Below, in pieces: positions 1 through 64,000 of a DNA stretch of 64,000 nt (position 1 is its first letter; each line of letters opens with the position of its first letter). The translations under genes and the position numbers were made by a program. This DNA comes from Caenimonas sedimenti (GTDB lineage Bacteria; Pseudomonadota; Gammaproteobacteria; Burkholderiales; Burkholderiaceae_C). The notes under the pieces were generated by a model that ran no database searches, was not told the origin of the DNA, and was given only the letters and a program-made list of their open reading frames with translations. Location of the stretch: positions 62,001 to 126,000 of the forward strand of contig NZ_VOBQ01000004.1 of the NCBI RefSeq assembly GCF_007833165.1, in the 5' to 3' direction.

Positions 1-711
1 TGCCGCCAGGCCCGCGAACACCGCCGCGGCCACGGGCCAGGGCCAGAGCGCGAGGCGCGGGCGGGCACGCACCAGGTCGCACAGCAGGAAGCCCGCGATG
101 AATTCCAGCACGAAGGGCGACGCGACGTAGAGCTGGAAAACGTTCAGGTCCTGGTAGCGCGGAACGCTGTACCGTCCCATCGAGGCTTCGTAGGCCATCG
201 TCGCCAGCACGAGCAACGCCCACGCGGCCAGTGCCTTGCGCAGCGCCGGGCGGGGCAGCCACAGGAGCAGGCCGATCACCAGGTAGAAGTAGATCTCCAT
301 GCTCAGCGTCCACAGGATCGGCAGGACGTAGCTCACCACATCGGTGAGCGGCAACAGCAGGAACGAACCCAGCACGTTCTTGTCGGCGAGTGGCCAGTCC
401 CACCAGTGGAAGGCGGCGAGGTAGGCGAAGAAGATCGGCCACCAGCCCACGTAGATGCGGCACAGGCGCACGGCGATGAAACGCTTGACGGCGGCGGCCC
501 CGGCAACGAACCCGCGGGTGTTCTCCGCGATCACCGCCCCGCTGATCACGAAGAAGAGATCGACCCCGGCGAATCCCAGCAGGAAGGTGCCGCGCAGCCA
601 TGAAGGCCATTCCGGCTGGTATTCCGGCGGCACCACGATCGGCTGCAGCATGTGGAACAGGACGACCCACAGCGCCGCGGCGAAGCGCAGGATCTGGATG
701 TTCTGGACCAT
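1..711 (-). CDS. Acyltransferase 3 (OafA/YrhL) family membrane protein, C-terminally truncated by window
   Basis: Integral membrane O-acyltransferase of the acyltransferase-3 family, which typically transfers acetyl or other acyl groups to cell-surface sugars. The minus-strand reading starts with ATG at 711 (residues MVQNIQILRFAA) and stays open to base 1. It shows the family's N-terminal LRFxAA...LFH signature with the conserved histidine, then the GVDLFFVISG motif and several further hydrophobic helices. About 237 residues are visible, so roughly the last third is missing. The ATG lies 19 bases downstream of the thyA stop, so the two may be co-transcribed. The acyl acceptor cannot be told from sequence; a role in modifying the surface polysaccharide is only a guess. 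Confidence 0.88.
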   Translation of the reverse strand, partial: MVQNIQILRFAAALWVVLFHMLQPIVVPPEYQPEWPSWLRGTFLLGFAGVDLFFVISGAVIAENTRGFVAGAAAVKRFIAVRLCRIYVGWWPIFFAYLAAFHWWDWPLADKNVLGSFLLLPLTDVVSYVLPILWTLSMEIYFYLVIGLLLWLPRPALRKALAAWALLVLATMAYEASMGRYSVPRYQDLNVFQLYVASPFVLEFIAGFLLCDLVRARPRLALWPWPVAAAVFAGLAA

Positions 712-730
712 GCGGGCGGCGAGCCGCGCG

Positions 731-1546
731 TCAGACCGCGACCGGCGCCTTGATCGCCCCGTGGCACTGGTAGTCCAGCACCTCGAAGTCCTCGTACTGG
801 TAGTCGAGGATGGAGGCCGGCTTGCGCTTGATGTTCAGCGTCGGGTAGGGGTAGGGCGCGCGGCTCAACTGCAGTTCCACCTGCTCGTGGTGGTTGCTGT
901 AGATGTGGCAGTCGCCGCCGGTCCAGACGAAGTCGCCCACCGCCAGCTCGCACTGCTGCGCGATCATGTGCGTGAGCAAGGCATAGCTGGCGATGTTGAA
1001 GGGCACGCCCAGGAAGATGTCGGCGCTGCGCTGGTACAGCTGGCAGGAGAGCTTGCCGTCCGCCACGTAGAACTGGAAGAAGGCGTGGCAGGGCGCCAAT
1101 GCCATCTTGGGGAGGTCCGCCACGTTCCAGGCGCTCACGATGATGCGCCGCGAATCGGGGTTGGTCTTGATGGTGTGGATCGCCTGTGCGATCTGGTCGA
1201 TGTGCCCGCCGTCCGGCGTCGGCCAGCTGCGCCATTGCACACCGTAGACCGGGCCCAGGTCGCCGTCCTCACGGGCCCATTCGTCCCAGATCGTCACGCC
1301 GCGCTCGCGCAGCCAGTTGTTGTCGCTGGAGCCCTGCAGGAACCAGAGCAGCTCGACGATGATGGACTTGAGGTGGACCTTCTTGGTGGTCACCAGCGGG
1401 AAGCCCTCGTTCAGGTCGAACCGCATCTGGTGGCCGAACACGCTGCGCGTGCCGGTGCCGGTGCGGTCGGTCTTGGGCGTGCCATGCGCGTAGACATGGC
1501 GCATGAAGTCTTCGTATTGAGTGCGGACGGGGCGGTCGGTGGCCAT
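731..1546 (-). CDS. thyA: Thymidylate synthase
   Basis: Converts dUMP to dTMP using methylenetetrahydrofolate; cytosolic. The 271-residue product is close to the usual ThyA length of about 264. It has the phosphate-binding RTGTGT loop at about residue 28, the catalytic cysteine in APCHAFFQF (Cys153), and the [13 protein letters not shown] substrate-binding segment. The sequence is intact from the Met at 1546 to the TGA at 731. It ends just before the acyltransferase gene and starts 6 bases from the end of the FAD-linked dehydrogenase gene, in the same direction. No dihydrofolate reductase gene is next to it in the window. Confidence 0.98.
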
Positions 1547-1552
1547 GCCGGA

Positions 1553-2971
1553 TTATCGCAACGAGCCCAGCACGCGGCCGGGGTTGAGCAGATTCCCCGG
1601 GTCCAGCGCCAGCTTGATGGCCCGCATCATCCCCAGCGCCACCGGCGACTTGTGGTGCGGAAGCTTCTCGGCCTTCAACAGGCCGATGCCGTGTTCGGCG
1701 GAAATCGAGCCGTCGAACTTCTGCACCTGGTCATAGACCAGCGTGTTCACTTCGATCTCGCGCTCGCTCAGGAAGGCCGCCGCATCCCCGCCTTCCGGCG
1801 CCTGGACGTTGTAGTGCAGGTTGCCGTCACCGAGGTGGCCGAAGTTCACCAGGCGCACCCCCGGGATGTGGCTGGTCAGCAGCGCCCCTGTTTCGGAACA
1901 GAACTGCGGAATGCGCGACACGGGAATCGAGATGTCGTGCTTGATGTTCAGGCCTTCGTCGGCCTGCGCCAGGGGAATGGACTCGCGCACGTGCCAGAGC
2001 TGGCGTGCCTGCGCGATGTTCTCGGCCACCACGGCATCGGTGACCAGGCCTTGCTCCAGCGCGGTTTCCAGCAGGCGCTCGAACTGCGCGCGGGCATGCG
2101 CTTCCGATTCCTGGTCGGCGTTTTCCAGCAGCACGCAGAACGGCGTCTCCTGAAGGAAGGGCACGCGCTGCTGCGGATAGTGCTTCGCCACCAGCGACAG
2201 TGCGAACTGCCCCATCACCTCGAAACCGGTGAGGGAGGCACCCAGGGTCTGCTGCGCGAGACCCAGCAGGCTGACCGCGGCCTCCAGCGACGGCACCGCC
2301 GCCCAGGCCGTGAGCGTCGCCGCGGGCAGGGGGTAGAGCTTCATCGTCGCGCCGGTGATCACGCCAAGCGTGCCTTCGCTGCCGATGAACAGGTCGCGCA
2401 GGTCGTAGCCGGTGTTGTCCTTGCGCAGCCCGGAGAGGCCGTCCCAGATTTCGCCCTGCGCCGTGACCACTTCCAGCCCCAGGCAGAGGTCGCGCGTGTT
2501 GCCGTAGCGCAGCACCTGCGTGCCGCCCGCGTTGGTGGCGAGGTTGCCGCCGATGGTGCAGCTGCCCTCGGCCGCCAGGCTGAGGGGAAACAGGTGGCCC
2601 GCCGCCTCCGTGACCTCCTGCAGGTTCTGCAGCACGCAGCCGGCGTCCGCCGTCACGGTCATGTTGGCGGGATCGATGTGGCGGACCTGGTTCATCCGCT
2701 TCAGGCTCAGCACGACTTCCCGTCCGGAGGCGTCGGGCGTGCTGCCCACGACCATGCCGGTATTGCCGCCCTGCGGGACGATGGGCGCGCCGGCTTCGGC
2801 GCAGGCCCGCACGACAGCGGCCACCTCCTGCGTGGAGGCTGGCCGCACCACGGCCAGCGCCTTGCCGCGCATCCGCTTGCGCCAGTCCTGCTCGTAGGCC
2901 GCGAGGTCGCCCTCGGTGAGAACGTGGGCGTCACCCACGGCGGCGCGCAGCCGCGCAATCAGATCAGTCAT
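1553..2971 (-). CDS. FAD-binding oxidoreductase, GlcD/D-lactate dehydrogenase-like
   Basis: Flavoprotein of the FAD-linked oxidase family that oxidises a 2-hydroxy acid such as D-lactate, glycolate or D-2-hydroxyglutarate. From the ATG at 2971 it is 472 residues (MTDLIARLRAAVG). It carries the PP-loop FAD motif VPQGGNTGMVVGS, the second FAD segment around SCTIGGNLATNAGGTQVLRYG, and a C-terminal FAD-oxidase domain with the typical NFGHLGDGNLHYN and SAEHGIGLLK metal/substrate motifs. The open frame runs 70 codons further upstream, but that part is low-complexity and lies inside the neighbouring DUF2069 gene. The start chosen overlaps that gene's stop by 4 bases, which suggests translational coupling. 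The exact substrate is not determinable. Confidence 0.92.
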   Translation of the reverse strand: MTDLIARLRAAVGDAHVLTEGDLAAYEQDWRKRMRGKALAVVRPASTQEVAAVVRACAEAGAPIVPQGGNTGMVVGSTPDASGREVVLSLKRMNQVRHIDPANMTVTADAGCVLQNLQEVTEAAGHLFPLSLAAEGSCTIGGNLATNAGGTQVLRYGNTRDLCLGLEVVTAQGEIWDGLSGLRKDNTGYDLRDLFIGSEGTLGVITGATMKLYPLPAATLTAWAAVPSLEAAVSLLGLAQQTLGASLTGFEVMGQFALSLVAKHYPQQRVPFLQETPFCVLLENADQESEAHARAQFERLLETALEQGLVTDAVVAENIAQARQLWHVRESIPLAQADEGLNIKHDISIPVSRIPQFCSETGALLTSHIPGVRLVNFGHLGDGNLHYNVQAPEGGDAAAFLSEREIEVNTLVYDQVQKFDGSISAEHGIGLLKAEKLPHHKSPVALGMMRAIKLALDPGNLLNPGRVLGSLR

Positions 2972-3348
2972 GGTGTTTTCCGCAATCGTTGGCGCACGTG
3001 CAGCACGCACGCCGTGAACAGGACGAGGCACAGCACGACTTCGACGATCGCGAGCACGGCACTCGTGCCTCGGTCGCTCGTCGCGCGGACCGCGCCTTCG
3101 ATGAAATAGATCCACACCAGCAGGCTCATCCAGCGGTAGGTGTAGAGGCGCATGCGCAGCAGCCCGCCGAGCGGAATGCACAGGGGCAGCACCTTGATCG
3201 CGAGCCAGGTACCGCCCGGCCGCAGCGGCGCCAACCAGAGCTCCCAGGCCACGCCCAGGGCGATCAGACCCAGCACGCTGCCGACGGCGAGCCAGCGGGT
3301 GGCTTCCACGGCGGGTGAGGCCGCGACGGCAACTTCGGAGGAGGGCAT
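2968..3348 (-). CDS. DUF2069 inner-membrane protein
   Basis: Small integral membrane protein of 126 residues with four predicted hydrophobic stretches. It matches the DUF2069 pattern, with a central KVLPLCIPLGGLL followed by YTYRWMSLLVWIYFIEG. The function of this family is unknown. It overlaps the downstream FAD-dehydrogenase start by 4 bases and faces the divergent YihY-like gene at 3375, so the 26 bases between must hold signals for both directions. Confidence 0.85.
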   Translation of the reverse strand: MPSSEVAVAASPAVEATRWLAVGSVLGLIALGVAWELWLAPLRPGGTWLAIKVLPLCIPLGGLLRMRLYTYRWMSLLVWIYFIEGAVRATSDRGTSAVLAIVEVVLCLVLFTACVLHVRQRLRKTP

Positions 3349-3374
3349 AGATCGAATGGCATCATAGCGGCCAC

Positions 3375-4577
3375 ATGAACATGGGCCGACTGCTTGCCGT
3401 CCTGGGGCGCTTCCCCTGGTGGACGACGCTCCTCACCCTGCGCGAACGCTTTCGCGAGGACCGGCTCGGCATGTCCGCGAGCAGCCTGACCTTCACCACC
3501 ACCATCGCGCTGGTGCCGTTCTTCACGGTGGTGCTGGCCGTGTTCACTGCGTTCCCCATGTTCGGCAAGCTGCAGGCGGGCGTGCAAGCCTGGCTGGTGC
3601 AAAGCCTGGTGCCCGACGCGATCTCGCGCCAGGTGCTGGGTTACCTGACGCAGTTCGCCGGCAAGGCCAGCCGCCTGGGCAGCGTCGGCCTGGCGGTCCT
3701 GCTGGTCACCGCGCTGGCGCTCGTGCTGACGATCGACCGCACCCTGAACGGCATCTGGCGCGTCCGCCGGGTGCGCCCGCTGCCCCAGCGCGTGCTGATC
3801 TACTGGGCCGCCATCACGCTGGGCCCCCTGTTGCTGGCCGCCAGCCTGAGCACCACGTCGTACGTGCTGTCGGCCTCGCGCGGACTGGTGGGTGCGCTCC
3901 CGGGCGGCCTCACGCTGCTGCTGGACCTGTTCGAGTTCGTCATGGTCGCGGCGGCGCTGAGCGCGCTCTACCGGTTCGTGCCGAACACGCCGGTGCGCTG
4001 GGCGCACGCCTTGGCCGGCGGGGTGTTCGGCGCGCTGGGCATGGAAATCGCCAAGCGCCTGCTCGCCTGGTACCTGAGCCTGGTGCCGACGTATTCGATG
4101 GTGTATGGCGCCTTCGCGACGCTGCCCATCCTGCTGGTGTGGATCTACATGGCCTGGGCGATCGTGCTGCTGGGCGCCGTGATCGCGGCTTACCTGCCCA
4201 GCCTGCTGGCTGGCGCGCGGCGGCACGGCGGTGGCCCGGGCTGGCCCTTCCAGCTCGCGCTCGAGGTGCTGCAGCACCTGGAACGGGCGCGCGTCGGCGC
4301 GCGCCGCGGCATGAGCGCGACCGAGCTGGCCGATGCCCTGGAGGTGGACCCGCTGCAGCTCGAACCGGTGCTGCAGACGCTGGTGCAGCTGGACTGGATC
4401 GGACGCCTCAACGAGGTCGACGACCAGGAGGGCACCCGTTTCGTGCTGTTGGCTGACGCGGAGTCGACGGCGCTCGAGCCCTTGCTGCGGCACCTGTTGC
4501 TGCCATCGTCACCCGCCACCGAGAAACTCTGGACCAGTGGGCGGCTTTCGTCGGTGTACCTGAAGGACGTGCTGTGA
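3375..4577 (+). CDS. YihY/UPF0761 family inner-membrane protein
   Basis: Multi-pass membrane protein of 400 residues, related to YihY (formerly called ribonuclease BN by mistake). The first ~280 residues contain about six hydrophobic helices, including FTTTIALVPFFTVVLAVF near the N terminus and the family-typical LLVWIYMAWAIVLLGA around residue 255. Residues ~290-400 form a soluble tail with a winged-helix-like stretch (MSATELADALEVDPLQLEPVLQTL). The stop overlaps the GTG start of the following AMP-binding gene (GTGA), implying coupled translation. The cellular role of the family is not established. Confidence 0.88.
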   Translation: MNMGRLLAVLGRFPWWTTLLTLRERFREDRLGMSASSLTFTTTIALVPFFTVVLAVFTAFPMFGKLQAGVQAWLVQSLVPDAISRQVLGYLTQFAGKASRLGSVGLAVLLVTALALVLTIDRTLNGIWRVRRVRPLPQRVLIYWAAITLGPLLLAASLSTTSYVLSASRGLVGALPGGLTLLLDLFEFVMVAAALSALYRFVPNTPVRWAHALAGGVFGALGMEIAKRLLAWYLSLVPTYSMVYGAFATLPILLVWIYMAWAIVLLGAVIAAYLPSLLAGARRHGGGPGWPFQLALEVLQHLERARVGARRGMSATELADALEVDPLQLEPVLQTLVQLDWIGRLNEVDDQEGTRFVLLADAESTALEPLLRHLLLPSSPATEKLWTSGRLSSVYLKDVL

Positions 4578-6004
4578 TCGCGTTGCCGGCCTTGCCCTCC
4601 ACCCTGGAGGTGATCGAGGCGCATGCCCTGCGGCAGCCGGCCGCGCCGGCGTTGCATGAAGGCTCCTTGCACCTGGATTTCGCCGGCTTGGACCGGGCGC
4701 TGCGCAACTGCGCGACCGAGTTGCATCGGCTCGGCATCCGCCGCGGCCACCGGGTGGCGGTGGGCGGCCCGGGCTTCGCGCGGCAACTCATCGTGGTGCT
4801 CGCATGCGAGGCGCTCGGCGCCGCCACCGCTTCGTTCCTCGGGGAGGGCGACCCGGACGCGCCCGAGCTGTTCGCGCTGGTCGACTGGGTGGTGGCTGGC
4901 GTACCGCAGGCCGTGCCGGGCTCACGCTTCGTGCTGATCGACGACGCGTTCCTGCAGCCGTTTTTCACCCAGGTTCCGCCGGCCAGCCGCATCCGCACCG
5001 AGCTCGCGTTGCATGAACTGCAGCGCATCGCGCGCACTTCCGGCTCCAGTGGCAAGTCGAAATTCATCGCGATATCGCGCCAGGCCCAGGAAGGTTGGGT
5101 GGCCGGCACGCTTGATCTGTCCCATTTCGTCCCGTCCTCGCGCCTGCTCGTGTGCGGCCCGCTCGTCATGAATGCGGCCCTGGCACGCAGCAGCCGCTGC
5201 CTGCGCGCCGGAGGCCTGGTGATGGTGGGCGGAGGTGCCGAATTGCCCACCCTGGCGCCAACCGACGTCTGGGGCCTGCCGCTGCACCTGGAGCGCCTGC
5301 TGGATGAAGCGCCGGCGGGCTACAGGGCGCCCCATCCCGTGTCGGTCACGACCGTGGGAGGCGCGCTGCGCGCCGACTTGCGGGTGCGGATCGAGCAGGC
5401 TTTCGGCGCCCTGGTGGTCAATCGCTACGGCAGCAACGAGGCCGGCTCGGTGTGCTACGAGATGGACGCTCAGGGCGTGGGCTGGCTGAGTCCCGCAGTC
5501 GAAGTGCGCATCCTGGACGCCGAGGGCGCCGAGGTTGCGCCCGGCGGCTATGGCGCCATCGCGCTGCGCACCCCCTCGATGGCCGACGGTTACCTGGGCC
5601 AGCCGGAGGAGGTGAACCAGGCATTCCGTGGTGGCTGGTTCCACAGTGCCGATGTCGGGGCCGTCGTGGGGCCGCGGCGGCTGCACTTGCTGGGACGCCA
5701 GGACGACCTGATCAATGTCGCCGGCATCAAGCTGCCCGCCTCGCGCGTGGAGGAGGACTTGCGGCGGCTGGCGCTCGGTGAGTGCACGGTGCTGGCCGTG
5801 AACGGCTCGAGCGCGTCCGCCGCGGCGGTCGGCGTGGCGGTCGTGTTGACGCCCGGCGTGACCCAGGCTGAAGCCGTGCGGCGCATCGCCGAGGTCTTGC
5901 AGCCGGTGCAGCCAGCGTCGGTTCGCGTGCTGTTCGTTTCCGGCCTGCCCCGCCTGCCCAACGGCAAGCCGGACCGCATGGCGCTGCTGCGGCTGTTTGC
6001 CTAG
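4574..6004 (+). CDS. AMP-binding (acyl-CoA synthetase / adenylation) enzyme
   Basis: Member of the ANL superfamily, which activates a carboxylic acid with ATP to an acyl-adenylate and usually passes it to CoA or a carrier protein. The 476-residue product has the P-loop RTSGSSGKSKF (about residue 155), the YGSNEAG adenine motif, the GRQDDLINVAGIK hinge motif, and the catalytic C-terminal lysine region LPNGKPDR. Translation starts at a GTG overlapping the YihY stop. It is shorter than typical acyl-CoA synthetases (~540), mostly in the N-terminal part. The stop TAG shares the palindrome CTAG with the stop of the convergent DUF962 gene. Substrate unknown. Confidence 0.85.
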   Translation: MIALPALPSTLEVIEAHALRQPAAPALHEGSLHLDFAGLDRALRNCATELHRLGIRRGHRVAVGGPGFARQLIVVLACEALGAATASFLGEGDPDAPELFALVDWVVAGVPQAVPGSRFVLIDDAFLQPFFTQVPPASRIRTELALHELQRIARTSGSSGKSKFIAISRQAQEGWVAGTLDLSHFVPSSRLLVCGPLVMNAALARSSRCLRAGGLVMVGGGAELPTLAPTDVWGLPLHLERLLDEAPAGYRAPHPVSVTTVGGALRADLRVRIEQAFGALVVNRYGSNEAGSVCYEMDAQGVGWLSPAVEVRILDAEGAEVAPGGYGAIALRTPSMADGYLGQPEEVNQAFRGGWFHSADVGAVVGPRRLHLLGRQDDLINVAGIKLPASRVEEDLRRLALGECTVLAVNGSSASAAAVGVAVVLTPGVTQAEAVRRIAEVLQPVQPASVRVLFVSGLPRLPNGKPDRMALLRLFA

Positions 6005-6330
6005 AACGGGATCTTGCCCGTCCAGATGTCCTTGTACATCGCCCAGTCGCCCATGAAGCTGTAGAGCGGCCGCTTGAAGCTGGCGGGCTTGTTCTTCTCG
6101 AAGCCGAAGTGGCCGGCCCAGGCGAAGCCATAGCCGAACAACAGCCCGGCCAGCAGCCACCAGGCGTTGGCCGTGACCACCATGGTCACCAGGCAGGCCA
6201 GCGACAGGCTGCAGCCCACGAAGTGCAGCCGCCGGCAGGTGCGGTTGCTGTGCTCGCGCAGGTAGAACGGGTAGAAGTCCGCGAAGGTCTGGAAAGACCG
6301 GGGATCGATCTCGGTGGCGGTGCTGCTCAT
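6001..6330 (-). CDS. DUF962 / Mpo1-like membrane protein
   Basis: Protein of 109 residues with two hydrophobic hairpin helices, matching the DUF962 (YGL010w/Mpo1-like) family. The pattern FADFYPFYLREHSN...RRLHFVGCSL and the C-terminal GHFGFEKNKPA are diagnostic. Yeast Mpo1 is an iron-dependent dioxygenase acting on 2-hydroxy fatty acids, and the conserved histidines (H27, H36, H74) fit that chemistry, but bacterial members are not characterised. Its stop codon is encoded by the same CTAG as the stop of the convergent acyl-CoA synthetase gene. Confidence 0.85.
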   Translation of the reverse strand: MSSTATEIDPRSFQTFADFYPFYLREHSNRTCRRLHFVGCSLSLACLVTMVVTANAWWLLAGLLFGYGFAWAGHFGFEKNKPASFKRPLYSFMGDWAMYKDIWTGKIPF

Positions 6331-6360
6331 CGAATGTCTCCTGGTGCCTGTGGGCGAAGT

Positions 6361-7635
6361 TTAGGCCACTGAGAAGGGCGCCTTCAAGAACCCGCGGAAC
6401 CGCGCGCGGCCGCCGCGCGTCGGCGCTTCGGTGAGACGGTAACGCGGGAAGCGCGCGAGAAATCGCCCGATGGCCACCCGGCCTTCCAGCCGCGCCAGGC
6501 TCAGGCCCGCGCATTGGTGGATGCCGAAGCCGAAGGCAAGATGGCGGTTGTTCACCCGCGCCAGATCCAGCACGTCGGGCGTGGAGAACTGCGCCGGGTC
6601 CCGGTTGGCCGCCGCGATGCACAGCGTGACCAGCGCGCCTTCCGGCAGTGCCACGCCGCCGACCTCGCAAGCGCGGACTGCCCGGCGGTTGCCGAGCTGG
6701 TTGGACGACTCGAAGCGCAGGAACTCATCGACGGCCACCGTGAGCAGGGGCTCCAGCGCGTCCCAGTCCGGCCGGGGGCCGAGACGCTCCAGCAGCCACG
6801 CCTTTTGCGCCGGCCATTCTTCCAGGGCGACCAGCGCATTGCCGATGAGGTTGGTGGTGGTTTCGTGACCTGCATTGAGGATGAAGATGCAGTTCTGCAG
6901 CAGTTCCACTTCGCTCAGCTGCTCGCCGTTCTCGCCCTCGATCAGGCGCGTGAGCACGTCGTGCTCGGGATCCAGCGGCACCTGGCGGCGCTCGGCGACC
7001 AGGCCTCTCAAATAGCCGAGGAACTCGGTGACGCTGCGGTTGCCCAGCGCTTCCTGCTCGGGTGTCAGCTTCGGTTCCAGCGCGCCCAGGATGGCCAGCG
7101 ACCAGGCGCGCAGCGGTTCGCGGTCGGCATGCGGCACCCCCAGCAGGTTGCCGATGACTTCCACCGGGATGGCGGAGGCGAAGTCCTCGATCAGGTCGCC
7201 GCCGCCTTTCGCTTCGATGCCGTCCAGCAGGCCTTCGACGAGCATGATCAGGCCCGGCTCCATCGCGGAGATGGCGCGGCGGGTGAGTGCGCCCATGATC
7301 AGCTTGCGCACGCGCGTGTGCAGCGGCGGGTCGTTGAACACCAGGCTGGTGGTGTGGTGCTCCAGCAGCGCGGAGGCGGCTCCATACTTGGGCGTGAACT
7401 CGACCTTCTTGTCGGAGCTGAAGGCCTGCGCGTCGCGGTAGACCGCGACCAGGTCCGCATGGCGCGTGAGGAAGTACGAGCCGTCCGGCATCTGCCGCAC
7501 CGGCTGCGTCTCGCGCAGCGCCGCGTACACGGGATAGGGGTTGGCGTAGAAGTCGGCGGGCAGGGCGCGCAGGTCGAGCCCGGCGGCAATTTCGCGCGCG
7601 CGCTCGGGCGTCATGGCGGGCGTGATGGACGGCAT
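6361..7635 (-). CDS. Cytochrome P450
   Basis: Soluble bacterial class I P450 monooxygenase of 424 residues. It shows the I-helix oxygen-binding motif AGHETT (255-260), the K-helix ExxR (E304-R307), and the heme loop FGFGIHQCAG with the thiolate ligand Cys375. Nothing next to it encodes a ferredoxin or ferredoxin reductase, so its electron donor must come from elsewhere. The substrate is unknown. The product ends 30 bases before the DUF962 gene in the same direction, so the two could share a transcript. Confidence 0.95.
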   Translation of the reverse strand: MPSITPAMTPERAREIAAGLDLRALPADFYANPYPVYAALRETQPVRQMPDGSYFLTRHADLVAVYRDAQAFSSDKKVEFTPKYGAASALLEHHTTSLVFNDPPLHTRVRKLIMGALTRRAISAMEPGLIMLVEGLLDGIEAKGGGDLIEDFASAIPVEVIGNLLGVPHADREPLRAWSLAILGALEPKLTPEQEALGNRSVTEFLGYLRGLVAERRQVPLDPEHDVLTRLIEGENGEQLSEVELLQNCIFILNAGHETTTNLIGNALVALEEWPAQKAWLLERLGPRPDWDALEPLLTVAVDEFLRFESSNQLGNRRAVRACEVGGVALPEGALVTLCIAAANRDPAQFSTPDVLDLARVNNRHLAFGFGIHQCAGLSLARLEGRVAIGRFLARFPRYRLTEAPTRGGRARFRGFLKAPFSVA

Positions 7636-7658
7636 GGCGGGATTGTGCCGCGCCGCGC

Positions 7659-9272
7659 TCAGGGCTGGAGCGGTCGCAGCTGGTCGTCGGCCAGCCCGAC
7701 CAGCAGGGCCCGGCCGTCGGGCAGGACGCGGAATTCGCCGAAGCGCGCGCGTTCGAAGCGCGCGGCCTCGCCTTCACGGAAGAACCAGGCGTCGGTGACC
7801 AGGATCCAGCGCCCGTCCTTGGGCGTGAGCTCGATCCGGAATTCGCCGGCAGCCAGCGCTTCACCGGGCCGGGCGATGCGCGAGAGCTGCGCCACGCCGC
7901 GGGCATCGCGGCTGGCCACGGCGTGGGGCCGGCGGCCGCCCGCCAGCGGGGGCAACTCGCCGGCGGCCGCACCCGGCACGTTGAACGCCAGGCGCATGAA
8001 GTCGCCCTGCATCAGGGAGCGCGGGTCCACCGGCGCGAGCGCGACGTAGACCTTGTCACCTTGCGCGATCAGGCGTTCCTTCTGCCAGATGGAGAGGTTG
8101 GCCGCCGCCAGCACCAGCACGGCGGTCACGAGAACGAGAACCGGCCCGCGGCGCAGCTGCGGCGCAGGCGCGGCACCCGTCGCGCGCGGCCCACGGCCCG
8201 CCCACCAGGCGGCTGCGGCCAGCGCGGCGCCGGCTGCGGCCAGCACGATCGCCTTGAGCGCGAGCGGCCAGGCGAGCTGGTAGTAGAACGCGCCGACGAT
8301 CCACGCGGCCGCGAGCGCCGCGGCACCGGCCAGGCGCCAGCGCTGCGAGGTCGCGGTCAGCACCAGCGCGAGCAGCACGGCGCCCAGGGCCGGCAGGAAG
8401 AAGGCGAGCACCGCGAGGACGATTCCCGCCAGCGCCGCGGCCGGCCGCCGCAGCGTCGCCCAGCGCCGGCCCGCCAGCACCACCGCGGCGGCCGCGAGCG
8501 AGAACGAGATCGCCTGCATGGCCGCGCCCATGGCCGACCAGCCGCTGCCGTCCGCGATGCCGCGGAATCCGCCGAGGTTGCCCGCCACGAACATCGTGAT
8601 GCCGGATTGCACAGCCAGCCCGGCGAGCACCGGCAGCAACCATCCCGCCGCGACGGATTCCACCAGGGCGGCTTGCCGCGCCCGCTCGCCGGATGCCAGC
8701 ACACGCTGCTGCAGCCACAGCGCCGCCGCCCAGGCGGCCAGCGTGCCGTGCAATGCCAGCCAGAAGCTGTCCAGCTCGCCGCCCCGGCCGACGTGCTCGA
8801 ACGGCACGATCACGCCCATGAACGCGGCAGCGGCGGCCGCCCCGAGCAGCACCCGCAGCCACGGCCGGTCCAGCAGCGCGCACAGGCCGAGTGCCACGGC
8901 GCAGAGCAAGCCGGCTGCCGGCGCATCCGGCAGGTCGCGGAAGAAGGCCATGGCCAGGCAGCCGCCGCCCACCACCAGCGCCGGCATCGCCAACTGCTCG
9001 ACGAAGGTCGGCAACTCGCGTGCCCGCAGCAGCACGACGGCCGCCGCGAGCAGCAGCACACCGACGAAGTAGGCCCCGGCGCTGTTGGCGATCAGCCCGC
9101 CCAGCAGCAGGCCGGCGACGCCGAGCAGCGGCACGGCCGCCAGCCAGGCCCCCAGGGCAATCAGCAGCACGACCGGCCAGGGCCGGGATTCTTGCGGTGG
9201 CAGGGCGGCGCCTGCCGGCAGCACACCACGGTCGGCGGCGGCCTGAAGAAGCTCGTCCATGTTCGTGTTCAT
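7659..9272 (-). CDS. DUF4401 and GDYXXLXY domain membrane protein
   Basis: Protein of 537 residues that appears to join two families often encoded separately. The N-terminal ~350 residues hold about ten hydrophobic helices of the DUF4401 type. The C-terminal ~150 residues form a periplasmic-type GDYXXLXY domain with the hallmark LMQGDFMRLAFNVP (a Phe replacing the first Tyr). The gene overlaps the end of the DUF2157 gene by 4 bases. DUF2157, DUF4401 and GDYXXLXY genes normally cluster, and their shared function is unknown. The N-terminal region is extremely alanine-rich. Confidence 0.85.
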   Translation of the reverse strand: MNTNMDELLQAAADRGVLPAGAALPPQESRPWPVVLLIALGAWLAAVPLLGVAGLLLGGLIANSAGAYFVGVLLLAAAVVLLRARELPTFVEQLAMPALVVGGGCLAMAFFRDLPDAPAAGLLCAVALGLCALLDRPWLRVLLGAAAAAAFMGVIVPFEHVGRGGELDSFWLALHGTLAAWAAALWLQQRVLASGERARQAALVESVAAGWLLPVLAGLAVQSGITMFVAGNLGGFRGIADGSGWSAMGAAMQAISFSLAAAAVVLAGRRWATLRRPAAALAGIVLAVLAFFLPALGAVLLALVLTATSQRWRLAGAAALAAAWIVGAFYYQLAWPLALKAIVLAAAGAALAAAAWWAGRGPRATGAAPAPQLRRGPVLVLVTAVLVLAAANLSIWQKERLIAQGDKVYVALAPVDPRSLMQGDFMRLAFNVPGAAAGELPPLAGGRRPHAVASRDARGVAQLSRIARPGEALAAGEFRIELTPKDGRWILVTDAWFFREGEAARFERARFGEFRVLPDGRALLVGLADDQLRPLQP

Positions 9273-10240
9273 TCCACATGCTCCCCACGGGCGCGCGCCA
9301 GCCGCAGGATGAGGCTGACCGAAGCGGCCAGCAGCCCCGCGGCAGCGAGGCCGAGCAGCAGCAACCGGCCCACCCAGTCACCGCCGCCTATGTCGAACAT
9401 GGCCCGGCCCATGCCGGCGACCAGCAGGGTGTCGAGACCCAACGCGACCGCGCTGAGCAGGAAGATGTCGAAGGCGCCGCGCAGCGCGAGTGCCGCCGCG
9501 GCGGCGCAGAAGGCGAGCACGCCCAGTGCGTACATGCCTCCCACGTCGCGCAGGAACAGCCCCCCGATGGACGTCATCGTGATTCCGACCACGGCCAGCG
9601 TGCCGGCCGTTCGCAGGGCCCAGGGGCCCGCGCCGGTGAAGCGCCGCGCCCAGGGACCGAGCGCGGCCACCACGATGCCCATGGCGGCCCAGGCAGCGGC
9701 ATAGACCCCCAGGTCCTGCCGCTCCATCCGCCACCGGTGGCCCGTGTGCGCCTGGACCCAGAGCGAGATGCCGGTCACCGCGACCAGGGCCCAGGGCGCC
9801 CAGACCACATCGCTGCGAACGCCCAGGCACAGGGGGAGGGTCAAAAGCGCCCAGACGGCGAACAGCTGCCACGGGTCGGCGCCGGTCTGGTAAGTCTGGC
9901 CGAAGTACGCGAACAGGCCGCCGGTGGCCAGCAAGGCCATCAGGCCGAGCGGGGGCGCCAGCCGCGGCCGCAGCGCCGCACCGACGCCGAAGGCGAGCAC
10001 CAGCGCCTGCAGCAGGCCGAACCGGCCTGCGCGCCCCAGGGTGTCCCAGTTGGCGGCCAGCCAGAGGATCAGGCCCAGGCCGCCGAGCGCCGCGCCCGTG
10101 ACGGCCACCGCGGGCCAGAGCCAGCGGCGTACCGCCGGGGGCTCGTCCGCCAGGCCGGCCAGCGCGAAAAGGTTTCGCGTGGCGCCGGCATCGAGTGCAT
10201 GGCGATCGGCCAGTTGGTACAAGGCCAGGCGCAGGTTCAT
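9269..10240 (-). CDS. DUF2157 membrane protein
   Basis: Predicted multi-pass membrane protein of 323 residues. It has a short soluble N terminus (MNLRLALYQLADRHALDAGA) followed by about ten hydrophobic segments. The segment ILWLAANWDTLGRAGRF is typical of DUF2157. The start at 10240 is supported by an almost perfect Shine-Dalgarno GGAGGTGATCCC directly before the ATG; a longer frame starting at 10276 has no such site. It forms a two-gene unit with the DUF4401/GDYXXLXY gene. Function unknown. Confidence 0.85.
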   Translation of the reverse strand: MNLRLALYQLADRHALDAGATRNLFALAGLADEPPAVRRWLWPAVAVTGAALGGLGLILWLAANWDTLGRAGRFGLLQALVLAFGVGAALRPRLAPPLGLMALLATGGLFAYFGQTYQTGADPWQLFAVWALLTLPLCLGVRSDVVWAPWALVAVTGISLWVQAHTGHRWRMERQDLGVYAAAWAAMGIVVAALGPWARRFTGAGPWALRTAGTLAVVGITMTSIGGLFLRDVGGMYALGVLAFCAAAAALALRGAFDIFLLSAVALGLDTLLVAGMGRAMFDIGGGDWVGRLLLLGLAAAGLLAASVSLILRLARARGEHVE

Positions 10241-10315
10241 GGGATCACCTCCTGGGCCGGGATCTTGCCCTGCCACGGCCGATGTGCCCCTGGGCGGAGG
10301 CGGAAGTGGCGCCCG

Positions 10316-10332
10316 GCGCCCGCTTCGGGCGC
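10316..10332 (-). terminator. GC-rich hairpin downstream of alpha/beta hydrolase
   Basis: A perfect 7-bp stem (GCGCCCG / CGGGCGC) with a 3-base loop lies 24 bases after the stop of the hydrolase gene and before the DUF2157 start. It has no run of T after it on either strand, so it is at best a weak or Rho-assisted terminator. The rest of the 115-base gap (10241-10355) shows nothing clear. Confidence 0.3.
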
Positions 10333-10355
10333 ATCCGGCGATACCGGCGCGCGCC

Positions 10356-11159
10356 TCAGCGCAGGAAATCCTTCAACGCGAACAGCACCTCGTCGGGCGC
10401 CTCGTTCATCATCTGGTGGCCCCCCTGCACGACGACCGTGCGGCCGTCGCGCGCCTTCGCCTGCAGCGACGCCGCGGCCTTGGGCGGCGTCATCGCGTCG
10501 CGCGCGCCCAGCACGAACAGCACGGGGCACTGCACGCGCGCCATCGCCTCCTCGCCGCCGCGGTAGCTGTCGCAGGCGACGAAGCCGCGGTGGAACACGT
10601 TCACTTCCTTGTTGCTGGCCAGCACGCGCTTCTTCAGGGCCCGCGACGCGCCGTAGATCCAGGTGCCCGGCCCCAGCGCCGAGGGCGGCGGCGCCAGCAT
10701 GGAGTGCGAGAACACGTTGTCCATCTCGATGGCCTTCATGGGGTCGTTCAGCGAGTTCTCCAGCAGCGCGGCCGAGACCCGCATCGGATAGGCGGTACCC
10801 ACCATGGCCAGCTGCGAGACCTTCTCCGGCGCGCGGGCCGCGGCTTCCATGGCGGTGAGCGAGCCGAAGCTGTGCCCGACCAGCGCGGCCTTCTGAAGGC
10901 CGGCGGCGTCCAGCAGTGCCACCACGAAGTCGGCCGCCTCCTCCACCGAGCGCGGCGGCTCACCGCGGCTCCTGCAGTGCCCCGGCAGGTCGGGCGCCAG
11001 CACGTTCCAGCCGTGATGGGCGAAGTAGCGTGTCTGCAGGATCCACACGCTGTGGTCGTTCAGCACACCGTGCACGAACACCACGGTGGGCTTGGCGGCA
11101 TCGAACGGCTTGCCGCCCGTGTAGCAGAAGGTCTGGTGCCCGCGGACGGTGAGTTCCAT
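10356..11159 (-). CDS. Alpha/beta-fold hydrolase
   Basis: Cytosolic serine hydrolase of 267 residues. The oxyanion region VVFVHGVLNDHSVW, the nucleophile elbow VGHSFGS, the acid-containing LFVLGARDAMTPP and the C-terminal catalytic His in QGGHQMMNEAP give a complete Ser-Asp-His triad. It starts 2 bases after the end of metY in the same direction, so it is probably co-transcribed with that gene. The substrate cannot be inferred; the family includes esterases, C-C hydrolases and haloperoxidase-like proteins. Confidence 0.9.
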   Translation of the reverse strand: MELTVRGHQTFCYTGGKPFDAAKPTVVFVHGVLNDHSVWILQTRYFAHHGWNVLAPDLPGHCRSRGEPPRSVEEAADFVVALLDAAGLQKAALVGHSFGSLTAMEAAARAPEKVSQLAMVGTAYPMRVSAALLENSLNDPMKAIEMDNVFSHSMLAPPPSALGPGTWIYGASRALKKRVLASNKEVNVFHRGFVACDSYRGGEEAMARVQCPVLFVLGARDAMTPPKAAASLQAKARDGRTVVVQGGHQMMNEAPDEVLFALKDFLR

Positions 11160-11161
11160 GC

Positions 11162-12463
11162 TCAGCTCCCCGCCTTTTCGGCCGACTTCAACGCGCGCTT
11201 TAGGTCGTCGATGATGTCGTCCGGGTCTTCCAGGCCGATCGACAGGCGGATCGTGCCTTCGGTGATGCCCGCGCCGGCGAGCGCTTCGCTGCTCATGCGG
11301 AAGTGCGTGGTGCTGGCCGGGTGGATCACCAGGGAGCGGCAGTCGCCCACGTTCGCCAGGTGGCTGAACAGCTTGAGCGCCTCGATGAACTTCTTGCCCT
11401 GTTCGCGGTTGCCCTTCATGTCGAAGCTGAACACGGAGGACACGCCCTTGGGCAGCAGTTGCTTCGCCAACGCGTGGCTGGGATGCGATTCCAGCAAGGG
11501 ATGGCCGACCCGCGCGACGAAATCGTGCGCCGCGAGGAACTCCACCACCTTGCGGGTGTTGCTCATGTGCTTTTCCATGCGCAGCGGCAGCGTCTCGATG
11601 CCCTGCAGGATCACCCAGGCCGTGTGCGGGCTCATGCAGGCGCCGAAATCCCGCAGGCCTTCGCGGCGCGCGCGCAGCAGGAAGGCGCCGACGGTGGACT
11701 CCTCGCTGAAGACCATGTTGTGGAAGCCGTCGTAGGGGGCCGTCAGCTCGGCGAATTTCCCCGAGGCCTCCCAGTCGAAGCTGCCGCCGTCGACCACCAC
11801 CCCGCCGATCACCGTGCCATGGCCCGACAGGAACTTGGTGGCGGAGTGGTAGACGAGGTCCGCGCCCAGCTCGAAGGGCTTCATCAGGTAAGGGGTGGTA
11901 AACGTCGAGTCCACCAGCAAGGGCAACCCCGCGTCATGCGCCACCTGCGAGACGGTCGGGATGTCGAGCACGTCCAACCCCGGGTTGCCCACGGTCTCGC
12001 CGAACAGCAGCTTGGTCTCGGGCCGGATGGCCGCCCTCCAGCCGTCGATGTCGCCCGGCTTGACGAAGGTGGTCGAGATGCCGAAACGCCGCATCGTGTA
12101 GTGCAGCAGGTTCTGGGAGCCGCCATACAGCGCGGTGCTGGCGACAATGTGCGAACCCGCGCCCATGAGGGTGGCGATCGCCAGGTGCAGCGCCGCCTGC
12201 CCGCTGGCGGTGGCGATCGCGCCGATGCCGCCTTCCAGCGCCGCCACCCGCTGCTCCAGCACCGCGTTGGTGGGGTTGCTGATGCGCGAGTAGACGTGCC
12301 CGGAACGCTCCAGGTTGAACAACGCGGCCGCGTGGTCACTGGACTCGAACACAAAGGAAGTGCTCAGGTGGATGGGGACGGCGCGGGCGCCGGTCGTCGG
12401 GTCCGGCGCGGCGCCCGCGTGGAGCGCGAGCGTGTCGAAGCCGGGGTCGGAATAGCCGGGCAT
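11162..12463 (-). CDS. metY: O-acetylhomoserine sulfhydrylase (MetY-type, PLP-dependent)
   Basis: Makes homocysteine from O-acetyl- or O-succinyl-homoserine and sulfide in methionine synthesis. The 433-residue product belongs to the Cys/Met-metabolism PLP family: YSRISNPTNAVLEQRVAALEGG near residue 58, and the PLP-binding lysine in HSATKFLSGHG (Lys210). The long insertion near the C terminus and the overall length (>420) fit MetY better than MetB/MetC or MetZ (about 390). The start at 12463 (MPGYSDPGFDTLALHAG) has GGAG 9 bases upstream; the frame extends 15 codons further but without a better site. Confidence 0.92.
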   Translation of the reverse strand: MPGYSDPGFDTLALHAGAAPDPTTGARAVPIHLSTSFVFESSDHAAALFNLERSGHVYSRISNPTNAVLEQRVAALEGGIGAIATASGQAALHLAIATLMGAGSHIVASTALYGGSQNLLHYTMRRFGISTTFVKPGDIDGWRAAIRPETKLLFGETVGNPGLDVLDIPTVSQVAHDAGLPLLVDSTFTTPYLMKPFELGADLVYHSATKFLSGHGTVIGGVVVDGGSFDWEASGKFAELTAPYDGFHNMVFSEESTVGAFLLRARREGLRDFGACMSPHTAWVILQGIETLPLRMEKHMSNTRKVVEFLAAHDFVARVGHPLLESHPSHALAKQLLPKGVSSVFSFDMKGNREQGKKFIEALKLFSHLANVGDCRSLVIHPASTTHFRMSSEALAGAGITEGTIRLSIGLEDPDDIIDDLKRALKSAEKAGS

Positions 12464-12492
12464 GGGGGGAAATCTCCTGTGGCTGTCCTCTA

Positions 12493-12521
12493 TGGAACTG
12501 CCCGGCATTGTGGGCTATATT
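12493..12521 (+). promoter_or_regulatory. Putative sigma-70 promoter for the CBS-domain gene
   Basis: In the divergent gap between metY and the CBS gene, a TATATT (-10, 12516-12521) stands 17 bases from TGGAAC (-35-like, 12493-12498, 3 of 6 consensus). The AT-rich TATATTCTTTT is conspicuous in such GC-rich DNA. It would start transcription near 12528, about 40 bases before the ATG at 12567. Confidence 0.4.
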
Positions 12522-12566
12522 CTTTTCAACGGCCGGCGCATTGAGACCGGGCCCCAGGAGAATCCC

Positions 12567-13031
12567 ATGAAGGTCAGCGACATCCTGCGCGTCAAGGGCG
12601 GCACGCTTTTCACGGTGTCCCCCGACGAGCCGTTGACCCGCGCCATCGACGCCATGGCCGAGAAGGACATCGGCTCGCTGGTGGTCATGGAGCATGGCGA
12701 CCTGGTGGGCATGCTGACCTTCCGCGAAGTGATCCAGTGCATCGTCGCCAACAAGCACGTCGTCGGCAACGCCACGGTGCGCTCGGCGATGGACGACCAC
12801 CCGCTCACCTGCACGCTGGAAACCGAGCTCGACGAGGTCCGCCGCATGATGCTGGACCGGCACGCGCGCTACATGCCCGTGATGGACAAGCGCGTGCTGA
12901 TGGGCGTGATCAGCTTCTACGACGTCGCCAAGACCGTGGTGGACAGCCAGAACTTCGAGAACCGCATGCTCAAGGCGTACATCCGCGACTGGCCGGCCGC
13001 CGAAGACCAGCAGCCTTCGGCGCAGCTCTGA
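12567..13031 (+). CDS. CBS-domain pair protein
   Basis: Small cytosolic protein of 154 residues made of two CBS motifs (about residues 8-60 and 73-130), which together form a Bateman module that usually binds adenosine nucleotides. Typical CBS strings are IDAMAEKDIGSLVVMEHGDLVGMLTFREV and RYMPVMDKRVLMGVISFYDVAK in their short conserved cores. The ATG at 12567 has AGGAG 7 bases before it; an upstream in-frame ATG at 12462 would overlap the metY start region and lacks support. What protein it regulates is not evident. Confidence 0.88.
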   Translation: MKVSDILRVKGGTLFTVSPDEPLTRAIDAMAEKDIGSLVVMEHGDLVGMLTFREVIQCIVANKHVVGNATVRSAMDDHPLTCTLETELDEVRRMMLDRHARYMPVMDKRVLMGVISFYDVAKTVVDSQNFENRMLKAYIRDWPAAEDQQPSAQL

Positions 13032-13048
13032 GCGGGCTGTTCCGCCTG

Positions 13049-14008
13049 TTGGCGGCTGCCGTTGGGGCCGCGGCCGGGCTGGTGCCCTTCGCGGCTTCGG
13101 CCCAGGCCTTGTGCCCGGGCAGTACCGTCAGATTCATCGTTCCTTTTCCCGGCTCCGGCTCCTCCGCCGACGGCATCGCGCGTGCCGTGGCGGCGAAGCT
13201 GGGCGAGGCCTGGGGCAAGAATGTGATCGTGGACAACCGGCCCGGGGCCGGCGGAGTCGCGGCGAACCAGCTCGTGGCGGCGGCGTCCCCGGACGGGTGC
13301 ACTATCGCGCTGGTGACTGCGGCCATCGGCATCAACCCGGCGCTGATGAAAAAGAAGCTGCCGTACGACACGCTCAAGGACCTCACGATGCTCGGCGTGA
13401 TGGTCGACGTTCCGCTGGGATTGTTCGCCCATGCCTCATTGCCGGCGAAGACCGTGCCGGAGCTGATCGCACTCGCCAAGGCGCAGCCGGGCAGCATGAC
13501 CTACGCCACGCCTGGCGTCGGCACCGGATCCCACCTCGCCGGTGAATTGCTGGCGCACAAGACCGGGACGCAACTGCTCCACGTGCCCTACAAGAATGCG
13601 GCTTCGGCGGAACTGGATCTGCTTGCCGGCCGCGTGTCGCTGATGTTTGCCGCGGTCTCCTCCGAGGTGGAGCAGGTGAAGGCGGGCAGGCTGCGCCTGG
13701 TCGCCGTCACCGGCGACAAGCGCCTGGCCGGCTTCCCTGATGTGCCGGCGATCGGCGAGTCCGTACCTGGCTACAGCATGGGCAGCTACTTCGGGGTCAT
13801 CGGGCCGGGTGGCATGGACAAGGCGCTGGCCGGGCGGATCTCACTGGACATCGCCCAGGCTTTGCAGACGCCCGAGCTCCAGCGGCAGCTCGCCGCGCGG
13901 CAACTGGTGGCTGTCGGCTCCTCGCCCGAGGCTTTCGAGCGCCTGGTGCGCAAGGAAATGCAGGAGATGGGGAAGCTCGTCGAAAGCGCGGGCATTCGCA
14001 TCGATTGA
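13049..14008 (+). CDS. Bug-family tripartite tricarboxylate transporter (TctC-like) binding protein
   Basis: Periplasmic solute-binding protein of the Bug/TctC family, which is greatly expanded in Burkholderiales. It has the family patterns FIVPFPGSGSSADGIAR, VIVDNRPGAGG, HVPYKNAASAELDLLAG and MFAAVSS. A signal peptide ends at ASAQA. No ATG is available: in-frame candidates are TTG 13049 (chosen), CTG 13028, which overlaps the stop of the CBS gene, and CTG 13037. The CTG at 13028 would give a better signal peptide with a basic residue (SGLFRLLAAAVGAAAG). No TctA/TctB membrane genes are adjacent, so it is an orphan. About 319 residues. Confidence 0.85.
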   Translation: MAAAVGAAAGLVPFAASAQALCPGSTVRFIVPFPGSGSSADGIARAVAAKLGEAWGKNVIVDNRPGAGGVAANQLVAAASPDGCTIALVTAAIGINPALMKKKLPYDTLKDLTMLGVMVDVPLGLFAHASLPAKTVPELIALAKAQPGSMTYATPGVGTGSHLAGELLAHKTGTQLLHVPYKNAASAELDLLAGRVSLMFAAVSSEVEQVKAGRLRLVAVTGDKRLAGFPDVPAIGESVPGYSMGSYFGVIGPGGMDKALAGRISLDIAQALQTPELQRQLAARQLVAVGSSPEAFERLVRKEMQEMGKLVESAGIRID

Positions 14009-14127
14009 GAAGAACCAGGCGGTGAATGGCTGGGTCTGCTTCGGCTGACGTTCATGTCGGCAGCGATGCCATGACCCGGCCGCGGCGTGGCGACTATGGT
14101 GAGTCCTTCGCAACGAAAGGAATTGAA

Positions 14128-14613
14128 ATGAACGATCCCGAGAAGAAGACGGCAGGCAAGGCAGCGGGCGCCGTGGGCGGGGCGGCGGCCGGTGGCGTGG
14201 TGGGCGGGGCAACCGCCGGCGCCCTGGCGGGCGGTGTGACCGGGCCGGTGGGCGCCGCGATCGGCGCGGCCGTCGGCGCCGTCGCCGGTGCCGTCATGGC
14301 GCGGAAGGCGGACCCCGCCATCGAAGACAGCTACTGGCGCGAGAACCACCAGACCCGGCCGTACGCCAGCAAGGACGTCGGCTTCGACCACTACCAGCCC
14401 GCGTACCGGGCCGGTGTCGAATCCTACAACCGCAACCCGAGCCGCACGTTCGACGAGATCGAGCCGGAACTGGGCCGCGACTGGAGCCGTGCGCGCGGCA
14501 GCTCGTCGCTGGAGTGGGAGCATGCCCGGCCGGCGGCGCGCGACGCCTGGGAGCGGGTGAGCAATGCGGCCGAGCGTGCCATCCCCGGCGACTCGGACAA
14601 GGACGGCCGCTGA
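14128..14613 (+). CDS. Glycine-zipper domain protein
   Basis: Protein of 161 residues. Residues ~10-60 are a glycine-zipper region of repeated GGxxxGG/AGxxxG spacing (GAVGGAAAGGVVGGATAGAL), able to pack helices in a membrane. The C-terminal ~100 residues are polar and tyrosine/arginine-rich, with a SYWRENHQTRPYAS...FDHYQPAYRAGVE pattern seen in uncharacterised, stress-related betaproteobacterial proteins. The start at 14128 has GAAAGGA 7 bases upstream. The 119-base gap before it contains nothing obvious. Function unknown; a role in envelope stress is only a guess. Confidence 0.8.
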   Translation: MNDPEKKTAGKAAGAVGGAAAGGVVGGATAGALAGGVTGPVGAAIGAAVGAVAGAVMARKADPAIEDSYWRENHQTRPYASKDVGFDHYQPAYRAGVESYNRNPSRTFDEIEPELGRDWSRARGSSSLEWEHARPAARDAWERVSNAAERAIPGDSDKDGR

Positions 14614-14695
14614 CGCGGTGAGCCGGGGCCGCCCCGGGCCGGAGTGGTCCCGCACCTGACCAGTGCGGCCGTGGCCGGATCTGCCAAGATGCTGC

Positions 14696-15766
14696 ATGGA
14701 CGCCGCCGTCGCTGCCTGGATCGCCAAGCTCCTGCGCGGGGTGGAATTGCCGCCGGCCGGCCAGGAGGCCGCCAACCGCATGGCACTCGAAGGCTTGACC
14801 TGGCGGGCCATGGCGGACGGAAGGCACGAATTGCGGCTGCGAACCCTGGAGATCGCTTCGATCCAGCTGGCCTCCGGGCCGCACACCATGGCGCTGGGCC
14901 GCCTGGTCGTGCAGGGGCTCGTGGGTCAGCTGCGCCTGGACGGAGCCAAACCTGAACTGATCGCGCTGGAGGCTGCCAGCGCCGAGCTGACGGATCTGGC
15001 GCTGCAGGGGCCGCTCAGCTTTTCGGCGCCAGCCGGTGCCGGCCCCTGGAAGCTCGGCCCACTCGCCGAAGCGAATGGCACCGTCCGAGCCGAGATCATC
15101 GACGCGCACCTCCTGTTCGACGCCGACGTGACGGTGCCGGTCCGGCACGGCCGGATCGATTTCAAGGACGCTACCGTCGAGCATGTGGGCCCGGACTCCC
15201 GCATGGGCGTGAGCCGGCTCGGGATCTACGTCGACGCGCCGAACGGCCGCAGCTACCTGTACCAGTTCCCGGTGACACCGCTGACCGGGGTGGAGTTCGA
15301 GGAGCGCGGCGCGCTGCTGGGCGCGGTCTCGGACCGCGGGGCCCTCCTGCTGCAGGCGTTCGCGGAGGCGACGATGAGCCAGGCGCTCCACGGACCCGGC
15401 CTGGGCCTGACCGCGCAGGCGCGCCAGATCCTGGACCGGACCGCGATCGAAGGCGAGGTGCGGCTGGGCGACGGGGCGCTCGCCATGCCGGGCCTGGAGG
15501 CCGAATTCACCGGGCGTGCCCAAGGCCGCAACGCGGTTCGCCTGCATTCGGAGGCGGTGGGTCGCGGCGTCACTTGCGACATTCCCTCGCTGGCGGTCCG
15601 GCAGGTGTTCGCGAAGATCGGCGGCGCGCCTTTCCGCTGCGACGACATCGCGGGTGCCATGCTGCTGCGGCTGTCGGTGGCCGGGACGACGTTGAATGGC
15701 AAGACCACCTGGCCGAAGCTCGAACTTCGAGGGCTGCGCTACGCGGGCGACACGTCGTCGCGCTAA
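14696..15766 (+). CDS. Uncharacterised protein
   Basis: Hypothetical protein of 356 residues, starting at the ATG of MDAAVAAWIAKLL (14696). No transmembrane segment or signal peptide is obvious. It consists of alternating beta-like stretches (LRLRTLEIASIQLASG, LGRLVVQGLVGQLRLDG, ATVEHVGPDSRMGVSRLGIYV) that resemble the repetitive beta-rich build of AsmA/DUF-type proteins, but I do not recognise the family. Its stop overlaps that of the convergent PHB depolymerase gene by 4 bases. The codon use is like its neighbours. Confidence 0.7.
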   Translation: MDAAVAAWIAKLLRGVELPPAGQEAANRMALEGLTWRAMADGRHELRLRTLEIASIQLASGPHTMALGRLVVQGLVGQLRLDGAKPELIALEAASAELTDLALQGPLSFSAPAGAGPWKLGPLAEANGTVRAEIIDAHLLFDADVTVPVRHGRIDFKDATVEHVGPDSRMGVSRLGIYVDAPNGRSYLYQFPVTPLTGVEFEERGALLGAVSDRGALLLQAFAEATMSQALHGPGLGLTAQARQILDRTAIEGEVRLGDGALAMPGLEAEFTGRAQGRNAVRLHSEAVGRGVTCDIPSLAVRQVFAKIGGAPFRCDDIAGAMLLRLSVAGTTLNGKTTWPKLELRGLRYAGDTSSR

Positions 15767-16974
15767 CCGAGCGCGTTGTGGATCACCTCCCGCAGCCGCG
15801 GATAGATCTGCCCGTTCCACTTGCGTCCGCTGAACACCCCGTAGTGCCCCACGCCCGTCTGGATGTGATGCACCTTCATGTAGGGGCGGATGCCCGTGCA
15901 CAGGTCCTGCGCGGCCACGGTCTGGCCCACCGCGCAGATGTCGTCCCGCTCGCCTTCCACCGTGAACAGCCAGGTCCGGCGGATCGCCTCCGGCCGCACG
16001 GGCCGTCCGCGCCAGGTGAGTTTGCCGGCGGCGAGATCGTAGGTCTGGAACACCTTTTCCACCGTCTCGAGATAGAACTCCGCCGGCAGATCGTTCACGG
16101 CGAAGTACTCGTCGTAGAACACGCGGATCACGTCGGCCTTGTCGACCTCGCCGTCCACCAGGTGCTGGTACAGGTTGCGGAACTGCTGCTGGTGCCGCTC
16201 GAGGTTCATGCTCATGAAGGCACTGAGCTGCACGAAGCCGGGATAGACGCGCCGCAGGTGACCCCTGTGCGGCGGCGGGACGTGGGAGATCAGGTTCTTC
16301 TCGAACCACCCGATCGGCTTGCTGGTGGCCAACTGGTTCACGCCCGTCGGGTTCACACGGCAATCCACCGGGCCGGCCATCAGCGTCAGGCTGGCGGGCT
16401 GGGCGGGGTCGCCGTCTTCGGCGAGCAGCGCTGTCGCCGCGAGTGCCGCGACGCAAGGCTGGCAGACTGCCACCACATGCGCGCCGGGCCCGATGTGCCG
16501 CAGGTACCGCATCATGTAGTCGACGTAGTCATCGAGGCCGAAGCCGCCTTCGCGCAGGGCGACGTCGCGCGCGTTGTGCCAGTCGGTGATGTAGACGTCG
16601 TGGTGCTGCAGCAGGGTGCGCGCTGTTTCGCGCAGCAGGGTCGAGAAGTGGCCGGAGAGCGGGGCCACCAGCAGTACCGGCGGCTGGCCGGTGACGCCGG
16701 TCTTGCGGAACCGCAGCAGCGTGCCGAAGGGCAGGGTGAGCGCCTGTTCCTCGACCACCGGGATGTCCTGCTCGCCGGAGCGGACGGTGTGGATGCCGTA
16801 CGCCGGCCGGCTGTGGGTGAGGCGCATGCGTGAGAACACGTCGAGCGCCGCGGAGATCTTGCGCAGCGGCCAGCCCTCCGTGTTGCCGAACCAGAACAGC
16901 GCGCTCTGGTGCTGCGCGAACAGTCGCAGCGGTGAGAGCAGGTCCGTCTGGGCCTGGTAGGCGTGATAGAGCAT
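15763..16974 (-). CDS. phaZ: Intracellular polyhydroxyalkanoate depolymerase
   Basis: Degrades stored polyhydroxybutyrate granules inside the cell. The 403-residue product from MLYHAYQAQTDLL matches the PhaZ1-type intracellular depolymerases of Ralstonia: the lipase-box serine is replaced by cysteine in VAVCQPCVA (nucleophile Cys171), with Asp344/345 in GERDD and His377 in GVGHYGVFSGRKWN completing the triad. There is no signal peptide. The gene is divergent from the GST gene; the 139-base gap carries a sigma-54-like promoter pointing towards the GST. No phaC or phasin gene is in the window. Confidence 0.93.
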   Translation of the reverse strand: MLYHAYQAQTDLLSPLRLFAQHQSALFWFGNTEGWPLRKISAALDVFSRMRLTHSRPAYGIHTVRSGEQDIPVVEEQALTLPFGTLLRFRKTGVTGQPPVLLVAPLSGHFSTLLRETARTLLQHHDVYITDWHNARDVALREGGFGLDDYVDYMMRYLRHIGPGAHVVAVCQPCVAALAATALLAEDGDPAQPASLTLMAGPVDCRVNPTGVNQLATSKPIGWFEKNLISHVPPPHRGHLRRVYPGFVQLSAFMSMNLERHQQQFRNLYQHLVDGEVDKADVIRVFYDEYFAVNDLPAEFYLETVEKVFQTYDLAAGKLTWRGRPVRPEAIRRTWLFTVEGERDDICAVGQTVAAQDLCTGIRPYMKVHHIQTGVGHYGVFSGRKWNGQIYPRLREVIHNALG

Positions 16975-17048
16975 GCGTGGCCTTCCGCCGGTGAATGCAC
17001 CAAGGCAGGCAAGTTGCGGGCCAGGGTTCAGACCAGGGCGCACCGGAC

Positions 17049-17063
17049 TGGCACAACGCTTGC
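17049..17063 (+). promoter_or_regulatory. Sigma-54 (-24/-12) promoter upstream of the GST gene
   Basis: TGGCACAACGCTTGC has the exact -24 (TGGCAC) and -12 (TTGC) elements with the required 5-base spacing. Transcription would begin near 17075, leaving a ~40-base leader before the ATG at 17114. Sigma-54 promoters need an activator ATPase; none is encoded in the window. Confidence 0.6.
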
Positions 17064-17113
17064 GTGATGCCCTGCCAAGGGGACGACACGGCCCCGCATT
17101 GGAGCTCGCACCC

Positions 17114-17770
17114 ATGGCCAAGGCCGTCCTGACGATCAGCAGCAAGAACTACGGCGCCTGGGCCCTGCGGGGCTGGCTCATGGCCCGGCTGGCCGGCCTG
17201 GATTTCACCGAGAAGGTGATTTCCCCGGATGACCCGGCGATGAAGGCCGAAATGCTGCTGCTCTCTTCGTCGGTGCTGGTGCCGGCGCTGAAGCACAACG
17301 GCATCGAGGTCTGGGACTCGATGGCCATCGGCGAATACCTGAACGAGATCAAGCCGAAGGCGGGCCTGATGCCGGCCGACCCCAAGGCGCGGGCGCACTG
17401 CCGCTCGATCTGCGGCGAGATGCATTCGGGCTTCGCCTCCATGCGCGGGGCCTTGCCGATGAACATCAAGGCCCGCTTTCCCAACTTCAAGATCTGGTCA
17501 CGCGCCCAGGCCGACATCGACCGGGTGCTGGCGATCTGGAAGGACTGCTTCGGCAAGTACGGCGGCCCTTTCCTGTTCGGCAAGCAGCCCTGCATCGCGG
17601 ATGCGATGTACGCGCCGGTGGTGACGCGGTTCCTCACCTACGACGTGGCGCTGGACAAGGCTTGCGCGGCCTATTGCAAGCGCGTCATGGAACTGCCCGC
17701 GATGCAGGAATGGGTCAGCGCCGCGCAGAAGGAGCCGGACGAAATCGACGAGTTGGACGCCGAGTTTTGA
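17114..17770 (+). CDS. Glutathione S-transferase family protein
   Basis: Cytosolic protein of 218 residues with a thioredoxin-like N-terminal domain (~1-80) and a helical C-terminal domain. The N terminus reads SSKNYGAWALRGWLMARLAGLDF, and the cis-proline/gamma-Glu site is LVPALKHNGIEVWDSMAIGEYL. The SKNYSxW-type start resembles the YghU/maleylacetoacetate-isomerase-like group of GSTs. Substrate unknown. A sigma-54-type promoter stands 51 bases upstream, which would be unusual for a GST and suggests conditional expression. Confidence 0.85.
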   Translation: MAKAVLTISSKNYGAWALRGWLMARLAGLDFTEKVISPDDPAMKAEMLLLSSSVLVPALKHNGIEVWDSMAIGEYLNEIKPKAGLMPADPKARAHCRSICGEMHSGFASMRGALPMNIKARFPNFKIWSRAQADIDRVLAIWKDCFGKYGGPFLFGKQPCIADAMYAPVVTRFLTYDVALDKACAAYCKRVMELPAMQEWVSAAQKEPDEIDELDAEF

Positions 17771-17773
17771 GCC

Positions 17774-18196
17774 CTACTTCCAGGGCGTCGGGTCGGGGAT
17801 CGCGCAAACCGGCTCGACATCGACCGTCTTGAAGTCCGCCGGCGAGACGATCTCCAAGTATTCCATGTCCGGCGAATAGTCGAACAGGAAGTGCCGGATG
17901 CCGGGCCGCTGGTGCACGCAGTCTCCGGCCGAAACCAGCGTCTCCTGGTCCTCGTACATGAACTTCGCCCAGCCCTTGAGCATGATCACGATCTGGAACT
18001 CCGCCTCATGGCGGTGCCAGCCCGTGCCCTTCTCCGGTGCCATGTTGGCCTTGACGAGGTGCGCGATGACCTTGCCATGCGTGGCCTCCGCGACGCCGAG
18101 GTCGCGGTAGAGGAAGAAATCCCGGAGGCCGCCGGACACGTAGTCGGTGTCGGTCGGCTTCACGTGAGAGAACGTGGTCTTGGTGCGATCCAGCAT
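17774..18196 (-). CDS. Cupin-domain protein
   Basis: Small single-domain cupin of 140 residues. Motif 1 is GTGWHRHEAEFQIVIMLKG, with the metal-binding HxH...E, and motif 2 is AGDCVHQRPGIRHFLFDYS with the third histidine. Start ATG at 18196 is preceded by GGAGAAAGC. Members of this group are often called dioxygenase-like or sugar-binding proteins, but no substrate is evident. It is convergent with the GST gene (stops 3 bases apart) and divergent from aroC. Confidence 0.85.
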   Translation of the reverse strand: MLDRTKTTFSHVKPTDTDYVSGGLRDFFLYRDLGVAEATHGKVIAHLVKANMAPEKGTGWHRHEAEFQIVIMLKGWAKFMYEDQETLVSAGDCVHQRPGIRHFLFDYSPDMEYLEIVSPADFKTVDVEPVCAIPDPTPWK

Positions 18197-18281
18197 GCTT
18201 TCTCCTGATCCGGCGCCGGGTCGGCACCGCATCCGTGCGCATGCATCAACCGTTCCCGGCCCTCTGGGATAATCCCCCCTC

Positions 18282-19379
18282 ATGAGCGGCAACACCTTCG
18301 GCACCCTGTTCGCGGTCACCAACTTCGGCGAATCGCATGGGCCCGCCATCGGCTGCGTGATCGACGGCTGCCCGCCCGGCATGGAACTGTCGGAGGCGGA
18401 CATCCAGCCCGACCTCGACCGGCGCCGCCCCGGCACCAGCCGCCATGTCACACAGCGGCAGGAAGAGGACAAGGTCGAGATCCTCTCGGGCACCTACGAA
18501 GGCAAGACGACGGGCACGCCCATCTGCCTGTTGATCCGCAACACCGACCAGCGCAGCAAGGACTATTCGGAGATCGGGCAGAAGTTCCGGCCCGGGCACG
18601 CCGACTACGCCTACCTGCAGAAGTACGGCCTGCGCGACCCGCGCGGCGGCGGCCGCTCCTCGGCGCGCCTGACGGCCCCCACGGTCGCGGCCGGCGCGGT
18701 CGCCAGAAAGTGGCTGCAGCAGCAATACGGCACCGTCTTCCGCGGCTGCATGCAGCAGGTGGGCGACGTCGCGATCGGTTTCGAGAGCTGGGACCACGTG
18801 CCCAACAACCCGTTCTTTGCCCCCGTGGCCGATGTGTCGGAGCTCGAGGCCTACATGGACCGCCTGCGCAAGGCCGGCGACTCCTGCGGCGCCCGCATCC
18901 GCGTCACGGCCAGCGGCGTGCCGGTGGGCCTGGGCGAGCCGCTGTACGACAAGCTCGATGCCGACATCGCCTACGCCATGATGGGCCTGAACGCGGTGAA
19001 GGGCGTGGAGATCGGCGCCGGCTTCGCCAGCGTCACCCAGCGCGGTTCCACGCATGGCGACTCGCTCACGCCGCAGGGCTTCGCCAGCAACAACGCCGGC
19101 GGCACGCTGGGCGGCATCAGCACCGGGCAGGACCTGGAAGTGTCGATCGCGATCAAGCCCACCAGCTCGATCATCACGCCGCGCGACACTATCGACATGC
19201 AGGGGCAGGCCACGCAGATCGTCACCAAGGGCCGGCATGACCCCTGCGTCGGCATCCGCGCGACGCCCATCGCCGAGGCGCTGCTGGCGCTGGTGGTGAT
19301 CGAGCATGCGCTGCGGCAGCGTGCGCAATGCGGCGATGTGCGCGCGCCGCTCGAACCCATCGGATCTTCCTTCCTCTAG
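18282..19379 (+). CDS. aroC: Chorismate synthase
   Basis: Catalyses the last shared step of aromatic amino-acid synthesis, turning EPSP into chorismate with reduced FMN. The 365-residue product has all three family signatures: [20 protein letters not shown] near the N terminus, the [11 protein letters not shown] segment around residue 124, and the C-terminal [16 protein letters not shown]. The length matches bacterial AroC. The MFS gene starts 3 bases after its stop, so the two are almost certainly co-transcribed; this pairing is common in Comamonadaceae. A second shikimate-pathway gene, aroE, lies at 36505. Confidence 0.98.
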
Positions 19380-19382
19380 CGC

Positions 19383-20582
19383 ATGACGCAGCCGGCGGCG
19401 GCGGGCCTCCGCCAGCTCGTGCCGTTCGCGGCGCTGTCCGCGACCTACTTCGCGCACATCGGCTTCTTCAACCCCTATCTGCCGCTGTGGCTGAAGGCGC
19501 AGGGCCTGCCCATCGTCGTCATCAGCCTGCTGGCCTCGGTGCAGTCGTTCACCCGCGTGTTCGCGCCGTATGCCTGGGGCGCGCTCAGCGACCACACCGG
19601 CGAGCGCGTCAAGCTGCTGCGCATCAGCGCCGTCCTGGCGCTGGCGGCCTCCGCGGGGCTCTGGGTGGACGGTGGTGCCTGGTGGATCGCGCTGGTGCTG
19701 CTCCTGCTGTTCACCAACACCAGCTCGATGATGTCGCTGACCGAGGCCGCCATGGCCAACCTGGTGGCCGGCGACTGGGGCCGCTACGGCAAGGTACGCC
19801 TCTGGGGCTCGGCCGGGTTCATGGTGACCGTGTTCGCCGCCGGTGCCTGGTTCGAGCAGCACGGCATGGCCAGCTTCCCGGCCTGGACGGCGATGACGCT
19901 GGCTGGCGTGCTGCTGTGCACGCTCTGGCTGCCGAGCGCCCGCGAGCCGCGCCACGCACACGAAGCGCGCGAGCCGGTCGGCCCGGTGCTGCGCCGTCCG
20001 GTGGTGCGCTGGTTTTTCGCCGCGTTGTTCTTCCACGTGATGGCGCACTTCGCCATCTACGGCTTCTACTCCCTGTACCTCGATTCCCTGGGCTACAGCA
20101 AGGCGACCATCGGGGCGCTCTGGGCCGTCTCCGTGGTGGTCGAGATCGCCTGGTTCTACGCCCAGGGCCGCCTGATCGGCCGCTTCTCCATGGAGGGCTG
20201 GCTGGCCATCTGCGGTGCCGCCGCGGTGCTGCGGATGGCGATGACCGCGGGTCTGGGCGATTGGCTCTTCGCCTTGTTCCTGGCCCAGCTGCTGCACGCC
20301 TGGACCTTCGCGGCCCACCACACGGCCTGCATCGCCATGGTGACGAAGCACTTCCCCGGACGCCTGCGGGCACGCGGCCAGGCGGTGTTCACCGTCGTCG
20401 GGTATGGGTTCGGCGGCGTGCTGGGTGTGCTGGCGGGCGGCGCCATCGCGTCACGCTGGGGCTTCGAGGCGATGTTCGGCATCGCCACGGTGCTGGCCGC
20501 CCTGGGGACGGCATGCGCGATGCGGGTGAACCGGCTTGAGGCTGTTTCTCCCTCTCCCGCCGGCGGGAGAGGGCCGGGGTGA
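19383..20582 (+). CDS. MFS transporter (HcaT-like)
   Basis: Twelve-helix inner-membrane transporter of 399 residues in the MFS_1-like group that includes the 3-phenylpropionate permease HcaT. The typical start FAALSATYFAHIGFFNPYLPLWLKAQGL and the loop GALSDHTGERVKLL are visible in order. The final ~11 residues (SPSPAGGRGPG) are encoded by the first half of a REP-like palindromic repeat, so the original C terminus was probably shorter or replaced. Substrate unknown; placement after aroC hints at an aromatic compound, but that is speculation. Confidence 0.88.
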   Translation: MTQPAAAGLRQLVPFAALSATYFAHIGFFNPYLPLWLKAQGLPIVVISLLASVQSFTRVFAPYAWGALSDHTGERVKLLRISAVLALAASAGLWVDGGAWWIALVLLLLFTNTSSMMSLTEAAMANLVAGDWGRYGKVRLWGSAGFMVTVFAAGAWFEQHGMASFPAWTAMTLAGVLLCTLWLPSAREPRHAHEAREPVGPVLRRPVVRWFFAALFFHVMAHFAIYGFYSLYLDSLGYSKATIGALWAVSVVVEIAWFYAQGRLIGRFSMEGWLAICGAAAVLRMAMTAGLGDWLFALFLAQLLHAWTFAAHHTACIAMVTKHFPGRLRARGQAVFTVVGYGFGGVLGVLAGGAIASRWGFEAMFGIATVLAALGTACAMRVNRLEAVSPSPAGGRGPG

Positions 20583-20638
20583 GGGTGGAGGCGCGCCAAG
20601 ACCCTCACCCCAACCCTCTCCCGCAGGCGGGGAGAGGG
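20550..20638. repeat. REP-like inverted repeat pair
   Basis: Two copies of a REP-type palindrome in opposite orientation. Copy 1 holds the perfect 24-base palindrome at 20550-20573 (CCCTCTCCCGCC and its complement); copy 2 (20614-20638) is the same with a small asymmetry. Between them, GGGGTGAGGGT (20576-20586) pairs with ACCCTCACCCC (20601-20611). The GGGAGAGGG/GGGGTGAGGGT style is that of dispersed REPs of many Proteobacteria. It covers the stop codon of the MFS gene and ends 4 bases before the next start. Confidence 0.85.
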
Positions 20639-20642
20639 AGCA

Positions 20643-21089
20643 GTGCAGGATTTTTCCGCCTGCGTCATCATCACGGTTGTGAAGACCGTGCTGCACCTTG
20701 CCAAGTACGCCTGGGCCGCCCCCTACTCGGCGCTCGGCCTGCTGCTGGGCGCGCTCGCGTTGTTGGGCGGGGCCCATTGGCAACGCCGGGCCGGCACGCT
20801 GGAATTCGCCGGCGGGCGGTTCGGGGCGGTCCTGTCGCGACTGCCGCCGCCCTTGGCCTTTTCGGCGATGACGCTGGGGCACGTCATCCTGGCCGTCGAC
20901 CGGATGGCATTGGCGGAACTGCGGCAGCACGAGCAGGTGCACGTGCGCCAGTACGAGCGCTGGGGGCCGCTGTTCCTGCCGGCGTATTTCGCATCCAGCC
21001 TCGTGCAGTTGCTGCGCGGCCGCAACCCCTACATCGAGAACCACTTCGAGCGCGAGGCGCGCGCGCGCGCGGCCGACCGCCAAGGCTAA
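20643..21089 (+). CDS. Uncharacterised membrane protein with HEQVHVRQYE motif
   Basis: Protein of up to 148 residues with a hydrophobic segment at about residues 28-45 and a second weaker one near 70-85. Its hallmark is a His-Glu...His cluster, LRQHEQVHVRQYERWGP, which resembles a zinc-peptidase HExxH only loosely (HEQVH is a true HExxH). It then continues with LFLPAYFASSLVQLL and RNPYIENHFEREA. Similar hypotheticals are common in Burkholderiales. The GTG at 20643 uses GGGAG from the REP repeat as ribosome site; GTGs at 20679 and 20688 are alternatives. Possible membrane metalloprotease, unproven. Confidence 0.75.
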   Translation: MQDFSACVIITVVKTVLHLAKYAWAAPYSALGLLLGALALLGGAHWQRRAGTLEFAGGRFGAVLSRLPPPLAFSAMTLGHVILAVDRMALAELRQHEQVHVRQYERWGPLFLPAYFASSLVQLLRGRNPYIENHFEREARARAADRQG

Positions 21090-21093
21090 CCCC

Positions 21094-22119
21094 ATGCAAA
21101 CCACCCGTCTCGGCCGCACCGGCCTGAAAGTCTCGCGCATCTGCCTGGGCATGATGACTTATGGCACGCCGGCCTGGCGGCCCTGGGTGATGACCGAGGA
21201 GGCCGCGCGGCCGGTGGTGCGCCACGCGGTGGAGCTCGGCATCAACTTCTTCGACACCGCCGACATGTACTCGGGCGGCGAGAGCGAGGTGCTCACCGGC
21301 AAGTTCATCCGCGAGTTCTGCCAGCGGGAAGAAGTCGTCATCGCCACCAAGGTCTACTACCCGGTCGACCTCGGCTTCAAGGGCGGCGCCTCGGCGGCCG
21401 CCAAGCCCGACCGCCGGCCCAACATGGACGGCCTGTCGCGCAAGCGGATCTTCCACGCGGTCGACCAGAGCCTGCAGCGGCTCGGCACCGACTACATCGA
21501 CCTCTACCAGATCCACCGGCTCGACCCCGACACGTCGATGGACGAGATCATGGAGGCGCTGCACGACGTGGTGAAGGCCGGCAAGGTGCGCTACATCGGC
21601 GCTTCCAGCATGTACGCCTGGCAGTTCGCGAAGATGCAGCAGATCGCGAAGGAGCGCGGCTTCACCGCCTTCGCCAGCATGCAGAACCACTACAACCTGG
21701 CGTACCGCGAGGAAGAGCGCGAGATGATCCCGTTGTGCCGCGACCAGGGCGTGGCGTTGATCCCCTGGAGCCCGCTCGCCCGCGGCTTCCTGGCCGGCAA
21801 CCGCAAGGCGCAGGACAAGGACGCGGGCGCAACCGCGCGCGCCAAGACCGACGACATCGCGCAGAACTACTACTACCGCGACAGCGATTTCCAGGTGGTG
21901 GAGGCGCTGACGGCGGCGGCACAGGCCAAGGGGGTGAGCAACGCGACGCTCGCCTATGCCTGGCTGCTGCGCAAGGGCGTGACGGCGCCGATCGTCGGGG
22001 CGAGCAAGACCTACCAGCTCGACCAGGCCGTGGCGGCCCTCGACGTGACGCTCACCGACGACGAAGTCCGCGCGCTCGAAGCCCCGTACCGGCCGCACCC
22101 GATTCTGGGTCACGTGTAG
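21094..22119 (+). CDS. Aldo/keto reductase
   Basis: NADPH-dependent oxidoreductase of 341 residues with a TIM-barrel fold. The catalytic tetrad is visible as Asp54 and Tyr59 (NFFDTADMYSGGESE), Lys86 (IATKVYY) and His141 (YQIHRLDPDT). NADP-binding segments ALIPWSPLARGFL and PIVGASKTYQLDQAVAA are present. It resembles the YajO/GSP69-like AKR group. It begins 4 bases after the small membrane protein gene. The substrate is not known. Confidence 0.92.
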   Translation: MQTTRLGRTGLKVSRICLGMMTYGTPAWRPWVMTEEAARPVVRHAVELGINFFDTADMYSGGESEVLTGKFIREFCQREEVVIATKVYYPVDLGFKGGASAAAKPDRRPNMDGLSRKRIFHAVDQSLQRLGTDYIDLYQIHRLDPDTSMDEIMEALHDVVKAGKVRYIGASSMYAWQFAKMQQIAKERGFTAFASMQNHYNLAYREEEREMIPLCRDQGVALIPWSPLARGFLAGNRKAQDKDAGATARAKTDDIAQNYYYRDSDFQVVEALTAAAQAKGVSNATLAYAWLLRKGVTAPIVGASKTYQLDQAVAALDVTLTDDEVRALEAPYRPHPILGHV

Positions 22120-22206
22120 GCATCGTCCGACGCGGGTGTTCGCATTTGTCGGCGACGCGGTGTCCTGAGGGGGACCGAGCATGGGCGGCTAACCAGGAGC
22201 CGCAGA

Positions 22207-23208
22207 ATGCAAGACAAGCCCAAAGCCAAGGACAACAAGGACGCGAAGGACACGGTCGAGAAGCAACGCGAGTTGCAGCGCGAGCAGGACCGCAAGGAAC
22301 CCGCGCAAGGAGAATCCGGCGGTGCCAAGGAAAAGCCCGCCGTGCAGACCAGCGCACGCAAGCAGCCGGACGAACTCCCCGCGCAACACCTGCAGAAGCC
22401 CGGCCTCGAAGCCGACATGGACCTCAAGCCGCGCTTCCTGGCACCCGACTACCGCGGCAGCGGCAAGCTCAAAGGTATGGTCGCGCTCATCACCGGCGGC
22501 GACTCCGGCATCGGCCGCTCGGTGGCCGTGCTGTACGCGCGCGAGGGCGCGGACGTCGCCATCGTCTACCTCAGCTCGCACGAGGATGCGGAAGAGACCA
22601 AAAGGTACGTGGAACAGGAAGGCCGCCAGTGCCTGCTGATCGCCGGTGACGTGAAGGATCCGGCGTTCTGCAAGCAGTCGGTCGAGAAAACCGTGGAAGA
22701 GTTCGACCGCCTCGACATCCTGGTGAACAACGCCGCCTTCCAGCTGCATGCGCATGCCCTGGAAGACATCACCGACGAGCGGCTCGACGAAACCTTCAAG
22801 ACCAACATCTACGGCTACTTCTACATGGCGCGCGCCGCCTTGCCGCACCTGAAGCAGGGCGCCTGCATCATCAACACCGGCTCGGTGGTGGGCTTGAAGG
22901 GCAGCAAGGAGCTGCTGGACTATTCGGCGACCAAGGGCGCCATCCACGCCTTCACCATGTCGCTCGCCTCCAGCCTGATCGAGAAGGGCATCCGCGTGAA
23001 TGCGGTGGCGCCCGGCCCGGTGTGGACGCCGCTCAACCCCGCCGACCGCAGCGCCGAGGAGATCACCGAGTTCGGCAAGCAGACCGATTTCAAGCGGCCC
23101 GCCCAGCCCGAGGAGCTGTCGCCCGCCTACGTGTTCCTGGCCGCGCCGAGCTGCGCCAGCTACATCACGGGCATCGTCCTGCCGGTGACCGGCAAAGTGG
23201 GGAGCTGA
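22207..23208 (+). CDS. SDR-family oxidoreductase with charged N-terminal extension
   Basis: Short-chain dehydrogenase of 333 residues, similar to YghA/YhdF-type glucose- or 3-oxoacyl-like reductases. Residues 1-85 are a disordered, lysine/glutamate/glutamine-rich tail. The Rossmann fold begins with the TGGDSGIG cofactor motif (96-103), followed by NNAA (174-177) and the active site Ser226, Tyr239, Lys243 (YSATK). This extended-tail SDR type is typical of stress-induced bacterial genes. The 87-base gap before it has no clear promoter. The ATG at 22207 follows the ribosome site CCAGGAG. Confidence 0.9.
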   Translation: MQDKPKAKDNKDAKDTVEKQRELQREQDRKEPAQGESGGAKEKPAVQTSARKQPDELPAQHLQKPGLEADMDLKPRFLAPDYRGSGKLKGMVALITGGDSGIGRSVAVLYAREGADVAIVYLSSHEDAEETKRYVEQEGRQCLLIAGDVKDPAFCKQSVEKTVEEFDRLDILVNNAAFQLHAHALEDITDERLDETFKTNIYGYFYMARAALPHLKQGACIINTGSVVGLKGSKELLDYSATKGAIHAFTMSLASSLIEKGIRVNAVAPGPVWTPLNPADRSAEEITEFGKQTDFKRPAQPEELSPAYVFLAAPSCASYITGIVLPVTGKVGS

Positions 23209-23243
23209 GAGCAGGGACTTTCCGCGGCGGCTAGCATCCGGGG

Positions 23244-23900
23244 ATGCCCCAGACCCTCAAGATCGATTTCGTCTCCGACGTCGCGTGCCCCTGGTGCGCC
23301 GTCGGCCTGGCCTCGCTGGAGACCGCGCTGCGCAAGCTCGACGGCGAGGTCGCCGTCGAGATGCACTTCCAGCCGTTCGAGCTGAACCCGGACATGCCGC
23401 CCGGCGGCCAGGACGTGACCGAGCACCTCACGCAGAAGTACGGGTCGACGGCCGAGCAGCAGGCGGTGGCGCGCGAAGGGATCCGCAAGCGCGGCGAGGA
23501 GGTCGGCTTCAGCTTCCGCAAGGAGGGCCGCGGCCGCGTCTACAACACCTTCGATGCGCATCGGCTGCTGCACTGGGCCGGGTTGCAGGGCGCGGATGTC
23601 CAGCGCAAGCTGAAGATGGCGCTGCTGGAGGCCTATCACGGCCAGGGCCGCAGCATGGAAGACCAGGCCGTCCTGCTGGATGCGGTGACGCAAGCCGGGT
23701 TGGACCGCGCGGAAGGCGAGACCGTGCTGAAGGAGGGGCGCTACGCCCAGGAAGTGCGGGCCACCGAACAGCACTTCCAGTCGCTCGGCATCCGGGCCGT
23801 GCCCTCCGTGATCATCAACGACCGGCACCTGATCCAGGGCGGGCAGCCGCCCGAGATGTTCGAGCAGGCGCTGCGCCAGCTCGCGGCGCAAGGCGAATAG
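23244..23900 (+). CDS. DsbA-family (FrnE-like) thiol oxidoreductase
   Basis: Cytosolic DsbA-fold protein of 218 residues, FrnE/DSBA-like group. The redox motif CPWC is at residues 15-18 in SDVACPWCAVGL, and the cis-proline loop is GIRAVPSVIINDR. There is no signal peptide, consistent with FrnE proteins, which act on cytosolic disulfides in oxidative stress. The gene ends 6 bases before the interleaved inverted-repeat element. The substrate is unknown. Confidence 0.92.
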   Translation: MPQTLKIDFVSDVACPWCAVGLASLETALRKLDGEVAVEMHFQPFELNPDMPPGGQDVTEHLTQKYGSTAEQQAVAREGIRKRGEEVGFSFRKEGRGRVYNTFDAHRLLHWAGLQGADVQRKLKMALLEAYHGQGRSMEDQAVLLDAVTQAGLDRAEGETVLKEGRYAQEVRATEQHFQSLGIRAVPSVIINDRHLIQGGQPPEMFEQALRQLAAQGE

Positions 23901-23906
23901 CCAGCG

Positions 23907-24177
23907 CTAGGAGCCTGGGCGGCAGAGAAACGGGCCTGCGTTGGGCCGAGAACAGGGCTCAGGCTAGGCGCGGTCGCGGGTCAAGACTGGCCGTCTTGAC
24001 CCGTGACCGGAACGACGCATGAGCCCTGTTCTCGGCCCAACCCTTCGGGCCGGTACCTGAATCAGCGCCATGCGTCGTTACGGCCTCCTTGAGTGCGAAA
24101 GCACACGGCGTCGGCCGCGCCTAGCCTGGCGCTGATTCAGGTGCCGGCGCAGGCCCGTTTCTCTGCCGCCCAGGCTC

Positions 24178-24181
<4 letters not shown>
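23907..24181. repeat. 275-bp interleaved inverted-repeat element between convergent genes
   Basis: Gene-free DNA in which almost every base has an inverted partner. Pairs: P1 34 bp perfect (23907-23940 / 24148-24181); P2 22 bp perfect (23940-23961 / 24020-24041); P3 14 bp perfect (23960-23973 / 24115-24128); P4 17 bp, one mismatch (23971-23987 / 23993-24009); P5 15 bp, one mismatch (24007-24021 / 24069-24083); P6 22 bp, one mismatch (24049-24070 / 24127-24148); and a small GTGC-GAAA-GCAC hairpin at 24093-24104. P2 and P6 cross P3 and P5, so two different folds are possible, both within P1. Its right arm supplies the tldD stop codon. It may end transcription of both convergent genes, or be a mobile or structured-nucleic-acid element. 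Confidence 0.85.
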
Positions 24182-25638
<1,457 letters not shown>

Positions 25639-25684
25639 GGCCTGATTCTAGGCCGGGGCCCGTTCTCGGCGGGTAAGCAGGGGT

Positions 25685-27765
<2,081 letters not shown>

Positions 27766-27769
<4 letters not shown>

Positions 27770-29292
27770 GGGCGCTCAACAGGCGGTAGCGGCAAGGTGA
27801 CGCTGAACATGCTGCCTGCCCCTAGTTTACTGATGACCCGGATTTCCCCGCCATGGAGTTCGACGCAGCGCTTCACGATGGCAAGCCCCAGGCCGGATCC
27901 AGGCCGGTGACCGACGTTCGCGCCGCGCCGGAAACTTTCGAACAGATGGGGCAGGTCCTCCTCGGCGATCCCGATGCCGGAGTCACTCACCTGCAGCTTG
28001 AGTGAGGTCTCTCCGCATTCCATGGCCAGGGCCACTTCCGTTCCCTCAGGTGAGTACTTGCACCCGTTGGACAGCAGGTTGGCCAGGATGTACTGGACCA
28101 GCCGGGCATCGACTGCGCGCACCCCCGCCGCGCCGGCCCGCAGCACCAGCAAATGCCGCGGCTGCGCCGACCGGACCTCGGCCACGGCCTGCCGGCACAG
28201 GCTCTCCAGGTCGGTCGGCCGGGGCTGGAAGGTCAGGCGCCCGGCCTCCGCCTTGCCCAGCGTCAGCATGTCTTCCAGCATCAGTTGCATCCGCTTCGCC
28301 GCGGCGACCAGGTCGCCCATGATCCCGCGCTGTTCGTCCGCGCCGATCTTGTCGCCGTAGTGCTCGATCAGTTCGGCCGACGAGAGGATGGCGGCCAGCG
28401 GCGTGCGGAACTCGTGCGAGGCCATGGACAGCAGCTTGGTCTTGATCTCGCCCAGTTCGCGCTCACGGGCCAGCGCCTTGTCCTTTTCCTGGGCGGCCTG
28501 GATGCGCCCGGTCACGTCCACATAAGTCCAGACCGTGCCCTCCACCCCATCCTGGGTCACCGCGGTGCCATCGATCTGCACCCACAACAGGCTCGCGTCC
28601 TTGCGGCGCATGCGCACTTCGCCGCTGTAGCGGCCGGTCGCGGCGATGCGCCGGTAGGCCTCGGCGCCGACGCGCTCGAAGTCCGCGTCGCTGGCATAGT
28701 GGATCCTGGTTTCCTGGCCGAGGAGTTCGGCGGGCTCATAGCCCAGCATGGCTGCCAGGGTGCGGTTGAGCCATTGGTGGCGGCGTTCGACCAGGAAGCA
28801 GACGCCGACGGTCGCGGTCTGCAGGATCGCCTCGCGCTCGGCCAGGGCCTTCTTGAGCGCTTCGTCCAGCGCATGCCGCTCGGTGGTGTCCTTCAGGAAG
28901 AACAGGTTGGCGGGCGCGCCTTCCCATTCGATCACGACGCCGTTGATCTCGACCCAGCGCACACCCCCGTCGTCGCGCAGGAAGCGCGCCTCGTACGCCG
29001 GCACCGCTTCACCGACGGTACGGCGGTCGCGCAGCCGGGCCACCATCGCCCGGTCGTCGGGGTGCACGTATTCGATCATCGGGCGGCCGCCGGCCTGTTC
29101 GGCGGTCACGCCCAGCAGGGCCAGGCATTGCTGGTTGGCAAAACGGATGGCGCCGCCCTGGCCGACCGCGATGCCCTCGACCGCGTGCTCGACCATCGTC
29201 CGGTAGCGGCGCAGGTCCGCCGCCAGCTCCAGCGAGCCGGCCTGCACGTCGGGCACGGTGCCTAACGAGGTGCCACGGTGATCCACTGCCAT
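27766..29292 (-). CDS. PAS-domain sensor histidine kinase
   Basis: Cytosolic two-component sensor of ~508 residues. Two PAS/PAC units (about residues 30-140 and 150-270) precede a HisKA dimerisation domain with the phospho-accepting His in SMASHEFRTPLAA (His293), and an HATPase domain with N box NLLSNGCKYS, G1 DSGIGI and G2 GSGLGLAI. There is no transmembrane segment, so it senses an intracellular cue. The start is unsure: ATG 29292 (used), TTG 29301 or GTG 29256; the first two overlap the preceding gene, the last follows its stop. It is coupled to the receiver-cyclase-kinase gene, its probable phosphorylation target. Confidence 0.92.
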
Positions 29293-30836
29293 TCGAGCCA
29301 ATTGTCCGCGCGGTGCACGACGTTCACGTTGCTGCGCGCGGCCCAGGGGATCACCTGCCGGTGCAGGGGGAGGTGGTGCACCTGTTCATTGTGCTCGCGC
29401 AGGGCCGCCTTGATCAACTGCTCGCGCTTCCCCGCATCGGGCTCCTTGCCGGAAGCAACCGCGAGCTCGTCGAGCTTGGGGTTCTTGTGGTTGCCCCAGT
29501 TGTAGTAGCCCACGCCGCCTTCGCCGCGCGACCGCATGATGGGCGTGAGCGTGGTTTCGGCGTCGGTGATGGCGCCACCCCAGCCCAGCATGTACATCGA
29601 CACGTCGAGCTTCTCCGCCTTCGGGAAGTAGTTGGCCCGGGGCTGCGCCACCACCTTCACCTTGACGCCGATCTGCGACCACATCCCGGCCAGCGCCACG
29701 CAGATCTCCTCGTCGTTGATGTAGCGGTTGTTGGGGCAATCCAGCTGCACTTCGAAGCCCTGGGGATAGCCCGCCTCGGCCATCAGGGCGCGGGCGCGCG
29801 CCAGGTCGAACGGCAGGCGCTTCTCGATGTCCGGGTCGTTGTAGCCGCCGAGGGGCGACGGCGTGATCGAGCCCGTGGGCAACGCCTGGCCGCGCATCAG
29901 GCGCGAGCGCATCGCCTCGATGTCCACGGCGTGGTACAGCGCGCGGCGCACCCGGACGTCCTTGAACGGGTTCTTGCCCTTGACGCTGCTGTACAGGAGC
30001 TCGTCGCGGGCCTGGTCCATGCCGATGAAGATGGCGCGGTTCTCGACGCCGTCGACCACCTTCACCCCCTGGGTGGCGCGCAACTTGGGCACGTCCTGCG
30101 GCGAGGGATCGAGCACGAAATCGAGCTCGCCGGAGATCAGGGCCGCGGTGCGCGTCGCGTCGCTCCCCACGGGCGTGTACACCACCTCCTGCAGGTTGCC
30201 TTCGATTCGCCCCCAATACGCCGGGTTGCGCTTGAACACCGTGCGCTGGTCCGGCCGGCGCGAGACCAGCACGAACGGCCCCGTGCCGTTGGCGTTGAGC
30301 ACCGTGTACTTGTCCTCCCGGTTCTTGAAATCCTGCGGGGCGGCGGCGTTGTTCTTCTCGGTCCATGCCTTGTTCATGATGAACACGAGCGACGCATGCT
30401 GCAGGAAGATCGGGTTGAACTGCTGGAGGACGAATTCGACGGTGAGGTCATCCACCTTGCGCGGCGCGCCCATGGCCATGGCGTAGGCCCGGAACGGCGA
30501 GGCTGCGTGCTGCGCGCGCACGATCGAGAAGACCACGTCGTCCGCGCCGAACGGTGCCCCGTCGTGGAACTTGACGCCGCCGCGCAGCTTCATGCGCCAA
30601 AGCGTCGGGTTCACCTGCGACCATTCGGTCGCCAGGCTGGGCACGATGTTCAGCTGCTTGTCGCGCGCCACCAGGGTGTCGTAGACCTGGCCGTTGATCG
30701 AGTTGGTGAGCAGTTCGTTCTGCGAATGCGGGTCCAGGGTCTGGGCATCGCCCTGGCTGGACCAGCGCAGCGTCTGGGCGTTCGCGGCGGCGGCAAGGCC
30801 GGCCAGGAACAGGATGGCGGCGAAACGAAGGGTCAT
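29262..30836 (-). CDS. ABC transporter substrate-binding protein (peptide/DppA-like, family 5)
   Basis: Periplasmic binding protein of 524 residues, SBP family 5 (peptides, nickel, opines or sugars). A signal peptide, MTLRFAAILFLAGLAAAANA, ends before QTLRW. Family motifs TLDPHSQNE and NDPDIEKRLPFDLARARALMAEAGY are present. The start at 30836 has GGGAG 6 bases upstream. No permease or ATPase gene follows; instead the gene runs into the histidine-kinase gene, overlapping its preferred start by 31 bases. That makes it an orphan SBP, possibly linked to the signalling unit. The ligand is unknown. Confidence 0.9.
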   Translation of the reverse strand: MTLRFAAILFLAGLAAAANAQTLRWSSQGDAQTLDPHSQNELLTNSINGQVYDTLVARDKQLNIVPSLATEWSQVNPTLWRMKLRGGVKFHDGAPFGADDVVFSIVRAQHAASPFRAYAMAMGAPRKVDDLTVEFVLQQFNPIFLQHASLVFIMNKAWTEKNNAAAPQDFKNREDKYTVLNANGTGPFVLVSRRPDQRTVFKRNPAYWGRIEGNLQEVVYTPVGSDATRTAALISGELDFVLDPSPQDVPKLRATQGVKVVDGVENRAIFIGMDQARDELLYSSVKGKNPFKDVRVRRALYHAVDIEAMRSRLMRGQALPTGSITPSPLGGYNDPDIEKRLPFDLARARALMAEAGYPQGFEVQLDCPNNRYINDEEICVALAGMWSQIGVKVKVVAQPRANYFPKAEKLDVSMYMLGWGGAITDAETTLTPIMRSRGEGGVGYYNWGNHKNPKLDELAVASGKEPDAGKREQLIKAALREHNEQVHHLPLHRQVIPWAARSNVNVVHRADNWLEWQWITVAPR

Positions 30837-30902
30837 GGCGGCTCCCGAAGGTTGGGTGGGAGCCATTGTGGGAACGGCGGGCGCCGCGCCACCGCGCGCA
30901 AA

Positions 30903-31805
30903 TCAGCTTGACGGGGTGGGCGGAATGTGCAACCCCGCCAGCAGGGCGAAGAGCGCCGCGTCGTCCTGGCCGGCCAGGCCTTGCCGCACCGCGTGGTCGA
31001 ACACGCCGTGCGCGGCCGGGCCCAGCGGCCCGCTGAAGCCGGCGGTGCGCGCCGCTTCGAGCGCCAGCCTTGTGTCTTTGTGCAACAGCGTCAGGTGCGC
31101 GCGCGGCGTGTAGTCGCCGGCGATGGCGCGGCGCAAACGGTCGGAGCCGATCCAGCTCTGGCCGCTGGATTGCTCGATCACGTCCAGCGTCCGTCCCAGG
31201 TCCAGTCCGAGCTGGCGCGCCAGCGCCAGGGCTTCGGCCGCGCCTGCCAGGTTGATGCCGGCCAGCAGGTTGTTGACCAGCTTGGTGCGGGCGCCGTCCC
31301 CCGGACGCTCGCTGATGCGGAACAGCTTGGCGCTGAGCGTGTGCAGCAAGGTGCGATGCTGCTCGAACACGGCGTCCGGGCAGGCCACCATCAGGCTCAT
31401 GGTGCCGTCGCGGGCGCGCGCCGGACCGCCCGACATCGGCGCGTCGATCGTGGACAACCCGCGTTCGGCCAACTGCCCGGCGATGCGCTCGACGTCGCCC
31501 GGCGCGATGGTGGGGCACAGCAGCACGGCCTGGCCCGGACGCAGGGCCGCGGCCGCGCCATCCGTGCCGAAAAGGACTTCCTGCGTCTGGTCCGCATCGA
31601 TCACGCAGACGATGAGCGCGTCGCTGCCGCCGGCCGCCGCCGCGGGTGTCGCCGCGGCCTGCGCGCCTTGCGTCACCAGCTCGCGCACCTTCTGGGGCAC
31701 GAGGTCGCAGACCCGCACGGTCCAGCCTTGCTCCAGCAAGCGGCCCGCCATCCCGCCCCCCATGTTGCCGGCACCGACGATGCCCACGGTGCCTGCGGCG
31801 CTCAC
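30903..31805 (-). CDS. NAD(P)-dependent beta-hydroxyacid dehydrogenase (3-hydroxyisobutyrate dehydrogenase family)
   Basis: Oxidoreductase of 300 residues, starting at GTG 31805, which overlaps the rodA stop (GTGA). The N-terminal Rossmann motif VGIVGAGNMGGGMAGRLLEQG, the substrate segment DAPMSGGPARARDGTMSLM, and the catalytic lysine in TKLVNNLLAGINLAGAAEALAL identify the family (3-HIBDH, tartronate semialdehyde reductase, 2-hydroxymethylglutarate dehydrogenase). The open frame continues far upstream through rodA, but that part is only a shadow. Coupling to rodA is likely transcriptional chance rather than a functional link. Confidence 0.9.
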   Translation of the reverse strand: MSAAGTVGIVGAGNMGGGMAGRLLEQGWTVRVCDLVPQKVRELVTQGAQAAATPAAAAGGSDALIVCVIDADQTQEVLFGTDGAAAALRPGQAVLLCPTIAPGDVERIAGQLAERGLSTIDAPMSGGPARARDGTMSLMVACPDAVFEQHRTLLHTLSAKLFRISERPGDGARTKLVNNLLAGINLAGAAEALALARQLGLDLGRTLDVIEQSSGQSWIGSDRLRRAIAGDYTPRAHLTLLHKDTRLALEAARTAGFSGPLGPAAHGVFDHAVRQGLAGQDDAALFALLAGLHIPPTPSS

Positions 31806-32956
31806 GATTGCACCAGCCGCTTGGCCTTGGAAATCGACATCAGGATCCCCAGCGCCATGCCGAGCGTCACCATCGCCGTGCCGCCGTAGCTGATGAAGGG
31901 CAAGGGCACCCCCACCACCGGCAGGATGCCGCTCACCATGCCCATGTTCACGAAGGCATAGGTGAAGAAGATCATGGTGACCGCGCCCGCCAGCAGGCGG
32001 GAGAACAGGGTGGACGCTTCCAGCGCGATGGCCAGCCCGCGCAGCACCAGGAACAGGAAGGCTGCGATCAGGCAGAGATTGCCCACCAGCCCGAACTCCT
32101 CGGAGAAGGCGGCGAAGATGAAGTCCGTGGTGCGCTCGGGGATGAACTCCAGGTGGGTCTGCGTGCCCTGCATGAAGCCCTTGCCGAACAGGCCGCCCGA
32201 GCCGATGGCGATCATCCCCTGGATGATGTGGAAGCCCTTGCCCAGCGGGTCCTTGCTCGGGTCCAGCAGGGTGCAGATGCGCTGCTGCTGGTAGTCGTGC
32301 AGGATGGGCCAGCGGAAGCCCTGCGCGCACAGGGTGGATTCGAAGAACACCAGCAGCCCGATCCCGACCAGGCCCAGCGCGAAGGGCGGCAGGATCAGCT
32401 TCCAGGGCAAGCCGGCGAAAAAGATCACGGACAAGCCCGCCGCCATCACCAGCAGCGAGGTGCCCAGGTCGGGCTGTTTCATGATCAGGCCGACCGGTAC
32501 CGCCAGCAGCAGCCCGGCGACGATGAAGTCGAGCGGCCGCAACTGGCCTTCGCGCTTCTGGAACCACCAGGCCAGCATCAGCGGCATGGCGATCTTGAGG
32601 ATCTCGCTGGGCTGGATGACGATGCCGAGGTTGATCCAGCGCCTGGCGCCCTTCTTGGTGATGCCGAAGATCGCCACGGCGATCAGCAGGCCGACGCCGA
32701 GAACGTAAAGCGGCACCGCGAAGCTCATCAGCCGCTGCGGCGGAACCTGGGCCACCACGAACATGATGAAGCCTGCCAGCAGCATGTTGCGGCCATGATC
32801 CATGAAGCGCGTGCCATGGTCGAAGCCGGACGAATACATCGTCAGCATGCCCGCGCAGGCGAGCAGGAAGACCGCAAAGGCGAGCGGCCCGTCGAACCCA
32901 TGCACCATGGGCGCCATCCGGTGGCGAAGCGAGGGTTTGTCGAAGACTGCGGACAT
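31802..32956 (-). CDS. rodA: Rod-shape-determining SEDS protein RodA
   Basis: Peptidoglycan glycosyltransferase of the SEDS family that works with PBP2 in cell elongation; integral inner-membrane protein. The 384-residue product has about ten helices, with the SEDS strings RRWINLGIVIQPSEILKIAMPL, DLGTSLL, and the C-terminal PFISYGGTAMVTLG typical of RodA/FtsW. The start at 32956 (MSAVFDKPSL) is chosen because it fits known RodA N termini; another ATG lies 4 codons upstream. Its usual partner mrdA (PBP2) is not in the window. It is divergent from the YqiA-like gene. Confidence 0.96.
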   Translation of the reverse strand: MSAVFDKPSLRHRMAPMVHGFDGPLAFAVFLLACAGMLTMYSSGFDHGTRFMDHGRNMLLAGFIMFVVAQVPPQRLMSFAVPLYVLGVGLLIAVAIFGITKKGARRWINLGIVIQPSEILKIAMPLMLAWWFQKREGQLRPLDFIVAGLLLAVPVGLIMKQPDLGTSLLVMAAGLSVIFFAGLPWKLILPPFALGLVGIGLLVFFESTLCAQGFRWPILHDYQQQRICTLLDPSKDPLGKGFHIIQGMIAIGSGGLFGKGFMQGTQTHLEFIPERTTDFIFAAFSEEFGLVGNLCLIAAFLFLVLRGLAIALEASTLFSRLLAGAVTMIFFTYAFVNMGMVSGILPVVGVPLPFISYGGTAMVTLGMALGILMSISKAKRLVQS

Positions 32957-32993
32957 GGGAGGCGCCAATTATCCCTGGTGGCAAGATCGGGGA

Positions 32994-33590
32994 ATGGACG
33001 CCAGCTCGACCGTCACGCATCTTCTTTACCTCCACGGCTTCCGGTCGTCGCCGCAATCCTTCAAGGCGCGCCGCATGGAAGCGCGCGTCCGCGCCGAGCA
33101 TCCAGGCGTCACCTGGTGGTGCCCGCAGCTGCCGCCCTCGCCGCGGGAGGCGGCCGACCTGATGCTGCGTGGCACCGCCGCCTGGCCGGCCGGCCGGATG
33201 GCGGTGGTCGGCTCCTCGCTCGGCGGCTACTACGCGACCTGGTTCGCCGAACGGCACGCTTGCCGGGCGGTGCTGCTCAACCCCGCCGTGCATGCCGCGC
33301 GCGACCTGGCCCGGTACGTCGGCGAGCAGACGGCGTACCACGACCCCGCGCAGCATTTCACCTTCGAGCCGCATTTCGTGGACGAGTTGCGCGCGCTCGA
33401 AGCCGGGCCCGTCGCCGACCCGGCGCGCTACTTCGCCATCATCGCCAAGGGCGACGAGGTGCTTGACTGGCGCGAGATGACGGGCCGCTACCCCGGCGCG
33501 CGGATCAAGTTGCTGGAAGGCGGCGACCATGCGCTGTCCGATTTCGACGACCACCTGGACTCAGTCCTCGACTTCCTGCGGCTCGCCTGA
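32994..33590 (+). CDS. YqiA-like esterase
   Basis: Alpha/beta hydrolase of 198 residues in the YqiA/YcfP family. The N terminus LLYLHGFRSSPQSFKA, nucleophile elbow VGSSLGGYYATW, acid GDEVLDW and catalytic His in GGDHALSDFDDHLD match E. coli YqiA, which hydrolyses short acyl esters and CoA thioesters. The ATG at 32994 follows GGGGA. It precedes the RNB-domain gene by 39 bases in the same direction. Confidence 0.9.
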   Translation: MDASSTVTHLLYLHGFRSSPQSFKARRMEARVRAEHPGVTWWCPQLPPSPREAADLMLRGTAAWPAGRMAVVGSSLGGYYATWFAERHACRAVLLNPAVHAARDLARYVGEQTAYHDPAQHFTFEPHFVDELRALEAGPVADPARYFAIIAKGDEVLDWREMTGRYPGARIKLLEGGDHALSDFDDHLDSVLDFLRLA

Positions 33591-33629
33591 GCGGGAGGGC
33601 GCCGCCGGGCCGCGTGTGACAATCCAGTC

Positions 33630-35657
33630 ATGTTTGTGTTGTTCGAAGAAGCCGGCAAGTTCCTGGCCGGCCGCGTGTTGTCGGAGGCGGATGCTTCCGC
33701 GCAGGTGGAGCTGGCGAGCGGCAAGCGCGTGAAGGTCAAGGCCGCCAACGTCCTGCTGAAGTTCGACAAGCCCCAACCTGCTGAATTGCTGCTCGAAGCC
33801 GAGGCCGTGGCCGCCGGCATCGAGCTGGACCTCGCCTGGGAGTTCGCGCCCGATGAAGAGTTCGGGTTCGCCGACCTCGCCAGGGACTACTTCAGCGACA
33901 AGGCCACCCTGGCCCAGCAGGCTGGCGCACTGTTGCGCCTGTTCGAGGCGCCCCACTACTTCCGGCGCGCCGGCAAGGGCCGCTTCCGCAAAGCCCCGGC
34001 CGACGTGCTGCAACAGGCGCTGGCCGCCATCGAGAAGAAGAAGCAGGTGCAGGCGCAGATCGAGGCCTGGGCCGCCGAGCTCGTGGCCGGCAGCTGCCCG
34101 CCTGCGATCCGCGAGCAGCTTTACAAGATCCTCTTCAAGCCGGACAAGAACGCCCCCGAATACAAGGCGGTGGTCGAGGCGTCCCGCAACAGCCACACGG
34201 CGCCGCTCGACCTGCTGCAGAAGGCCGGCGCGATCGACTCGCCCTACCAGTTCCACTGGAAGCGCTTCCTGCTGGAATACTTCCCCAAGGGCACCGGCTT
34301 CCCGCCGCTCGCCGCGCCTGCCGTCAAGGACGACCTGCCGCTGGCCGCGGTGCAGGCCTTCTCGGTCGACGACTCCAGCACCACCGAGATCGACGATGCG
34401 CTGTCGGTGCAGGGGCTGGGCAGCGGCACCGTGACGGTGGGCGTGCACATCGCGGCGCCCGGGCTCGCCGTGCAGCCGGGTACGCCGCTCGACCAGGTGG
34501 CGCGGCAACGGCTCTCCACCGTCTACATGCCTGGCTACAAGATCACGATGCTGCCGGACGACGTGGTGCAGGCTTACACCTTGCAGGAGGGCCGGGCCTG
34601 CCCCGCCTTGTCGCTCTACGTGACTTACGACGAGGCGAGTCTGCTGCCCACCGGCAGTGAAACGCGGCTGGAGCAGGTCCCCATCGCCGCCAACCTGCGG
34701 CATGACCAGCTCGATGAACATCTCACCGAAGCCTGGCTCGACGACGCCGCATCGCCGGATGGTGGCGTGCCCCCGGCCGCGGCCCGCTTCCGGCCGGAGC
34801 TGTCGTTCCTGTTCCGCCTGGCCAGGCAGCTGAAGGCGCAGCGCGAAGTCGTGCGCGGCAAGCCCGAGAACTTCAACCGCCCCGACTACAACTTCCGCCT
34901 CCGGCGCGACGACACCGGCGAGCCGCAAGGCGCCGAGCCGGTGGAGATCACGGTGCGGCGGCGCGGTGCCCCGCTGGACCTGATCGTGGCCGAGGCGATG
35001 ATCCTGGCCAACAGCACCTGGGGGAACTGGCTGTCGGAGCTCGGCGTGCCCGCCATCTACCGCAGCCAGGCCAGCCTGGCGCCCGGCGTCAAGGTCCGCA
35101 TGGGCACCAAGGCGTTGCCGCACGCCGGCATCGGCGTGAAAAGCTACGCCTGGAGCACTTCGCCGCTGCGCCGTTACACCGACCTGGTGAACCAGTGGCA
35201 GATCATCGCGGCCGCGAAGCATGGACGCACGGCGGCACTCGCGGCGCCCTTCAAGCCCAAGGACGCCGAACTCTTTTCGATCATCTCCGGCTTCGACGCC
35301 GCGTACAGCGCCTACAACGGCCACCAGGCCGGCATGGAGCGCTACTGGACGCTGAAGTACCTCCAGCAGGAGGGCGTGCGGGAACTCGACGCCACCGTCT
35401 TCAAGGAGGGCCTGGCGCGCGCCGACACGCTGCCGCTGGTGCTGCCGGTGCTGGGGACGGCCGACCTGCCGCGCGGCGCGCGCGTGCGCCTGAAGCTGGG
35501 CGACATCGACCTGATCACCCTCGACGTCGCCGGCACCGTGCTGCAGCGCCTCGATACCGTGCCGGCGGTGACGTCGGAAGAAGACGACAGCGACGAGGAG
35601 CCCGTGGCCGGCCCGATTGCCATTGCCGTGGATGTCACCGACACTGAACCGTCGTGA
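33630..35657 (+). CDS. RNB-domain exoribonuclease
   Basis: RNase II/R family 3'-5' exoribonuclease of 675 residues. The central RNB domain has the active-site aspartates in SVDDSSTTEIDDALSV and the RNA-binding arginine in TSPLRRYTDLVNQW, both fully conserved. The N-terminal ~210 residues lack recognisable CSD/OB repeats, and the C terminus holds an S1-like stretch (GARVRLKLGDIDLITLDVAG). This architecture is like the RNase II-like proteins found beside aroE/mtgA in Burkholderiales. Its stop overlaps the GTG of the tonB-like gene. Confidence 0.9.
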   Translation: MFVLFEEAGKFLAGRVLSEADASAQVELASGKRVKVKAANVLLKFDKPQPAELLLEAEAVAAGIELDLAWEFAPDEEFGFADLARDYFSDKATLAQQAGALLRLFEAPHYFRRAGKGRFRKAPADVLQQALAAIEKKKQVQAQIEAWAAELVAGSCPPAIREQLYKILFKPDKNAPEYKAVVEASRNSHTAPLDLLQKAGAIDSPYQFHWKRFLLEYFPKGTGFPPLAAPAVKDDLPLAAVQAFSVDDSSTTEIDDALSVQGLGSGTVTVGVHIAAPGLAVQPGTPLDQVARQRLSTVYMPGYKITMLPDDVVQAYTLQEGRACPALSLYVTYDEASLLPTGSETRLEQVPIAANLRHDQLDEHLTEAWLDDAASPDGGVPPAAARFRPELSFLFRLARQLKAQREVVRGKPENFNRPDYNFRLRRDDTGEPQGAEPVEITVRRRGAPLDLIVAEAMILANSTWGNWLSELGVPAIYRSQASLAPGVKVRMGTKALPHAGIGVKSYAWSTSPLRRYTDLVNQWQIIAAAKHGRTAALAAPFKPKDAELFSIISGFDAAYSAYNGHQAGMERYWTLKYLQQEGVRELDATVFKEGLARADTLPLVLPVLGTADLPRGARVRLKLGDIDLITLDVAGTVLQRLDTVPAVTSEEDDSDEEPVAGPIAIAVDVTDTEPS

Positions 35658-36508
35658 GCCTGAAGTCCCTGAGCCCCCTGCAGATCGCGCTGGGCGTGTC
35701 GGTCGCCGTCCACGCCGTCCTCCTCACCGTGCGCTTCGTCGACCCCGAGGCGTTCAACCGCGTCTTCCAGGACACCCCGCTCGAAGTGGTGCTGGTCAAC
35801 GCGCGCACCAACGAAAAGCCGGACCGCGCGCAAGCGATCGCGCAATCCAGCCTGGCCGGCGGCGGTGAAGCCGAAAAGGGCCGCGCGACCTCGCCGCTGC
35901 CGCCCTCCGCGCTGACGAGCATCGGCGACGCCGCCGAGGACGCCCAGCGCAAGATCGACGCGATGCAGGAGCAGCAGATGCTGATGCTCGCGCAGCTGAA
36001 GCAGGCGCTGGCGTCATTGCCGCCGGCCGATCCGAAGCAGGTGCAGACCACGCCGGAAGCATCGTCGCGCGAGGAAAAACGCCGCCACCTGACCAAGCTG
36101 CTGGCCGAGATCGAGCGGCGCATCAACGAAGAGAACGCGCGGCCGAAGAAGCGCTACATCAGCCCGTCGACGCGCGAAGAGGTCTACGCCATCTACTACG
36201 ACCAGTTGCGCCGCCGCATCGAGGACCGCGGCACCCAGAACTTCCCCGAGGCCGCCGGCAAGAAGATGTACGGCGAGCTGACCATGATCGTGACCGTCAA
36301 CTTCGACGGCCGCGTGCTCGAGACGGAGATCGTCGAGACCTCGGGCAACCTCACGCTGGACCGCCGCGCCATGAGCATCGCCAAGGCCGCCGGCCCGTTC
36401 GGCCGCTTCAACGACGCCATGCGCCAGCGGGCCGACCAGATCGTCGTGGTCTCGCGCTTCAAGTTCACGCGTGACGACACGCTCGAAACGAAATTGACCA
36501 CGCGATGA
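35654..36508 (+). CDS. TonB-family energy transducer
   Basis: Inner-membrane-anchored periplasmic protein of 284 residues. One N-terminal helix (LSPLQIALGVSVAVHAVLLTVRF) is followed by a long charged and alanine/glutamine-rich linker, and by a C-terminal TonB domain with YYDQLRRRIEDRGTQNFPEAA...GELTMIVTVNFDGRVLE. ExbB/ExbD genes are absent, so it may be an accessory TonB. GTG start overlaps the RNB stop, and its stop overlaps the aroE start (ATGA), so four genes from RNB to mtgA are coupled. Confidence 0.87.
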   Translation: MSLKSLSPLQIALGVSVAVHAVLLTVRFVDPEAFNRVFQDTPLEVVLVNARTNEKPDRAQAIAQSSLAGGGEAEKGRATSPLPPSALTSIGDAAEDAQRKIDAMQEQQMLMLAQLKQALASLPPADPKQVQTTPEASSREEKRRHLTKLLAEIERRINEENARPKKRYISPSTREEVYAIYYDQLRRRIEDRGTQNFPEAAGKKMYGELTMIVTVNFDGRVLETEIVETSGNLTLDRRAMSIAKAAGPFGRFNDAMRQRADQIVVVSRFKFTRDDTLETKLTTR

Positions 36509-37347
36509 GTCAGGATGCGGACCAGTACTGCGTGATGGGCAACCCGGTCGCGCACAGCAAGTCGCCGTGGATCCACGCGCGCTTCGCCGCTCTGACAGGA
36601 CAGCACATCGAATACGGCCGCCGGCTGATCCCGATGGACGGCTTCGTCGCGGCCCTGCAGGCCTTCCAGGCGGAAGGCGGCAAGGGCTGCAACATCACCG
36701 TGCCTTTCAAGTTCGAGGCGGCGACGATGTTGAGCCGGCGCAGCGCCCGGGCGGCTCTCGCGGGCGCCTGCAACACCCTGCGCTTCGACGGCGGCTTCGT
36801 CGTCGGCGACAACACCGATGGCGTCGGCCTGGTGGCCGACATCCAGCGCAACGCCGGGGTGGCGCTGGCGGGCACCGACGTGCTGCTGGTCGGCGCCGGC
36901 GGGGCCGCGGCTGGCGTCCTGGGTCCGATCATCGACGCGCGCCCGCGCCAGGTGACGATCGTCAACCGGACGCCCGAAAAGGCACGCAAGCTCGTGGTCT
37001 CGCACACGGCCCTGGCCGAGGCGAGCGGCGTGGCACTCTCCTGCGCCGGCCTCGAGGACGTGGGCGGTGCGTTCGACGTGGTGGTCAATGCCACCGCCAG
37101 CAGCCTGAACGGTGGCGGCATTCCCGTCGCCGCCACGGTGCTCAAGCCGGGTGGGCTGGCCTACGACATGATGTACGGCCCGGCCGCGCGGGATTTCCTG
37201 GCCTGGGCCGGCGCCCACGGCGCGGTCGCGCGCGATGGCCTGGGCATGCTGGTGGAGCAGGCGGCGGAGGCCTTCCATGTCTTCCGCGGCGTCCGGCCTC
37301 CCTCGGCGCAGGTGCTGGCGGAGCTGCGCGCGGAAATGGCCGCATGA
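36505..37347 (+). CDS. aroE: Shikimate dehydrogenase
   Basis: Reduces 3-dehydroshikimate to shikimate with NADPH. The 280-residue product has the shikimate-binding NPVAHSKSPWIHARFA, the catalytic lysine in NITVPFKFEA, the glycine-rich NADP motif LVGAGGAAAGVLGP, and QAAEAFHVFRG near the C terminus. It starts at ATG 36505, overlapping the previous stop, and ends overlapping the mtgA start. Length and motifs are typical for AroE rather than YdiB. Confidence 0.97.
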   Translation: MSQDADQYCVMGNPVAHSKSPWIHARFAALTGQHIEYGRRLIPMDGFVAALQAFQAEGGKGCNITVPFKFEAATMLSRRSARAALAGACNTLRFDGGFVVGDNTDGVGLVADIQRNAGVALAGTDVLLVGAGGAAAGVLGPIIDARPRQVTIVNRTPEKARKLVVSHTALAEASGVALSCAGLEDVGGAFDVVVNATASSLNGGGIPVAATVLKPGGLAYDMMYGPAARDFLAWAGAHGAVARDGLGMLVEQAAEAFHVFRGVRPPSAQVLAELRAEMAA

Positions 37348-38099
37348 AGGGCGCGCTGCGGTGGGTGGCGCTGGTGGTGGCGGCGGGGCTGGCGCTCCAG
37401 CTGTTCTTCCTGCTGCGCATCGCGCTCATGGCCACCGTCGCCCCCGAATCCACCACGTTCCAGCGTTCCGAAGCCTGGCGCATCGCGCGTGACAAGGACA
37501 AGCTGCGCTGGCGCCAGCAATGGGTGCCGTATGCGCGGATTTCGGACCATCTCAAGCGCGCGGTGATCGCGTCGGAGGACGGCACCTTTGCCAGCCACGA
37601 AGGCGTCGACTGGAATGCGCTGGAGAAAGCCTGGGAGCGCAATGCGAAGGCGGAGCAGGAAGCCGCGCGGCGCAGCAACCGGCCGGCAGCGAAGGCGGCA
37701 GCTGCGACGGCCAGGCCGGCGCGACCTCCCAAGGTCGTGGGCGGCTCCACCATCACGCAGCAGCTGGCGAAGAACCTGCTGCTGTCCGGCGAGCGCACGC
37801 TGCTGCGCAAGGGCCAGGAGATCGTGCTGACCTTCGCGCTGGAGAAAATGCTGTCCAAGGAGCGCATCCTGGAGATCTATCTGAACAGCGTCGAATGGGG
37901 CGAAGGCGTGTTCGGCGCGGAAGCCGCCGCGCAGCACTACTACCGCAAGCCGGCCGAGCGCCTGTCACCTTACGAGGCCGCCCGGCTCGCCGTCATGCTG
38001 CCCAGCCCCAAGCTGTTCGAGCAGCGGCCGAATTCGGGGTATCTCGCGGGGCGGGCCTCGACGATCTCGGCGCGGATGCGGGACGCGGAGCTGCCTTAA
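37344..38099 (+). CDS. mtgA: Monofunctional peptidoglycan transglycosylase
   Basis: Membrane-anchored GT51 enzyme of 251 residues that polymerises lipid II glycan strands. One N-terminal helix (ALRWVALVVAAGLALQLFFLL) is followed by the GT51 domain: the catalytic glutamate in AVIASEDGTFASHEGVDW, GGSTITQQLAKNL, and LEIYLNSVEWGEGVFGAEAAA. Compared with E. coli MtgA there is an extra alanine/arginine/lysine-rich linker (~residues 95-130, KAEQEAARRSNRPAAKAAAA) inside the catalytic domain. It is the last gene of the RNB-tonB-aroE-mtgA unit. The following 77 bases hold no clear promoter. Confidence 0.95.
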   Translation: MKGALRWVALVVAAGLALQLFFLLRIALMATVAPESTTFQRSEAWRIARDKDKLRWRQQWVPYARISDHLKRAVIASEDGTFASHEGVDWNALEKAWERNAKAEQEAARRSNRPAAKAAAATARPARPPKVVGGSTITQQLAKNLLLSGERTLLRKGQEIVLTFALEKMLSKERILEIYLNSVEWGEGVFGAEAAAQHYYRKPAERLSPYEAARLAVMLPSPKLFEQRPNSGYLAGRASTISARMRDAELP

Positions 38100-38176
38100 G
38101 TCGGCGATAATCCCGGGTTGCTCCACAACCGCTGGGTTCCTGCTTTCCACTCGCCCGTCCGCCCTGGCCGTCCTCC

Positions 38177-41013
<2,837 letters not shown>

Positions 41014-41029
<16 letters not shown>

Positions 41030-42129
41030 TGCCTTTCACCGACCTGCGCACGCAGTACGAAGCGTTGCGTGCCGGGATCCACGCGCGCATGGACCGCGTG
41101 CTGGAGCACGGCCAGTACATCCTCGGCCCCGAGGTGGCGGAACTGGAGGAAGCATTGCGCGTCCGGGTCGGCGTGCGGCACTGCGTCACCGTCGGGAGCG
41201 GCACCGACGCGCTGCTGATCGCTCTCATGGCGCTGGGCGTCGGGCCCGGAGACGAGGTCATCACCACGCCTTTCACCTTCGCCGCGACCGCCGAGATGAT
41301 CGTCATTGCCGGCGCGACCCCGGTCTTCGCCGATGTCGAGCCCGATACCTGCAACATCGACGCGAAGCAGGTCGAGCGGCTCATCACGCCGCGAACGAAG
41401 TGCATCATGCCGGTGAGCCTCTACGGGCAGGTCGCCGACATGGAGGAATTGAACGCGATCGCGGCGCGCCACGGCCTGGCCGTCATCGAGGATGCCGCGC
41501 AGAGTTTCGGGGCCAGCTTCCAGGGCCGGCCGAGCTGCGGGCTCAGCACCTTCGGCTGCACGAGCTTCTTCCCCAGCAAGCCGCTGGGCTGCTACGGCGA
41601 CGGCGGCGCGCTCTTCACCGACGACGACGCCCTGGCGCAGGCCGCCCGCGAGATCCGGGTGCATGGCCAGAGCAAGCGCTACACGCACACCCGGCTCGGG
41701 ATCGCCGGCCGCATGGACACCCTGCAGTGCGCCATCGTGCTCGCCAAGCTGGAACGGTTCGACTGGGAAATCGCGCGCCGCAAGATCCTGGGGGATCAAT
41801 TCCGGCAACGCCTGCAGGCGGCCGGGGCGCCCGTGGACCTGCTGGCCGTCCGGCCGGACCGCGACTGCGTGTGGGGCCAGTTCACCGTGCTCGCGCACGA
41901 CCGGGCGGGGCTGCAGCAGCTGCTGCAGGAAGCCGGCATCCCGAATGCCGTGCACTACCCGATTCCCCTCACCGAGCAGCCTGTCTACCGCCAGTACGCA
42001 TCGGCGGCGGGCGCGCCGGTCGCCGCCGCGGTGGCCCAGCGCGTGCTGAGCCTGCCGTTCAGCGCGGACCTGACGGAGCAGGCGATGGAGCAGGTCGTGT
42101 CCGCCCTGAAAGCGAAGGCCACGGCATGA
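41014..42129 (+). CDS. wbpE: PLP aminotransferase (WbpE/WlbC type, DegT family)
   Basis: DegT/DnrJ/EryC1 sugar aminotransferase of 371 residues that puts an amino group on C3 of UDP-3-oxo-GlcNAcA using glutamate. PLP-binding Lys189 is in [16 protein letters not shown], the phosphate clamp [11 protein letters not shown] near residue 61, and [11 protein letters not shown] around residue 157. The sequence fits the UDP-GlcNAc(3NH2)A type in length. Start at ATG 41014 overlaps wbpD. It is followed by wbpI with a 4-base overlap (ATGA). Confidence 0.93.
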
Positions 42130-43223
42130 CGTTGAAGGTCGTCACCGTGGTCGGCGCGCGGCCCCAGTTCATCAAGGCCGCTGCCGTGTCGCGCGCCTTT
42201 CGGGCCGCGGGCCCGGACGCGGCGTCCGAAGTCCTGGTCCATACCGGCCAGCACTACGACGACAACATGTCCGCCGTCTTCTTCGAGGAACTCGGCATTC
42301 CCCAGCCGCAGCACAACCTGCAGATCGGCGGCGGGACGCATGGGGCGATGACGGGCCGCATGCTCGAGGGGCTCGAACAGGTGATGCTGCAGGAGCGGCC
42401 GGACTGGGTGCTGGTTTACGGCGACACCAACTCGACCCTGGCGGGCGCGCTGGCGGCCGCCAAGCTGCACCTGCCGGTGGCGCACGTCGAGGCCGGGCTG
42501 CGTTCCTTCAATCGCCGCATGCCCGAGGAAATCAACCGGGTCCTGACCGACCGCCTCTCGCAGCAGCTCCACTGCCCCACCACGGCGGCCGTGGCGCACC
42601 TGCGCGCGGAAGGCGTTTCCGAAGGCGTGCACCTCGTCGGGGACGTGATGTACGACGTGGCGCTGCACTATCGTGATGTCGCCCGTGCGTCCAGCGACGC
42701 GCTGCGGCGCCTCGGCCTGCAGCCCGGCACCTTCGCGCTGGTGACCTGCCATCGCGCCGAGAACACCGACGACCCCGCGCGGCTCGCGGGCATCGTCGCG
42801 GCGCTGGCCGAACTCGCCCGGGAACTGCCGGTCGTGCTCCCATTGCACCCGCGCACGCGCAAGGTGCTGGCGGCGCAGGACCTGGCCGGCGCACTCGGCG
42901 CGGTCCAGGTGGTGGATCCGCTGCCTTTCCTCGACATGATCCTGCTGGAGCAGGAGGCGCGGCTGGTCCTCACCGATTCGGGCGGCGTGCAGAAGGAAGC
43001 TTTCTTCTTTGGGGTGCCGTGCGTCACGTTGCGCGACGAGACCGAATGGGTGGAGACCGTGGAGGCCGGAATGAACCGGCTGTGCGGAGCCGACCCGCAG
43101 GCGATCCTCGCCGCTGCGCGTGGTTTCCTGCGGGAAAGACCCGCCACGGCCTTCAAGCCATACGGTGAAGGCAATGCCGCCGGCCGCATCGTCGCGCATC
43201 TGCTCGACGGGGGAAGCGCATGA
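42126..43223 (+). CDS. wbpI: UDP-GlcNAc(3NAc)A 2-epimerase (WbpI/WlbD type)
   Basis: Non-hydrolysing UDP-sugar 2-epimerase of 365 residues (GT-B fold, WecB family). Visible motifs: VVTVVGARPQFIKAAAVSRAF, HTGQHYDDNMS, HVEAGLRSFNRRMPEEINRVLTD, VTCHRAENTDD, LTDSGGVQKEAFFFGVPCVTLRDETEWVE. It converts UDP-GlcNAc(3NAc)A to the ManNAc(3NAc)A form. A plain UDP-GlcNAc 2-epimerase (WecB) is possible from sequence alone, but its place after wbpA-B-D-E argues for WbpI. The frame runs far upstream through wbpE as a shadow. Confidence 0.9.
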   Translation: MTLKVVTVVGARPQFIKAAAVSRAFRAAGPDAASEVLVHTGQHYDDNMSAVFFEELGIPQPQHNLQIGGGTHGAMTGRMLEGLEQVMLQERPDWVLVYGDTNSTLAGALAAAKLHLPVAHVEAGLRSFNRRMPEEINRVLTDRLSQQLHCPTTAAVAHLRAEGVSEGVHLVGDVMYDVALHYRDVARASSDALRRLGLQPGTFALVTCHRAENTDDPARLAGIVAALAELARELPVVLPLHPRTRKVLAAQDLAGALGAVQVVDPLPFLDMILLEQEARLVLTDSGGVQKEAFFFGVPCVTLRDETEWVETVEAGMNRLCGADPQAILAAARGFLRERPATAFKPYGEGNAAGRIVAHLLDGGSA

Positions 43224-44002
43224 ACATGCCCGTCTCCACCATCCAGTCCGATACCGCGGACAAGACCTCGCTCTACGGTGCCCTGAGGCGCCACGTGACG
43301 GGCTGGTACCAGCGCGCCTACGGCGACGCCTCGCCGCACGCCCGCATGATCGAGTTCTACGCCAGCGAGACCGAGCGGCGCACGTCCATCCTGTTCGGGC
43401 CCTGGGAGCAGGAGCTGCATGCCTCCCCGCCGGCGGCCGTGCTGGACGTCGGCTGTGGTTTCGCGAGCATCCCGGTCTACCTGGCCTGGCACTGGCGCCA
43501 GAGCCGTGTGCTTGCCACCGACCGCACGGATTACTACTACGCCTGCGGCGCGGGCGCCGCCGAGGAACTCGGCCTCGACAACATCCGGTTCGAGACCCGG
43601 GACATCGGCGCCATCGACCAGCAGGGTGAATTCGATCTGGTCATGAGCTGCAACATGCTGAACTTCATGACCTCGCCCGAGCAGCTGCAGGACGCGCTCG
43701 GCCGGCTCGCGACGGCCTGCCGCAGCGGTGGCCGGGTCGTCGTCTACACGCCCCACTTCTGGTCGTTCTTCGAGCCGTTCACGCGCCTGCCCCTGCTGCA
43801 CTTCCTGCCGCCGGCGTGGCAGGACCGCATCGTGCGCAAGCTGGGCAAGCGGTCGGGCATGCTCGATGTCCGCAATCCTTCACTCGGCGAGATCAGGCGC
43901 GCGCTGGAGCCCCACGGCGTCGTGCTGGAGTCGGTCTATCCGCCGCTGGCCGTCCAGCGCGTCGCCGGCACGCACATGACTGCGTGGTTCCGCAAACGCT
44001 GA
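43220..44002 (+). CDS. Class I SAM-dependent methyltransferase
   Basis: Cytosolic methyltransferase of 260 residues. SAM motif I is VLDVGCGFASIPVYLA, followed by the acidic ATDRTDYYYA and motif IV FDLVMSCNMLNFM. Start ATG overlaps the wbpI stop (ATGA). The next gene, wzm, starts in the TGATG of its stop. It likely methylates a sugar or the lipid carrier-bound glycan before export, but the acceptor is not evident. Confidence 0.85.
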   Translation: MNMPVSTIQSDTADKTSLYGALRRHVTGWYQRAYGDASPHARMIEFYASETERRTSILFGPWEQELHASPPAAVLDVGCGFASIPVYLAWHWRQSRVLATDRTDYYYACGAGAAEELGLDNIRFETRDIGAIDQQGEFDLVMSCNMLNFMTSPEQLQDALGRLATACRSGGRVVVYTPHFWSFFEPFTRLPLLHFLPPAWQDRIVRKLGKRSGMLDVRNPSLGEIRRALEPHGVVLESVYPPLAVQRVAGTHMTAWFRKR

Positions 44003-44781
44003 TGGGCCTTTACGCGGAAATCTGGCGGCGGCGCGACCTGGTGCGCCACCTGGTGCGAAGCCAGCAGCAGGCCTCGATCCATCGCACGGCCCTCGGCAAC
44101 CTGTGGTTCGCGCTGGTGCCGCTGTCGCAGATCGCCATCTTCTATTTTCTGGTGGTGGTGATCTTCTCCTCCGGGGCGAGTCCGGCCGCCGCCTTCCTGC
44201 TGATCTGCATGGGCGTGATGCACTACATGGTGCTGAACAACGTCAGCTCGTACGTGCAGCCGTCGATCTACAACGAGGCCAGCCTCCTGCTGCAGATCAA
44301 GCTGGAGCCGGTCGTGCTGGTCGCCGCCGGGTTCCTGCGCACGCTGAAGGTCTCCGGGTTCGGCATCGCCCTGTTCTTCGTGTTCTTCGTGGTCCTCGGG
44401 GGCCCGGTGAGCTGGCGCCTGCTGGCCTACCCGTTGGTCCTGGCACTCTGGCTCGCCCTGTGCTGGGTGATCGGCCTGTGGCTCGCCACGGCGGCGGTCT
44501 ACCTGCGGGACCTGGAACGCCTGTCGCCGATCCTCCTGCAAGTGGTGATGTACCTGAGCCCGGTCATCTACACCTTCGAGATGTTCCCCTCGGCCTATCG
44601 CGATTTCTTCCTGCTCAACCCGGTGGCCTCGGCGTTCGCGCTGCTTCAGTGGTGCCTGCTCGGCCATGGCGTCTCACCGGCGCTGCCGCTGGCCATCGTC
44701 GTGGCGTGGGTCCTGGTGGGCGGATGGTTCGGCCACGCCTTTTACCGCCGGGCCCGGCCCGGCATGACCAAGGTGCTCTGA
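44002..44781 (+). CDS. wzm: ABC-2 type polysaccharide exporter permease (Wzm)
   Basis: Inner-membrane permease of 259 residues with about six helices, the export channel of an ABC transporter for undecaprenyl-linked O-polysaccharide or capsule. Family features: cytoplasmic N terminus MGLYAEIWRRRDLVRHLVRSQ, RDLERLSPILLQVVMYLSPVIY, and FLLNPVASAFALLQWCLLG. It starts in the TGATG of the methyltransferase stop. It pairs with the ATPase directly downstream. Confidence 0.92.
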   Translation: MGLYAEIWRRRDLVRHLVRSQQQASIHRTALGNLWFALVPLSQIAIFYFLVVVIFSSGASPAAAFLLICMGVMHYMVLNNVSSYVQPSIYNEASLLLQIKLEPVVLVAAGFLRTLKVSGFGIALFFVFFVVLGGPVSWRLLAYPLVLALWLALCWVIGLWLATAAVYLRDLERLSPILLQVVMYLSPVIYTFEMFPSAYRDFFLLNPVASAFALLQWCLLGHGVSPALPLAIVVAWVLVGGWFGHAFYRRARPGMTKVL

Positions 44782-44782
44782 C

Positions 44783-45583
44783 GTGGATGACGAACGCATC
44801 CGGCTCGACGGCGTGAGCATCCGCTTCCGCATGTCGTACCACAAGGTCGACACGCTGCCGAAGATGCTGTCGCAGTGGGGGGCCCAATTGGCGCGCAGCT
44901 GGCAGCCCGAATTTTTCACGGCGCTCAACGATGTGAGCATCGCCGTGCGCACGGGCGAGATCGTCGGCGTGATCGGCCGCAACGGCTCGGGCAAGTCCAC
45001 CCTGCTGCGGACCATTTCCGGCATCTACCACCCCGACGCGGGACGGGTGGACGTCCGGGGCCGCGTATCGGCGCTGCTGCAGCTGGGCACGGGTTTCAAT
45101 GTCACCCTCAACGGGCGCGACAACATCATCCTGGGCGGCTTGACCCTGGGGCTCTCGCGCCAGCAGATCGAGGACCGCATGGACATGATCGCGGACTTCG
45201 CCGAACTCGGCCGCTTCATCGACGTGCCCATGCGCTATTACTCCTCCGGCATGATGAGCCGCCTGAGCTTCGCCATGGTGCTGTCGATCGAGCCGGACAT
45301 CCTGCTGATCGACGAGACGCTGTCGGTCGGCGATGTCGGCTTCCAGGCCAAGTCCAAGGCGGCCATGCGCGACCTGCTGCGCAAGGCCAGCTGCCAGATG
45401 ATCGTGAGCCACGATCTCGCGACCATCGAGACGCTCTGCACCCGCGCGATCCTGGTCGAGGCGGGCCGCATCGTCGCCGACGGCACTCCGCGCGACGTGC
45501 TGGACCGCTATTCGGAACTGCTAGAGACTTCGGTGTCGGAGAAGACGTCGCTGCAGGGCATCAAGGAAATCTCGGCCGGCTGA
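44783..45583 (+). CDS. wzt: ABC polysaccharide exporter ATPase (Wzt)
   Basis: ATP-binding protein of 266 residues driving Wzm. Walker A is GRNGSGKST (65-73), the signature YYSSGMMSRLSFAM, Walker B ILLIDETLSVGD, and the switch His in IVSHDLATIE. It lacks the ~150-residue C-terminal carbohydrate-binding domain seen in E. coli O8/O9a Wzt, so chain length is not controlled through a capping-sugar module on this protein. It uses a GTG start one base after wzm. The RHTR-like region RVSALLQLGTGFNVTLNGRDNI is typical of O-antigen/teichoic-acid exporters. Confidence 0.93.
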   Translation: MDDERIRLDGVSIRFRMSYHKVDTLPKMLSQWGAQLARSWQPEFFTALNDVSIAVRTGEIVGVIGRNGSGKSTLLRTISGIYHPDAGRVDVRGRVSALLQLGTGFNVTLNGRDNIILGGLTLGLSRQQIEDRMDMIADFAELGRFIDVPMRYYSSGMMSRLSFAMVLSIEPDILLIDETLSVGDVGFQAKSKAAMRDLLRKASCQMIVSHDLATIETLCTRAILVEAGRIVADGTPRDVLDRYSELLETSVSEKTSLQGIKEISAG

Positions 45584-45584
45584 C

Positions 45585-47120
45585 ATGCAGATCCGTGTCC
45601 TGGTTCCCCCGGCCGAAGCCATTCGCGCCTTGCAGCAGGCCGAGATGCGCTTCTTCTGGAGCGCGTGCGCGGAAAGCGTGCTGCGCCGCCAGGGCATCGT
45701 CAACGTGGTCACGGATCGCGCGGACGCGCCGGACCCAGGCACGAGCATGGCCCTCGTGGCCCGGCAGACGGTCCCCGCCAGCGCGCCTGCCGTGGCGCTG
45801 TACGAAGGCCCCCTCGCGCCGGCCGTGCTGGAGGCACTCGGCCTGCGCGGCACGCCCTGGCGCATCGATGCGGTGGAACTGCGCACCGGTGACGGCACGC
45901 ACCTCGGCGAGGCGCGCTACGCCTCCGTGCTGACGCGGCGAATCCCTGCGGGAGGCGGACCCGCCCCCGCGCCGGAGCTGAACCGGCCTGACGACGCGCG
46001 CTGGTCGGCGAGCGCTGTGGCCATCCAGTCCTTCGATCCCGATGCGGCCTGGTCGGTGCTGCTGGAAGCACGCATCGAAGGCGAGTGGCGCGCGGTCGGC
46101 ATCCAGCGCGGCAGCGTGGTGGCGCTGGGCATCCCGCTGTTCGACCTGCTGGCCGCCGGCTGCGCCTTCGAGCCGCTCGCGGCCGGCTATTACCAGATGG
46201 CCGCGACCCCCCCCGCGACGGCGGTCGAGCGGCATGCCGCCGACCTCGTGCGGCAGCTGGCGCTGGCCCACGGCCGCACGGTCGTCGAAGCCGCGCCTTG
46301 GCCGGACGGAGCCGACATCGCCTTGACCGTGCGGCACGACTGTGACCGCCGTGTCGGGCTGTTGCGGCTCTGGCGGCTGCTGCGCTTCTACCGGCACCGC
46401 GGTGTGCGGGCCAGTTTCGGCATCCTGCGCGGCCGCGTTCCGCGGCTGCAGGCCTGGCTGATCCTGCGCGAAGGCCACGAGATCAATCTCCATTCCGAAG
46501 CCGCCAGCGCCGCCGCGCTCGGGCGGGAGCGGGAGCACCTGGAGCGGCGGGCCGGCACGCGCGTGACCGGCTTCCATTCGCATGGCGGGCGGGGCAGCGC
46601 CGGTTTCCTCGGCGACCGCCTTTACGAATGGGCGGAGCAGGCGGGCTTCCGGTACGCCGAGATGCTGGGCCGCGCGTCGCGGCAGCCGCATGCGGTCAAC
46701 CGCGTGGTCGACGGCCTGCCCGAGACGCGGGCTCTGGTCGTGCCGGGCGTGCACTACAGCCTCGACGCCGGGACGCGCGCGGCCGAACATCACTTCGATG
46801 CGGTGGCGGCCGGCCTGGACGGCGCCCGCGCCGACCGCGAGCACGTGGTGATCATGAACCACCCCGACGTCCACCTGCGCGAGTTGAGGAAGCTCATCCT
46901 GCGCGCCGGAAGCAATGGCATCTGGCACGCGACCCTTTCGGACGTCGCGGCCTGGTACGCCGGGACGCGCGGCGCGGCGCGGGTCAGCCACAATGGCGGG
47001 CATTGGCGCCTGGACATTCCGCAGCCGCTGCCGCATGACTTTTCCATCGTGCTGCGCGAGCCCGGCGGCCAGCGCGCGTTGACGCTTGTCCGGGGCCAGA
47101 CCTCCGTGCAGCTCTCCTGA
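45585..47120 (+). CDS. Divergent polysaccharide-deacetylase-like protein (paralogue A)
   Basis: Protein of 511 residues, not a well-known family. Its N-terminal ~230 residues align with those of the 49633 gene: FFWSACAESVLRRQG, EGPLAPAVLEALGL, LGEARYASVLTRRIPA and LFDLLA. From ~245 on it resembles NodB-type deacetylases: ALTVRHDCDRR (250-255 RHDCDR), HEINLHSEA (302-306), a family-specific GFHSHGGRGSAG (330-340), and VIMNHPDVH (425-428). The second histidine of the classic HxxxH is missing. There is no signal peptide. It starts 1 base after wzt. Likely deacetylates a cluster sugar in the cytosol; that is inferred. Confidence 0.75.
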   Translation: MQIRVLVPPAEAIRALQQAEMRFFWSACAESVLRRQGIVNVVTDRADAPDPGTSMALVARQTVPASAPAVALYEGPLAPAVLEALGLRGTPWRIDAVELRTGDGTHLGEARYASVLTRRIPAGGGPAPAPELNRPDDARWSASAVAIQSFDPDAAWSVLLEARIEGEWRAVGIQRGSVVALGIPLFDLLAAGCAFEPLAAGYYQMAATPPATAVERHAADLVRQLALAHGRTVVEAAPWPDGADIALTVRHDCDRRVGLLRLWRLLRFYRHRGVRASFGILRGRVPRLQAWLILREGHEINLHSEAASAAALGREREHLERRAGTRVTGFHSHGGRGSAGFLGDRLYEWAEQAGFRYAEMLGRASRQPHAVNRVVDGLPETRALVVPGVHYSLDAGTRAAEHHFDAVAAGLDGARADREHVVIMNHPDVHLRELRKLILRAGSNGIWHATLSDVAAWYAGTRGAARVSHNGGHWRLDIPQPLPHDFSIVLREPGGQRALTLVRGQTSVQLS

Positions 47121-47136
47121 CAAACCAAGGGCCGAC

Positions 47137-48393
47137 ATGGCTGATGACCACCGACTCGTAGCCGTCTGCTACATCCACCAGTTCGAGCAGGAGCGCACGC
47201 TGAAGGCCTGCGCCGAGGCGCTGGGCGGACCGCCCGCGCCGGAGCGGCTGCGCTATTTCTCCTCCTGGGGGCCCCTGCTGGACGGAACGCCGGCCTACAA
47301 GCCCTGCGCGCATTACCTGGCGCCGCTGGACGCCCGTTATGGGCGCTGCATCATCCTGCGCAACGCCATTCCGCTGCCGCCCTCGCCTGCGCTGGCCGCG
47401 GTCCTCGCGACCATGCTGGTCCGCATGGGCGAAGGCAGCGAAATCTTGCTGGAGCTGGGGCGTTCGCTGGTCCCGGCCGAAGGGTGGGTCGATGCCGCGC
47501 AGCTCGCGCAATGGTTGCCCGGGGCCACGCTCGAAAAGGCGCCCGGCGGCCGCCGAGGCTGGTTGCGGCTGGGCTGGGCGCCGGCGGTCGCGGAGGATCT
47601 GGCCGCGCTGCGAAGCACCTATCCCATCCTGCTGGACCGCCTGCCGGCGTTCGGCGAACAGCTGCGGCGCGCCGGCTTTCCCTGCGCCGATCCGCTGCAG
47701 GACCATGGCGGCTCGGTCGAGAACGCATTCACCTACTCGATGCATTGGGCATTGCACACACGCGCCGTTTTCGACGCGCAGGTCCGGGGCGCAAGTGGCG
47801 GGGGGCCCCTTGTCGGCATGGATGTCGGAGGCAGCCATGGCTTTCTCGCGTGCGAGCTGGCGATGCAGGGGCACCGGGTGACGGACCTCGAGCTGGATGC
47901 GTGGAAGATCGAGCACATCCTGCCGTGGCTGGCGCAGCAATGCGGCGTGGCCGACCGGGTGTCGGGCCTCGCGGCGCGGATGGAAACGCTGACCGGGCAG
48001 GATGCGAGCTACGACTACATCGCCTTCATGGGCAGCCTGCTGTGCATCGAACGCAAGGATGTCCCGCTGGTGCTCGAAACCGCGATGCGCCTGCTCAAGC
48101 CGGGTGGCGTGCTGGTCATCCGGGAAAACCTCGCGCTGGAGGCGAATGCGGCTCCCGGCAATCTCATGAACGCACGCTTTGCTCCGCAGGAAATGCACGA
48201 CGCCATCCGGGAACTGGGCGAGGCCCCCCTCTACTTCGATCACCTGGGCATCCAGCGCAGCCTGCAGGAATACCTCAAGCTGTGGACGGCTTTCGCCATC
48301 GTGCGCAAGCCGGGCGGCGTGGCGCACCCGCCCGCCGAGCGCCCGGGGCTGTTGCAACGCATCGGCCTGGCGGGCCGCAAGGCGGGCGCATGA
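47137..48393 (+). CDS. SAM methyltransferase with unknown N-terminal domain
   Basis: Protein of 418 residues. The C-terminal half is a class I methyltransferase: motif I GMDVGGSHGFLACELA, the acidic DLELDAWKIEHI, and RLLKPGGVLVIRENLAL. The N-terminal ~190 residues (YIHQFEQERTLKACAEAL, LPAFGEQLRRAGFPCADPL) match no family I know; they may bind the acceptor glycan or partner enzyme. ATG 47137 is preceded by AAGGG. It is coupled to the next methyltransferase gene by a 4-base overlap. Acceptor unknown. Confidence 0.78.
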   Translation: MADDHRLVAVCYIHQFEQERTLKACAEALGGPPAPERLRYFSSWGPLLDGTPAYKPCAHYLAPLDARYGRCIILRNAIPLPPSPALAAVLATMLVRMGEGSEILLELGRSLVPAEGWVDAAQLAQWLPGATLEKAPGGRRGWLRLGWAPAVAEDLAALRSTYPILLDRLPAFGEQLRRAGFPCADPLQDHGGSVENAFTYSMHWALHTRAVFDAQVRGASGGGPLVGMDVGGSHGFLACELAMQGHRVTDLELDAWKIEHILPWLAQQCGVADRVSGLAARMETLTGQDASYDYIAFMGSLLCIERKDVPLVLETAMRLLKPGGVLVIRENLALEANAAPGNLMNARFAPQEMHDAIRELGEAPLYFDHLGIQRSLQEYLKLWTAFAIVRKPGGVAHPPAERPGLLQRIGLAGRKAGA

Positions 48394-49631
48394 TCGGCCT
48401 CTACTTCACCAGCGTCGCCCAGAACCCGGAGCAGCTGGCGGCCGCGCGTGCCCGGGCGCAGGCGCTCTGCAACGCGCCCGGCGCCGACACTTTCGTGGCG
48501 TCCCCGGCGGTCAATTTCACCGGGCAGCCCGACCAGGATCACCCTGAGATCTCATTGCTCACCGTCCTCCCTGCGGGCGGGCTGGAGGGCGCGATGCTGG
48601 TGCCGCCGGTGCGCCAGTTCCGCGATGCCTACAGCCGGGCGCTGCTCGGCCGCGTCCATGACGCCATCCGTCCCGGAGGCGCGATGGTAGTGCCCTTCCA
48701 TGCACCGGCCATCGCCAAGCGCACCGGGTTCTGGGACCTCGCCTGGCTGCGCGACGTGCTGGGTAAGGAGACCCGCGTGACGGACGATGGCCTGGCGGTG
48801 TTCACGCGCGGCCCCGCTGCCCTGCCGGCACCGGTCTCCGTGCTCAGCGCGTTCTTCGAGAACGCGCCCCGGCTCGCGCAGTCGCACCTCGCGCGCCTGC
48901 AGAGCGGCGCGGCCGTCGACCCCGCGGCCTATCCGGAACTCGTGGCTGCCGCCGCGGGCCCCGCCGCGGGCTTGCGCGCCGCCGAGGCGGCGGTCCCGGA
49001 CCTCGCCCAGGGCCTGGAGCAGTTCTATGCCTACATCACCTACAGCGTGACGGGAACTTCGTACAAGGCCGAAGCGGTCCGCCGCTTCATCGACATGTAC
49101 CTGCCGGGCAAGAGCGGCCTGCGTGCGATCGACATCGGCGGCGGCATCGGCTTCGTCGACATGGAAGTGCTCCTCACCTGCCCCGCGGTCGCCCATGTGC
49201 TCAACTGCGAACCGGTGGCGGGCAACCTCCCACTCACCTCGCTGCTGTTCGGGCACTACCGCGAGCGGCTGGCCGGCCGGTACAACGTGACCGTCGCGAC
49301 GGCGCAGGACTTCGCGTTCGCCGAGCCGGTGCACGTGATCTACGACTTCGCCTCGCTGCTGTACGTGCCGCGGGAGCAGCTGCCGGCCACGCTCGACCGG
49401 ATGTGGAACGCCCTGCTGCCGGGCGGCCTGCTGCTGGTGCACGAGAACATCCGGCGGCCGCTGTTCGAGTCGAAGAGCTACTACGCCTCCGTGTTCGAAG
49501 CGGATGAACTCGAAGGCTACCTCCGCCCGTACGGCGAAATCGCGTACTTCCGCTCGAGCGACCTGCAGCCCATGAAGAAGCAGGACACGAAGGACCTGAC
49601 CGTGTTCCGTGTCCTGCAGAAGCGCCGCTAG
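48390..49631 (+). CDS. Two-part SAM methyltransferase-like protein
   Basis: Protein of 413 residues. The N-terminal part (~1-150) looks like the second half of a methyltransferase fold (LLGRVHDAIRPGGAMVVPFHAP) with no SAM motif I. The C-terminal part (~240-413) is a complete one: RAIDIGGGIGFVDMEVLL, VIYDFASLLYVPREQLPATLDRMWNALLPGGLLLVHENI in its core pieces. Central helix ALEQFYAYITYSVTG joins them. It overlaps both neighbours and lies between two methyltransferase/deacetylase genes. Possibly an ancient tandem methyltransferase whose first domain decayed; acceptor unknown. Confidence 0.7.
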   Translation: MIGLYFTSVAQNPEQLAAARARAQALCNAPGADTFVASPAVNFTGQPDQDHPEISLLTVLPAGGLEGAMLVPPVRQFRDAYSRALLGRVHDAIRPGGAMVVPFHAPAIAKRTGFWDLAWLRDVLGKETRVTDDGLAVFTRGPAALPAPVSVLSAFFENAPRLAQSHLARLQSGAAVDPAAYPELVAAAAGPAAGLRAAEAAVPDLAQGLEQFYAYITYSVTGTSYKAEAVRRFIDMYLPGKSGLRAIDIGGGIGFVDMEVLLTCPAVAHVLNCEPVAGNLPLTSLLFGHYRERLAGRYNVTVATAQDFAFAEPVHVIYDFASLLYVPREQLPATLDRMWNALLPGGLLLVHENIRRPLFESKSYYASVFEADELEGYLRPYGEIAYFRSSDLQPMKKQDTKDLTVFRVLQKRR

Positions 49632-49632
49632 G

Positions 49633-51012
49633 ATGTTCCAGGTCCAGGCTCCCTCGCGCGCCGCCGTCGCCCAGCTCCAGGAAACCGCGACCGCTTTCTA
49701 CTGGAGCGCGAGCGCGGGCATGATCCTGCGCAAGCACGGCTTGCGCGTGGCGGCCGAGGGCGCCGCGCAGGCGGACAGCGCCTTCCCGCTGGTCCTGCGG
49801 GGGGTCGAGGGCCCATTGCCGGACCGCGGGTTCATCGAGGGGCCGCTGCCTGAAGCGTGGCTGCGCGAACTCGGTCTGGCGGCGGTCACCGCCAGCGCGG
49901 AGGAGGTGGCCCTTTCTGACGCGGACGGCGTTCCGCTGGGCCAGCTGGTGTACAGCCGCTTCCTCGTGAAACGCATCCCCGCCAGCCGGCAGGAGGTGAC
50001 CGAGCCGCACGAATGGATCGACCCGGATCCGCGCTGGCGCAGCCGGCCGGTCGCCTTCCAGACATTCCCCGTGCTGCCCGCGGGCTGGCGCGTCGTCTGC
50101 CAGGCCGAGACGGGCAGCGGGAAGGCTGCTGTCATGGTGTCGGACGGCCGCCGCATCGTCTGCGGCGCGCCGGTCTTCGACATCCTCGGCCACATGCACG
50201 CGATGCCGGCGCTCACCGAAGGTTTCTTCAAGACCCTGAAGACCAGCTACCTGTACCCGTTCGAGAAGTGGCTGGTGCGCGAACTGGCCGCGCACGCCGG
50301 TCCCGCGGGGGCGCCCGGCGGCGTCTGGCCGCTGGGCATGACCAGCGCGCTCAGCATCCGCCACGATTACGACCGGCCGATCAGCGACGCCCACCTGGCG
50401 GACATGCTGCGGTGCTACGCCGGCCTGGGCCTGCGCGCCACCTGGTTCCTGATCGTGGGCAAGCCGCCTCCGCGCCAGCAGATCGAGTCGATGCTGGCCC
50501 TGGGCCATGAAGTCGCGCTGCACAGCATCGCCAACACGCTGGACGAATTCATCGAGGAGGCCCTGCGGTTCCGCGAGCTCACGGGCACGAGCGCGGCGGG
50601 CTTCACCTGCCATGGCGGCATCGGCAGCAGCGGCCACCTGGCGCTCACGCACAACCTGTGGGCCCACGGCGTCGGGATGCGGTACGGCGAGATGATCGGC
50701 CGCTGCCGGGGCGTTTCGCACCCCTTGGTCACGCCGCGGCCGGACATCCCGGCGATGCTGCCGCTGATGCTCCAGAATTGCCACCACAGCCTCGACCTCA
50801 CCACCAAGCCCGACGGCCACCAGCTCGAACGCCTGCGCGAGGAAGTGCCTCGGGCCCTGGCCGAGGGCGGCTACGTGACGGTGATGAACCACCCGGACAT
50901 CCACTGGCCGGAAATGCGGGCCTTGATGCAGGGATTAGACTTGCACCGCGTCTGGACGGCCACCCTCCGCGACGCCAACGAGTGGCTCCTGCAGAACCTC
51001 TTCACCGGATGA
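49633..51012 (+). CDS. Divergent polysaccharide-deacetylase-like protein (paralogue B)
   Basis: Protein of 459 residues, a clear paralogue of the 45585 product. It shares the N-terminal AFYWSASAGMILRKHG, EGPLPEAWLRELGL, LGQLVYSRFLVKRIPA, VFDILG strings, and the deacetylase-like part: RHDYDR (243-248), HEVALHSIAN (292-301), GFTCHGGIGSSG (323-334), and MNHPDIH (418-424). In this copy the HSxxH second His is an Asn. No signal peptide. The start at 49633 follows the previous stop by one base. It is separated from paralogue A by two methyltransferases, so the pair probably arose by duplication with insertion. Confidence 0.75.
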   Translation: MFQVQAPSRAAVAQLQETATAFYWSASAGMILRKHGLRVAAEGAAQADSAFPLVLRGVEGPLPDRGFIEGPLPEAWLRELGLAAVTASAEEVALSDADGVPLGQLVYSRFLVKRIPASRQEVTEPHEWIDPDPRWRSRPVAFQTFPVLPAGWRVVCQAETGSGKAAVMVSDGRRIVCGAPVFDILGHMHAMPALTEGFFKTLKTSYLYPFEKWLVRELAAHAGPAGAPGGVWPLGMTSALSIRHDYDRPISDAHLADMLRCYAGLGLRATWFLIVGKPPPRQQIESMLALGHEVALHSIANTLDEFIEEALRFRELTGTSAAGFTCHGGIGSSGHLALTHNLWAHGVGMRYGEMIGRCRGVSHPLVTPRPDIPAMLPLMLQNCHHSLDLTTKPDGHQLERLREEVPRALAEGGYVTVMNHPDIHWPEMRALMQGLDLHRVWTATLRDANEWLLQNLFTG

Positions 51013-51043
51013 CGAAAGGCCGCGCCCAGGCCGCGGAGCGCGC

Positions 51044-53620
51044 ATGAGTTCCGACGACGCCGAGTCCTTCCAGGCCCTGCAGGCCCGCCTCGGCGACCTG
51101 CCCGGCGAGGCTGGCGCCGCGCGGCGGCGCAAGGAATACGCGCCCTTCTTCCTGCGCATGGGCCGCGACGTCCACATCGAGGAAGGCTGCCGCTTCTACC
51201 ATCCGGACCGCATCGTCCTCGACGACGATGCGAGGTTGAACATCGGGGCGCTCGTGTACGGCTCGGGCGGCGTGTGGATCGGCCGCCACGCGCGCATCGG
51301 CCCGCGCTGCTTCATCCATTCCGCCAACCACGACCTCGTTCCCTCGCCCCTCGCGTTTTTCGAGCGCGGCTACCAGGAAGAACGCGTGGTGATCGCCGAC
51401 CTGTGCCTGGTGTCTGCCAACGTCAGCATCCTGCCGGGAGCTCGGCTCGGCCCCGGCACGTTCGTCGCCGCCGGCGCGGTGGTTCCGCGGGGCGACTACG
51501 CCGAGGGCAGCCGCCTCAGCGGCCTGCCGGCCCGGGCTGTGTCGGCCCCGGCTCCGGAATTGCCCGAAGCTGCGGTCGAACTCGCTCTGGTCGTCCCGGT
51601 CGAGGGCCCGTGGCGTGACATGGCGACGCACCTGCTCCTGCCGCTTGGGCTGCCGCAAGTGGGGGTGTTCGTGAGCGGCGCCGACCTGCCGGCGACGGTG
51701 CATACGGCCCTGGCAGTCGGCCCGTCCGGCTGGTCACCTCCACAACCGGCCGCGGTGACGTGGTGGACACTGGAACAGGGTGAAGCCGCCGCAGCCGCAC
51801 CCCCCGGCCTGCCGACGCATCGCCCCCTGCCCGTCGCCAACGCCGGGCGCTTCCAGGCCGAACCGGCGGATGGCGGCATCGCCCAGGTGGCTTACTGGTT
51901 GCTGAACCGGCTCGAAAAGGGCAGCGATGCGATTTCGATGCGCGACTTCCGGGAATGGCTGACCGCGCTGCGCATCCTGGAGTTGCCGCCGGGCCGGCCC
52001 GACCGGATGCGAGAGCGGCTCGCCGGTGCGCTGGCGCGGCGCGCTCCGCCGGAACTGCGCGGCGTCCCGCCGGCGCCCTCCGACGCGCAAGGGTTCGGGA
52101 CCTGGCTGGAGCGGCAGGCGCGCAGCGCCGACGAGGTCGGCCTGACCTGGTTCGAGCGCCGGCGGCAACGTCGCACCGTGAAGCCCGCACCGACACTGAA
52201 AGAGGCCCTGATCGACCCCGAACTGCTCTTGCGGGCGGTGCTGGATGGAACGTTGGGCGCGGCGGAGGTCGAGCCGATGGCGAGGAAGATGCTGGCCGCG
52301 GCGCCCACGGGGGCACGGCTGGTCTGTTTTGGGATCGCCGCCCATCGGACCGGCAATGCCGCATGCGCAGCCGAGGTCCGCGAGACGCTGGCTCAGCCCG
52401 CCTGGCGCATGCCGGGCGTCGCCTTCCCCCGGGTCCTCGCCGACAGCGAACGGCTTTGCCAGTCGCCCCTCGTCCTGGCCTGGCTGGCGCTGGAGGCACG
52501 CGCGCGCGGCAACACCGACCCGCTCGAGGATGACCTGGCAGCACCGCGCGACGCCGGCGGTCCGCTCGCCTGGTCCCTGCTGTCCAATGGTGAATGGGCC
52601 GATGACAGCCGGCGCGCCGGCGCGCGTTCGCTGCTGGACCACTGGACCACGTTGCACTCGACCGGCGTGCTGCCGCCGGGAAGGTTCACCCTCAGTCCGG
52701 AAAACCACAGCACATCGACGGCGGGGCTGGAAGCCGCCTGGGTCGGCGTGTTCCGCCGGATGCAGGCAGCGGCTGGGCGGCCCCTGCTGCGGCTGCGGCC
52801 CTGGCCGGCACCTTACCGCTCGGCACTCAGTGTGCGATTCGACGTGGACCGGCCGGTGACCGCGGCGGTCATCTCCAGGATCGCGCAGACGCAAGCTCTG
52901 CTGGCCAACGCCCCATGCGCGAGTTGGTACTATTTCGCGGCGGATCCGGACCGCGCCCGGCAGCGGCGCCAGCTCGACCGGCACTGGCAGGAACAGGGCC
53001 TTCACGTCGCGTTGCACGACGAGGAAGTCACGGGCGCAGGCGTGACGCATCACTCGTCGCCGCTCGCCGATTACTGGCTCGGGGACGCCAGTACGCGGGC
53101 CCTGGCGGCGAGCGGGGCCGGCTATGGGGAGTTCCTGGCGAACCGGCTGCACACGCCGCGGCCGGCCTGGATCCCCGATGCCCGAGATGGTGCCCGCCTG
53201 AGCGGCCTCTGGCTGGTGCCGCTGCATTTCCCGCTCGAAGGCAGCGTTCGCGACACCGGACTCGATTATTTCGACCGCCTGCGGGCGGAATTCCGGGCGG
53301 CGCTCGACGCCGGTGGCCATGCCATCGTCGCCAGCCATCCGGACGTCGACGCCGCCTTGCTCCGCCGGCTGCTGGCGCGCGAAGACCTGGGCGACACGTG
53401 GTTCGCGACGGTCGGGCAGGCCGTCGCGCGCTGCGCCGCCGTGCTGCAGGAAGGCAATATCCGGATGGTTGCTTCCGGTGGCGGCATCGGCCTTTTGTCG
53501 CGCAGCCACCTGGCGGATGTCGCTGTCGAAATCTGGATGCCGGGCGCTGCCTCTTGCGAGCTGCACGTCGTGCAACTGGTTCCGGGCCAGCCCCGTCTTC
53601 TCGCCAGCTCATCCGCCTAG
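51044..53620 (+). CDS. Hexapeptide acyltransferase - deacetylase-like fusion (paralogue C)
   Basis: Protein of 858 residues. Residues ~40-165 form a left-handed beta-helix acyltransferase with repeats such as VHIEEGCRFYHPDRIVLDD, VWIGRHARIGPRCFI and the active-site-like HSANHDL, ending in ARAV. Residues 170-580 are of unknown type. Residues ~590-800 resemble the deacetylase part of paralogues A/B: RFDVDR (598-603), HVALHDEE (654-661) and SHPDVD (764-769), but the HS motif and the HGG motif are missing. One chain thus joins a sugar O/N-acetylation module with a deacetylase-like module. It follows paralogue B by 31 bases. Role in the cluster is not established. Confidence 0.75.
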   Translation: MSSDDAESFQALQARLGDLPGEAGAARRRKEYAPFFLRMGRDVHIEEGCRFYHPDRIVLDDDARLNIGALVYGSGGVWIGRHARIGPRCFIHSANHDLVPSPLAFFERGYQEERVVIADLCLVSANVSILPGARLGPGTFVAAGAVVPRGDYAEGSRLSGLPARAVSAPAPELPEAAVELALVVPVEGPWRDMATHLLLPLGLPQVGVFVSGADLPATVHTALAVGPSGWSPPQPAAVTWWTLEQGEAAAAAPPGLPTHRPLPVANAGRFQAEPADGGIAQVAYWLLNRLEKGSDAISMRDFREWLTALRILELPPGRPDRMRERLAGALARRAPPELRGVPPAPSDAQGFGTWLERQARSADEVGLTWFERRRQRRTVKPAPTLKEALIDPELLLRAVLDGTLGAAEVEPMARKMLAAAPTGARLVCFGIAAHRTGNAACAAEVRETLAQPAWRMPGVAFPRVLADSERLCQSPLVLAWLALEARARGNTDPLEDDLAAPRDAGGPLAWSLLSNGEWADDSRRAGARSLLDHWTTLHSTGVLPPGRFTLSPENHSTSTAGLEAAWVGVFRRMQAAAGRPLLRLRPWPAPYRSALSVRFDVDRPVTAAVISRIAQTQALLANAPCASWYYFAADPDRARQRRQLDRHWQEQGLHVALHDEEVTGAGVTHHSSPLADYWLGDASTRALAASGAGYGEFLANRLHTPRPAWIPDARDGARLSGLWLVPLHFPLEGSVRDTGLDYFDRLRAEFRAALDAGGHAIVASHPDVDAALLRRLLAREDLGDTWFATVGQAVARCAAVLQEGNIRMVASGGGIGLLSRSHLADVAVEIWMPGAASCELHVVQLVPGQPRLLASSSA

Positions 53621-53677
53621 AATCCTGGCGGGTCCTGCCGACCGGCACGGAGCCCGACCAGGGAGTTTGTCGAACCA

Positions 53678-55141
53678 ATGCGAGTCTGCGTCCTAGCCTT
53701 CAACAGCGTCCTGAGCGATGCCCGCATCCTCAAGGAGGCCGACAGCCTCGCGCAGGCGGGACACGACGTGCACGTGCACGGCCTGGCGGACCGGAAGCAC
53801 CAGGGCACCCACCTTCGCCCCAGCGGCGCCAGAGTCACGCTGCTGGTGCCGCCGAAACAGCCCCCCTCTAAATCGCGCAAGTTGATCGTGCCCGTGGCAG
53901 GCGGTCTCGCACTCGGCACGGCATGGTATGTCGACCTGTTCGCTCACTTTCCGCTGCTGCCCTACGTCCTGCTCGCGGCCAGCGGGGCCGTGATCGCGCT
54001 GGGATTCCCGAAGCTCAAGGTGCACCTCGTCTTCCCGTTCCTGAAGGGCATCATCGCCGGCGTCCTGGCGCGTTCGCCGAAGTGGTTTCCGGTCGGCTGG
54101 ATGCAGGACATCATGGTGCGTTCCACGCACAGCGCCAGGATCCGCCTGCTGGAGAATGCCGCGAACGCATCCGGGGCCGACATCGTGCACTGCCACGACA
54201 TGTACACGCTGCCAGCTGGCGCGGCCGCGGCCGCCGCCATGGGTGCGCAGCTCGTCTGGGACGCCCATGAGATCTATGAGGAGATCGCCCAGGCCACGCC
54301 GCAGCAGCAGCTGTATTACGGCCGGCTCCTGAAGCGCCTGCATGGCCGGGTCGATGCTTTCATCACCATCAATGACAGCATCGCCGGGTTCTACGCCGGG
54401 CGCTATCCTGCGTTGCCGCCCTCCGTGATCGTCAAGAACGCGACGCTTCCGCTCGGGTCCGTCGAGGACGACGGCCGCATGCGGCGGGCGGCCCAGCTGC
54501 CGGAAACCCAGAAGATCGTGCTGTACCAGGGAGGTTTCGCCGAGAAGCGCGGCCTGCGCGACCTCGTCGCCGCTGCCGAATTCCTGGATCCGGACTGGAC
54601 GCTCGTCATGATGGGGTGGGGCAACCTGGAGCCGCAGCTGCGCGAGATCGCGCAGGGTGTGCTGGGGCGCACGGTGGGGCGCCAGCAGCCGGCCATCTGC
54701 TTCCTTCCCCCCGCGCCGCATGCCGAGCTTGCGCTCTGGACGGCGGGGGCGCGCGTCGGACTCATTCCTTACGAACGCGCCGGGCTGAACCACCTGTTCT
54801 GCACGCCCAACAAGCTGTGGGAGTACCCCGCGGCGGGGGTGCCCATCCTGTGCAGCCCGCTCACGGAGATGTCGCTCGTGATCGCGCGGCACGGCGTGGG
54901 CTGGCTGCTGCCCGAGCCCGCCACGCCGCGCCTGATCGCCCGGACGATCAACGCGCTGACGGAGGCCGAACTGTCCGCCGCGCGGGCCGCCTGCGCCACC
55001 TACATCGCACAGGACAACTGGCAGGTTTACGAAGCGCGCCTGGTGCGGCTTTACCAGGACCTGGCGGCCCGGCGTGCGGTTCCCGCCGGCACGGAGGTGC
55101 CGGTTCCGGCGACCCCTCTTTCGGCAATCCCGAAGCCGTGA
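53678..55141 (+). CDS. GT4-like glycosyltransferase with membrane insertion
   Basis: Glycosyltransferase of 487 residues (GT-B fold). The N-terminal Rossmann part starts MRVCVLAFNSVLSDARILKEADSL, and the donor-binding C-terminal half has YERAGLNHLFCTPNKLWEYPAAGVPI. Unusually, residues 69-88 and 93-111 form two hydrophobic segments inside the N-terminal domain, suggesting tight membrane binding near the lipid-linked acceptor. The DAHEIYEEI string is typical of sugar transferases in O-antigen clusters. It follows a ribosome site AGGGAG. Donor sugar unknown. Confidence 0.85.
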   Translation: MRVCVLAFNSVLSDARILKEADSLAQAGHDVHVHGLADRKHQGTHLRPSGARVTLLVPPKQPPSKSRKLIVPVAGGLALGTAWYVDLFAHFPLLPYVLLAASGAVIALGFPKLKVHLVFPFLKGIIAGVLARSPKWFPVGWMQDIMVRSTHSARIRLLENAANASGADIVHCHDMYTLPAGAAAAAAMGAQLVWDAHEIYEEIAQATPQQQLYYGRLLKRLHGRVDAFITINDSIAGFYAGRYPALPPSVIVKNATLPLGSVEDDGRMRRAAQLPETQKIVLYQGGFAEKRGLRDLVAAAEFLDPDWTLVMMGWGNLEPQLREIAQGVLGRTVGRQQPAICFLPPAPHAELALWTAGARVGLIPYERAGLNHLFCTPNKLWEYPAAGVPILCSPLTEMSLVIARHGVGWLLPEPATPRLIARTINALTEAELSAARAACATYIAQDNWQVYEARLVRLYQDLAARRAVPAGTEVPVPATPLSAIPKP

Positions 55142-56286
55142 GCCATCCTGGGCGGCGGGTCCTCGTCGTCTCCTTCTCGCCATTGCACCGGGACCCGCGC
55201 GTCCAGCGGCAGCTGGCGGCGCTGCAAGGCGGCTTCCAGCTCACCACGGCGGGCTTCACCCCTCCGCATCCGGAGGCCGAGGGCCACGTGCCGTTGCGCC
55301 GGCCGGCCGCCAATGTGCTGCACCAGGCGATGCAGGCGCTGCGCCTGAAGCGGGGACAATTCGAAGCCTACTACTGGGGATCCGCCCACATTCGCCACGC
55401 ACTGCGGGCCCTCGAAGGGCCCAGGTACGACCTGATCCTGGCCAATGACCTGCTCAGCCTGCCGCTGGGACTGCGCCTCGCGCGCCAGAGCGGCTGCAAA
55501 CTGCTGCTGGATGCGCACGAGTACGAACCCGGCCAGCACGAGGACAGCTGGTACTTCAACACCTTCTTCCGCGATTTCTGGGTCCACGTGGCGCGCGAAT
55601 ACCTCCCGCAGGCCGACCGCATGCTCACGGTGAGCGACGGCATCGCGCAGCAATACGCCAGCCGCTTCGGCGTCATGCCCGAGGTGATGACCAACGCCGC
55701 GCCGCATGCGCTCGTCGCGCCCGGGCCGGTGGACCCGCAGCGCATCCGCATGGTCCACCACGGCAGCAGCAGCCCGTCGCGCAAGCTCGAGGCCATGCTG
55801 GACCTGATGCGCGGCCTCGACCGGCGCTTCAGCCTCGACCTGATGCTCATGCCGGACAACGCACGCTACCTGCGCCGGTTGAAGCGCCTGGCGGCCGGAC
55901 TGCCGAACGTCCGCTTCCGCGACCCGGTCCCGCTCGCCGACATCGTCCCGGCCTTGAGCGGCTACGACATCGGCCTGTACCTGCTGGCACCGGACACCTT
56001 CAATTGCCGCATGGCACTGCCGAACAAGCTGTTCGAATTCGTGCAGGCACGCCTGGCCATCGCGATCTGGCCCTCGCCCGAGATGGCGCGCATCGTGCAG
56101 CGGCACGACCTCGGTCTCGTCGGCTCCGACTTCTCGGTGGGCGGTCTCGCCGCGCAGCTCAACGCGATCACGGCGGACGAACTGCGCGCCTTCAAACGCA
56201 ACGCCGACCGCGCGGCGCCCGAACTTTCCGCGGACCGCAACCAGCAGCGCCTGCGCGCCATCGTCGAGGAATTGCTCGGTGGCTGA
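55138..56286 (+). CDS. Glycosyltransferase family 4-like
   Basis: GT-B glycosyltransferase of 382 residues. N-terminal VLVVSFSPLHRDPRVQRQLAAL is typical of enzymes grouped with the previous gene product, and DAHEYEPGQHEDSWYF plus NKLFEFVQARLAIA cover the acceptor and donor halves. It starts with GTG overlapping the stop of the previous gene (GTGA). The two genes encode related proteins, likely acting one after the other on the polysaccharide backbone. Donor and linkage unknown. Confidence 0.85.
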   Translation: MSHPGRRVLVVSFSPLHRDPRVQRQLAALQGGFQLTTAGFTPPHPEAEGHVPLRRPAANVLHQAMQALRLKRGQFEAYYWGSAHIRHALRALEGPRYDLILANDLLSLPLGLRLARQSGCKLLLDAHEYEPGQHEDSWYFNTFFRDFWVHVAREYLPQADRMLTVSDGIAQQYASRFGVMPEVMTNAAPHALVAPGPVDPQRIRMVHHGSSSPSRKLEAMLDLMRGLDRRFSLDLMLMPDNARYLRRLKRLAAGLPNVRFRDPVPLADIVPALSGYDIGLYLLAPDTFNCRMALPNKLFEFVQARLAIAIWPSPEMARIVQRHDLGLVGSDFSVGGLAAQLNAITADELRAFKRNADRAAPELSADRNQQRLRAIVEELLGG

Positions 56287-57469
56287 AGACCGGCCACGCC
56301 GCGCGCTCTTTCTCGGCACCCACTCGTTCGTGGATGGTGGCCTGAAGGTCGGGATCCAGCACCTGGCCGAAGGGTTCGCCGCACGCGGCTGGCAAGTCGA
56401 CTACGTCGCCACCGCTTCCTCGGTCTTCGATCTCTGGGGCGCGCAGCGCCGTCCACGCTTGAAGCGCGTGTGGGGCGGCGGGCAGGACCGGCGGGGCACG
56501 CCCATCGCACCCGGCCTCGACGAGTACGCTTTCAAGGCGCTGATCCCGGCGCACAAGCTGTTCCTGCGGGGCGAGTGGCAGTTGCCCAGCTTCGCCTGGC
56601 TGCTGCCGGCCTGGGTGCGGGAGCGCGACTATGCGTTGTGCATGCACGAGACCTCGCCGAACGTGATCTACCGGCCCTGGGTGCGCGCGCGCACTTCGAT
56701 CTTCCGCCTGAGCGACCTGCCCGCCGGCTTCTCGCATGACCTGCATCCGGTGCTGATCCGCCAGCTGGAGCACGGGCTGAGGGAGGGCGACTACGACGAG
56801 GTGTGGGCGGTGTCCGCGTCCCTGCGGGACCATGCGATGTCGCTCGGCCCGAGTCCCGCGGTCCTGCTGCCGAACGGTGTCGAGGCCGGGCCGTTCCGCC
56901 AGCGTCATCCGGTCGCGCGCCGCCCGAACAGCGCGGTTTTCCTGGGCTCCGTCAGCGAATGGGTGGACGTGGAGCTGCTCCATGCGGCCGCGCGGTTGTT
57001 GCCGGAGTGGACGTTCGACATCCACGGGCCGGTCAGCCGGCCGCTCCCCGGCGGCGGTGCGCCCAACGTCCGGTTTCACGGTGCGCTGGCGCCCGAGGCC
57101 ATCCCCGGGATGCTGGCGGGCTGCGAAGTCGGCCTGATCCCGTTCCGTGAAACCGGAGATCTCACACGGCACATCGAACGCCCGCTGAAGTTCTACGAAT
57201 ACGTGGCGGCGGGCCTGGGGATCGCCAGCACCGACATCGGCGGCCTGCGCCTCGGGATGGGCGCATTCGCCAGCTATGGCAGTTCTCCTGCCGCATTTGC
57301 GGCGGCCGTCATGGAAGCGCGGGCGGCAGGTGCCGCCCGCGGCCGCGACGTGATCGAGGCCTTCCTCGCCCAGCATTCGTGGGAAAGCATCGTGGACCAG
57401 GCGCATGCCCGGGTGGAAGCATTGCTGCGGCGCGAGCGCGGGCCTGTGTCGCGGCGGGAGCGCGCGTGA
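56279..57469 (+). CDS. Glycosyltransferase (GT-B fold, family 1/4-like)
   Basis: Protein of 396 residues. N-terminal ALFLGTHSFVDGGLKVGIQHLAEGF and C-terminal PLKFYEYVAAGLGIASTDIGG are GT-B features, the latter being the nucleotide-sugar pocket. It starts with GTG 8 bases before the previous stop, so the genes overlap. Its stop and the next start form TGATG. Probably adds another sugar in the repeat; the donor is unknown. Confidence 0.82.
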   Translation: MAEDRPRRALFLGTHSFVDGGLKVGIQHLAEGFAARGWQVDYVATASSVFDLWGAQRRPRLKRVWGGGQDRRGTPIAPGLDEYAFKALIPAHKLFLRGEWQLPSFAWLLPAWVRERDYALCMHETSPNVIYRPWVRARTSIFRLSDLPAGFSHDLHPVLIRQLEHGLREGDYDEVWAVSASLRDHAMSLGPSPAVLLPNGVEAGPFRQRHPVARRPNSAVFLGSVSEWVDVELLHAAARLLPEWTFDIHGPVSRPLPGGGAPNVRFHGALAPEAIPGMLAGCEVGLIPFRETGDLTRHIERPLKFYEYVAAGLGIASTDIGGLRLGMGAFASYGSSPAAFAAAVMEARAAGAARGRDVIEAFLAQHSWESIVDQAHARVEALLRRERGPVSRRERA

Positions 57470-58587
57470 TGCGCATCGCCGTCGACGCCAGCATGCTGGC
57501 AGCGGATGGCGCGGGCATCTCGCGCTACCTGCGCAGCCTCCTCGAAGCCATGCTGGCGCTGGACGACGGGCACGAATGGCTGCTCTACGGACGCCGCGTC
57601 CCTGCGCTGGCGACGGGGAGCTCGCGGGTGGGCGGACGGCAGGACGGCCTGCCCGATGCGCCTGGCCGGATCCTGGCGCTGGCGGCCAGCCTGCCGCTGT
57701 GGACGGCCCGCGACCGGCCCGACGTGTTCTGGGCGCCGGCCCATCGCCTGCCACTGTGGCTGCCGCGGGATTGCGCGGGTGTCCTGACCGTGCACGACCT
57801 TTGCTGGCAGCGCGCGCCGGAAACCATGCGGCGCTCCAGCCGGGCCCTCGACGCCCTCTTCATGCCGCGCAGCATCGCGCGGGCCGACCGGATCCTCGCG
57901 GTCTCGCAATCCACGGCGAGAGACATCGCGGCGGGGTTTCCCGCCGCGGCGGCGCGGACGGTGGTGGTCCACGAAGGACTGTCTCCCCTGCCTGAGCCGG
58001 CCGGCGCCGATGCCCTGGCGGCCCTGGGGCTGCGGCTACCGTACGTCCTGTTCGTCGGGACGATCGAGCCGCGCAAGAACCTGCAGCGGCTGATCGAGGC
58101 GTTCGGCGCGGTGCGGGGGAGCAGCACAGCGCCGCTGCAACTGGCGGTCGTGGGTGCCGCCGGCTGGGGCGCCGACATCGCGGAATCGGCGCACCGCCAC
58201 GGCGCGGACCAGGTGGTCGTCCTCGGCCGCGTCTCCGACGCCACGCTGGCCACCCTGTACCGGCACGCGTTGTGCCTCGCCATGCCGTCGCTCTACGAAG
58301 GGTTCGGCCTGCCGCTGCTGGAGGCCATGTCCTTCGGTACACCCGTCCTTGCTTCGGACACCTCGTCGATGCCCGAGGTCGCCGGGCCGGCCGGCCACTA
58401 CGTCGATCCGCTGTCCGTCGCTTCGATTGCCCAGGGGCTGCGCAAGCTGGCCGGCGAACCTGGGTACCGGGACGGACTCGCCGCGCACGCGCAGGCGCAG
58501 GCGGGCCGGTTCCGCTGGGAACAGGCGGCGCGCGACACCCTCGAGGTCTTCGCGCAGGCCCGCCAGGCACGCGCCGCCCGGTCCTGA
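57469..58587 (+). CDS. GT4 glycosyltransferase (mannosyltransferase-like)
   Basis: Retaining GT4 enzyme of 372 residues, of the WbpY/WbdA-like alpha-mannosyltransferase type. Family strings: RIAVDASMLAADGAGISRYLRSLL, LTVHDLCW, VLFVGTIEPRKNLQRLIEAF, MPSLYEGFGLPLLEAMSFGTPVLASDTSSMPEVAG with the EX7E pair. It is the last gene of the co-directional cluster that begins at 38177. The mannose/rhamnose-type donor is inferred from family, not proved. Confidence 0.9.
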   Translation: MRIAVDASMLAADGAGISRYLRSLLEAMLALDDGHEWLLYGRRVPALATGSSRVGGRQDGLPDAPGRILALAASLPLWTARDRPDVFWAPAHRLPLWLPRDCAGVLTVHDLCWQRAPETMRRSSRALDALFMPRSIARADRILAVSQSTARDIAAGFPAAAARTVVVHEGLSPLPEPAGADALAALGLRLPYVLFVGTIEPRKNLQRLIEAFGAVRGSSTAPLQLAVVGAAGWGADIAESAHRHGADQVVVLGRVSDATLATLYRHALCLAMPSLYEGFGLPLLEAMSFGTPVLASDTSSMPEVAGPAGHYVDPLSVASIAQGLRKLAGEPGYRDGLAAHAQAQAGRFRWEQAARDTLEVFAQARQARAARS

Positions 58588-58605
58588 GCCCGTATCATCG
58601 CGCCC

Positions 58606-59217
58606 ATGCTCGCGAAGCTCATGAGCCTGTTCCTGCTGGGACTGATCCGCGCGCTGACAGGGGCCCAGGCGCGCTGGTACGGCTGCCCGCCCAAGGCCGA
58701 ACAGCGCATCTATTTCGCCAACCACCAGAGCCATGCGGACCTGGTGATGATCTGGGCGGCCCTGCCGGAGGAACTGCGCAGCATCACCCGCCCGATCGCG
58801 GCCAGGGACTACTGGACCAAGACGCCGTTCAAGCAGTGGATCACCACGTCGGTCTTCAACGCGGTCTATGTGGACCGCGAGCGCAAGGGCGATGAAGATC
58901 CGTTGCAGCCCCTGGTCGACGCGCTGACCAGCGGCGACTCCATCATCATCTTTCCGGAAGGGACACGCGGCCACGCCGAAGAGCCGCAGCCCTTCAAATC
59001 AGGCCTCTACAGCCTGGCCCGGAAATTTCCCCAGGTGGTCCTGGTGCCGGCCTGGATCGACAACATCCAGCGTGTGATGCCCAAGGGCGAAGTGGTGCCG
59101 GTCCCGATCCTCTGCTCCGTGACCTTCGGCGCGCCCATCGTGCTGGGCGCCGACGAAGAACGGCGCGCGTTCCTGGACCGCGCACGGCTGGCGGTGATCG
59201 CCCTGCGCGATGTCTGA
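58606..59217 (+). CDS. 1-acyl-glycerol-3-phosphate acyltransferase (PlsC-like)
   Basis: Acyltransferase of 203 residues that makes phosphatidic acid from lysophosphatidic acid or a similar acceptor. The HX4D motif is FANHQSHAD (His40-Asp45) and the acceptor-binding FPEGTRG follows around residue 117. There is a single N-terminal hydrophobic helix. It is paired with the CdsA-like gene 9 bases downstream, a common phospholipid module. Sequence is short for PlsC (~240) but carries all motifs. Confidence 0.88.
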   Translation: MLAKLMSLFLLGLIRALTGAQARWYGCPPKAEQRIYFANHQSHADLVMIWAALPEELRSITRPIAARDYWTKTPFKQWITTSVFNAVYVDRERKGDEDPLQPLVDALTSGDSIIIFPEGTRGHAEEPQPFKSGLYSLARKFPQVVLVPAWIDNIQRVMPKGEVVPVPILCSVTFGAPIVLGADEERRAFLDRARLAVIALRDV

Positions 59218-59226
59218 GCCGGCACC

Positions 59227-60219
59227 ATGAACCAGTTCCTGCGCAGCCTCACGCCCACCCAGCAGGTGGCGGCGCTGTTCCTCATCGTGTTCGGCATCCT
59301 GGTGATCGCCAGCGTGACCGCATTCCTGCTGACGCTGCGCGAACAGCGCAACCCGCATGACGATGCCTGGCACGAGGAGCTGCGCAACTTCCGCTCGCTG
59401 CTGGCGACCTCCTGGTTCATGGTGGTGGCGTTCTGGCTGGCCTGGGCCACCGGCGACACGATGGCGACGATCCTGTTCTCGCTGATCGCCTTCTTCGCGC
59501 TGCGCGAGTTCATCACCTTGTCGCCGACGCGGCGCGGCGACCACCGCAGCCTGGTCCTGGCCTTCTTCGTGGTGCTCCCCATCCAGTTCGTCCTGGTCGG
59601 CACGCGGCACTTCGACCTGTTCACCGTCTTCATCCCGGTCTATGTGTTCCTGCTGATCCCGGTGGCCAGCGCCATTTCGGGCGACTCGCAGCGCTTCCTG
59701 GAGCGCAACGCCAAGCTGCAGTGGGGCATCATGGTCTGCATCTACGGCATGAGCCACGTGCCGGCGCTGCTGCTGCTGGAGTTTCCGGGCCGCAACTACG
59801 AGGGCAAGGAAGCGTTCCTCGTGTTCTTCCTGGTCTCCGTGGTGCAGACCTGCATGCTGGTGCAGCACCTGGTCACGCGCAAGCTGAAGCGCCCGCCGAG
59901 CCTGCCGGAGGTGAGCAAGAGCTTCAACTGGTACAGCTGGAGCATCGGCCTGTCGGTGGGCTGTTTTGCCGGCGGCGTGCTCTCCTTCATCACGCCGTTC
60001 AAACCGGGCCAAGCGTTGGCCATGGCGTTCATCGCCTGCGTCGCCGGGTCGATGGGGCACCTCGTGATGAAGGCGCTCAAGCGCGACCGCGGCGTGCCCG
60101 CCTGGGGGCAGCGCGGGGTCGCGGTCACCGGCGCCAATGGCTTGCTGGACCGGGTGGACGCGCTCTGTTTCGCCGCGCCGATCTTTTTTCATTCCGTGCG
60201 CTGGTACTTCGGCGTCTGA
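59227..60219 (+). CDS. Phosphatidate cytidylyltransferase-like (CdsA family)
   Basis: Multi-pass membrane protein of 330 residues of the CdsA family, which makes CDP-diacylglycerol from phosphatidate and CTP. About eight helices are visible. The C-terminal CDS signature is present in variant form: [12 protein letters not shown]...[15 protein letters not shown], with GANG in place of the usual HGG; Asp residues of DRVD are conserved. Such divergent copies normally lie next to plsC-like genes, as here, and may not be the essential cdsA of the cell. Confidence 0.85.
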
Positions 60220-60238
60220 AGCCGCTTACCATCGCCCC

Positions 60239-60787
60239 ATGCGCATCCTCGGCATCGATCCCGGCCTGCAGACGACCGGCTTCGGCGTGATCGAATCCGA
60301 CGGCGGCGGGTTGCGCTACGTCGCCAGCGGCACCATCACCACCACGCACCTGGACCGCGGCAATTTGCCGGCCCGGCTGAAAGTGCTGTACGAAGGCATC
60401 GAGGAGGTTCGCACCCGCTACCAGCCCGACATCGCCGCCGTCGAGATCGTCTTCGTCAACGTCAACCCGCAGGCGACGCTCCTGCTGGGCCAGGCGCGCG
60501 GTGCCTGCGTCACCGCGCTGGTGGTGGGCCAGCTGGAGGTCGCGGAATACACCGCGCTGCAGATGAAGCAGGCGGTGGCGGGCTACGGCAAGGCGGGCAA
60601 GGCGGAGGTGCAGGAAATGGTGAAGCGGCTGCTCCAGTTGCCGGGCTTGCCGGGCAAGGACGCCGCCGACGCGCTGGGCATCGCGATCACGCATGCGCAT
60701 GCCGGCGCCACCCTGGCACGCCTGAACCAGGCCGCGGCCACCTCCAGGCGGACTTCAGCCATGTACAAGGCGGGCCGGACGTACTGA
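60239..60787 (+). CDS. ruvC: Holliday junction resolvase RuvC
   Basis: Endonuclease of 182 residues that resolves Holliday junctions with RuvAB. The four acidic active-site residues are at Asp7 (GIDPG), Glu69, Asp141 and Asp144, matching the DEDD set of E. coli. Start ATG at 60239 begins [19 protein letters not shown]; the open frame upstream is only a shadow. ruvA and ruvB are not nearby in this window. Confidence 0.97.
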
Positions 60788-60862
60788 GCGGGCCGGATGC
60801 CGGCCAAAGTATGATGGAGGGCTCTGGGCGGGGCCGGTGGTGCCGCGGAACATGGTCCTGCG

Positions 60863-62695
60863 GTGACGCTGCGAGTACTTCACATCGGCAAGTTCTTCCC
60901 TCCGCATCGCGGGGGCATGGAAACCTTCCTTTCGGATCTGGTCACGGCGCAGCGCGCGGCCGGCGTCGAAGCGTTCGCCGTGGTGCATGGCGAGCCGCGG
61001 CCGGGCGACCCGGCCTGGCTGGTGCGCGTCCCCGTCCAGTTCCACCTCGGCTATGCACCATTCGCACTCGGCTTCCGGGCAGCGGTCGCCCGGGCCATCG
61101 AGCGATTCCGGCCGCAGATGCTGCACCTGCACCTGCCGAACAACAGCGCTCTGTGGTGCCTGACGCTGGAATCGGCGCGCGCCATCCCGTGGATGGTCCA
61201 CTGGCATTCGGATGTCGTGCCGTCGGCGATCCGCGGCCACCTGGGCGCGGCCTACCGCCTCTACCGCCCGTTCGAGCAGGCGGTGCTGGAGCACGCGGAA
61301 CGCGTCCTGGTGACGTCGCCACCCTACCTGGACGCCAGCGAGCCGCTCGCCCGCTGGCACGACCGCTGCGTCGTCGTGCCCCTGGGGCTGGCCGTCACGC
61401 CCGCCCCCCGGGTCGCTGGCGAAGCATCCACATGGCGCCCGGGGGTCCTGCGCCTCCTCTCGGTGGGCCGGCTCACGTACTACAAGGGGTTCGAGACGCT
61501 GGTGGAGGCGGTCGCCGCCATGCCGGACGTCGAATTGCTGATCGCGGGCGCGGGCGAGTTGCATGCCCGGCTGGACGCCCGCATCCGGGCCCTGACCCCG
61601 CCGGGCGAGCTGCCGCGCGTTCGCCTGCTCGGGGAGGTCGATGAGGACGTGAAGCATGGCTTGCTGGCGACGTGCGACCTGTTCTGCCTCGCCTCGCTCG
61701 AGCGCACGGAGGCCTTCGGGGTGGTCGTGCTGGAAGCGATGCTGCATGCGAAGCCCTGCCTGGTTTCGGACCTGGCTGGATCCGGTCTGCCCTGGCTGGT
61801 CCGCAGCGCCGGGTGCGGTGAAGTCGTCCCTCCAGGGAACGCCCCGGCCTGGAGCGCCGCGATCGCCCGCCTGGCGGCGCAGCCCGCGGAAAGGGCGCGC
61901 CTCGGCGCCGCCGGGCATGCCAGCCTGCGGGCCCGCTTTTCCATCGAGGCCTGCACGGCGGAGATCGTCGGGTACTACGCCCGCCTGGTCGGCGAAGGCC
62001 GGACCGGGGGGGTTGGCACCCTGGTGGTGATTCCCGCACGGAACGAGGCGACCACGCTGCCTTCCGTGGTCGCCCGGCTGATCGAGGCCGGCTGGCGCGA
62101 TGTGCTCGTGGTCGATGACCACAGCAGCGACGGGTCCGGGGACGTGGCGCGGGAAGCCGGCGCCACGGTCGTGCGGCCCGTGCTGCCCTTGGGGGCCTGG
62201 GGCGCGATGCAGGCTGGCATCCGCTATGGGCTCGCCAAAGGCTATGCCGCGGTCGTCACCATGGATGCCGACGGGCAGCACGAAGCCGGCGAGATCGTCA
62301 GGCTCGTGGAGGCGGCCCGCGCGGCGGATGTCGTCATCGGCGCGTTCCCGGAGCGCGCCAGCTCGCTGCGGCGATTCGCCTGGAACTGGTTCCAGCGCCT
62401 GACGGGCCTGGGGCTCGAGGACCTGACCTCCGGCTTCCGCTACTACAACCGCGCCGCCATGCGGCTGCTGGCGGCGGAGGAGGCCACCCTGCTGGACTAC
62501 CAGGACGTGGGCACGCTGCTGCTGCTGCGGGAGGCCGGCATGCGCCTGGTGGAGGTTCCGGTCTCGATGAAACTGCGAACCGCCGGAAAGTCACGCATCT
62601 TCCATTCCTGGTTCAGCGTCGGCCGCTACATGGCCGTCACGACACTCCTGTGCATGTCGCAGTGGAAGGTCCGCAGCGCGAACCGCGTCAACTGA
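60863..62695 (+). CDS. GT4-GT2 bifunctional glycosyltransferase
   Basis: Protein of 610 residues fusing two glycosyltransferases. Residues 1-375 are GT4: VLHIGKFFPPHRGGMETFL, LSVGRLTYYKGFETLVEA, EX7E Glu283-Glu291. Residues ~384-610 are GT2 of the dolichol-phosphate-mannose-synthase type: VVIPARNEATTLPSVV, DDHSSDG (418-424), and the metal-binding DADGQH (468-473), with SGFRYYNRAAMRLL behind. It begins with a GTG, 76 bases after ruvC. The next gene is DUF2304, which typically partners with such GT2 domains. It is not joined to the main polysaccharide cluster but may add an extra sugar or lipid-linked donor. Confidence 0.9.
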   Translation: MTLRVLHIGKFFPPHRGGMETFLSDLVTAQRAAGVEAFAVVHGEPRPGDPAWLVRVPVQFHLGYAPFALGFRAAVARAIERFRPQMLHLHLPNNSALWCLTLESARAIPWMVHWHSDVVPSAIRGHLGAAYRLYRPFEQAVLEHAERVLVTSPPYLDASEPLARWHDRCVVVPLGLAVTPAPRVAGEASTWRPGVLRLLSVGRLTYYKGFETLVEAVAAMPDVELLIAGAGELHARLDARIRALTPPGELPRVRLLGEVDEDVKHGLLATCDLFCLASLERTEAFGVVVLEAMLHAKPCLVSDLAGSGLPWLVRSAGCGEVVPPGNAPAWSAAIARLAAQPAERARLGAAGHASLRARFSIEACTAEIVGYYARLVGEGRTGGVGTLVVIPARNEATTLPSVVARLIEAGWRDVLVVDDHSSDGSGDVAREAGATVVRPVLPLGAWGAMQAGIRYGLAKGYAAVVTMDADGQHEAGEIVRLVEAARAADVVIGAFPERASSLRRFAWNWFQRLTGLGLEDLTSGFRYYNRAAMRLLAAEEATLLDYQDVGTLLLLREAGMRLVEVPVSMKLRTAGKSRIFHSWFSVGRYMAVTTLLCMSQWKVRSANRVN

Positions 62696-63041
62696 GCGGA
62701 CCGGCCGCGCGGTTGTGCTCGAGCTCGAACAGGGCCACCCGCTGGTTCAGCCGCCGGACCTGCCGTTCGATGCGCGTGTTGACGATGTCGCCGTGCAGTG
62801 ACTTGATCAGCAGCACGATCACGGCCAGCAGGAGCAGCAGCGCCGGTGAATAGGCGATCCCCGCGGTCCTGGCGATGAAGTCGATGGATCCCGGCCACAG
62901 GCCCAGCAATGCCGCGACCCCGGCCACGGACAGCCAGAAAACACCGTAGAGCGGGTGCAGGTGATCGCGCCTCAGCAGGACCACGATGGCCGCGGACAGG
63001 CCGACGCCCAGGAGGGTAGTTGTGAGTTGGAGGCTGGCCAT
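62688..63041 (-). CDS. DUF2304 membrane protein
   Basis: Protein of 117 residues with two or three hydrophobic helices and a charged coiled C-terminal part (HGDIVNTRIERQVRRLNQRVALFELEHN). It matches DUF2304, a family commonly placed next to GT2 glycosyltransferases and thought to help them at the membrane. Here it is convergent, its stop overlapping the end of the GT4-GT2 fusion by 8 bases. Function not experimentally established as far as I know. Confidence 0.82.
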   Translation of the reverse strand: MASLQLTTTLLGVGLSAAIVVLLRRDHLHPLYGVFWLSVAGVAALLGLWPGSIDFIARTAGIAYSPALLLLLAVIVLLIKSLHGDIVNTRIERQVRRLNQRVALFELEHNRAAGPLS

Positions 63042-63053
63042 GGCCGAATTTTA

Positions 63054-63236
63054 CTAAGTGGTGGCCAGGCGCTCGACAAACAGCACCAGCAGGAAGCCGA
63101 ACGCCGCGATCAGCGTCCACTTCAGGACGATCAGCCCGAACTTCTTGTACTTCGGCTGCCCCGTCCCCGCATAGAACGCGAAGCTGACGCCCGCGGCCAG
63201 CAGCAGCAGCATGACGATCCAGCGGAACAACAGCAT
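63054..63236 (-). CDS. Small uncharacterised membrane protein
   Basis: 60-residue protein with two hydrophobic helices (WIVMLLLLAAGVSFAFYAGTG and LIVLKWTLIAAFGFLLVLFVERL) separated by a basic PKYKKF loop. It lies 13 bases downstream of lpxC, in the same direction; short two-helix proteins of this kind follow lpxC in other Comamonadaceae. No function is known. Confidence 0.75.
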   Translation of the reverse strand: MLLFRWIVMLLLLAAGVSFAFYAGTGQPKYKKFGLIVLKWTLIAAFGFLLVLFVERLATT

Positions 63237-63249
63237 CGGAGGAACGAAG

Positions 63250-64000
63250 CTACCAGGCCCGCGCCGGCACCGCGAAGCCCGCGGGCGCCTCGCGCTCGTC
63301 AGCGAAGCTCACGACTTCGAAGGCGTCCTGGTCCGCCAGCAGGGCGCGCAGCAGCTTGTTGTTCAGCGCATGGCCCGAACGGAAAGCGCTGTAGGCGGCC
63401 AGCAAGGGCTTGCCCACCAGGTACAGGTCACCCATCGCGTCCAGGATCTTGTGTTTCACGATCTCGTCGTCGTAGCGCAAGCCCTCGGAGTTGAGGACGC
63501 GGTAGTCGTCCATGACGATGGCGTTGTCCAGCCCGCCGCCCAGGCTCAGCCCGTTGGCACGCATCATCTCGACGTCCTTGGTGAAGCCGAAGGTGCGGGC
63601 CCGCGCGATGTCGCGCGAATAGTGGCCCGAGCTCAGGTCGAATTCGTAGCGCTGGCCGGTCGAATTGACGACGCGATGCGCGAACTCGATCTCGAAACTC
63701 AGCTTGTAGCCGTGGTACGGGTCGAGTCGCGCCCACTTGAGGTTGGCACCCTCGCCTTCGCGGACCTCCACCGTCCGCAGCACGCGGATGAAGCGGCGCG
63801 GCGCGTTCTGCTGTTCGATGCCGGCGCTTTGCAGCAGGAAGACGAACGAGGCCGAAGAGCCATCGAGGATGGGCACTTCCTCGCTCGTGATGTCCACCAC
63901 CAGGTTGTCGAGCCCCAGGCCCGCGCAGGCGGACATCAGGTGTTCGACGGTGTGCACCTTGGCGCCGCCGCTGGAGATGGTCGAAGCCAGGCGGGTGTCC
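63250..64000 (-). CDS. lpxC: UDP-3-O-acyl-N-acetylglucosamine deacetylase, 5' part missing
   Basis: Committed, zinc-dependent step of lipid A synthesis; cytosolic. About 249 C-terminal residues are present; the gene is cut by the right window edge, and the frame stays open to 64000 ([26 protein letters not shown]). Zinc-binding [21 protein letters not shown], the [25 protein letters not shown] region and the [14 protein letters not shown] plus catalytic H in [12 protein letters not shown] are present. It lies 14 bases upstream of the small membrane protein gene. Normally preceded by ftsZ, which would lie outside. Confidence 0.97.

Follow-up and report, generated by a model that had tools for sequence, protein, structure and literature searches.

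Organization of the locus

The window analysed here is a stretch of 64,000 nucleotides of the Caenimonas sedimenti genome. Within it, the space between a DSBA-domain gene and a convergent PmbA/TldD-family gene contains a 275-bp element (Table 1). The last 34 bases of this element are the reverse complement of its first 34, forming a perfect terminal inverted repeat (stem P1), which encloses two hairpins closed by stems P2 and P6 and joined by a linker. Each hairpin contains a module of two motifs flanking a core hairpin, and the ends of the two modules are in turn complementary to each other, giving the potential stems P5 and P3; for P3, at least 12 of 12 bp were complementary in the register tested, or about 14 bp by reading of the sequence. 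In aligned copies, the family boundary was sharp at both ends of the element. An earlier sequence-only reading had described the terminal repeat, the P2 and P6 stem pairs, the complementary module ends, the 17-bp left core hairpin, the small right core hairpin, the position between convergent genes and the supply of the tldD stop codon by the element, and all of these were confirmed.

Table 1. Features of the element and its neighbours in the window (R1, model of the right hairpin; percentages, complementarity of the two arms)
Feature	Position	Strand	Remark
DSBA-domain gene (left neighbour)	23244-23900	+	
Whole element	23907-24181	+ (strand on which model R1 reads the right hairpin)	275 bp, counting the CTAG at each boundary
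Left terminal inverted repeat (P1 5' arm)	23907-23940	+	first four bases, CTAG, contain TA
Left hairpin (stem P2, motif A, core hairpin, motif B)	23940-24041	+	matched by R1 on the opposite strand
P2 arms	23940-23964/24017-24041		96%
Motif A AGGCTAGGCGC	23961-23971	+	conserved family-wide
Left-module core hairpin	23971-24009	+	differs from genus to genus
Arms of left core hairpin	23971-23987/23993-24009		94%
P5 arms	24007-24021/24069-24083		93%
Motif B GGAACGACGCATG	24009-24021	+	alignment of copies
Linker CCC-TTC-GGG	24041-24049	+	middle triplet elsewhere GAA, TCC, GGA, TGC or GCA
Right hairpin (stem P6, motif B', core hairpin, motif A')	24049-24148	+	fold, covariation and R1
P6 arms	24049-24073/24124-24148		92%
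Motif B' CATGCGTCGTTAC	24069-24081	+	alignment of copies
Right-module core hairpin GTGC-GAAA-GCAC	24093-24104	+	sequence and fold
Motif A' GCGCCTAGCCT	24117-24127	+	internal CTAG; alignment of copies
Right terminal inverted repeat (P1 3' arm)	24148-24181	+	CTAG is the last four bases
Stop codon TAG of PmbA/TldD-family gene	24178-24180	-	made by boundary CTAG
PmbA/TldD-family gene (right neighbour)	24178-25638	-	convergent with DSBA-domain gene

Dispersed copies and range of the family

The genome that contains the window (5.9 Mb, 51 contigs) gave 47 BLAST matches to the element, palindromic places being counted on both strands, and these included a full copy and shorter forms without the left hairpin. 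Contigs C2, C3, C18 and C48 end within copies, which suggests that the element interrupts the draft assembly. Matches were present in 18 of 61 genomes of the same genus and in 37 of 200 genomes of a family sample (own genome included in both counts), and full-length copies of approximately 60-71% identity were found in other genera. A pattern consisting of the element end and the bases that follow it identified 24 stretches of named genomes, of which 22 were assigned to Ramlibacter, one to Comamonadaceae and one to Burkholderiales. No match to the element was detected in the plasmid and phage collections.

For more distant relatives, we used R1, a model of the right hairpin only, built from 37 sequences. 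At E <=0.001, R1 gave candidate matches in 77 of 300 genomes of the order, belonging to 44 of 135 genera, and in 54 of 369 genomes drawn from the class, 52 of them labelled 'same class', which we read as outside the order. At the class level, 15 of 19 loci had a terminal repeat (at least 24 of 30 positions) beyond the region covered by R1, delimiting elements of 260-298 bp, and at the order level, the terminal repeats of 35 of 40 fetched copies matched at 22 or more of 32 positions. A set of 97 extracted elements, which takes in 14 of the 19 class-level loci and these 35 order-level copies, ranged from 260 to 282 bp, a length too short for a DDE transposase. For alignment, 61 loci with a match of at least 240 bp were reduced to 48 copies (28 from the same genus and 20 from others) by omission of cut, deleted, doubtful or duplicate copies; alignments A1 and A2 contain 38 and 37 of the 48, respectively. 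Copies with conserved stems but changed cores were found among these relatives.

Very short forms, consisting of terminal repeats set nearly back to back or of one lone repeat, were also observed (L116, L019, L022, L111 and G023:C19:201327-201376). Their joints lie at short repeated words, which suggest deletion through microhomology.

A three-stem fold maintained through paired changes

Both RNA and DNA folding gave a single clear three-way structure, P1+P2+P6, as the minimum-energy fold. The fold energy was far below that of shuffled sequences (z = -17.98 for RNA of the + strand and z = -18.16 for DNA of the - strand; 0/200 shuffles as good in each case). Covariation was analysed in A1, which comprises Ramlibacter and other genera, against slid controls and 500 column shuffles; with the reservation that kinship among sequences can beat such shuffles without any structure, 0/500 shuffles reached the value observed for P1+P2+P6 by any of five measures. 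Double changes were found in 61 of 70 pairs, 96.2% of cells were paired, and the covariation was 0.545, compared with 0.140 in shuffled and at most 0.102 in slid alignments. RNAalifold, applied to the alignment of copies, counted double changes in 73 of 90 pairs. The three-stem fold, in which P1 encloses two hairpins, is thus kept through paired changes.

The sequence-only reading had proposed two alternative folds, P2/P6 and P3/P5, and with them a bistable nucleic acid or the target of a four-way junction enzyme. The proportion of paired cells for P3/P5 was slightly above that of the shuffles (82.8% against 81.1%; 2/500 as high), as was the covariation (0.093 against 0.076; 4/500 as high), and slid versions were lower (at most 0.048). 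The measures that count paired change gave a different picture: double-changed pairs were no more frequent than in shuffled columns (9 against 8.0; 182/500 as high), double-changed cells were near the shuffled level (22 against 17.1; 39/500 as high) and further pair types were below it (20 against 22.0). The P3/P5 fold therefore has little support of its own, a small excess in two of five measures, and it was not favoured by folding of either RNA or DNA. Of the two folds first proposed, only the three-way structure stood, and we consider a bistable or junction-forming function very improbable.

The complementarity of the module ends has its source in the kinship of the two hairpins. R1 matched the right hairpin (24038-24150), which is itself among its 37 building sequences, and also the left hairpin on the - strand (23938-24052; E 4.9e-12, E-values being rough). 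Judged by this resemblance, the left and right modules are inverted relatives, arranged as A-core-B and B'-core-A', and P3 and P5 are complementary because two related hairpins carry motifs A and B in inverted orientation. In four other copies (L021, L043, L118 and L119), the right-hairpin module was 84-85% identical to the left module of the window, inverted. By a rough motif rule, the modules had opposite orientations in 65 of the 97 elements and the same orientation in eight, with 24 unscored; the rule is fallible, as L314 is opposite by eye, while L315 is clearly same-way.

Target site, empty sites and stop codons

A typical copy ends in CTAG-GAGCC...GGCTC-CTAG. Mixed flanks were also found (TTA on the left with TAG on the right, GTA with TAG, and TTA with TAT), and these are compatible with a 2-bp TA duplication. 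A 4-bp duplication of CTAG was considered as well and is less likely, because the left and right four bases often differ, whereas TA fits.

The flanks of 12 copies were joined over one TA and compared with 60 Ramlibacter genomes. Many matches crossed the joined flanks, and 20 of these, covering eight of the 12 copies, were fetched. Five showed a clean TA joint: L214 (GCTA|GCC), L199 (CCTA|GCG), L196 (CCTA|ACG), L200 (CTTA|AGG) and L206 (CCTA|GGC), which are the empty sites of four copies (L029, L096, L034 and L084). In the remaining 15, the joint was gappy or read otherwise, for example TGA for TA(G); the element is absent there, yet a TA duplication is not visible in them. From the mixed flanks and the five clean empty sites, the target-site duplication of the family is TA. 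The copies are dispersed, and relatives have uninterrupted sequence at the places where other copies of the element lie, the joint being TA in the clearest cases; in this sense, the element is mobile, as the sequence-only reading had suggested among its possibilities. Related sequences exist, their stems co-vary, and empty sites and a target duplication were obtained, these last for copies other than that in the window.

Among 30 fetched loci around tldD (own locus included), none provided an empty site for the copy in the window. Both the full element and the DSBA-type neighbour were present only in the own locus, and the tldD flank was rejected as an empty site since no other fetched locus had that neighbour; the loci matched on the minus strand were left unturned, and the junction viewed in them is not the tldD end. 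A lone element end was located 0.7 kb from the tldD locus in L186.

Many copies provide the stop codon of an adjacent gene. With genes called by in-house codon-score scripts rather than a trained gene finder, 17 of 48 copies had a left-hand gene that ran into the element and ended with the TAG at element bases 2-4, and 14 had such a gene on the right; both sides were affected in six copies and at least one side in 25, including that of tldD in the window. The neighbours were convergent in 13 copies, in line in 21 and divergent in 10, one side being unresolved in the other four. One copy (L029) is flanked by convergent genes, each of which stops at the element boundary, and the empty site facing it (L214, genome G014) reads CTAG. 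Because G is the first element base after TA, a TAG or TAA stop that receives the element is regenerated as TAG.

Terminal repeats and candidate transposases

The ends vary widely within the family (GGGCCTGTTAACACTA, GAACCCATTTCATAAATAG, GGTTCTGTTGACGTAAGG, GGGCTCGTTAATGGATAA, GAGCCTATTTCAGTAGG and more). In what follows, the labels IS5 and IS630 are based on Pfam domains together with the general characters of those families. In one genome (G431), 13 DUF4096 matches were found, 12 of them equal-scoring loci, and all 12 loci lay inside elements of approximately 0.86 kb with the ends TAGAATTCATTTCATAAATAG (or near) and TAGAACCCATTTCATAAATAG. The one locus that was checked also carried a DDE_Tnp_1 domain, the two domains being in two frames. 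Among 11 family copies fetched from the same genome, six started with exactly the 21 bases TAGAACCCATTTCATAAATAG and two were one base off, while three had quite different ends (GGGCCTGTTCAC...). Thus, for most of the fetched copies of this one genome, the terminal repeats are the ends of a resident IS5-type element. The copies L255-L257 and L258-L265 represent two end classes in this genome, only one of which matches the resident element.

Four Ramlibacter elements (L027, L043, L118 and L119) have ends of another class, class d, with TAGTGTCCTGTCCC. Of 18 DDE_3 loci collected from 59 Ramlibacter genomes, four had ends that were the same or nearly the same, and the class-d ends thus resemble IS630-type ends in Ramlibacter. 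The ends, differing between bacteria, apparently suit different transposases. Two copies of the own genome, L021 and L027, were identical at 126 of 136 alignment columns of the interior and at 9 of 16 outer bases, a contrast that looks like an exchange of ends. A further end class, approximately GGGCCTGTTAACGCTATTTTTG followed by CGATGCG, was observed on the same plan in three copies of the own genome (L023, L024 and L026) and in L045 (G034).

The ends of the window copy (class a) gave no such match: a pattern search of five copy-rich genomes detected no element of IS length with this pair of ends, and the ends were absent from the 18 DDE_3 loci of 59 Ramlibacter genomes and from four DDE_Tnp_1 loci of nine genomes. 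As none of the five copy-rich genomes contained a DDE_3 match, class-a copies may now be immobile or may be mobilized by other means.

At two places in the own genome, L017 (near 768, C50) and L018 (near 659, C7), the internal CTAG of motif A' was joined to sequence starting with TAGTGTCCTGTCCC, as if an IS had inserted into this CTAG. Both places are near contig ends and might be the two sides of one insertion. Pfam assigned no family to the fragment of 85 residues that follows the TAGTGTCCTGTCCC end in L017, so that its designation as IS630-type is by its ends alone.

The element is gene-less, short and bounded by terminal inverted repeats, as is a miniature inverted-repeat transposable element (MITE), and is too short to be an IS5-type element with a transposase of its own. 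A REPIN moved by a RAYT (HUH/Y1) protein would likewise be palindromic, gene-less and placed at gene ends, and some short deletion forms of the present family are plain palindromes. The length of approximately 270 bp, the two internal hairpins, the TA boundary and the agreement of the G431 ends with an IS carrying a DDE transposase domain make such an origin very improbable.

Maintenance of the stems

Among 38 copies, the two terminal repeats of a copy differed on average at 0.68 of 31 bases, compared with 8.97 between copies, and 22 copies had no mismatch. In some copies, changes of the left end relative to every other copy compared were mirrored at the right end: three in L090, three in L036, two in L086 and two in L097. 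In the terminal stem P1, 200 double-changed cells were counted, against 9 G.U and 9 A.C cells, which indicates change at the DNA level with neither RNA strand favoured. The linker loops of 90 of the 97 elements formed three reverse-complement pairs (TTC 39 and GAA 13; TCC 21 and GGA 6; TGC 10 and GCA 1). Template switching between inverted repeats, with homogenization of the arms and inversion of the spacer, has been reported (PMC8604942, PMC8794818). By analogy, the mirrored changes and inverted loops suggest that the stems are kept up by template switching.

Alternatively, the arms may be identical through selection for a perfect stem in transposition, by single changes followed by compensation. 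Unmirrored changes do exist, since 16 of 38 copies carried at least one mismatch in the terminal repeat (26 altogether, six of them in one copy). The mirroring of multi-base changes, the scarcity of G.U and A.C cells next to double-changed cells in P1 and the occurrence of loops as reverse-complement pairs are less easily reconciled with stepwise compensation, which we regard as possible and the weaker of the two accounts.

A different pattern was observed in the hairpins, in counts of cells that are not independent events. In the left hairpin, G.U cells exceeded A.C cells (45 against 4; 14 against 2 columns), as a role of the + strand as RNA would predict, while the right hairpin leaned alike on the opposite strand (A.C 28 against G.U 16; 15 against 9 columns), one invariant column pair being excluded. 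This pair, columns 178:223 of A1 in the right hairpin, is U.G in 38 of 38 copies and adjoins conserved GTTG/CGGC; a DNA-only view leaves it unaccounted for. The G.U excess of the left hairpin points to some RNA-level constraint, which a DNA-only account would not need.

These observations raise the question of a functional RNA at gene ends, spread by transposition and kept as RNA: a bidirectional transcription stop, an RNase III substrate or a 3'-end stabilizer. The strong fold, the wobble preference of both hairpins and the position of the copies, which hug gene ends and in 13 cases separate convergent genes, are in agreement with such a role. On the other hand, the terminal stem has no wobble preference, divergent genes flank 10 of 48 copies, and a TA/CTAG target alone could yield the location at stop codons. 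Neither a promoter nor a T-tract terminator was found between 23700 and 24400, and no Rfam family matched the window at or above the gathering threshold; the miRNA matches at the element were sub-threshold and of the long-hairpin kind. In the Rfam search of 18 loci of relatives, only t44 and one tRNA passed, both off the element, and two miRNA matches were below threshold. We consider a primary role as functional RNA unlikely.

Discussion

Taken as a whole, these results are best explained by a gene-less, non-autonomous transposable element of approximately 270 bp, similar to a MITE, and we hold this interpretation with high confidence. An IS transposase would recognize the terminal repeats and mobilize the element in trans, and ends that are exchanged or evolve would allow the same interior to be carried by IS5-type and IS630-type transposases. 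Insertion into a TAG or TAA stop would spare the protein, as TA and the first base G of the element restore TAG, and this would account for the persistence of copies at gene ends. The stems would remain near-perfect largely through template switching, in which DNA polymerase copies one arm off the other, a process that would invert loops and the interiors of hairpins as well. The two-hairpin plan, along with motifs A and B, may be retained by selection acting on the strand when folded, either as transposing DNA or as RNA.

A bolder reading joins these points: throughout Gammaproteobacteria (as delimited by GTDB), the family may be one ancient folded parasite, bound to no one transposase. The conserved cargo would then be no gene, only a strand of two hairpins bearing motifs A and B, which would bind a putative class-wide host factor; the ends would have been altered to fit IS5-type and IS630-type transposases, and the element would settle in stop codons, restore them and renew its own stems by template switching. 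We offer this reading tentatively, the balance of our judgement being against it in its complete form.

Bacterial MITEs are usually regarded as short-lived derivatives of a single IS. If true, a family that hardly varies in length or fold across a class, exchanges its ends and inserts without harm to stop codons would exemplify a stable lifestyle of a gene-less parasite. The family would also call for caution in structure searches, as paired change can arise without selection on RNA, and it offers a natural system for measuring the upkeep of inverted repeats by template switching.

The literature search, with subscription journals mostly outside its scope, found no description of the family. 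The Acinetobacter element MITEAba12 (PMC6382973) and the Pseudomonas syringae element MITEPsy1 (PMC3189936) are likewise gene-less and dispersed, with terminal inverted repeats and ends of a resident IS, the last being seen here in one genome. These elements are 100-114 bp long with one IS each, and their recorded ranges are Moraxellaceae for MITEAba12 and mainly the P. syringae complex for MITEPsy1, whereas the present family has a folded interior of approximately 270 bp, class-wide range and differing ends. MITEPsy1 is reported at CTAG or YTAA targets with a 4-bp duplication, and MITEAba12 with a 9-bp duplication, in contrast to the TA of the present element.

TA is found at the ends of RUP of pneumococcus, thought to be mobilized by IS630-Spn1, and of the Correia/NEMIS elements of Neisseria, whose transcripts are proposed RNase III substrates; as described in PMC2229807, both are 107-155 bp long and form a single stem from their two ends, without arms and linker, unlike the present element. 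The CIR repeats of Caulobacter/Brucella share the plan of two long hairpin arms and a linker and are intergenic, but are listed in that source without a terminal inverted repeat and with a GANTC motif at the loop (PMC2229807). In the template-switch cases, homogenization of arms and inversion of spacers, including GAA to TTC in a yeast gene, correspond to the changes observed here; those cases concern RNA genes and a yeast coding sequence, while the present one concerns a transposon family (PMC8794818, PMC8604942).

A REPIN, with two inverted REPs of 20-40 bp and a RAYT gene, differs in build. The earlier statement that no REP, ERIC, attC, CRISPR or MITE of this build is known holds for Rfam and the literature searched, but not for the general kind: non-autonomous elements with terminal inverted repeats are already known, and the present family departs from the MITEs compared here in how deeply its folded interior is conserved, in its pair of modules and in the diversity of its ends.
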